Shown here one piece after another: positions 1-29,051 of a stretch of DNA of 29,051 bases (position 1 is its first letter; each line of letters opens with the position of its first letter). Made by a program: the position numbers and the translations under genes. The notes beneath the pieces are model-generated. The model made no database searches, was not told the origin of the DNA, and was given only the letters and a program-made list of their open reading frames with translations. Source of the stretch: Treponema sp. GTDB taxonomy: Bacteria > Spirochaetota > Spirochaetia > Treponematales > Breznakiellaceae. The stretch lies in assembly GCA_031255615.1 (NCBI GenBank), contig JAIRSD010000221.1, positions 1-29,051 of the forward strand, read 5' to 3'.

Positions 1-82
1 CTTGCCGGGGTGCGGCGGCCTTGGCGCGGAGGAGAAATTCATAGAACCTATTGACTTGTTCATTCCAGGGGCCTATGCCTAA
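1..82 (+). CDS. possible 3' end of a gene cut by the window edge
   Basis: Frame 2 stays open from the window edge to a TAA at 80-82 and would encode a C-terminus ending FIPGAYA. The other two forward frames also stop within 60 bases, so the open frame alone is weak evidence. Its codon choice resembles that of the neighbouring genes. I do not recognise the product. It could equally be non-coding. Confidence 0.25.
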   Translation, partial: LPGCGGLGAEEKFIEPIDLFIPGAYA

Positions 83-158
83 CATCATAAGAGGATCTTG
101 CCGCACAGGTGGATAATCCGTTTACTCATACGGCCAACAACGGTACGGGGAGACCAGC

Positions 159-367
159 AGGATGCTTGGTCTAAAAATTGGATATGCGAATGGAAGAAAT
201 TTACCACTAAGGCGAGGAAGGCGCACAAAGACCAGGGATTGAGGGAGTTTCTTCATTCCTTTCGTGTTCCTGGCGAGCCGTAGCTCGCCTTGGTGCGCCT
301 TCGTGGTTAAAATTTTTATTCCCGGTTCTTTCGCTTATCCGGTGATTTAGTGTAATCAAGGTACTAA
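159..367 (+). repeat. family A repeat, copy 1 (imperfect palindrome)
   Basis: This copy aligns along its whole length with 18478-18692 and largely with 27442-27622 and 27623-27790. The left arm (TTACCACTAAGGCGAGGAAG) is the imperfect reverse complement of the right arm (GCGCCTTCGTGGTTAAA), so the element can fold into a long stem. A small nested palindrome, GGCGAGC-CGTA-GCTCGCC with one mismatch, sits near the centre. The copy ends CCGGTGATTTAG...AAGGTACTA, as copy 2 does. Short ORFs inside it are not credible genes. It fills most of the gap at 83-474. Confidence 0.85.
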
Positions 368-385
368 ACTGAGAATTGGCGGGCT

Positions 386-411
386 AAAAAAAGCCGCCGG
401 CGCAGCGGCGG
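386..411 (-). terminator. terminator-like hairpin read on the minus strand
   Basis: On the minus strand CCGCCG-CTGCGC-CGGCGG forms a 6 bp GC stem followed by C and seven T residues, the classic shape of an intrinsic terminator. No minus-strand gene lies immediately to its right, so it would stop antisense transcription or be incidental. On the plus strand the 3' part of the same stem can alternatively pair with GGCGGGCT at 378-385. Confidence 0.4.
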
Positions 412-474
412 AATACCTGTGCGGTGTTGTGCGGCGTATTGCAAACAAAGGGTAAAGCGGTACAGAATGGGTAA

Positions 475-1767
475 ATGTATGGTTCCTTCTCCCTCCGGCA
501 ATGCTTTTTCGTCCTTGTTTTTACGGCGGTCCTCTCTTTGCCCGCTGCGGCCCAGGATATTTCTACTGCCGGGGGCCCGGAGGGGCGGGGCGGAAACCTA
601 ACGCTCAAGATCGCGATCATGGGGCCCGGGGATGAACTGTACTTTTGGTGGGGGCATATCGGCCTGGTGATCGAAGATTCCCTGACCGGCCGGGCGGGGT
701 TTTACGATTACGGCATCTTTTCTTTTGACAGTGAAAATTTCTACCTCAATTTTGCCATGGGGAGGCTCTACTACCGCTGCGGGGTTTCCCCGGCGGAGAT
801 GAATTACCAGGTATACACCCAGGCCAACCGGGATATTACCCTTTATACCCTGGACCTTCCCCCGGAAACCAGGGAGGAGATTCGGCGTTTTGCGGAGTTC
901 AACGTACTCCCGGAAAACCGCAACTACTACTATCATCATTTCAAGGATAATTGCGCCACCCGGATACGGGACATTCTGGATCTCGCCACGGCGGGCCAGT
1001 TTCGGGAGGCCTTCGGCGAAGCCCCCAGCCCCTTTACCCTGCGGCAGCAGGTAAGGCGGCATACCTGGTTTTCTCCTTTTATGGACTGGCTTCTCAACTT
1101 CCTCATGGGGCAGGATATTGACGTTCCCATCACCGCCTGGGAAGAGATGTTTCTGCCCCAGGCTATTGGGGATTATATGCTGGATTTTTCTTATACCGAT
1201 GTCCGGGGGCGGGAACGGAATCTGGTGTCCGGCGTTGAAATCCTGAATCGGGCGGTGGACCGTCCGCCGGTATTGGCAAAGCCCCGCCGCCAGTGGATTC
1301 GGGAATTGGCCTTCGGCCTTCTTGCCGCGGCTCTTCTGGCCCTCCTCCGGTTTTACAAGAAAAGCCGCCGGGGCTTCGAGGCCCTTTGGGGCGCGGTCCA
1401 GGGGGCCCTGGGGATCTTTTTCGGCGGCATCGGGACGGTCCTTGCCTTTATGACCTTCTTTTCCGACCATGATTATACATGGCATAACATTAACGTGCTG
1501 TACGTTAATCCCCTTTGGTTTGCCGCCGCGGCGTGGGGCGTCCGTTTTGCCCGCGCCCCCGATCCGGGAAAACGGGATGCCCTGGAATCCCGTTTGAAGC
1601 ATTTCTGGACCGCGGTCTTCGTCCTCTGTTTTTTGACCATGCCGGTAAAACTTTTACCCTTTTTTTATCAGCAGAACCAGGTAACCCAGGCTCTTCTCCT
1701 GCCCATTGCCTTTGTCCTTGGCTGGTTCCCCGATTGGGTTTTGGCTTTGAAAAAACGGATAACCTAA
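475..1767 (+). CDS. DUF4105 (Lnb N-terminal-like) membrane protein
   Basis: The 430-residue product starts with a signal peptide (cleavage likely after AAA in LPAAAQD). The next 200 residues carry DUF4105 hallmarks: WWGHIGLVI, YDYGIFSFDS, NFYLNFAMGRLYYRCGV and YYYHHFKDNCATRIRD. The conserved H and the NC pair in these motifs are typical of this family, related to the lacto-N-biosidase N-terminal region. The catalytic role of most members is unproven. The C-terminal 160 residues form about five membrane segments, starting at roughly 275, 312, 345, 378 and 405. The protein is therefore probably an envelope enzyme with its N-domain in the periplasm. It is first in a three-gene run, ten bases ahead of the next gene. 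Family assignment is good; function is unknown. Confidence 0.85.
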   Translation: MYGSFSLRQCFFVLVFTAVLSLPAAAQDISTAGGPEGRGGNLTLKIAIMGPGDELYFWWGHIGLVIEDSLTGRAGFYDYGIFSFDSENFYLNFAMGRLYYRCGVSPAEMNYQVYTQANRDITLYTLDLPPETREEIRRFAEFNVLPENRNYYYHHFKDNCATRIRDILDLATAGQFREAFGEAPSPFTLRQQVRRHTWFSPFMDWLLNFLMGQDIDVPITAWEEMFLPQAIGDYMLDFSYTDVRGRERNLVSGVEILNRAVDRPPVLAKPRRQWIRELAFGLLAAALLALLRFYKKSRRGFEALWGAVQGALGIFFGGIGTVLAFMTFFSDHDYTWHNINVLYVNPLWFAAAAWGVRFARAPDPGKRDALESRLKHFWTAVFVLCFLTMPVKLLPFFYQQNQVTQALLLPIAFVLGWFPDWVLALKKRIT

Positions 1768-1777
1768 ACTTATAAAC

Positions 1778-2968
1778 ATGCGGAAGCCTTTATTCTTCAT
1801 CTGTTTGCTTTTTCCCCGCCTCCTCGCCGCCCAGGACGCGGAATCCCCGGTTCCGCCGGCATCCCCCTTTCCCCTGGGGCCGGTGCTGGCAGAGGCGTTC
1901 TATGGAGAGGGCCGCTGGCGGCCGGACTGGCCGCCGGAAATAGCCCCCGACGCCTTTACGGCGGAAGGGGCCCTGGGCGTTACGGTGGAGCTGGTGGAAC
2001 CGAAGGACGCTGTTGAGACCCGCTATGGGGGAATTCCCTACCGCCGCTCCAGAGATTCCGCCGGCCGCCTCAGCGCCTTTCCCGCGGCGCTGCCGCTGGA
2101 CTCCGCGGAGGAGAATCCCCCGGCCCTTGTCTTCGCCCAGGTGGAGGTCCGCTACGGCCCGGAAGGGGGCGTCCTGGAACTGGACATCAGCGCCCCCGGA
2201 TTCCAGGAAAAAGAACATATCCTGGCCGGGGAGATCCCAGCCGGGGAGGGCGCGGCGGAAGGGGTTCCGGCGGAAGGAGGGGAAGCCCCGGCGGGAACAG
2301 GGGCGGAAGATGGGGAATCCGACGCCCCGGAGGAAATACGCTGGTCCGTCCTGTTTCCCTCTCCCCAATTTCCCGGACTGCCCCCCGTCCGGGAACCGGC
2401 AAAGGTTCAATGCGGGGAGTCGGTCTTCTATGCCCTCTTTAGCGGGGGCGGAGATTGGATCGCCGAAACATGGTATGATCCTTGGGGCCATTTCGCCGCC
2501 TACTTTAGGACCCGGCTGGGACCGGGGGACCCTTCCGCCGGGGACAGGCCGGAGAACCCCCGGCCTATTCTTCGCGTGGAAGGGGCGGGCTGCAACGGAG
2601 AATACCGCTATGAAAGCGGGGGAAACCTGTCGGAGAGTTCCGGGGATCGGGGCTTTTTTTCCGCCCTCTACGGCGAGCGGGGCCGGCCCCTGTATTGGAC
2701 GGCGGAGCGGCGCTACGGCCTTCAATGGAACGAGGAGGGCCGTCTGACGGCCATGCGGGATCTGGACTCCGCGCCCGCGGCGGATGCCCTTCCCGGCGCG
2801 GAAAATTCCCGGGGCCCCCCGGCGGCCTTCCGCTACGAATACGAATCCGACTCCCGGGGCAACTGGATACGCCGGCGGGAGATCGCCCTGTTCCTCCGGG
2901 GGAACCTGCTCCTCCCGGAATATATGGTGGAAACGGTCCGCCGGATTGAGTACCCGGAGGAGGATTAG
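1778..2968 (+). CDS. secreted protein of unknown function
   Basis: This 396-residue protein has a clear signal peptide (MRKPLFFICLLFPRLLAAQ, then D). A low-complexity Gly/Ala/Glu/Pro stretch lies around residues 150-185. The C-terminal half has short beta-strand motifs, such as ETWYDPWGHFAAYF, YGLQWNEEGRLTAMRD and YEYESDSRGNWIRRREI, that recall YD/RHS-like strands without a convincing repeat register. I do not recognise a named family. It lies ten bases after the DUF4105 gene and its stop codon abuts the next start (TAGATG), so the three are probably one envelope operon. A long antisense ORF over it is a high-GC shadow. Confidence 0.75.
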   Translation: MRKPLFFICLLFPRLLAAQDAESPVPPASPFPLGPVLAEAFYGEGRWRPDWPPEIAPDAFTAEGALGVTVELVEPKDAVETRYGGIPYRRSRDSAGRLSAFPAALPLDSAEENPPALVFAQVEVRYGPEGGVLELDISAPGFQEKEHILAGEIPAGEGAAEGVPAEGGEAPAGTGAEDGESDAPEEIRWSVLFPSPQFPGLPPVREPAKVQCGESVFYALFSGGGDWIAETWYDPWGHFAAYFRTRLGPGDPSAGDRPENPRPILRVEGAGCNGEYRYESGGNLSESSGDRGFFSALYGERGRPLYWTAERRYGLQWNEEGRLTAMRDLDSAPAADALPGAENSRGPPAAFRYEYESDSRGNWIRRREIALFLRGNLLLPEYMVETVRRIEYPEED

Positions 2969-3274
2969 ATGGGCCCTTCCGTTGAATGGCGGGACGCCAA
3001 ATACGAAGAAGTCTTTGAACAGGAGATCCGCGGCCTTGAACGCCGCCGCCGCTCCGATCCCCGCTGCACCGTCGAAGACCTGGAGGGGGTGCTGCGGCAC
3101 CTCTACGTCATGGACGGGGCGGACTGGTACGGGCGGGGAGATGTCCAGGACACCGTCATGGCCGCCACCATCGCCGCTTACGAACACTTCATAGCCCGGT
3201 GGCGGGCGGAAACCAGGGCCGGGCGGGGCGAAACGGCGGATTGCCGGAATCCTTCAACAGTCCGCCCCTTATAA
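2969..3274 (+). CDS. small conserved-looking protein
   Basis: The ATG directly follows the TAG of the preceding gene, which implies translational coupling. The 101-residue product is charged and mainly helical (KYEEVFEQEIRGLERRRR, then CTVEDLEGVLRHLYVMDGADWYGRGDVQD). It has no signal peptide or membrane segment, so it is probably cytoplasmic. The last 20 residues look less constrained. I do not recognise the family. Coding status rests on operon position, coupling and plausible composition; an adaptor or regulatory role is only a guess. Confidence 0.65.
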   Translation: MGPSVEWRDAKYEEVFEQEIRGLERRRRSDPRCTVEDLEGVLRHLYVMDGADWYGRGDVQDTVMAATIAAYEHFIARWRAETRAGRGETADCRNPSTVRPL

Positions 3275-3300
3275 CAGGATAGACCCCGCGCCGTTTTCTT

Positions 3301-3469
3301 TTGGGCGCATCCCCGCCTCCGGCGGGGACCGGGCTATCCGCTCTAACAAAAACCCTGCGGGTTTTTGTTCCGCTCCTATCCCTTGCGCGGGCCGGCTGGG
3401 GCTCCGCGGTTTCCCGCCAGGGAATTGTCGCATCATCGAACCGCAATACGCTAGGCAGGGGATGCGCCC
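3301..3469 (+). repeat. family B modular hairpin element, copy 1
   Basis: The order is GGGCGCAT, hairpin 1 (CCCCGCC-TCC-GGCGGGG, 3311-3327), linker CCGGGCTATCCGCT, hairpin 2 (AACAAAAACC-CTGC-GGTTTTTGTT approximately, 3345-3370), then linker CCGCTCCTATCCCTTGCGCG. The third hairpin seen in other copies is degenerate here. An inverted copy of the left end (GGGGATGCGCCC, 3458-3469) closes the element. ORFs inside give repetitive, unbelievable peptides. The element fills most of the 303-base gap before ppiC. Confidence 0.85.
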
Positions 3470-3529
3470 CTCATAGGTTCTGCGGATTTCTCAACCGAGA
3501 TAAGCATAGATGGCGGATTCTTCTTTCGC

Positions 3530-3559
3530 TTGTTTATTCGCCGCTATTTCAGGTAGAAT
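3530..3559 (+). promoter_or_regulatory. candidate sigma70-type promoter for ppiC operon
   Basis: TTGTTT (3530-3535) and TAGAAT (3554-3559) are separated by 18 bases. The -10 box matches 5 of 6 consensus positions; the -35 box is weak. The predicted start would leave a leader of about ten bases containing the strong AAAGGAGGG ribosome site just before the ATG at 3578. Confidence 0.45.
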
Positions 3560-3577
3560 AAAAAAAGGAGGGCGTTT

Positions 3578-3859
3578 ATGGAATGGCGGGCAAGTCATAT
3601 TTTGGTTAAGGATCGGGCTCTGGCGGAAGATCTGCTGCGGCGGGTTAAACAGGGCGCGGCCTTTGAATCTTTGGCCCGGGAATTTTCTACCTGCCCCTCA
3701 AAATCCAAGGGAGGGGATCTGGGCTGGTTTGGTCCGGGAAAGATGGTCGCTCCTTTTGAGTCCGCGGTGAAGCGGCTTTCACCCGGGTCTGTTGGAGATG
3801 TAGTTCAGACGCAGTTTGGTTATCACATTATAAAGTGTACGGGCCGTAAGGAAGCATGA
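3578..3859 (+). CDS. ppiC: parvulin-type peptidyl-prolyl cis-trans isomerase
   Basis: The 93-residue product is a single rotamase (PpiC) domain: ASHILVKD at the start, FESLAREFSTCPSKSKGGDLGWFG in the middle, PFESAV, then TQFGYHIIKC near the end. These are the diagnostic parvulin motifs, and the length equals that of E. coli PpiC. It lacks a signal peptide, so it should act in the cytoplasm on prolyl bonds of client proteins. A strong AGGAGGG site precedes the ATG. The stop overlaps the next start (ATGA), which couples it to the HD-GYP gene; a functional link between the two is inferred from coupling only. Confidence 0.93.
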   Translation: MEWRASHILVKDRALAEDLLRRVKQGAAFESLAREFSTCPSKSKGGDLGWFGPGKMVAPFESAVKRLSPGSVGDVVQTQFGYHIIKCTGRKEA

Positions 3860-5103
3860 CGAATAACGGGACGGATTTCCGGTCTATCCTGACTCTCGAT
3901 TCGGAGATGAATCAGATTCAGGATGTGGATTTACTTTTAGAGCGAATCCTCCTGGAAGCCCGAAGGGTAGTCCATGCCGACGCGGGGTCGATTTATGTAA
4001 GGGGCCGGGTCAGGGAAAGGGATGTGGAGAAGCTGGTCATCAAGTATGCCCAGAACGACACCGTCCAAAAAAGACTGCCCGAAGGCCAAAAGATGATCTA
4101 TTCCGTGTTTTCCATTCCCATCGACGATAAGTCCGTAGCGGGCTACTGCGCCCTTACCCGGAAACTTATCAACGTCCCCGATATGTACCAGATTCCGGAA
4201 GGCACCCCCTATTCCTTTAACCCCGTCTACGACAGTATTTCAGGCTACAGGACCATTTCTTCCCTTACCGTTCCCCTTACCACCGTGGATTCAAGGATCC
4301 TGGGGGTCATTCAGGTTATCAATTCTAAAGACAAGAACGGCGCCGTGGTCCCCTTTTCCGCGGATGATGAATTCCTTATCACCCACTTCGCCTCCAACGC
4401 CACCACCGTCCTGCATCGGGCCTGCATGACCCGGGCCATGATTCTTCGGATGATCAAAATGTCCGAGCTTCGGGACCCGATGGAAACGGGGACCCATGTA
4501 AACCGGGTTGCCGGCTATGCGGTGGAGATCTACGAACGCTGGGCCTACCGCCATGGGGTAGAAAGCACGGAGCGGGAAAAATTCCGGGATACACTCAGAG
4601 TTGCGGCGATGCTGCACGATGTGGGCAAGGTGGCGATTTCCGATTTGATTCTGAACAAACCCGCCCGGTTTACCCCGGAGGAATACCGGATCATGCAGCA
4701 TCATACGGTTTACGGGGCCGCCCTGTTTGACGATTCCCAGTCCGAACTGGACGATATTTGCCGGGACATCGCCTTGACCCATCACGAAAACTGGGACGGA
4801 TCGGGATACCCCGGCTGGGTCGATCCGGTAACCGAGGAACCAATCAAGGCCGGACCCGACGGAAGGCCCCTGGGCAGGGTAGGGGAGGAGATTCCCTTGA
4901 CGGGGCGGATCGTGGCAATCGCCGATGTCTACGACGCCCTTAGTTCAAAACGGGTGTATAAGAATTCGTGGAACGAGGAAGATGTGCTGTTGGAGATCCG
5001 CAAACTTTCGGGGAGCAAATTCGATCCCGAACTGGTGGATATTTTTTTTGAAATCATTTCGAATATCAAGCAGATCCATGCCCTGTACCCGGAGGCGGAT
5101 TGA
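3856..5103 (+). CDS. GAF plus HD-GYP domain protein, probable cyclic-di-GMP phosphodiesterase
   Basis: Residues about 20-195 form a GAF-like sensor domain (DVDLLLERILLEARRVVHADAGSIY; SLTVPL; GVIQVINSK). Residues about 210-400 form an HD-GYP phosphodiesterase domain with the metal-binding HD at 254-255 (LHDVGKVA), HHENWDGSGYP at 309-319 including the GYP triad, and IVAIADVYDAL. These residues predict hydrolysis of cyclic di-GMP. A short insertion of about 20 residues (region GWVDPVTEEPIKAGPDGRP) follows GYP before the next helix. No membrane segment is seen. The start overlaps ppiC by four bases. The 3' end overlaps the convergent UPF0178 gene by 38 bases. The signal sensed by the GAF domain cannot be told from sequence. 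Confidence 0.93.
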   Translation: MTNNGTDFRSILTLDSEMNQIQDVDLLLERILLEARRVVHADAGSIYVRGRVRERDVEKLVIKYAQNDTVQKRLPEGQKMIYSVFSIPIDDKSVAGYCALTRKLINVPDMYQIPEGTPYSFNPVYDSISGYRTISSLTVPLTTVDSRILGVIQVINSKDKNGAVVPFSADDEFLITHFASNATTVLHRACMTRAMILRMIKMSELRDPMETGTHVNRVAGYAVEIYERWAYRHGVESTEREKFRDTLRVAAMLHDVGKVAISDLILNKPARFTPEEYRIMQHHTVYGAALFDDSQSELDDICRDIALTHHENWDGSGYPGWVDPVTEEPIKAGPDGRPLGRVGEEIPLTGRIVAIADVYDALSSKRVYKNSWNEEDVLLEIRKLSGSKFDPELVDIFFEIISNIKQIHALYPEAD

Positions 5104-5542
5104 GTTTGGCGAGAATCCGGTCTAAACTGTCCGCCATGGCCTTGAGTTCCTTCCTGCCGTAAACGGCGATCCGTTCCGGCCCCAAGCCCGAATCCGCCAG
5201 ATTCACCATGAAATTCCGCAGGGAAAGCCGTTCCCGGATATTCTCCCCGGTGTAGACCCTTCCCCGATCGTCCAGCACGTAAACCCCCCTTTTTACCAGG
5301 CGTTCCGCCAGAGGTATATCCCTGGTAACTACCAGGTCCCCCGCCAGGGCCAGGGCCGCGATGCGGTCGTCCGCGGCCCCTTCGCCGGGGGGGCAGCGCT
5401 CCATGATCGCGTTCGGGCCCTCCACGCCCGGAATGGGGCGGTTGGCCGCGAAAACGGCGGTAAGACCCCGGCGGCCGGCGGTTCTGAGTACCAGTTCCCG
5501 GGCGGGCCGGGGGCAGGAGTCCGCGTCTACCAGGATCTTCAT
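5066..5542 (-). CDS. UPF0178 (YaiI/YqxD, DUF188) family protein
   Basis: The 158-residue product starts MKILVDADSCPRPARELV, followed by GAADDRIAALALAGDLVVTRDIPLA and KRGVYVLDDRGRVYT. These are the signature segments of the UPF0178 family, a PIN-like fold with acidic residues D7, D9 and the ADD and TRD motifs. The biochemical role is not established. The ATG overlaps the last base of the zapA-manA stop codon (TGATG), so it is translationally coupled to that gene and probably the last gene of the infC operon. Its 3' end overlaps the convergent HD-GYP gene. Confidence 0.88.
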   Translation of the reverse strand: MKILVDADSCPRPARELVLRTAGRRGLTAVFAANRPIPGVEGPNAIMERCPPGEGAADDRIAALALAGDLVVTRDIPLAERLVKRGVYVLDDRGRVYTGENIRERLSLRNFMVNLADSGLGPERIAVYGRKELKAMADSLDRILAKLNPPPGTGHGSA

Positions 5543-7128
5543 CAGGGGAGGCCGGGGCTGTAGGACCCGTAAGAGGGGGAGGCCGTTGAAAGGGGGAGCG
5601 ACGCGGCGTACAGGGTGTAATCCCCCCCCAGGGTAAGCCGGGATTCCGGGGGGATAAAGGCCGACTCCCCCTGCTTAAGCTCCCATTCGGCGTCTCCGCT
5701 GCCGGAGACCTGGAGCCGGCCCCGGGTAACCGCGACGACGGCCGGCCCCCGGAGGGGGAAGGGGCCCTTGAAAGATTCAGCTATCGAAAGGCAAAATTCT
5801 TTGCAGTGGCTGGGGTAGCTAAAGATGCCGGAAAAACCGGATGCCGCGGCCGATTCCGGGGCTTTGAGCAATTCCGGCACAAAGGGGCTGAAAAAGAGGA
5901 CCTTCATAAGTTCGTTCTGGTCTATATGTTTGGAACTAAGACCGCCCCGGAGTACATTATCGGAATTGGCCATTAGTTCGACGCCGAAGCCTTCCACGTA
6001 GGCGTGGAGAATCCCCGGGGGGAGGTAGATCGCCTGGCCGTTTTCCAGATGTATCAGATTAAGGTAAAGGGGAGAAAGGATTCCCGGATCTCCGGGATAA
6101 AATTCCGCGAAAGACCGGATAAGGGCCCCAAGTTCCCGGTCAAAGTTCGGCGGAAGGGAGGCGGAGAGGACAAAATTTGTCAACTCCGTCCTGATATCCG
6201 GGGGAATCGCGAAAAGGTTCTTGAAAAAAGACCGCAGGGCGGAGGAGTCCTCCTCCGTATCCGCCAGGGATCGCCAAAGGGGGGCAAAGCCGTTCCGGAG
6301 GGAGGGGGGGGCGTTGGCAAAGAACAGGGAAACGAGGGACCGTATATCGGCGGGGGGGCGGAAGCCGCAGAGGGCGGTAAAGGGGCTTAGGGCGCAGATG
6401 ATCTCCGGTTTATGATTGTCGTCCCGGTAGTTCCGTTCCGGGGCATCCAGGGGGACGCCCTGTTCGTTTTCCCGCAGCCATCCCTGCCGGGCCTGTTCCT
6501 TTCCGGGGTGGGCCTGGATGGAAAGGGGCCGGGATGCGGCAAGGAACTTGAACAGGAAGGGGAGGGTCCTGGATTCCGCCCATTCCTCCCCCAGATACCG
6601 CGGAGGATCGGCGGCGATAAACTGGTCCAGGCTTTTCTCCATGCCCTCGGCTGCCAGCATCGAGGGCGACGCCGGATGCGCGCCCATCCAAAGTTCCGCC
6701 CAAGGCTCCCCTCCGGGATTGGGCATGCCGAGCATGCGGGGTATCCAGAGGGGGGAGCCCCATTGATAATGTTTTACCGGATTTTTTAAGGGGTAGAACC
6801 CCCTATCGACGGGGAAAGGATCCTTCCCGATGGTTTCATCAAGCCGGGCAATAAGATTGAGGGTGCGCCGCAGGGTTTCCTCCTTTTCCGTCCCGGAGGA
6901 GTCTTCCCCTTTTTTTCGATCCTCCCCGGCCTTCCAGAGTTCGTCGCAGAGCGAATACCCGGTGAGGACGGCAATTTTCAGGGGATCCTTAAGACCGGTG
7001 GACTGGCGTATGGATTCCACCTTGTCCCGGTAATCGGCCAACAGTTTTTCTAAATAGGATGGATCCTCATCAACGGTGATGTTAATGGAAGTCCCCAGAA
7101 TTTCCAGACACAGGCTGCTTTGCGGCAT
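5542..7128 (-). CDS. manA: ZapA-like domain fused to class I mannose-6-phosphate isomerase
   Basis: The single 528-codon frame has two parts. Residues about 5-100 read as ZapA, the FtsZ-ring protein: CLEILGTSINITVDEDPSYLEKLL, then PLKIAVLTGYSLCDELWK and a charged C-terminal helix ending RLDETI. Residues about 110-528 are a complete type I phosphomannose isomerase, which interconverts mannose 6-phosphate and fructose 6-phosphate: FYPLKNPVKHYQWG, zinc ligands Q205 and H207 (LSIQAHPGKEQ), E242 (NHKPEI), H375 (PPGILHAY) and the NSDNVLRGGL arginine. The joint is only about eight residues and holds no in-frame ATG, GTG or TTG, so separate translation is not obvious. The upstream gene is ZapB-like, which supports the ZapA reading. 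A sequencing frameshift joining two genes is the main alternative. Confidence 0.87.
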   Translation of the reverse strand: MPQSSLCLEILGTSINITVDEDPSYLEKLLADYRDKVESIRQSTGLKDPLKIAVLTGYSLCDELWKAGEDRKKGEDSSGTEKEETLRRTLNLIARLDETIGKDPFPVDRGFYPLKNPVKHYQWGSPLWIPRMLGMPNPGGEPWAELWMGAHPASPSMLAAEGMEKSLDQFIAADPPRYLGEEWAESRTLPFLFKFLAASRPLSIQAHPGKEQARQGWLRENEQGVPLDAPERNYRDDNHKPEIICALSPFTALCGFRPPADIRSLVSLFFANAPPSLRNGFAPLWRSLADTEEDSSALRSFFKNLFAIPPDIRTELTNFVLSASLPPNFDRELGALIRSFAEFYPGDPGILSPLYLNLIHLENGQAIYLPPGILHAYVEGFGVELMANSDNVLRGGLSSKHIDQNELMKVLFFSPFVPELLKAPESAAASGFSGIFSYPSHCKEFCLSIAESFKGPFPLRGPAVVAVTRGRLQVSGSGDAEWELKQGESAFIPPESRLTLGGDYTLYAASLPLSTASPSYGSYSPGLP

Positions 7129-7201
7129 AACGATCCTACACCCCCGCGGCTTGCTGACCGCTTGTACAATCGTACAGGAAACGAATCTTCATGCTGCCGG
7201 A

Positions 7202-7693
7202 CTAAAAAATATCAAGCTCTCCGGTGTCCGGATTGTCCGCGGAGGGAGCATCTTCTTCATCGGAAGGAGAAAGCTCCCATTCTTCCGGGGCCTGATCGAC
7301 TGGATCCCCGGCCTGCGCTTCGGATTCGACGGAGGAGAGGACGCCCTCCGGTTCCTCCGCCGGAACATCGAGGCCGGCCCGTGAACCGGCCCTCTGCTTT
7401 TCCGTTTGGTTCTTCCGGGGGGGAGAAGGCCTGGAAAGCGCGGGATCGGCGATGCTTTTTTCTATGGCGTCTTCAAATTTGTTCAATCGATCCAGGGCGG
7501 CAAGGATTCCCTCTTCGATTCGGCCCTGATCTTCCCGAAATTTCTGGATTAAAACCTCAAGTTCATCGATCCTTTTTTGATACGAGTCAAGTTTCCCCTG
7601 TAATTGGGCATTTTCCCGGGAAATTCGATCCACGTATTCAATGGTCCGAACTACTTTTGTCTCCAGCAGTTTGACCTGCTCCAAGGTAACCAT
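7202..7693 (-). CDS. ZapB-like coiled-coil protein, probable cell-division factor
   Basis: The 163-residue product has a continuous heptad-rich coiled coil over residues about 1-85 (VTLEQVKLLETKVVRTIEY, then RENAQLQGKLDSYQKRIDEL). An acidic, proline-rich, apparently disordered tail ends in GELDIF. A short N-terminal coiled coil directly upstream of a ZapA domain is the usual arrangement for ZapB-type proteins, which bridge the Z ring. The assignment is by architecture and context, not by strong sequence identity. It starts 18 bases after the rplT stop, with AAGGGGG as ribosome site. A 73-base gap separates it from the fusion gene. Confidence 0.7.
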   Translation of the reverse strand: MVTLEQVKLLETKVVRTIEYVDRISRENAQLQGKLDSYQKRIDELEVLIQKFREDQGRIEEGILAALDRLNKFEDAIEKSIADPALSRPSPPRKNQTEKQRAGSRAGLDVPAEEPEGVLSSVESEAQAGDPVDQAPEEWELSPSDEEDAPSADNPDTGELDIF

Positions 7694-7711
7694 ACCAAGC
7701 CCCCTTGGTCT

Positions 7712-8074
7712 TTAAACAGATTGAACAGCCGATTTTGCCTGGGCCGCTACCGCCTTAAAGGCCTCCGCATCATGCACCGCCAAGTAGGCAAGGGCCTTCC
7801 GGTCAATTTTTATTTCCGCCCTTGAAAGACCGTTTATCAACCGGGAATAGGTAATCCCCTCCGCCCGGCAGGCGGCGTTTATCCTGATGATCCAGATTCG
7901 CCGAAAATCGCCCTTCCGATCCCGCCGGTCCCGGTAGGCGTAAAAAAGACCCTTGGTAACCGCGTCTTTGGCGGTCTTGTAATTCGAATGTCTGCGGCCC
8001 CAGTAACCTTTGGCCTGTTTTAAAATCTGTTTACGGTGATTTTTCCGTTTGGGGCCGTCTACCGCTCGTGGCAT
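7712..8074 (-). CDS. rplT: 50S ribosomal protein L20
   Basis: The 120-residue product is typical of L20 in sequence and length: [57 protein letters not shown] and YSRLINGL. L20 binds 23S rRNA early in 50S assembly and in some bacteria represses its own operon. An AAGGAGAGAG site sits just before the ATG. It is third after infC and rpmI, the order conserved across bacteria, and leads into the cell-division genes. A 72-base gap separates it from rpmI. Confidence 0.98.
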
Positions 8075-8146
8075 CTCTCTCTCCTTATGTAAACTTTAGT
8101 CCAACATTACCTGGATTACCGGCAATATTATCCGCATGAAACCCGT

Positions 8147-8347
8147 TCAACCGTAGGGCATCAACTGCTTTCTGATAACCTTTACGTTGTCGCTGGAAAG
8201 AATGCCGCTGTGGCGGAGATTCCGCTTTCGTTTGGCCGCCTTCTTGGTAAGGATATGCCGGAGGTTCTGTTTTTTATACTTAACCTTGCCGCTTCCCGTA
8301 AAGGAATACCGTTTGGCCGCGCTTTTCTTGGTCTTCATCTTGGGCAT
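8147..8347 (-). CDS. rpmI: 50S ribosomal protein L35
   Basis: The 66-residue basic product has the full L35 pattern: [20 protein letters not shown], then the [17 protein letters not shown] core and the IRKQLMPYG end. Size and order between infC and rplT are the norm. It begins 16 bases after the infC stop. Confidence 0.98.
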
Positions 8348-8363
8348 GTTACCGCTCCGTATG

Positions 8364-8882
8364 TTATTTTTTGGACTTGGGGCTTAGCACCATGGACATA
8401 AACCGTCCTTCCATGGCCGGCGGTTTATCCATCACATAATCCCCTTCCACCCGGGCCAAAACATCCTTAAGGACATCCAACCCCAATTCGGTGTGGGCAA
8501 GTTCGCGGCCCCGAAAACGGACCGTTACCTTGACCTTATTCCCTTCCCCCAAAAATTCCCGCACATGCTTGGATTTGAAATCCAGATCATGGTCGTCAAT
8601 CTTCGGCTGCATCCGAATTTCCTTCAGCTTGAGCAGCTTCTGCCTTCTCTTGGAATCCCGGACCTTCTTCTCGTTTTCGAATTTAAATTTGCCGTAATCC
8701 ATGATTTTGACTACCGGCGGGTTAGCCTGGGGGGCCACTTCTACCAGATCAAGGCCGACGCCCCTGGCAATATTAAGGGCATCCAGGGTACTCATAATCC
8801 CCTGCTGTTCCCCCTCATCGCGGATAAGGCGTACCTCCCTTACCCGGATCTGTTCGTTTGTCCTTAAATCCTTATCCGACAA
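8364..8882 (-). CDS. infC: translation initiation factor IF-3
   Basis: The product carries both IF-3 domains: the N-domain ([38 protein letters not shown]), the linker helix and the C-domain ([29 protein letters not shown]). IF-3 keeps the 30S subunit free and proofreads the start codon. I place the start at a TTG (172 residues) because GGAGGAGGT lies just upstream at normal spacing. A further in-frame TTG at 8909 would read through that ribosome site and looks wrong. A non-ATG start is usual for infC and allows IF-3 to limit its own synthesis. It is the first gene of the operon. Confidence 0.96.
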
Positions 8883-8930
8883 CTGACCTCCTCCACCTCT
8901 ATTGAACAAGAGGGACGGTTATAGGAAGTT

Positions 8931-8960
8931 ATTTTATCAGATTAGGTTCTCCCTTGTCTA
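8931..8960 (-). promoter_or_regulatory. candidate promoter of the infC operon
   Basis: On the minus strand TAGACA (8955-8960) and TAAAAT (8931-8936) each match 5 of 6 sigma70 consensus positions and are 18 bases apart. The leader to the TTG at 8882 would be about 42 bases, too short for a long L20-type regulatory leader ahead of infC. Confidence 0.6.
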
Positions 8961-9001
8961 TGGTCCTTGAGCGGCGAAGCGCCCTATGGTAGGTTTCTGG
9001 G

Positions 9002-9619
9002 ATGAGTCTCTTTTGTTTTCTCTGGCCCCCCCTGCTGTACCTTTTTTGGCGTTCCCTTTCCCCTCCGGGGGAATCCGGCGCCGGCGGGATCTGGGCGCTG
9101 CTCCTGGGAAGCGCGGTCGCCCTGTTTCAGTTTTTTTTCGGGGCCCTGGTAAGGCCGGGGGGCTTTGGTTTTTCCCGCTGGCTTTCCGGCTGCGTCGACG
9201 TGGTTGCCCTGCCGGTCATCGTTCCCCTTCTGGTATATCTGGCCTTGACGGGGTCGAGGATGATTGCCGGGACCGCGGATTTTACCGGATTCGCCCTGCT
9301 CTGGATCATTCCCATGGGAGCCCTGCGGGCGGTAAGCTGGGGTTCAAAGGGAGATCCCATCCTGCTGGTGCTGGCGCCCCTGCTTTGGACCGGCATCGCC
9401 GGGGGAATCCCCTTCCTGGGGAGCGTCGTCATTAAGGGCCCCCTTGCCGCCCGGATTTTCGCGATTCCGGGGATGCTGATTCTGCCCTTCCTGGGGGCCA
9501 CGGTCTACTGGGCTTTTTTTCGTCAGGAACTGAAACTGGGTTTTCCCCTTCTGATCCTGGCCCTTATCCCCCTTTGTGCATCCTGCATCCGCGGGGCCCT
9601 TAACCGTTCTTCGGGCTAG
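9002..9619 (+). CDS. multi-pass membrane protein of unknown function
   Basis: The 205-residue product is almost entirely hydrophobic, with about six predicted membrane helices starting near residues 1, 30, 62, 95, 120 and 180. A re-entrant-looking Gly/Pro-rich stretch is present around 130-160. It has no signal peptide cleavage site and no motif I recognise. The start is the first ATG after a weak TCTGGG site. It is divergent from infC and its 3' end overlaps the convergent dehydrogenase gene by 20 bases. The function is unknown. Confidence 0.7.
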   Translation: MSLFCFLWPPLLYLFWRSLSPPGESGAGGIWALLLGSAVALFQFFFGALVRPGGFGFSRWLSGCVDVVALPVIVPLLVYLALTGSRMIAGTADFTGFALLWIIPMGALRAVSWGSKGDPILLVLAPLLWTGIAGGIPFLGSVVIKGPLAARIFAIPGMLILPFLGATVYWAFFRQELKLGFPLLILALIPLCASCIRGALNRSSG

Positions 9620-11246
9620 GGGAGGAGGGCTGCCCGGCGCAGCGGTGAAGGGTCTTGCGGACCGCCCCTTTCCCTTCCAGCAGTTCCGCGAAAAAGGCTT
9701 CGACCCGTTCCCCCAGCCCCGCCTCGTAAAGGTCAACCGCAAAGATCTTGCTGCTGGAAAGGATATTCTTTAGTTTTCCCGCCCCCGTGCCGGGATCTCC
9801 CAGTTTTACCCCCGCAAGTTCGGCTTGAAGACCGGGAAGCAGGGGGTCCGGGCTGGGGTTGAAGGGATTGCCCTCGTCGTCAAGGCACAGGAGGTAGCGG
9901 CACCAGGCGGCAATGACCAGGGGAATGAGGGTAAGGTTCCGTATGTCAAGGTCCTCCCTGGCGGTATAGAGTTTAATGGTCTCCCCAAAACGGATGCCGA
10001 GTTTTTGGGAGGTGTCGGCGGCGATTCGTTGGGGAGTATCGGGGATATGGGCGTTGGGCAGGCGTTTGGTAAGCACCTCGTCAATAAAACCGGCGGGGCT
10101 GATGATTCGGGGATCGGCGACCACGGGCATCCCTTCGTCGCAGCCTATCTTCCGCGCCAGGGCCGCCAGATCCGGATCCCCCATTTCCGCGGCGATGGAC
10201 TTGAAACCCAGCAGGCAGCCGAATATGGCGAGGGCGGTATGCAGGGGGTTCAGACAGGTGCAGACCTTCATCCGTTCCACCAGGTCAACGGTGTCCCTGT
10301 CGGTGAAGTAAACCCCCGCCTTTTCCAGGGGGGGCCTGCCGTTGGGAAAGCTGTCTTCAATGACCAGGTACTCCGCCTCCTCGGTGTTCACAAAGGGGGC
10401 GGTAACGGAATTTTTCGCGGTTTTTATGATCCCCATGCCCCGGACTGCCGTTTCAAGCTGTTCCTGAACCCGCTCCGACGGGTAGGGGGTTATCTTGTCG
10501 ATCATGCTGAGGGGGAAGGATACGGCGGCGGGGTTGGAAAGCCAGTCCGTAAAACCCCGGTCCACATGGCCCCGGATCCGCCATTCCTCTGCCGTCGCCA
10601 GGATCGCTTCTTTCAACCGATCCCCGTTGTGGGAAAAGTTGTCGGTGCTCAGGAGGGCGATGGGCCTGCCCCCCGCCTGGCAGCGCTCCCAACAGAGGGC
10701 GCAGAGTTTGGTCATGGCGTGGACCGGGGCTCCGGGGCCGGCCTTAAATTCCTCAAGAATATCGGGCCGGAAGCCGCCGTCCAGGGTCCGCAGATCGTGG
10801 CCCTTTTCGGTAATGGAGAGGGACGCCACCTGGAGGCTGGGGGCGCGGAAGATCTCCTTGAGTCTGCCCCAGGAAGCCTCATCGGCGCTGTCGGCGGCGA
10901 GGGCTTCGGCAATGCCGGCGGTTATCTGTTTTTCCAATTCCCCGTTTGCCTTCATCACCACCCGGAGGCTCAGGTTGTCGTGGGGCCGGTAGACCCGTTC
11001 AATAATCTCGTAATCAAAGGGTTCCGCCGCGATGATCCCCGCCGCGGCGCAGCCCGATTCCAGGAGCCGCTGGGACAGGGCGGCGTGGTAGGCCCGGAAA
11101 AGGTTGCCCGAACCGAAGTGTATCCAGACCGGGGATTCCCGTGTGCGCCGCCGGACTTCTTCGATGTCAAAGGAGGGTACGGCGATTCCCGCCCTTTCAA
11201 AGTCCGATTTTTTTTCTTTTAAGCAGGTCCTGGTTAATTCGAGCAT
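9600..11246 (-). CDS. mannitol dehydrogenase family oxidoreductase (fructuronate-reductase-like)
   Basis: The 548-residue product belongs to the polyol-specific long-chain dehydrogenases. An N-terminal Rossmann domain carries IHFGSGNLFRAY and STDNFSHNGDRLKEAI. The C-terminal substrate domain carries KNSVTAPFVNTEEAEYLV and the active-site region K327...LN333xxH336. That region has one residue more between K and N than the K-x4-N-x2-H form I know from mannitol dehydrogenase. Members oxidise mannitol or reduce fructuronate or tagaturonate with NAD(P)H; which applies here cannot be settled. The ATG at 11246 is chosen because GGAGGAGGAAAT lies directly before it, rather than the in-frame codon 99 bases upstream. 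No sugar genes flank it. Confidence 0.9.
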   Translation of the reverse strand: MLELTRTCLKEKKSDFERAGIAVPSFDIEEVRRRTRESPVWIHFGSGNLFRAYHAALSQRLLESGCAAAGIIAAEPFDYEIIERVYRPHDNLSLRVVMKANGELEKQITAGIAEALAADSADEASWGRLKEIFRAPSLQVASLSITEKGHDLRTLDGGFRPDILEEFKAGPGAPVHAMTKLCALCWERCQAGGRPIALLSTDNFSHNGDRLKEAILATAEEWRIRGHVDRGFTDWLSNPAAVSFPLSMIDKITPYPSERVQEQLETAVRGMGIIKTAKNSVTAPFVNTEEAEYLVIEDSFPNGRPPLEKAGVYFTDRDTVDLVERMKVCTCLNPLHTALAIFGCLLGFKSIAAEMGDPDLAALARKIGCDEGMPVVADPRIISPAGFIDEVLTKRLPNAHIPDTPQRIAADTSQKLGIRFGETIKLYTAREDLDIRNLTLIPLVIAAWCRYLLCLDDEGNPFNPSPDPLLPGLQAELAGVKLGDPGTGAGKLKNILSSSKIFAVDLYEAGLGERVEAFFAELLEGKGAVRKTLHRCAGQPSSPSPKNG

Positions 11247-11346
11247 ATTTCCTCCTCCGCGGCCGGTTGTTCGGCGTCGGCGGATCCCCCTTCCCGCGGG
11301 GAATCCTTCTTTCTCCATAGTCAAGGGTCCGGGGCCTTTAGTCAAT

Positions 11347-11384
11347 GGACTCGTTCAATAACCCCGTTGCTTATTGAACAAGCC
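11347..11384 (+). repeat. family C hairpin, copy 2
   Basis: GGACTCGTTCAATAA and TTATTGAACAAGCC are near-complementary arms around CCCCGTTGC. The same unit occurs at 28616-28653 in this orientation and at 15258-15297 inverted. The similarity to the 28.6 kb copy continues past the hairpin (CTTGCGAAAAACCTGGG against CTTGCAAAAAACGCGGG). Two small palindromes follow: AATGCC-GATTT-GGCATT (11415-11431) and GTTTTTGC-GAA-GCAAAAAC (11447-11465). Confidence 0.75.
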
Positions 11385-11483
11385 TTGCGAAAAACCTGGG
11401 GAAGGGGGTGCAGCAATGCCGATTTGGCATTACCGGAGGGGCCTTTGTTTTTGCGAAGCAAAAACCCGGGGGAGGAAAAGCGG

Positions 11484-11593
11484 CGCGGAGCGGACTCCGC
11501 GCAAGGGATAGAAGCGGTATCCTTTTGCCCGGTCCGCCGGGCAAAAGGATTTAAGCGGATAGCCCGGTCCCCGCCGGAGGCGGGGATGCGCCC
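11484..11593 (-). repeat. family B modular hairpin element, copy 2
   Basis: Read on the minus strand: GGGCGCAT, hairpin 1 (CCCCGCC-TCC-GGCGGGG, 11569-11585), CCGGGCTATCCGCT, hairpin 2 (ATCCTTTTGCCC with GGGCAAAAGGAT, 12 bp stem, 11519-11550), CCGCTTCTATCCCTTGCGCG, then hairpin 3 (CGCGGAG-TCCG-CTCCGCG, 11484-11501). Hairpins 2 and 3 differ wholly in sequence from those of the other copies but are perfectly paired. With the family C copy it accounts for most of the gap 11247-11703. Confidence 0.88.
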
Positions 11594-11668
11594 AAAAGAG
11601 ACTCGATAGAGGGCAGGATCCTCTGGTTATGGGGGCGCCCTGGGCCGAGAAAGAAGACAGGAAAGATA

Positions 11669-11697
11669 TTAACATGGAGGGTAAGGCATATTATACT
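11669..11697 (+). promoter_or_regulatory. strong candidate promoter of the TonB-receptor operon
   Basis: TTAACA (11669-11674) and TATACT (11692-11697) are separated by exactly 17 bases, each 5 of 6 to consensus. The -10 box ends six bases before the ATG at 11704, so transcription would begin at or within a base or two of the start codon and give a leaderless mRNA. Confidence 0.6.
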
Positions 11698-11703
11698 TAA
11701 AAG

Positions 11704-14346
11704 ATGTGTTTTCCCTTGGGGCTTTTCCATAGTTTTAGCGCGGGGGAGGGTCGTCTTAGCGTTAGAAGACAAGGCGGGCCTTTGGCCCTCTGTTTGGCCC
11801 TCCTGATCTGCGGGGTCCCGCTCCTCCAGGCCCGGGAGGTGGCCGTTACTGTTCTGGACGGGGATCTGGAGATCCCCCTGGAAGGGGCGGAAATTCGTTC
11901 TTTTGACGGGAATCTTTACCAGGGGGACGGGGAGGGGAAGGTTTTATTAACGGTCCCCGACGACCGGGCGGTGACGGTTCAGGGCCTTTATCCGGGTTAC
12001 ACGACGGGGCGGCTGCTTATTGAACCGGGGAGGGACGCATACACCCTGGAGCTTAGCCTCGCCGGGCTTCTGGAAACCGGGGGGCTGGTCCTGGAGGAAA
12101 GCCGGATGGAGGAATCCGGGGGCAGGGCGGGCCGGAGCGTGGTTTTAGAGGAGAGGGAGATCCGCCGCACCGGGGAAATTGGTATTATCGAGGATGTGAT
12201 GACCTCGGTTAAACTGCTTCCGGGGGTTGGGTATTCGGGGCTTTTCAACGCCATGCCCAGCATCAGGGGAGGGCAGCCGGGGGATCTGACGGCCGCCATG
12301 AACGGTTTTTATATCGAGAATCCCTACCACTGGGGCGGGGGATTCTCGATCTTCGATCCGAAAATGGTCGAAAACGCCCGGCTTTCCCACGGGGTCTTTT
12401 CCACCCGTTACGGCCATACTATTTCCGGGCTCCTTGACATTACGGTGAAAAAGCCTTCCGCCAGGGATATGGAATATGAGGCGGGGGTTTCCACCAGCGC
12501 GGCAAACGTCAACCTTTCCTTCCCCCTCGGCGCGAAGGGCGGGGTGATGGCTATGGGAAAGGTGACCTACTACGATCCCGTGATCTGGCTTTTTCAGGGA
12601 ATATCCAGGGCGGCGGACCTGGAGGTCCTGAAGCCGGTGGAGGCGATCTCCACCGCCCCCTACATCCGCAGTACCGCCTTGACCGCCAATTACCGTTTCA
12701 CCGACGCTCTGGAAATGGGTTTTACCGGATTCTTCGGGGCCGACGGGGCGGCGGCGGATTACCGGGGAAACGGGGAGGGCCCCGCGGAGGGGAGTACGAG
12801 CGATATGGAGATGGCGGGGAGCTGGATCAACTACCAGGGATTCGGCCTGGCGGATCTTACCTTTAATCCCCGGAACGATATGGTTTTTAAGGCGGGCCTG
12901 GGAACCGGTTACAGCCGGACCGAAATGGACGGCCGCATGGTCTATTCGGTAAGGGATATTCCCTTTAACGGGGCGAAGTATCTCGACGGGACTCCGATTA
13001 CCGGGACCTTTGATTTTTATGACCGGGAGCTGGTTTTTTCATCCTCCGATTCTGTCAATGTCCAGGGAAGGGCGGATGTTGACTGGGACCTGGGCCGCGG
13101 TTTCCTGGCCGCCATGGGAATCCAGGAATTCTACTCCCGGCAGGGGGCGGAGACCAGCCTTTCCATCCGCTCGGAGCTGCCGAGTTCCGTCTATGCCTTT
13201 ACCCATCCCGGCTACGTTCGACGCACCGACTATGTAAATTATTACCGTCCCTATATGGTGGATGGGGAAGACAGCGATAGTTTGACCAGTTCCGGTTATA
13301 TCCTGGGAGAATACAAAAGCCCCGGCGGCCGTTTTGGAGCGGAGCTGGGCTTTCGGCTGGATCACTGGTACTTTGCGGGGGACGGTTTTTCCGCCGCCGG
13401 GGAGCCCGCGTTTTCCCCCCGGCTCAACCTGGATGTTGTGGTTCTGGAACACCGGGGGCCCTTCAATTCCGTATCCCTTACCGCGGGGACGGGGCTTTTT
13501 TCCTCGGCCAACAATGTGTTTTCCACCCTGCGGGGCAGCGATATGAACGGTGATTTTGCCCTTAAGCCAAACCGGTCTTTTACCAGCCTGGGAGGGGTTA
13601 AGGCGGAATTGTCCCAGGGTATAAGCATCGATATAGAAGGATACTACAAGCATGTTTTTGACCGGACCTATGTGTTTGTAAGCGCCGATTCCCTCCAGCG
13701 GCATTTCAATTTTAACGGGGAAGGGCGGATTTGGGGGTTTGATATACTGCTGAAAAAATCCCGGGGCCGTTATCTGGACGGTTGGATAAGCTATTCGTTT
13801 AACAGCGCCGAATACCGGGAACCGGATGTCCCCGGCAATCCCAATCTGTTCTACAGCGTTACCAACTCGGTTTCCAATGATTGGTACTATCCTTCTTTCC
13901 ACCGTTTTCACGTCCTTAATCTGATTCTTAATGTCAGGCCCCGGGAAAATTTCGCCCTTACCGCCCGATTCGGCCTTGCCAGCGGGGTTCCCCTTTCCAC
14001 CGTGGTGACGGGCAGGCAGCCCTATTCGGTGGAAGTGCTGGATGAACTCGGAAATTCGATCAATGTCATCCAGAAGTGGAAACAGCTTGTCGCCAGGGAT
14101 AATAGCAATAGGGTTTCCGTTTCCATTCCCATGGATATTAAATTTTCGATTTTTAATTATAAAACCAACGGCAAGGCCCATCAGGAATTTTATGTGGCGA
14201 TAGAAAATGTTCTTTCCCTGGTCCACACTCCCAAGGGGAATACCACCTTCAACCCCTATACCGGGGAGGAGAATATGGGGAGTATGGCGGCGTCCTATGA
14301 CATTCCCGTGCCGGTCCCGTCCTTTGGTTTTAAGTGGAGTTACTAA
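11704..14346 (+). CDS. TonB-dependent receptor-like outer-membrane protein
   Basis: This 880-residue protein has a signal segment (GGPLALCLALLICGVPLLQA, cleavage near REV). A carboxypeptidase-regulatory-like beta domain follows (about 40-115: VAVTVLDGDLEIPLEGAEI, GYTTGRLLIEPG), then a plug domain (about 150-260: PGVGYSGLFNAMPSIRGGQ, AAMNGFYIENPYHWGG, FSTRYGHTISGLLDI). The remaining 600 residues alternate aromatic and polar residues as a 22-strand barrel does and end in FGFKWSY, a typical aromatic C-terminus. It should bind a substrate outside and import it using TonB. The substrate is unknown. The energising genes exbB, exbD and tonB lie downstream. The start has no ribosome site, consistent with a leaderless message; a downstream start is not excluded. 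Confidence 0.9.
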   Translation: MCFPLGLFHSFSAGEGRLSVRRQGGPLALCLALLICGVPLLQAREVAVTVLDGDLEIPLEGAEIRSFDGNLYQGDGEGKVLLTVPDDRAVTVQGLYPGYTTGRLLIEPGRDAYTLELSLAGLLETGGLVLEESRMEESGGRAGRSVVLEEREIRRTGEIGIIEDVMTSVKLLPGVGYSGLFNAMPSIRGGQPGDLTAAMNGFYIENPYHWGGGFSIFDPKMVENARLSHGVFSTRYGHTISGLLDITVKKPSARDMEYEAGVSTSAANVNLSFPLGAKGGVMAMGKVTYYDPVIWLFQGISRAADLEVLKPVEAISTAPYIRSTALTANYRFTDALEMGFTGFFGADGAAADYRGNGEGPAEGSTSDMEMAGSWINYQGFGLADLTFNPRNDMVFKAGLGTGYSRTEMDGRMVYSVRDIPFNGAKYLDGTPITGTFDFYDRELVFSSSDSVNVQGRADVDWDLGRGFLAAMGIQEFYSRQGAETSLSIRSELPSSVYAFTHPGYVRRTDYVNYYRPYMVDGEDSDSLTSSGYILGEYKSPGGRFGAELGFRLDHWYFAGDGFSAAGEPAFSPRLNLDVVVLEHRGPFNSVSLTAGTGLFSSANNVFSTLRGSDMNGDFALKPNRSFTSLGGVKAELSQGISIDIEGYYKHVFDRTYVFVSADSLQRHFNFNGEGRIWGFDILLKKSRGRYLDGWISYSFNSAEYREPDVPGNPNLFYSVTNSVSNDWYYPSFHRFHVLNLILNVRPRENFALTARFGLASGVPLSTVVTGRQPYSVEVLDELGNSINVIQKWKQLVARDNSNRVSVSIPMDIKFSIFNYKTNGKAHQEFYVAIENVLSLVHTPKGNTTFNPYTGEENMGSMAASYDIPVPVPSFGFKWSY

Positions 14347-14348
14347 AC

Positions 14349-15212
14349 ATGAGCTCTTTATTGCCGGTCCGCCCGGCGGCGGTGGCGGCGGCGTCCGCGG
14401 TGCTGCTGCTCTTTTCCGGCTGCCTGTCGGCGGCGGAAGGGGCGGGGAAGTTCCTGGAAAGAAGGTTTGATCGTCCGGCACGCCGGTACCGCAGCCCCCA
14501 ATCGGTCCCCCGGGGCCGGGGATACCAGGTTCTGGAGCGGGCGGACGGGGGCGGGCTTGATATCCTTATTGAGGCGGTTCCGGCTGTTACCCTGAAGGCA
14601 TCCCCGCCGGAAAGGGGCGGGGCCTTCTCCCTGAGGTCCCTGGAATACCTGGGGGGAAATTCCCTGGGCTGGGTGGAATTCAGCATGGCCCTGTCGGGCG
14701 GGGGGTCCTTTATCCCCCGGGGCGGCGGCGACTTTGATCTGCGCCTTAGCCTCTCCCCGGAACCGGGGCCGATCACCGGGGGGGAGATCAAGCGGGAGGG
14801 AACCAGGCTTTTCGGGGAGGACGCCCTGCGGGCCCTTCATAACCGTTACGAGCGGATCCAGGCCCTGGCCGAATGGATGGGGGGGCAGGACGCGCCGCGG
14901 GAGGCCGCCGGCGGGCTTGAGGATTTCGACGCCTACTGGAAGGTCCTGCTTCTGCCCGAACTGGTTCCCGCGAAAAAACGGCCCCCCGCTTATAGCGCTG
15001 CACCGGACGGCCCCTGGGCAACGGCGGAACAGGTCAGGTGGCATACCGCATATACGGAAGGGATACTGCCGGAAGAACTGCGGCCTCTGCGGGATTCGGG
15101 GACTCTGAAACGGGATTGGGAAGAAAGCCGCGACTGGATCTTCCTGGTCTACGCCTGGGATCGTATTTTTTCCGCCCTGGAAGCGCCGGCCGCGGTGCTG
15201 CAAAGAAAATAG
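14349..15212 (+). CDS. lipoprotein of unknown function in the TonB operon
   Basis: The 287-residue product starts with a lipoprotein signal (VAAASAVLLLFSGC, lipidated Cys at 25). It has a glycine-rich beta-like middle (VEFSMALSGGGSF, FDLRLSLSPEPG) and a helical, Trp-rich C-terminal half (YERIQALAEWMGG, EESRDWIFLVYAWDRIF). I do not recognise the family. TGGAG lies nine bases before this ATG; an in-frame ATG 15 bases upstream overlaps the receptor stop and is less likely. Its place between receptor and ExbB suggests a receptor partner or substrate-binding surface protein; this is inferred from position. Confidence 0.75.
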   Translation: MSSLLPVRPAAVAAASAVLLLFSGCLSAAEGAGKFLERRFDRPARRYRSPQSVPRGRGYQVLERADGGGLDILIEAVPAVTLKASPPERGGAFSLRSLEYLGGNSLGWVEFSMALSGGGSFIPRGGGDFDLRLSLSPEPGPITGGEIKREGTRLFGEDALRALHNRYERIQALAEWMGGQDAPREAAGGLEDFDAYWKVLLLPELVPAKKRPPAYSAAPDGPWATAEQVRWHTAYTEGILPEELRPLRDSGTLKRDWEESRDWIFLVYAWDRIFSALEAPAAVLQRK

Positions 15213-15216
15213 GGTT

Positions 15217-15297
15217 GTTCGGAAACTGAAGTTTCCGAACGGCGGCCGTATAAAAATGGACTTGCTTAATAAGCGGCCGGGGTTATTGAACGGGTCC
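15217..15297 (-). repeat. composite family C-D repeat, copy 1
   Basis: A perfect 10 bp stem GTTCGGAAAC-TGAA-GTTTCCGAAC (15217-15240) is followed 17 bases later by an inverted family C hairpin (15258-15297, GGACTTGCTTAATAA ... TTATTGAACGGGTCC). Read on the minus strand, C precedes D, the same order as at 28616-28741. The pair sits inside the TonB operon, between the lipoprotein gene and exbB. Without a T tract it is not a normal terminator, but it could process or attenuate the message. Confidence 0.75.
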
Positions 15298-15332
15298 GAT
15301 GAAAGCCCCAAAGGGCAAAGGAAGACGCAGCG

Positions 15333-16010
15333 ATGGAGACCAATTCTTTTTCCCTGCTGGAGCTGTTTCGTATGGGGGGGGTGTTCATGTGGCCCCTCCT
15401 TTTATTCTCCGTGGCGGTGATCGCCATTTCTCTGGAGCGGGCTGTTTACCTGGGCTACCATAATCTGCGGATGGACGATCTGGGGGCGGCCCTTTCCGCC
15501 TATATCAAGGAGGGGGATCTGGACCAGGGCCGGGAATATTTGGGGCCCCTGATAAAACGACGCATGGGGGCCCGGATACTCCTTACCCTCATTGACCGGG
15601 CCAGTCTGGGGGAACACCGTATGGAACGGGCGGTGGAAACCCAGGCCCTTTCCTGCGTAAATTCCCTGGAGAACGGCCTTAACTTCCTTACCGCCCTGGG
15701 TTCCCTTTCCCCCTTAACGGGGTTTCTGGGGACCGTTTCGGGGATGATTGGGGCCTTTAAATCCATCGCCGAGGCTACGGAGGTAAACGCCCAGATCGTG
15801 GCAAACGGCATCTACGAGGCCCTGATTACCACGGTCTTCGGCCTTATCATCGCCATTATTGCCATGGTCTTCCATTCGATTTTTTCCCATATCGTGGATA
15901 AATTCTCGGCGGATGTTGAGCAGGTCTGTTCCGAGCTGATCACCGAGATGACGGTCCCCCGGACCTTGCGGGGCCAATTCCGGGAAATGCGGATCCACGA
16001 TGACCATTAG
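15333..16010 (+). CDS. exbB: ExbB/TolQ/MotA-type proton channel subunit
   Basis: The 225-residue product has the ExbB layout. One N-terminal membrane helix (about 14-35, GGVFMWPLLLFSVAVIAISLE) is followed by a cytoplasmic loop. Two further helices start about 118 and 155, carrying the conserved GSLSPLTGFLGTVSGMIGAF and EALITTVFGLIIAIIAM motifs. It forms the inner-membrane channel that converts proton flow into TonB motion. GGAAG precedes the ATG. It overlaps exbD by 11 bases. Gene order with receptor and tonB favours ExbB over TolQ or MotA. Confidence 0.93.
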   Translation: METNSFSLLELFRMGGVFMWPLLLFSVAVIAISLERAVYLGYHNLRMDDLGAALSAYIKEGDLDQGREYLGPLIKRRMGARILLTLIDRASLGEHRMERAVETQALSCVNSLENGLNFLTALGSLSPLTGFLGTVSGMIGAFKSIAEATEVNAQIVANGIYEALITTVFGLIIAIIAMVFHSIFSHIVDKFSADVEQVCSELITEMTVPRTLRGQFREMRIHDDH

Positions 16011-16410
16011 GCAGCGAAAGAGAAGGGGCATCGGAGAGTCCGGGGCTTCCAGCGATCTCGCCTTCCTTCTTATCGTTTACTTTATCGTGATTGCGGGGTT
16101 TAACGTCAACAAGGGTTTTCTTTTAACCCTGCCGGCCAAGGATTCCCAGCGGGTCATACAGCAGAATGAACTGCTGCGTTTCAGCCTGGACAGCGGGGGA
16201 ACCATTTTTTTCCAGGGGGCCCCCTGCGATTTTCCCGCCGCGGAACGGGAGATCCGCGCCAAGCTGGCTTCTTATCCCAACACGGCCCTGCTCCTTACCG
16301 TGGATCCCCAAAGTCCCTGGCAGGCCCTGGTCTCCTTTGTGGAACTAGCCCAGGATCTTGAGGTAGATTCTTTTTCCTTTGTCATGGCGCCGTCGGGGGA
16401 GAATCCATGA
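16000..16410 (+). CDS. exbD: ExbD/TolR-type protein, first copy
   Basis: The 136-residue product has a basic N-terminus (TIRQRKRRG) and one membrane helix with the required acidic residue in SSDLAFLLIVYFIVIAGF. A periplasmic domain ends in FVELAQDLEVDSFSFV, typical of ExbD. ExbD helices carry the proton-accepting Asp inside the ExbB pentamer. It overlaps exbB by 11 bases and is followed by a second, diverged exbD. The two may form a heterodimer; that is an inference. Confidence 0.9.
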   Translation: MTIRQRKRRGIGESGASSDLAFLLIVYFIVIAGFNVNKGFLLTLPAKDSQRVIQQNELLRFSLDSGGTIFFQGAPCDFPAAEREIRAKLASYPNTALLLTVDPQSPWQALVSFVELAQDLEVDSFSFVMAPSGENP

Positions 16411-16436
16411 AATTCCGCCGGGGGGAACCTTCGTGA
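16407..16436 (+). other. possible nine-codon leader ORF between the two exbD genes
   Basis: ATGA at 16407 overlaps the first exbD stop. It opens a frame encoding MKFRRGEPS that ends in a TGA overlapping the GTG start of the second exbD (GTGA). The peptide start resembles the MKLRRR start of that gene. It may be a stop-start coupling relay or a remnant of an older start codon. Confidence 0.3.
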
Positions 16437-16855
16437 AGCTGCGCCGCAGGATACAAAAAGATTTTGTGATCCCCCTTTCTTCCATGTCCGACGTTGCCTT
16501 CCTCCTCCTTATCTTTATCATGCTGGTTTCCCTTATCAATTACCGGCAGGAGGTAAAGATTGAATATCCGGAGGCCCGAAGGGCCCTGCGGACCAGCGCG
16601 GAAAAGAACCTGGAAGTCTGGGTTGACCGGGAAGGCCGGTTGTATCTGGACGGTACGGCGGGGGATCTCCGGGATCTGGAGGACGCGGTGGCGGAGATAT
16701 ACCGTTCCGCCCCGGATACCCAGATCCACATCATCGCCGACAGGAATACCCCCTACATCCATGTCAACCAGGTTATCACCGCCCTCCAGATTCTCCAGTA
16801 TCGGGTGGTAAGTTTTGTGGTGAAAGACGGGCCGGGAAGAGGGGATGATGAATAG
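16433..16855 (+). CDS. exbD: ExbD/TolR-type protein, second copy
   Basis: I place the start at the GTG (140 residues, MKLRRRIQKDFVIPLSSMSD), preceded by GGGGGAA at normal spacing. A longer frame from 16379 would add residues translated from within the first exbD. The membrane helix holds the key Asp in SMSDVAFLLLIFIMLV. The periplasmic domain has IHIIADRNTPYIHVNQVI, a standard ExbD motif. It is clearly related to the first copy but much diverged. The 3' end overlaps tonB by 11 bases. Confidence 0.92.
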   Translation: MKLRRRIQKDFVIPLSSMSDVAFLLLIFIMLVSLINYRQEVKIEYPEARRALRTSAEKNLEVWVDREGRLYLDGTAGDLRDLEDAVAEIYRSAPDTQIHIIADRNTPYIHVNQVITALQILQYRVVSFVVKDGPGRGDDE

Positions 16856-17501
16856 GCTGCGGATTCTCCTTGTCGTCCTGGTTGCCGCGGCCCATGGTTT
16901 GGCGATTCTTTATATCAGCTTTGACGCGGGGCGGGCCGCCGGGGAGACGGAGGAAAGGGCCCGTGTAATGAAACTTATCGATATTGCCGAGTATATTCCC
17001 CCGCCCCCCGCGGCTCTTCCTCCCCCTCCGCCCCAGGAAGCGCCGCCGCCGGATAACGCGGTGGAAGCCATCGCGGAGGAGATGATTGAGTCCGCGGAGG
17101 AGCCGGAAAATCAAACCCTGGTGGAGGCCGGCAGCATAACGGCCCCCCCGTTGTCAGGACCTTCCGGGCAGGAGGAGGAATACCTTCCCGCCCATAAAAT
17201 TTCCGTGCTCCCCGAATTTCCCAACGCGGCGATTCTGGCGGCCCTTAAGTATCCCCCCATCGCGAAACGTTCCAACATCGAAGGACGGGTGATACTGGAT
17301 CTGTTTATCGACCGGGCGGGGATCGTCCGGCAGATAGATATACTGCGGGAGGATCCCCCCAACCGGGGATTCGGGGACGCCGCGGCGGCGGCCGTTCGGG
17401 AGGCCCTCAGGAATCCGGGGAATCGCTGCAAACCGGCCCTGGCCAACGGGGAACCGGTCTCCGCCCGGGTCCGCTATCCGGTCAGCTTCCGGCTGAGGTA
17501 G
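16845..17501 (+). CDS. tonB: TonB energy-transducing protein
   Basis: The 218-residue product has an N-terminal membrane anchor (LRILLVVLVAAAHGLAILYI), a proline-rich spacer (EYIPPPPAALPPPPPQEA), an acidic linker and a C-terminal TonB domain. That domain shows LKYPPIAKRSNIEGRVILDL, VRQIDILREDPPNRGFGDAA and VSARVRYPVSFRLR. The YPP...A...I.G.V pattern is diagnostic. It spans the periplasm and contacts the receptor. The short proline region suggests a modest periplasmic reach. It overlaps the second exbD by 11 bases and is the last gene of the operon. The alternative ATG one codon on is equally plausible. Confidence 0.93.
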   Translation: MMNRLRILLVVLVAAAHGLAILYISFDAGRAAGETEERARVMKLIDIAEYIPPPPAALPPPPPQEAPPPDNAVEAIAEEMIESAEEPENQTLVEAGSITAPPLSGPSGQEEEYLPAHKISVLPEFPNAAILAALKYPPIAKRSNIEGRVILDLFIDRAGIVRQIDILREDPPNRGFGDAAAAAVREALRNPGNRCKPALANGEPVSARVRYPVSFRLR

Positions 17502-17559
17502 GGGCCGACAGGCGCGCCGGTCGAGGCCTCCCGTTCAGGGGGTAAAACCCCGGGCTAAA

Positions 17560-17599
17560 CCGGGAACCGCCGGTAAAACCGCCCCCCGGCGATTCCCGG
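17560..17599. other. long inverted repeat between convergent genes
   Basis: CCGGGAACCGCCGG pairs with CCGGCGATTCCCGG, 14 positions with one mismatch, across a 12-base loop. It lies between the convergent tonB and deacetylase genes, where a shared transcript end is expected. There is no T tract on either side, so an intrinsic terminator is not proven. Confidence 0.4.
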
Positions 17600-17617
17600 G
17601 ACTGGGGGGCCGGGCGG

Positions 17618-18415
17618 CTACCGGATAGGCAGCTCTGCAAGGCTCAGGCGGGGGCCTTTTTCCGCCTGGTCGTAACGGATGGAGACGATCCCCAGGGCCC
17701 CCATGACAATGTTGATGAAGGGGTTCCCCAAAAGCCGGGCCTCCCGATCACGGGCCCGGGCTATCTCCTCGCCGCCGTGTTCGCTGTTCCCGGTTTGCAG
17801 CATCTCCGGGCCGTAGCGGGCGGGATGGGCGAGGAAAAAATACTGCCCCGGGGGAATAGTCCGTAAAAATTCCAGGATCTTTCCGGGCCGGCCCTGCAAG
17901 GCCTCAAAGCCCGGGGGCAGCCGGTAATAATACATGTGGTCCAGCAGGCCCTTGGCCGCCGCCCAGTCTCGCAGGGCCTCGTCCAGGCCGGGGATAAAAC
18001 GTTCCGGCAGCATGTGGGTATCCACATAGCGGATGTCGAACCCCGCCCGGCAGAGTTTATCCAACTGGGCGTTATATTCCCCCATAACCGTCTCTACCCG
18101 GGGCCGGGTCCGCTCAAAGTCCCGGGGATCCGCCAGGAAGGCCCCTTCCCCGTCCACCAGGCCGGAATCCGGGCCCAGGGCCGAAACGGGCCCCCATTTG
18201 ACCCGGTCCCATTCGGCGTTTAAGACGGCGTGCATCCCAAAGCAAACGTCCCGGCGGCCGGCGAGGAGATCCGCCGCTTCCTCCAGGAATCGGCCCGGCG
18301 CCATGACGGACACGTTTTTGATGAATCCCGCCCGCAGGACGGCCCGGATCGCCCTGTTGGCGCTATGGCTTGAACCCGCATCGTCCGCCCGGGTAATGAA
18401 CCGTACCTTGCCCAT
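17618..18415 (-). CDS. ChbG/YdjC-family carbohydrate deacetylase
   Basis: The 265-residue product fits the YdjC/ChbG family. TRADDAG carries the Asp pair at 11-12 near the N-terminus. H62 (FGMHAVLN) and H134 (YVDTHM) are the expected metal ligands, and HPARYGPEM lies near the C-terminus. Members remove acetyl groups from N-acetylated sugars such as chitooligosaccharides. No signal peptide is seen, so it should act in the cytoplasm. It sits downstream of a sugar symporter on the same strand, with a repeat between them; a shared sugar pathway is plausible but unproven. Confidence 0.87.
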   Translation of the reverse strand: MGKVRFITRADDAGSSHSANRAIRAVLRAGFIKNVSVMAPGRFLEEAADLLAGRRDVCFGMHAVLNAEWDRVKWGPVSALGPDSGLVDGEGAFLADPRDFERTRPRVETVMGEYNAQLDKLCRAGFDIRYVDTHMLPERFIPGLDEALRDWAAAKGLLDHMYYYRLPPGFEALQGRPGKILEFLRTIPPGQYFFLAHPARYGPEMLQTGNSEHGGEEIARARDREARLLGNPFINIVMGALGIVSIRYDQAEKGPRLSLAELPIR

Positions 18416-18477
18416 GATTCCTCCTTCGATAAGCGGACTCCCCTGCCGCGCGGCGGCCCCCTCCGGACAAAAAGAGC

Positions 18478-18692
18478 TAGTAGGCTGCTTGGCCTAAAAA
18501 ACCAAATATGCAGCCGGAAGAAATGTACCACAAAGGCGAAAAAGGCGCACGAAGGGCGGGGATTGAAGGCGCTTTTTCATTCCTTCGTGTTCCTGGCGAG
18601 CCGCAGCCCGCCTTGGTGCGCCTTCGTGGTTAAAAACATTCCGGTTCCCGATCGTTTCACTTATCCGGTGATTTAGTCTAAGCAAGGTACTA
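18478..18692 (+). repeat. family A repeat, copy 2
   Basis: The copy begins TAGTAGGCTGCTTGGCC and ends AAGGTACTA, the fullest version of the family. The arms ATGTACCACAAAGGCG and GCGCCTTCGTGGTTAAA are near-complementary, and the nested GGCGAGC-CGCA-GCCCGCC palindrome is present with one mismatch. Its last three bases (CTA) are the stop codon of the symporter on the minus strand. It fills most of the gap between the deacetylase and symporter genes. Confidence 0.87.
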
Positions 18693-20057
18693 GGTCCTGT
18701 ATCTGCCCGCCAGGGCCGCATCCGCCGCCTCCCTGGTTATCTCTCCGGAATTGGCCTTCGCCATGATCTGTACATCCCGGTCCCGGAGCTTGTAGCCAAG
18801 GAAAAAGGGCAGGGACAGGACGGCGCCGAAGGCGGGAAACAGGGACACCAGGGCCCATATTGCCCGGAGGACCCCGGCGCTTTGGACCGCCCCTTCCCCT
18901 TCGATAAAACCCACCGCCCCCATGAAAAACATGGCCGTCGTGCCGGAGAGGGCGGTCATAAGTTTACAGACAAAGGTCTGGACCGAATACGCCGTTCCCT
19001 GGAGCCGTTTGCCCGTGGAGAATTCCCCGTATTCGATAAAGTCGGAGGTAAACATCAGCATCATCGCCCCGTTGCCTCCCCAGAAGAAGCCCCGGATGAT
19101 CATAAAGAGGAAAAAGATGGCTGAATTTTCATAACCCGCGAAGTAACTTATTACGCTTACCCCCAAGAGGCCGCATACGAAAAAACGGAAAAGGGTAAAC
19201 TTGTCGAACCGTTTGGTCAGATGCGGGAGCAGGGCCAGCAGAAACAGCATGGGGATGATAAGGAGCAGGGAAAGGACCCCCATAAACGCCGGGTTGCCCA
19301 GGTTGTGGGCCGCGAAATAGGCTCCCGCCGCCTGGGTTGTATTGGTGGTGTTTAAAATGAGGAGGCCGCCGAAAAAGCGCAGAAGGTATCTGTTTCCCCG
19401 CACATAATGAAACATGGCTTTCAGGGTAACCGGCGCGGGATCTTTGTTGAGGTAGCGTTCCCGGGCGTTCCTGCCCATGGGAACCATCAGCGCCGCCGCC
19501 AGAACCGCCGTTATCAGCGCGGTGATCCGCCAGCCCACGGCAGGGTAGGCGAGGGGAGCGGCGGCGACCACGATCAGAGTCGCCGCCATGCCGGCCAAGG
19601 TGTTATGGGACATGATGGTTACCCGTTCCTGGACTCCGTCGGTGATGGCGGAGACCATCGAAAAGATCGGCACGTCGCAGATCGTGTAGGCCATGCTGTA
19701 AAAAACATAGGCAAGGAAGGCCCAGAGGATCCGCCCGGCGGGGGACAGGGCCGCGGGCATGAAGAAGATGAAGATCAGGAACAGGGGCAGGAGAATATTG
19801 GAGAGTCTGAGCCAGGGAAGGAATTTTCCTCCCCGGAAGCGGGAACGGTCGATGATCCCCCCAAAGACGGGGTCGTTTACCGCGTCGAAGACGCGGGTAA
19901 ACAGCGAGATGGTCCCCACGGCCACCGCGGCGATCCCGGCGTTGGTAAGAAAAATCAGGACGAAAAAATTGACAAACTGGTTGAACATGCTCTGCCCCGC
20001 CATAAACAGGGCGAAACTGACTCGTTCCTTCCGGGTAGTTCGAAATACCTCTTTCAT
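18690..20057 (-). CDS. GPH-family (MelB-like) sugar:cation symporter
   Basis: The 455-residue product has about twelve membrane helices and the GPH signature early on: FTRVFDAVNDPVFGGIIDRS, RGGKFLPWLR, and later FSTGKRLQGTAYSVQTFVCK. The family carries glycosides, pentosides or hexuronides with sodium or protons across the inner membrane. The substrate cannot be read from sequence; the nearby YdjC-type deacetylase suggests a sugar or amino-sugar derivative. GGAGGT precedes the ATG. The stop codon comes from the end of the family A repeat, so the last residues (RYRT) may not be the ancestral end. Confidence 0.92.
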   Translation of the reverse strand: MKEVFRTTRKERVSFALFMAGQSMFNQFVNFFVLIFLTNAGIAAVAVGTISLFTRVFDAVNDPVFGGIIDRSRFRGGKFLPWLRLSNILLPLFLIFIFFMPAALSPAGRILWAFLAYVFYSMAYTICDVPIFSMVSAITDGVQERVTIMSHNTLAGMAATLIVVAAAPLAYPAVGWRITALITAVLAAALMVPMGRNARERYLNKDPAPVTLKAMFHYVRGNRYLLRFFGGLLILNTTNTTQAAGAYFAAHNLGNPAFMGVLSLLLIIPMLFLLALLPHLTKRFDKFTLFRFFVCGLLGVSVISYFAGYENSAIFFLFMIIRGFFWGGNGAMMLMFTSDFIEYGEFSTGKRLQGTAYSVQTFVCKLMTALSGTTAMFFMGAVGFIEGEGAVQSAGVLRAIWALVSLFPAFGAVLSLPFFLGYKLRDRDVQIMAKANSGEITREAADAALAGRYRT

Positions 20058-20205
20058 GCCGGACCTCCTGGGCTTTGCGGGACGGGCCCTTCTCTTTACG
20101 GCGCGATATGCAACTCCCGCCTTGCCGTACAGCCCCGAAGGGGCTGGAAAAAACTCGCCATGCGGATTTTAGTGCGCCCCTTCCGGACTCGATCCCGGCG
20201 GGGCG

Positions 20206-20868
20206 CTAATTTCCGGCTTCGGGGATGCCGGCCAACAGGTGGTAGACCTCCGAAGGTTCCCCGGCGTTCAGGATGGAAGACCGTAATTGGGAATTCTTGA
20301 GCCGGGAACTGAAAAAGGAAAGGGTCTGGAGATAGTAGGCGTGCTGGTTGTAGGCGGCGGCGATCATGATGACCAGCCGCACCGGTTCGTCGTCCAGGGT
20401 TTGAAAATCGACGATGTCCGTCCTGCTGACTCCCACGGAAACCACCAGGTCGGTTACTGAAGAAAGCCGTACATGGGGGATGGCGATGCCCCTGCCGATG
20501 GCGGTGCTCATCAGTTCATCCCGGTTCAGAATTTCCATGATGAGTTCCTGGCGGTTCTTCACCTGGGGGCAGGCGGCAAGGTTTTCCGCCAGGGCGATAA
20601 GTACGTCCCGCTTGGCCTGCCGCTCGACAAAGAGAATCCGATCCGGCGAAAGAAGCCGGGCCACCGGGATTTGAAACATCGGGGGCCGCTGTTCCGCCGG
20701 AAGCCGGTCGTTAATCCAGCGTTCGATGTCTGTTTTTTTAAAACGCCAGGCCGTACCTATTTTACCCGCCGGGATTTCCCCCCTTTGCACCCATTCGTAT
20801 ACGGTGCGTTCGGAAACCCGCAGGTGCTTAGCAACTTCCTCTAATGTTAGAATATCGTTGCTTAACAT
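20206..20868 (-). CDS. excisionase-type HTH fused to a PTS IIA (fructose/PtsN-type) domain
   Basis: Residues about 5-55 are a small winged-helix domain of the excisionase/MerR class (LTLEEVAKHLRVSERTVYEW, IGTAWRFKKTDIERWI). Residues about 70-215 are a PTS EIIA-type domain with the phosphorylatable His at 132 (GRGIAIPHVRL). No EIIB or EIIC is present. This architecture occurs in spirochaetes and is thought to link PTS phosphorylation state to transcription. The target genes are not known; the adjacent symporter is a candidate. The ATG has no ribosome site, but a promoter -10 box lies six bases upstream. Confidence 0.9.
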   Translation of the reverse strand: MLSNDILTLEEVAKHLRVSERTVYEWVQRGEIPAGKIGTAWRFKKTDIERWINDRLPAEQRPPMFQIPVARLLSPDRILFVERQAKRDVLIALAENLAACPQVKNRQELIMEILNRDELMSTAIGRGIAIPHVRLSSVTDLVVSVGVSRTDIVDFQTLDDEPVRLVIMIAAAYNQHAYYLQTLSFFSSRLKNSQLRSSILNAGEPSEVYHLLAGIPEAGN

Positions 20869-20874
20869 GTCGCA

Positions 20875-20905
20875 ATAATATGTAACGGATGCGAATAAAT
20901 GTCAA
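20875..20905 (-). promoter_or_regulatory. candidate promoter of the HTH-PTS IIA gene
   Basis: On the minus strand a perfect TTGACA (20900-20905) precedes TATTAT (20875-20880) by 19 bases. The -10 box ends six bases before the ATG at 20868, the same geometry as the TonB-receptor promoter. This predicts a leaderless transcript. Confidence 0.5.
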
Positions 20906-21086
20906 TGCGCCGCAGTATCCTCCGGTAAACGCAAGGGAACGGTTTCGCGCGGAGCGCGCGTATAGCTGCAAAAAACGCGGGGCCGCCGCCGGCAGGAGGC
21001 CGGCTGTTTCGATTCCCTGAATTTTTTGGGGGCGGAATAAAAAACCGCAGAGCCGCAAAAACGGCGGGGACGCCTTTTTTTTCGAA

Positions 21087-21223
21087 GGCGAACATCCGCA
21101 GGGACGCGGATGTTCGCCCGCGCAAGGGATAGGAGGGGTGCGGAGCAGCCACGCCGCAGGCGGGGCCGGAGCGGCAGCGGAGCCCCGGATAGCCCGGTCC
21201 CCGGCTTCGCCGGGGATGCGCCC
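21087..21223 (-). repeat. family B modular hairpin element, copy 3
   Basis: Read on the minus strand: GGGCGCAT, hairpin 1 (CCCCGGC-GAA-GCCGGGG, 21199-21215), CCGGGCTATCCG, a longer GC-rich imperfectly paired middle module, TCCTATCCCTTGCGCG, then hairpin 3 (GGCGAACATCCGC with GCGGATGTTCGCC, 13 bp, 21087-21118). Hairpin 1 differs from copies 1 and 2 at paired positions while remaining complementary. The rest of the gap (20906-21086 and 21224-21288) shows only GC-rich unassigned sequence. Confidence 0.83.
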
Positions 21224-21288
21224 AACACAGATTCGATGGGCGGGGATTCTAAAGCGGAAAACGCGGCATCCCCGCAGGAATTCCCGGT

Positions 21289-21720
21289 TTAGTCCGGCCC
21301 CCGGGCTGCCAGATCGTGGAGGGAATCGAAGGGCAAAAGCTCTCCGATGGAACTGTTTACCACGGCCCCCCCTTCGCCCCCGAAGCGCAGCGGCGCGCCG
21401 GGCTCCATGAACTCGCTCAAGACCTGGCGGCAGGCTCCGCAGGGCCCCACCGGTTCCCGGCTGTCCGGGGTAAAAATTGCCAGGGCCAGGAATTTTCGAC
21501 AGCCCTGGGAAACTCCCTGGGCCGCGGCGTTCCTCTCGGCGCAGATCGTAAGCCCGAAGGAACGGTTTTCCACGTTGCAGCCGGTATAAATCCTTTTATC
21601 CGCCCCCAGCAGGGCCGCACCTACCCGGAATTTTGAATAGGGGGCGTAGGCCGCCTCCGCCGCTTTCCGGGCCAGGGCGAAGAGGGCGTCCATTTGCTTG
21701 CCATCTATATTCATATCCAT
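21289..21720 (-). CDS. cdd: cytidine deaminase
   Basis: The 143-residue product matches homotetrameric cytidine deaminases. YAPYSKFRVGAAL and GCNVENRSFGLTICAERNA carry zinc Cys60 and catalytic Glu62; PCGACRQVLSEF carries Cys94 and Cys97. It converts cytidine or deoxycytidine to uridine or deoxyuridine in pyrimidine salvage. No ribosome site precedes either ATG (codon 1 or 3), and the TATTATAAATGG sequence suggests the -10 box abuts the start. It is divergent from the beta-propeller gene. Confidence 0.96.
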   Translation of the reverse strand: MDMNIDGKQMDALFALARKAAEAAYAPYSKFRVGAALLGADKRIYTGCNVENRSFGLTICAERNAAAQGVSQGCRKFLALAIFTPDSREPVGPCGACRQVLSEFMEPGAPLRFGGEGGAVVNSSIGELLPFDSLHDLAARGPD

Positions 21721-21762
21721 TTATAATAGGGTAGGTTTTATCATATTCCTAGGCTGAATCCT

Positions 21763-22935
21763 ATGAAAAATGGGGAGATGGAGGGCGGATTGACAAAAAA
21801 GGGGCGGAAATATTGGATCTTTGGCGGTATAGCTCTGTTTATTGTCTATAATTTTGCGGCGGCCCGGCCTATTCCCCAGGAAACTATCATGGTCTCCCAA
21901 TGGTTTAGTTCTCTGGAATCGGGGTACACCGTTTCCATGGCGGGGCCGGCGGAGGCCGCGGAGAGTGATGCGGCGGGAACCGTAGAGACGCCGGGGGAGG
22001 CCGGGGGGGATCCTTCGCTCATACCCTTCCGCCTGGGGGATCGTTTCGGCTATGTGACTCCCTCCGGCGGCCTGCGGCTCAACCGGGTAAAGGCCCGGAA
22101 TCTTTTCCTCTCCGCCCCCTATTGGGCCGAATACGAAGCGGCGGCGGAGGCCGTCGATATTTTGGGGAATTCCGGGGAAAAGGTTTTTACCGTCGAAGGG
22201 GGCCGGGGCTATCCCTTTTTCCTCGACGGCCGGCTTTTCCTTGTGGGGAAGGATATGGATACCCTCGGCGCCCTGGACGGGGAGGGGAAGCTCCTCTGGT
22301 CCCATGATTTTGCCGCCCCCCTTACCTGCGTGGACGGGGCCGCCGGTTACGTCCTTACCGGTTCTCTGGACGGGGTGGTGGAGATTCTGGACCGGGAGGG
22401 GAAGCAATTTTTCTATTTTCCCCCCGGCGGTTCCCGGCTGCCGGTAATCCTGGGCTGCGCTATCTCCCAGGACGGAAACCGGCTGGGGATCGTGTCCGGC
22501 ATCGACGATCAACGATTCCTGCTGCTGGAACGGTACGGCGATCCGGCGCGGGGGGAATTCAGGGTTGTCTACCACGAATTCCTTGAGGACGGTTTTAGGA
22601 GGCCGGTCCATATCGCCTTTATCGACGGCGGCAGCCGGGTGGCCTATGAACGGCAGGGGGGGCTGGGAATCTACGACCTGCAGACCAAGACAAACCGGAT
22701 CATCCCCCTGGAAGGGGAGATCGCCGCCATGGATTCTGAGGGTTCGGAGGGAGTCATCTTCGTCATCGTATCCCAGGGGGAGCGGCAAAAGGAACTGGTA
22801 GGGATTAAACTGTCCGGCGGGGTGATCCTCCGGGCCCCCTTCCGCAGCGAGGGCGCCTTTTTCCACCGCTCCGGCCCCCGGCTTTACCTGGGGGGCGGGA
22901 ACGTCCTGGCGGCCTTTGAAATGGGGAGGGGATAG
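21763..22935 (+). CDS. membrane-anchored beta-propeller-like protein
   Basis: The product of up to 390 residues has a basic start and one membrane anchor (KYWIFGGIALFIVYNFAAA). A repeated beta-strand pattern like PQQ/WD-type blades follows: GYVLTGSLDGVVEILDREG, LGCAISQDGNRLGIVSGID, RVAYERQGGLGIYDLQTK. The body is probably periplasmic. The exact family is not recognised. The start is uncertain: a TTG at 21790 has the best ribosome site (GGAGGGCGGA), while ATGs at 21763 and 21778 lie upstream. It is followed after three bases by the LytM-like gene, so the two probably form one envelope operon. Confidence 0.75.
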   Translation: MKNGEMEGGLTKKGRKYWIFGGIALFIVYNFAAARPIPQETIMVSQWFSSLESGYTVSMAGPAEAAESDAAGTVETPGEAGGDPSLIPFRLGDRFGYVTPSGGLRLNRVKARNLFLSAPYWAEYEAAAEAVDILGNSGEKVFTVEGGRGYPFFLDGRLFLVGKDMDTLGALDGEGKLLWSHDFAAPLTCVDGAAGYVLTGSLDGVVEILDREGKQFFYFPPGGSRLPVILGCAISQDGNRLGIVSGIDDQRFLLLERYGDPARGEFRVVYHEFLEDGFRRPVHIAFIDGGSRVAYERQGGLGIYDLQTKTNRIIPLEGEIAAMDSEGSEGVIFVIVSQGERQKELVGIKLSGGVILRAPFRSEGAFFHRSGPRLYLGGGNVLAAFEMGRG

Positions 22936-22938
22936 GAA

Positions 22939-23919
22939 ATGGGGGCTAAAAAAAAGGGCCCGGCCCTGATCCTGGCCGGTTTTTATATGCTTGGGCCGGG
23001 CCTCTCCGCGCCCGGGGCCATGGACTGGCCCCTCGCGGAAGGGACGGCGGCGGCGAATTTCGGTCTGAACGATCAGGGCCGCCCCTGCCTGGGCATGGTC
23101 TTCCAATCGGAGGGCCCCGTGTTGGCGGCGGACGGGGGGGAACTAATTTTCCACCGGGGCCAGGAAGACGCGGCGTCCCGGCTCCCTTCCCCCCTGGGTT
23201 CCTGGATTGTTTATGATCACGGGGATGGGATTCTGGGAATCTACAGCCGCTTCGATGAGGGGAAGGGGGATTCCCCTTCCGATGCGGGGGAGGCCGCCCC
23301 GGCGGAAACCGGCGACGGAGGGCCCGCCGCGGCGGATGCCGCCCCTCCGGCCGTCCTTCTTCCCCGGGAAATTCCCGTCCGGCCCCGGCGGGGGGAGCTT
23401 ATCGCCCTCTCCGGCCTTTCCGGCTGGTCCGAGCAGAAGGGCTTTTACTTCGCCCTCTACGACCGCCGGGAACGGCGCTGGGTGAATCCTTCCCTGGTCA
23501 TCGTCCCCTTCCCCGACGACCGGCCGCCGGAAATTCTTTCGGTTCAGCTGCAGAGCGATAACGGCCGGCTTATCCCCCCCGCCCAGACCCGGATCGGCCA
23601 GGGCCGCTACTCGATCATCGTATATGCGGTGGATTCTCCTTCCCGCGCTTCCCCTGTCCGTCTCGCCCCCCACCGGTTGAGCGTATTTCTCAACGGCGCG
23701 GAGGCGGGATCCCTCAGCATGGAAACCTTTTCCGCCCAGGACGGAATCCTTTCGGTCAGGCGGGACGGATTAACGCCGGTTTCCGAGGTCTACGCCCCCC
23801 ACCCGGCTTACAAGGCGGGGGACGCCCTGTTCACCCGGGGGCAGACTACAATGGAAATAATCGCCAGGGACGTGAGAGGGAATGAGGCCGGCCTTACCAG
23901 ACGGCTGGAAGTAGAATAG
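22939..23919 (+). CDS. degenerate M23/LytM-like secreted protein
   Basis: The 326-residue product has a signal peptide (ALILAGFYMLGPGLSAPG). Residues about 30-100 follow the M23 peptidase pattern: FGLNDQGRPCLGMVFQSEGPVLAADGGELIF, then LGSWIVYDHGDGILGIYSRF. Both zinc motifs are lost: the usual H-x3-D site reads GMVFQ and the usual H-x-H end reads YSR. A proline/alanine linker and an Ig-like C-terminal region follow (RYSIIVYAVDSPSRA, TMEIIARDVRGNEAG). It is likely a non-catalytic cell-wall or regulatory homologue, as in LytM activators of amidases; that role is inferred. It abuts the methyltransferase gene. Confidence 0.75.
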   Translation: MGAKKKGPALILAGFYMLGPGLSAPGAMDWPLAEGTAAANFGLNDQGRPCLGMVFQSEGPVLAADGGELIFHRGQEDAASRLPSPLGSWIVYDHGDGILGIYSRFDEGKGDSPSDAGEAAPAETGDGGPAAADAAPPAVLLPREIPVRPRRGELIALSGLSGWSEQKGFYFALYDRRERRWVNPSLVIVPFPDDRPPEILSVQLQSDNGRLIPPAQTRIGQGRYSIIVYAVDSPSRASPVRLAPHRLSVFLNGAEAGSLSMETFSAQDGILSVRRDGLTPVSEVYAPHPAYKAGDALFTRGQTTMEIIARDVRGNEAGLTRRLEVE

Positions 23920-24824
23920 TGCCGGAAAAGGGCGGCCCGGTCCCGGGGGGGCTCAAGACCTGGTCCACCCCGGTGCGGCGGGAACAGAGCAAGACCGTTC
24001 CCTGCACCCTCTGCGGGGGCGCCTCTTTTAAGCCCCGGCTTTCCTGCGAAGGCTTTTCCTACGTCCGCTGCGTCCGCTGCGGCCTGGTCCAGATGAACCC
24101 CCAACCCGAACAATCGGCGGTTGCGGACCGCTACGGGGCCGGCCATGGGGAGGACTATCTTTCCTACGAACTGGCCAACGAAGGATCCTTTCTGCGCCTC
24201 CAGGAATTGGGCCTGGGGGACGCGGGATTCGACGAAATCGAGGCGGAACTAAAAGCCCGGACCCCCAAGCCCCGGGTCCTGGACGCGGGCTGCGCCACCG
24301 GGGCCCTGCTGGAAAAACTCAGGGGCCGGGGCTGGGATTGCCGGGGGGTGGAAATTTCCCCTTCCGCGGCATACGCCCGCCGGAAACGGTCCCTGGACGT
24401 GCTGAGCCTCCCCCTGGAAGCCTGCGCCTTCCCCGCCTCCTCCTTCGATCTGGTTCTGGCATCCCACCTTATCGAGCACCTCAACGATCCCGCCGGCTTT
24501 GCCTCCGAAGTTTACCGGATCCTTGCGCCGGGAGGCCGCTTCCTCGTTACCACCCCCAACATCGCCGGCCTCCAGGCCCGGATTTTTCAGGAACGCTGGC
24601 GTTCGGCGATCTTCGATCACCTCTATCTTTTTTCGACGGCGACCCTGTCCCGCCTCCTTCGGGATCGGGGTTTCCGCATAGAACGGGTCTGCACCTGGGG
24701 AGGGCTTGCCGCGGGCCTTGCCCCCCGCCCCCTCAAAAACCTTGCCGACAGGGCGGCGAAGCAATTCGGCTTTGGAGATGTGGTGCTTATCCGGGCCCGC
24801 CGGAGCGGGGGAGGGGAGCCGTAA
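23919..24824 (+). CDS. class I SAM-dependent methyltransferase with N-terminal zinc ribbon
   Basis: The GTG start overlaps the stop of the previous gene (TAGTG). The 301-residue product has a zinc-ribbon-like start (CTLCGG ... YVRCVRCGLVQMNP), then a Rossmann methyltransferase domain with motif I VLDAGCATGALLEKL and the acidic GVEIS. DLVLASHLIEHLNDP and LAPGGRFLVTTPN follow. This layout is common among methyltransferases acting on sugars or small molecules in envelope gene clusters. The substrate is unknown. It is the last of three coupled genes. Confidence 0.9.
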   Translation: MPEKGGPVPGGLKTWSTPVRREQSKTVPCTLCGGASFKPRLSCEGFSYVRCVRCGLVQMNPQPEQSAVADRYGAGHGEDYLSYELANEGSFLRLQELGLGDAGFDEIEAELKARTPKPRVLDAGCATGALLEKLRGRGWDCRGVEISPSAAYARRKRSLDVLSLPLEACAFPASSFDLVLASHLIEHLNDPAGFASEVYRILAPGGRFLVTTPNIAGLQARIFQERWRSAIFDHLYLFSTATLSRLLRDRGFRIERVCTWGGLAAGLAPRPLKNLADRAAKQFGFGDVVLIRARRSGGGEP

Positions 24825-24894
24825 CAACCATGACCGGCCGGCAGTCCAATCAGCCCTTCCCGGTTTGGAACATGCCGCATATCGAAGATAGGTT

Positions 24895-25019
24895 GGGCGC
24901 ATTTTTTTGCTTCGCAAAAAAACCGGGCTATCCGCTCCAATTCCCCGCCCCCTCCGGGGCCGGGGAATTCCGCTCCTATCCCTTGCGCGGGCGAAAGCCG
25001 CGCCCGCACGGCTTTCGCC
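24895..25019 (+). repeat. family B modular hairpin element, copy 4
   Basis: The order is GGGCGCAT, hairpin 1 (TTTTTTGC-TTC-GCAAAAAA, 24903-24921), CCGGGCTATCCGCT, hairpin 2 (AATTCCCCG ... CGGGGAATT with an inner CCCC-TCC-GGGG, 24939-24969), CCGCTCCTATCCCTTGCGCG, then hairpin 3 (GGCGAAAGCCG-CGCCCGCA-CGGCTTTCGCC, 24990-25019). All three stems differ in sequence from copies 1 to 3 while the linkers are nearly identical. The rest of the gap (25020-25223) holds only a weak terminator-like hairpin. Confidence 0.88.
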
Positions 25020-25141
25020 TTCGCCGTGCCCCGCCGTTCCCGGGTTGCGCCGGGCGGGATTTCGGATATGGGGGCTGCGCGCAACGGGAAATTTTTTCCA
25101 TCACAGACGCCGCATCCGGCGGCGGGAAAGGACAAACGGGT

Positions 25142-25163
25142 AAAAACATCCTTAAAGTTAAGG
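25142..25163 (-). terminator. weak terminator-like hairpin after the aldo/keto reductase genes
   Basis: On the minus strand CCTTA-ACTT-TAAGG is followed by ATGTTTTT. The stem is short and the T tract is displaced by two bases. It lies 60 bases after the reductase stop, a reasonable place for a transcript end. Confidence 0.3.
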
Positions 25164-25223
25164 AACAACTCAAGGATCAGCCTTCTTTTCGTCTTTCTGC
25201 AATTCTTAGAGTTGTTAGTTTTT

Positions 25224-26192
25224 CTAACGGTTATAAGTGAAACGGGTTCCTGCCAGGGAGCGCCAGACTTCATCACAGGCGTCCAGCGCCTCTTTTCCGG
25301 GAAGCTCTCCTTCCAGGGAAGCAATGTTCTGCCTGATCTGTTCAAGTCGGCTTACCCCGCTGATAATACTGGTGACTACCGGCTGGGCGGCGCACCACTT
25401 CATCGAAAGCTCCAGAATACTCATTCCGTTTTGGGAGGCTGTTTCCGCCAGCTTTTCAACGGCCCTAAAATTCTCGTCCGACCAGTACCGCTCATAGTAG
25501 TTTTGGTTGTTGGCAAACCGGGTGTTTTCCGCAGGCTTGCCGGGCTTGTGCTTTCCGGCCAGGAATCCTCCGGCAATGGGGTTATAGATCGCCATGCCGA
25601 TCTTGTGTTCTTTCAGGAAAGGAGCCAGTTCCGATTCCAGTCCGCGGGTAATGAGGTTATACACATTCTGTGAAATAACCGGACTCGCGTAGCCCCGTTT
25701 GTCGCAGACATGGAGTATGTCGGCCATCTGCCATGCCGCATAATTACTCACCGCCACATAGCGGATTTTGCCGGCCCTGACCAGGCTGTCCATCGCGTCA
25801 AGAGACTCCCCAATGTCCGTATTATAATCGGGGGCATGCATATAATAGATGTCGATATAATCGGTGCCGAGCCGTTTGAGGCTTGCCTCCGCAGCCGACA
25901 GAATATTGCGGCGGCTTAAACCGGCGTCATTCGGATCCTTGCCCATTTGGCCGCGGACCTTGGTGGCAAGGATCATCCTATCCCGGCGGCCCCTGAGCCA
26001 TTTTCCGACAATGCGTTCACTCTCACCCTGGTTGTAAACGTTGGCGGTGTCAAAAAAATTGACACCCTGCTCAAAGGCATAGTCCATGATAGCAATACTG
26101 TCCGGCTCATTGGTCTGGCCGCCGAACATCATGGTCCCAAGGCTCAACTGGGATACTGTAAGACCGGTTTTGGGAAGCTGCTTGTAGCGCAC
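25224..26192 (-). CDS. aldo/keto reductase (first)
   Basis: The 322-residue product is a full AKR TIM barrel of the YajO/Tas-like class. The catalytic tetrad is D48 and Y53 (FFDTANVY), K78 (LATKV) and H119 (YMHAPD). SQNVYNLITR and the late ISGVSRLEQIRQN NADPH-binding segment are also present. It should reduce aldehydes or ketones with NADPH in the cytoplasm; the substrate is unknown. The start is GTG, five bases after a strong AAGGAGG. It lies 65 bases after a related reductase on the same strand, with a hairpin between. Codon use looks less GC-rich than the genes to the left. Confidence 0.94.
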   Translation of the reverse strand: MRYKQLPKTGLTVSQLSLGTMMFGGQTNEPDSIAIMDYAFEQGVNFFDTANVYNQGESERIVGKWLRGRRDRMILATKVRGQMGKDPNDAGLSRRNILSAAEASLKRLGTDYIDIYYMHAPDYNTDIGESLDAMDSLVRAGKIRYVAVSNYAAWQMADILHVCDKRGYASPVISQNVYNLITRGLESELAPFLKEHKIGMAIYNPIAGGFLAGKHKPGKPAENTRFANNQNYYERYWSDENFRAVEKLAETASQNGMSILELSMKWCAAQPVVTSIISGVSRLEQIRQNIASLEGELPGKEALDACDEVWRSLAGTRFTYNR

Positions 26193-26216
26193 GGCATCCT
26201 CCTTGTTTTATTGTGC

Positions 26217-26244
26217 GGAAACCGCCGCTTGGACGGCGGTTTCC
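26217..26244. other. perfect hairpin between the two reductase genes
   Basis: GGAAACCGCCG-CTTGGA-CGGCGGTTTCC is an 11 bp perfect stem in the 65-base gap between the two reductases. There is no T tract, so it is probably not a full terminator. It could reduce expression of, or stabilise the mRNA end next to, the downstream gene. Confidence 0.6.
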
Positions 26245-26257
26245 TGTCAAATTGCGT

Positions 26258-27244
26258 TTACCAGGCGTAGGCTTCCGGGGCGTAACCACCGGGGCCGGGG
26301 AAGACAGCATCGAGTTTTGTGATTACCTCTTCCGGTAGTCTGATCTCGACAGCCTTTAAGGTGTTTTCAAACTGTTCCAGGGTTCTGGGGCCGATAATTG
26401 GGGCGGTTACCGCAGGGTTATGGAGAAGCCAGGCAAGGGCGACATTGGACTCGCTTTCGCCGATTTCGGCGCAGAGTTTTGAGTATGCCTCAAGCTGCTT
26501 GCGCTGGGCCTCGGTTAAATTTTGCGCCGCCAGGGCGGCCCTTTCACTGCCCCTGGCCGGTTTCAGCACATTCCCGCTGAGCAAGCCGCCGCCCAGCGGG
26601 CTCCAGGGGATGACTCCCAAACCAAGTTCCTGCGCAACCGGCAACAACTCAAGTTCAGGCAGTCTGCAAGCCAAATTGTATTTGTGCTGCTCACTTACGA
26701 GGCCGAGAAAATTCCGTTTTTCCGCGGCGGCATGGGCATAAGCAAGATGCCGCGCCCCGAAGTTGCTTGCCCCAATGTAATAGGCTTTCCCCTGGTTAAC
26801 CAGCGCCTCAAAGGCCCCCCATATCTCGTCCCAAGAGGCATGGCGTTCAATATGGTGCATCTGGTACAACTCGACATGATCGGTTTTGAGACGGTAGAGC
26901 GATCCCTCTATGTGGCGGCGGATTTTATATGCCGAAAGGCCCCGCCCATCGTTCGGCCCATCGTTTGCATCCCGCATTTGACCGTAGACTTTGGTGGCAA
27001 GCACGACCTTTTCCCGCCTGTTCCCACCCTGGGCAAACCACCTGCCCAGGATTTCTTCGGTCCAGCCGCAATGGTCGCTGCCACCATACACATTGGCGGT
27101 ATCAAAAAAATTGATACCCGCCTCCAATGCCCGATCCATAATCGCAAAAGATTCTTTTTCATCCGTCCGGGGTCCGAAATTCATGGTTCCCAGACACAGA
27201 CGGCTCACCTTTAGACCGATTCTGCCCAAATAAGTGTACTTCAT
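26258..27244 (-). CDS. aldo/keto reductase (second)
   Basis: The 328-residue product has D48 and Y53 (FFDTANVY), K85 (LATKVYG) and H130 (YQMHHIERHASWDEI) as the AKR tetrad. PWSPLGGGLLSGNV and the C-terminal IIGPRTLEQFENTL cofactor segment are present. It resembles the neighbouring reductase in plan but differs enough to be an old duplicate or independent member. Similar proteins handle aldehydes, ketones or sugar derivatives. I start at the ATG giving MKYTYLGRIG, ten bases after GGAG; upstream in-frame ATG and TTG codons crowd or precede that site. A possible promoter lies 93-123 bases upstream. Confidence 0.94.
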   Translation of the reverse strand: MKYTYLGRIGLKVSRLCLGTMNFGPRTDEKESFAIMDRALEAGINFFDTANVYGGSDHCGWTEEILGRWFAQGGNRREKVVLATKVYGQMRDANDGPNDGRGLSAYKIRRHIEGSLYRLKTDHVELYQMHHIERHASWDEIWGAFEALVNQGKAYYIGASNFGARHLAYAHAAAEKRNFLGLVSEQHKYNLACRLPELELLPVAQELGLGVIPWSPLGGGLLSGNVLKPARGSERAALAAQNLTEAQRKQLEAYSKLCAEIGESESNVALAWLLHNPAVTAPIIGPRTLEQFENTLKAVEIRLPEEVITKLDAVFPGPGGYAPEAYAW

Positions 27245-27336
27245 CTTCGTCATACTCCTGTCCAAAAAGTTGATTCATTGCACCGGAGTTCATTTTTCGC
27301 CTTCCCTGTTCATCAGAGCGCCCGGCAGATGGTTGT

Positions 27337-27367
27337 ATCTTAAATGTTAATGTTAAGATTAAGTCAA
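27337..27367 (-). promoter_or_regulatory. candidate promoter of the aldo/keto reductase operon
   Basis: On the minus strand TTGACT (27362-27367) and TAAGAT (27337-27342) are 19 bases apart in an AT-rich stretch that contrasts with its GC-rich surroundings. Nineteen-base spacing is also what MerR-type activators use, but no clear operator dyad is seen. Confidence 0.35.
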
Positions 27368-27441
27368 GAGAAAAAAACAAAAAAAAGGAATTCAAAGCAT
27401 CAGCCGCCGGTTATTCAACATATCAAAAAACAGCCGCCCTG

Positions 27442-27622
27442 GTAGGCTGCTTAGCCTAAAAGACCGGATATGCGGATGGAAGAAATTTACCACGAAGGCG
27501 AGGAAGGCGCAGGAAGGGCGGGGATTGAAGGCTCTTTTTCATTCCTTCGTGTACCTTTGTGCGCCTTCGTGGTTAAAATTCTTATTCCCGGTTCTTTCGC
27601 TTGTCCGGTGATTTAGTATGAT
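27442..27622 (+). repeat. family A repeat, copy 3
   Basis: The copy has the full left end (GTAGGCTGCTTAGCC) and right end (CCGGTGATTTAGTATGATCA). It lacks the nested palindrome: the centre reads TTCGTGTACCTTTGTGCGCC where copies 1, 2 and 4 carry the extra GGCGAGC...GCTCGCC. It is directly followed by copy 4. Together they occupy much of the 818-base gap 27245-28062. Confidence 0.85.
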
Positions 27623-27790
27623 CATGGAGGAAATTTGCCACGAAGGCGAAGAAGGCGCAGGAAAGGCGGGGATTGAAGGCGCTTTTTCATTCCTTCGTGT
27701 TCCTGGCGAGCCGCAGCTCGCCTTGGTGCGCCTTCGTGGTTAAAATCCTTATTCCCGGTTCTTTCGCTTATCCGGTGATTTAGTATAATC
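27623..27790 (+). repeat. family A repeat, copy 4 (left end missing)
   Basis: This copy lacks about 45 bases of the left end and starts at TGGAGGAAATTTGCCACG, joined head-to-tail to copy 3. It carries the nested palindrome GGCGAGC-CGCA-GCTCGCC intact. It ends CCGGTGATTTAGTATAATCA. Confidence 0.85.
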
Positions 27791-27897
27791 AAAGACAAAT
27801 TACAAGAGTTTTTTGAATTAACCGGACAGCGGCGGCAAATTTGCAAATTTTACCACGCGGCCAGGCAAGAAGGCGCCTGAAGGAGAGGCTTGGTGTA

Positions 27898-27924
27898 TTG
27901 ACAAAAGAGAGATGATGGTATAAC
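27898..27924 (+). promoter_or_regulatory. possible promoter for the fmdE-family gene
   Basis: A perfect TTGACA (27898-27903) is followed after 15 bases by TATAAC (27919-27924), preceded by GG. The spacing is short by about two bases. The leader to the ATG would be about 130 bases and contains a perfect AT palindrome and two small hairpins (27945-27965 and CCCCT-CGA-AGGGG at 28012-28024). Confidence 0.35.
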
Positions 27925-27925
27925 A

Positions 27926-27947
27926 ATCTTTATAAATTTATAACGAT
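27926..27947. promoter_or_regulatory. AT-rich palindrome upstream of fmdE, possible operator
   Basis: TTATAAATTTATAA (27930-27943) is perfectly palindromic, and the symmetry extends to ATC...GAT with one mismatched pair. It lies beside the candidate promoter. The right half TATAACGAT resembles the outer half-sites I recall for the molybdate regulator ModE, but the central spacer of ModE sites is missing. The ModE link is speculative. Confidence 0.4.
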
Positions 27948-28062
27948 CTGCTATGAAAGCAGGTCCTTCATTGTTAAAGCCGTTCGAAAATTTAATTTTT
28001 CCCCGAACAGTCCCCTCGAAGGGGATACCCCGAAGATGAACTTCGATATTTCAGGAGACGCT

Positions 28063-28605
28063 ATGAATCTCGACTTTTGGGACAAAGCCCGCGCTTTTCA
28101 CGGGCATGCCTGTCCCGGCCTTGCCATCGGTGTAAAGGCTTGCGAGGCCGTTGTAGAAAAGATGGGGGTCAGTCCCTCTTTTGATGAGGAACTGGTCTGT
28201 ATCGTTGAAAACGATGCCTGCGGCGTTGACGCGATACAGAGTTTGGTCAGTTGCACCTTTGGAAAAGGAAATCTGATTTACAAGAATACGGGAAAGAACG
28301 CCTACACGTTTTTTGACCGGCGGAAGGGGAAAGCCATGCGCTTTTACTTCAAAAAAAAGATGCCGGCCATGGAAAGAGATGCGTTTCAACAGTATATTCT
28401 CGATGCTCCTGTTGACGAATTGTTTGACTGTAAAGAGGTCGATTGGGAAACTCCGTCTCATGCCAGGATATTCGCATCTGTAACATGCGAAATATGCGGA
28501 GAGTCCGCCGCGGAAAATAAAATCCGTATCCAAAACGGCAAGAAAGTCTGCCTCGACTGTTTCACTAATTACAGCCGCATCATTATTCAGGGAGGAATAG
28601 CATGA
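28063..28605 (+). CDS. FmdE-family protein (formylmethanofuran dehydrogenase subunit E-like)
   Basis: The 180-residue product starts with the FmdE core (FHGHACPGLAIGVKACEAV, then CIVENDACGVDAIQ) and a KGKAMRFYFKK strand. A C-terminal zinc ribbon follows (CEICGES ... CLDCF). In organisms without methanogenesis this family is found near metal or molybdate transport genes; its role is not settled. The ATG at 28063 is preferred over one at 28036 because CAGGAGACGCT sits directly before it. The stop overlaps the ATG of a now-truncated gene. Codon use looks less GC-rich than in the left part of the window. Confidence 0.9.
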   Translation: MNLDFWDKARAFHGHACPGLAIGVKACEAVVEKMGVSPSFDEELVCIVENDACGVDAIQSLVSCTFGKGNLIYKNTGKNAYTFFDRRKGKAMRFYFKKKMPAMERDAFQQYILDAPVDELFDCKEVDWETPSHARIFASVTCEICGESAAENKIRIQNGKKVCLDCFTNYSRIIIQGGIA

Positions 28606-28646
28606 AAAAGTTATTGGACTTTTTCAATAACCCGGTTGGTTATTGA
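28602..28646 (+). pseudogene. start of a gene cut off by a family C repeat
   Basis: An excellent ribosome site (GGAGGAATAGC) leads to ATGAAAAAG, overlapping the fmdE stop as ATGA. The frame yields only MKKLLDFFNNPVGY before a TGA. From about 28615 the bases belong to the family C hairpin, so the original gene is retained only for four or five codons. MKK is a typical signal-peptide start; a transporter binding protein would fit but is a guess. Confidence 0.6.
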
Positions 28647-28653
28647 GCAAGTC
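28616..28653 (+). repeat. family C hairpin, copy 3
   Basis: GGACTTTTTCAATAACC and GGTTATTGAGCAAGTC are complementary arms around CGGTT, homologous to 11347-11384 and inverted 15258-15297. It begins inside the first codons of the truncated gene after fmdE. Confidence 0.78.
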
Positions 28654-28657
28654 TTGC

Positions 28658-28693
28658 AAAAAACGCGGGTTTCCCGAGGAAATCCACGTTTTT
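28658..28693 (+). terminator. intrinsic-terminator-like hairpin after fmdE
   Basis: The A-rich left arm ending CGCGGGTTTCC pairs with GGAAATCCACG plus T residues. This gives a 16 bp stem with one mismatch and one G-T pair around a CGA loop. The 3' arm runs into GTTTTTCTCTGTTTTT. It would end the fmdE transcript, and its flanks belong to the family C repeat. Confidence 0.6.
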
Positions 28694-28711
28694 CTCTGTT
28701 TTTAAGCGGTT

Positions 28712-28741
28712 GTTGTTCAGAAACTGAAGTTTCTGAACAAC
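28712..28741. repeat. family D palindrome, copy 2
   Basis: GTTGTTCAGAAAC-TGAA-GTTTCTGAACAAC is a perfect 13 bp stem with the same TGAA loop and near-identical arms as 15217-15240. It follows a family C hairpin in both places. Nothing recognisable lies between here and 28856. Confidence 0.8.
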
Positions 28742-28856
28742 TCTATTCAAAAAAAATTATACCTTTTATGCCGCCATGCGGGTATTTGCCGATCTTGCCG
28801 GCACACAGGAACAGTGTGCGCAGGCATTGCCTTTCTGTTGATGAGGGCGGTGATAG

Positions 28857-28948
28857 GAGCGCATATTCATTCCCCCTTCGTGTACATTCGTGCGCCTTTG
28901 TGGTCCAACATTCTTGTCCCGGTTTTTTCTCGCATCCGGTAATTTAGC
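28857..28948 (+). repeat. degenerate right half of a family A repeat
   Basis: TTCGTGTACATTCGTGCGCCTTTGTGG and then CCCGGTTTTTTCTC...CCGGTAATTTAG match the right half of copies 1 to 4 with several substitutions. The left half and nested palindrome are absent. After it, a GAGTTTCGCG-GCGGAG-CGCGAAACTC hairpin (28985-29010) and GC-rich sequence run to the window edge. Confidence 0.6.
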
Positions 28949-29051
28949 GGCATTAAGGCCGCAGCGCCCTGCGCCGCGTTTTTCGAGTTTCGCGGCGGAG
29001 CGCGAAACTCCATCCCGCAGATACGTCCCACGAGTTTTTGTGAAACAAAAA

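Follow-up and report, generated by a model that had tools for sequence, protein, structure and literature searches.

In a stretch of Treponema sp. DNA of 29,051 nucleotides (contig JAIRSD010000221.1; this whole stretch, as analysed, is what I call the window), the genes for the cell-division protein ZapA and the mannose-6-phosphate isomerase ManA run on as a single reading frame, and the product is a real two-domain protein, ZapA-ManA, rather than an assembly error. The fusion is made by a group of termite-gut spirochaetes and, as reconstructed from their sequences, it is one that arose several times from adjoining zapA and manA genes. The protein is probably bifunctional, with ZapA on FtsZ carrying the isomerase to the Z ring, a reading in which I infer the recruitment, the activity and the benefit. 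The features on which the argument draws are the following:

5066..5542, minus strand: yaiI/yqxD-like gene (DUF188), its start sharing one base with the stop of the fusion (TGATG)
5542..7128, minus strand: zapA::manA fusion gene, 528 amino acids, stop included (open reading frame and domain matches)
5545..6792, minus strand: class I mannose-6-phosphate isomerase domain, residues 113-528 (profile and sequence/structure matches)
6793..6828, minus strand: flexible link, approximately residues 101-112, without ATG, GTG or TTG (dip in pLDDT and codon scan)
6829..7128, minus strand: ZapA domain, residues 1-100
7134..7137, minus strand: AGGA, Shine-Dalgarno-like, 5 bases before the fusion ATG (from the upstream sequence; putative role)
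7202..7693, minus strand: zapB-like gene (coiled coil; PF06005), 73 bases upstream of the fusion
7712..8074, minus strand: open reading frame, presumably rplT (ribosomal protein L20)
8147..8347, minus strand: open reading frame, presumably rpmI (ribosomal protein L35)
8364..8909, minus strand: open reading frame, presumably infC (translation initiation factor IF-3)
8931..8960, minus strand: weak sigma-70-like promoter match upstream of infC (10/12, TG before the second hexamer)

The 528-codon frame at 5542-7128 on the minus strand is exact and free of internal stops. An earlier note, made from the letters of the window, had read a ZapA-like N-terminus (residues about 5-100) and a complete ManA in it, and profile searches bear out both: in Pfam, PF05164 (ZapA) matches residues 8-85 with 40 bits against a curated cut-off of 23.8 (E 5e-10) and PMI_typeI_cat matches residues 113-258 with 107.8 bits against 22 (E 7e-31), and in NCBIfam, TIGR00218 (manA) covers residues 113-503 with 214.3 bits against 116.2. 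The narrow PRK15131-type ManA model NF011710 gives 281.3 bits, below its cut-off of 571. Among solved structures, the Salmonella isomerases are closest in sequence (218 bits over residues 113-495), and the match to the solved ZapA 2mmv is weak (E 0.14); in the predicted model of the fusion, the ZapA fold of two strands, a helix and a long helix is present, and the ZapA part is, on that model, ZapA-like in fold. Titles of Salmonella mutant structures name K86, H99, K132, E134, H255, E264 and R274, which map on a sequence alignment to K194, H207, K240, E242, H375, E384 and R394 of the fusion, and all of these active-site residues are invariant, together with Q205 (which I take to be a zinc ligand), in an alignment of 118 fused proteins. 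The isomerase part is thus predicted to be a working zinc-dependent class I enzyme.

Between the two domains the model has a link of low confidence, roughly residues 100-111 (pLDDT under 50 at 102-105), slightly longer than the eight residues given in the earlier note, whose statement that it holds no internal start codon stands. Before residue 160, in-frame ATG, GTG or TTG occurs in the window's gene at codons 1, 30, 37, 132, 135, 148 and 157, and an in-frame scan of codons 38-131 found none, so that a separate isomerase cannot start with such codons near its first strand, at residue 112. The link lacks methionine in 92 of 118 fused proteins. Could the protein nevertheless be cut after translation, leaving free ZapA and free ManA in the cell? 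A link of low model confidence that varies in length and letters would suit such cutting, but not one invariant column was found within the link in the alignment of the 118 fused proteins, and it would be strange for fusion to recur if a protease were then needed to regain the separate products; I consider this explanation very improbable.

That a base error, an assembly error or a frameshift artefact joined two genes is refuted by independent sequences and deserves practically no credence, since the identical architecture recurs, across the junction, in related genomes: among the best 120 of 7,739 matches, both domains are present in 118 by my own HMMs and in 116 by precomputed Pfam annotation (read by eye), and the fusion is found again in 22 loci of 21 genomes, including within a contig of 3,855,671 bases (genome G087). 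The 120 listed relatives were ranked by full length, which favours fused proteins, and they are left out of the frequencies given below. Treponema sp., Spirochaetia bacterium and Leadbettera azotonutricia, the last placed in Breznakiellaceae by NCBI, are the organisms named among them. Where the listed fused proteins carry a name, it is nearly always mannose-6-phosphate isomerase, otherwise hypothetical protein and never ZapA, and name-based surveys would therefore score ZapA as missing in these genomes.

For frequencies, 80 loci were kept from a first contig search, 39 of which show both zapA and manA, 8 of them fused and 31 separate. In the GTDB family of a genome of the window's clade (G001), 168 of 195 genomes match, and the best listed matches yield 147 family loci from 145 of these 168 (with contig-start matches in G027, G029 and G412 left out): 22 are fused (21 genomes), 113 have zapA directly before manA and 12 are without ZapA in the stretch. 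Among 21 genomes of the order beyond the family, 6 give a strong isomerase match (G049, G063, G066, G081, G106 and G117), with isomerase and ZapA on different contigs in each, 7 give partial isomerase matches, none of them beside ZapA, and 8 give none; on this small sample, the adjacency of zapA and manA looks like a feature of the family. A search with the ZapA part (residues 1-100), covering proteins of 0.55-1.75 times the query length and reaching relatives that share exact words with it, returned 26 proteins, every one with PF05164 and PF20511, and ZapA joined to another partner was not seen among those 26. Plasmid records gave 31 matches, none reaching 80% query coverage.

The gene belongs to a cluster that runs infC-rpmI-rplT-zapB-zapA-manA-yaiI. 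The earlier note had called the upstream neighbour ZapB-like, and the gene at 7202-7693 (minus strand) does match PF06005 (ZapB) above the cut-off, with 39.2 bits against 31.5, an assignment weaker than it looks because coiled-coil families overlap; no NCBIfam match was found for it at E 0.001. A zapB-like match adjoins zapA in 173 of 174 loci (a set in which some genes stand twice), the yaiI/yqxD-like gene lies less than 400 bases from manA in 157 of the 161 of these loci that have it, and an rplT query matched in 39 of 41 listed loci, the exceptions, L029 and L031, being also without ZapA. The promoter match upstream of infC is weak, a scan having found 3 sites in the sequence and 1.9 in shuffles. 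Elsewhere in the window, the gene at 475-1767 (plus strand) encodes a protein similar to lipoprotein N-acyltransferase Lnb (140 bits with NF051878, whose cut-off is much higher, at 550), the translated frames at 11704-17501 (plus strand) are apparently a TonB-dependent receptor followed by ExbB/ExbD/TonB-like genes, and the product of 20206-20868 (minus strand) seems to combine a DNA-binding N-terminus of excisionase type with a PTS EIIA-like domain.

What, then, has become of ZapA itself in these genomes? In 21 of 21 fused genomes, searches for ZapA and for the class I isomerase found no match other than the fused frame; G276 has two pieces of match within one frame, and G008 has two zapA-manA copies, both fused. 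The two fused genes in the G008 bin (L103 and L111) differ from one another, perhaps reflecting two strains or a duplication. A tubulin-family (FtsZ) match is present in 18 of the 21, and the others (G008, G015 and G337) are perhaps incomplete bins. Judging from these relatives, the host of the window would likewise have no other copy of ZapA or of the class I isomerase. With no other ZapA found, with a conserved core and with a zapB-like neighbour, the ZapA part presumably still binds FtsZ, and if it does, tethering of the isomerase follows.

The competing thought, that the ZapA part has given up its division role and is now only a head that oligomerises or solubilises ManA, draws on two observations. 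On the tree, fused rows have relatively longer ZapA terminal branches than separate rows do (median log ratio 0.23 vs -0.19; Mann-Whitney p 0.006, uncorrected for kinship), which makes a mild relaxation of the ZapA part possible; however, the ratio of ZapA to ManA length is 2.0 in the window's clade and 1.4, 0.8 and 0.9 in other fused clades, with 1.5 in an unfused sister pair, so that the excess is not cleanly tied to fusion. Furthermore, the hydrophobic-E/Q-hydrophobic motif at the FtsZ N terminus, which E. coli ZapA binds, is seen in 10 of the 18 fused genomes and 56 of the 67 unfused ones that were read in the family (85 of 86 in all), and its E/Q is replaced by V in all five genomes of the window's clade (G001-G004 and G414; L258, L243, L250, L244 and L259). 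A link between fusion and this motif change looked possible on the first 30 loci and was rejected, as unfused genomes from the same half of the tree as the window's clade have a changed motif too. The state of this motif does not settle, either way, the binding of ZapA to FtsZ in the window's host. In three unfused genomes (G006, G007 and G011; L261, L262 and L264), the FtsZ frames extend upstream, and the usual N-terminal motif is not seen in the 45 residues before the core. Against a lost division role stand the ZapA core positions, which are alike between 127 fused and 113 separate rows, with G12, L26 and G57 at 100% in each set, and low dN/dS in four pairs of fused genes (0.17, 0.08, 0.19 and 0.22 for ZapA; 0.26, 0.19, 0.22 and 0.21 for ManA), rough figures as several dS are near or above 1, as well as the lack of any other ZapA match in the fused genomes and the zapB match that still adjoins in all but one of the loci surveyed. 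On balance I regard a lost role as improbable, and prefer a ZapA part that still works in division.

Turning to the origin of the fusion, a FastTree tree of 240 rows requires a minimum of 9 state changes, its fused groups having 47 (the window's), 51 (Leadbettera), 16, 5, 3, 2, 1, 1 and 1 members, and a tree of 136 rows (genomes and the window only) requires a minimum of 6, with fused groups of 6 (the window's), 7, 6, 2, 1 and 1; support is low for some inner branches. A single ancient fusion was considered and rejected: forcing one clade on all 23 fused rows (136 rows, LG+G4) costs 456 log units, with p-AU 7e-5, and joining only the window's clade and the Leadbettera clade, at p-AU 0.057, is not clearly rejected. 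On either tree there are as many fused groups as the minimum of changes (6 and 9), so neither requires separate genes to have been restored. Next to the window's clade stands an unfused sister pair, which includes L005 (the same locus as L086) and suggests how the join came about, most simply by loss of a stop codon: in L005 the zapA TAA directly abuts the manA ATG in the same frame (...CGG TAA ATG AAC...), giving ARLDEALENKSPR, stop, MNAIFKLKNQVKHY in L005, where the window reads ARLDETIGKDPFPVDRGFYPLKNPVKHY. The earlier note had hedged between neighbouring genes of an operon having joined and a tether to the Z ring; the junction in L005 upholds the former, and the tethering would be its natural consequence, which for now we infer.

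These same facts give the neutral explanation its strength, namely that abutting genes were joined as a by-product, both domains functioning as they did before and the position of the enzyme without a role, because both ends can bear an extension, a stop codon occasionally disappears and a lost manA start is hard to undo. A shared frame is found in 24 of 113 separate zapA-manA pairs (below one third), and 20 of these 24 are divided by a single stop codon with the manA frame open right after it; the abutting TAA-ATG of L005 lies in the very sister group of the window's clade; a ratchet would give just the lack of reversion that the trees allow; and link length, as cut in this analysis, spans 10 to 104 residues. 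The stop codons in those 20 unfused pairs are TAA in 14, TAG in 3 and TGA in 3, and readthrough could yield some fusion there; the stretch L005:1330-1700 is an example of a single in-frame zapA stop before an open manA frame. Against this, the neighbouring junctions are never fused across the family loci (zapB-zapA 0 of 134, manA-yaiI 0 of 123), despite 56 and 19 that share a frame, whereas zapA-manA is fused in 22 of 135 (Fisher tests against the two neighbours, p ~2e-7 and ~3e-7, treating related loci as independent); for six independent events all to fall at one named junction of three equal ones has a chance of (1/3)^6, or about 0.001. This bias may in turn reflect tolerance at zapA-manA rather than benefit, and the two unfused junctions could owe their state to selection against those fusions instead of selection for this one. 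I would put the neutral by-product only slightly below an even chance, and compared with a selected fusion it is at least as likely. That repeated fusion in these spirochaetes records selection for keeping a mannose-6-phosphate/fructose-6-phosphate isomerase on the Z ring is a tentative proposal, which I think rather doubtful.

How would a bifunctional ZapA-ManA work? The N-terminal 100 residues would serve the cell as its ZapA, which as a dimer or tetramer would bind FtsZ filaments and cross-link them, and the C-terminal 416 residues would be the zinc-dependent class I isomerase interconverting mannose 6-phosphate and fructose 6-phosphate, hanging by a flexible link from the end of the ZapA helix; with one isomerase for each ZapA molecule, much of the isomerase in the cell would be expected at the Z ring. 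Such a protein would have been formed repeatedly between the abutting zapA and manA genes of the infC-to-yaiI cluster. A motive for tethering can be sought in what the enzyme makes, since fructose 6-phosphate is the substrate of GlmS (as given in the available part of PMC8270655) and ManA of Bacillus subtilis is required for normal rod shape and chromosome segregation (according to the accessible text of PMC2940726), by a mechanism that the portion of PMC8270655 at hand calls uncharacterized. As for cargo at the ZapA C terminus, ZapA-GFP in E. coli forms rings in close to 80% of zapB-deleted cells (PMC12754632, in the part available), which by analogy suggests that it would be tolerated.

Both families are known, and the comparison with their members shows what is shared and what is added. 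With ZapA (PF05164; PDB 4p1m, 1w2e, 2mmv and 9isj) the fusion shares the fold, as modelled, the zapB-like neighbour, the conserved core and the standing of being the only ZapA found in its genomes, but it carries an enzyme at its C terminus and is 12-23% identical to the solved proteins. With class I ManA (TIGR00218; Salmonella 3h1m/2wfp) it shares a match over residues 113-503 and all tested active-site residues (Foldseek E 7e-38), and differs in having a ZapA domain in front and in sitting in a ribosomal-protein/zapB cluster. The ManA of B. subtilis is presumably without a ZapA domain. It is tied to wall building and division timing (PMC2940726 and PMC8270655, as far as their available text goes), and a septal position is not stated in the part of PMC2940726 at hand. 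UgtP of B. subtilis is a metabolic enzyme put at the septum through FtsZ, as the fused isomerase would be, but there the enzyme itself binds and inhibits FtsZ, no fusion being involved (PMC8270655, available portion), and in the E. coli ZapA-GFP reporters, which are artificial, ZapA still takes its attached cargo to the Z ring (PMC12754632, likewise in part). In keeping with the earlier note, which knew of no such fusion, a literature search on titles and abstract openings, most subscription journals lying outside it, found no description of ZapA-ManA, and the joint architecture and its repeated origin appear undescribed in the literature searched.

If the proposal is true, sugar-phosphate supply for envelope synthesis, or its sensing, would be built into the FtsZ cross-linker, and metabolism and cell division would thereby be hard-wired to each other. 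The finding also bears on why B. subtilis cells lose their normal shape without ManA, which the available part of PMC8270655 leaves as an open question. These spirochaetes offer a natural and repeated experiment in which an FtsZ cross-linker has a metabolic enzyme as its cargo, and the fused genes beside their unfused relatives are matched pairs for asking if there is a physical tie between metabolism and the division ring.
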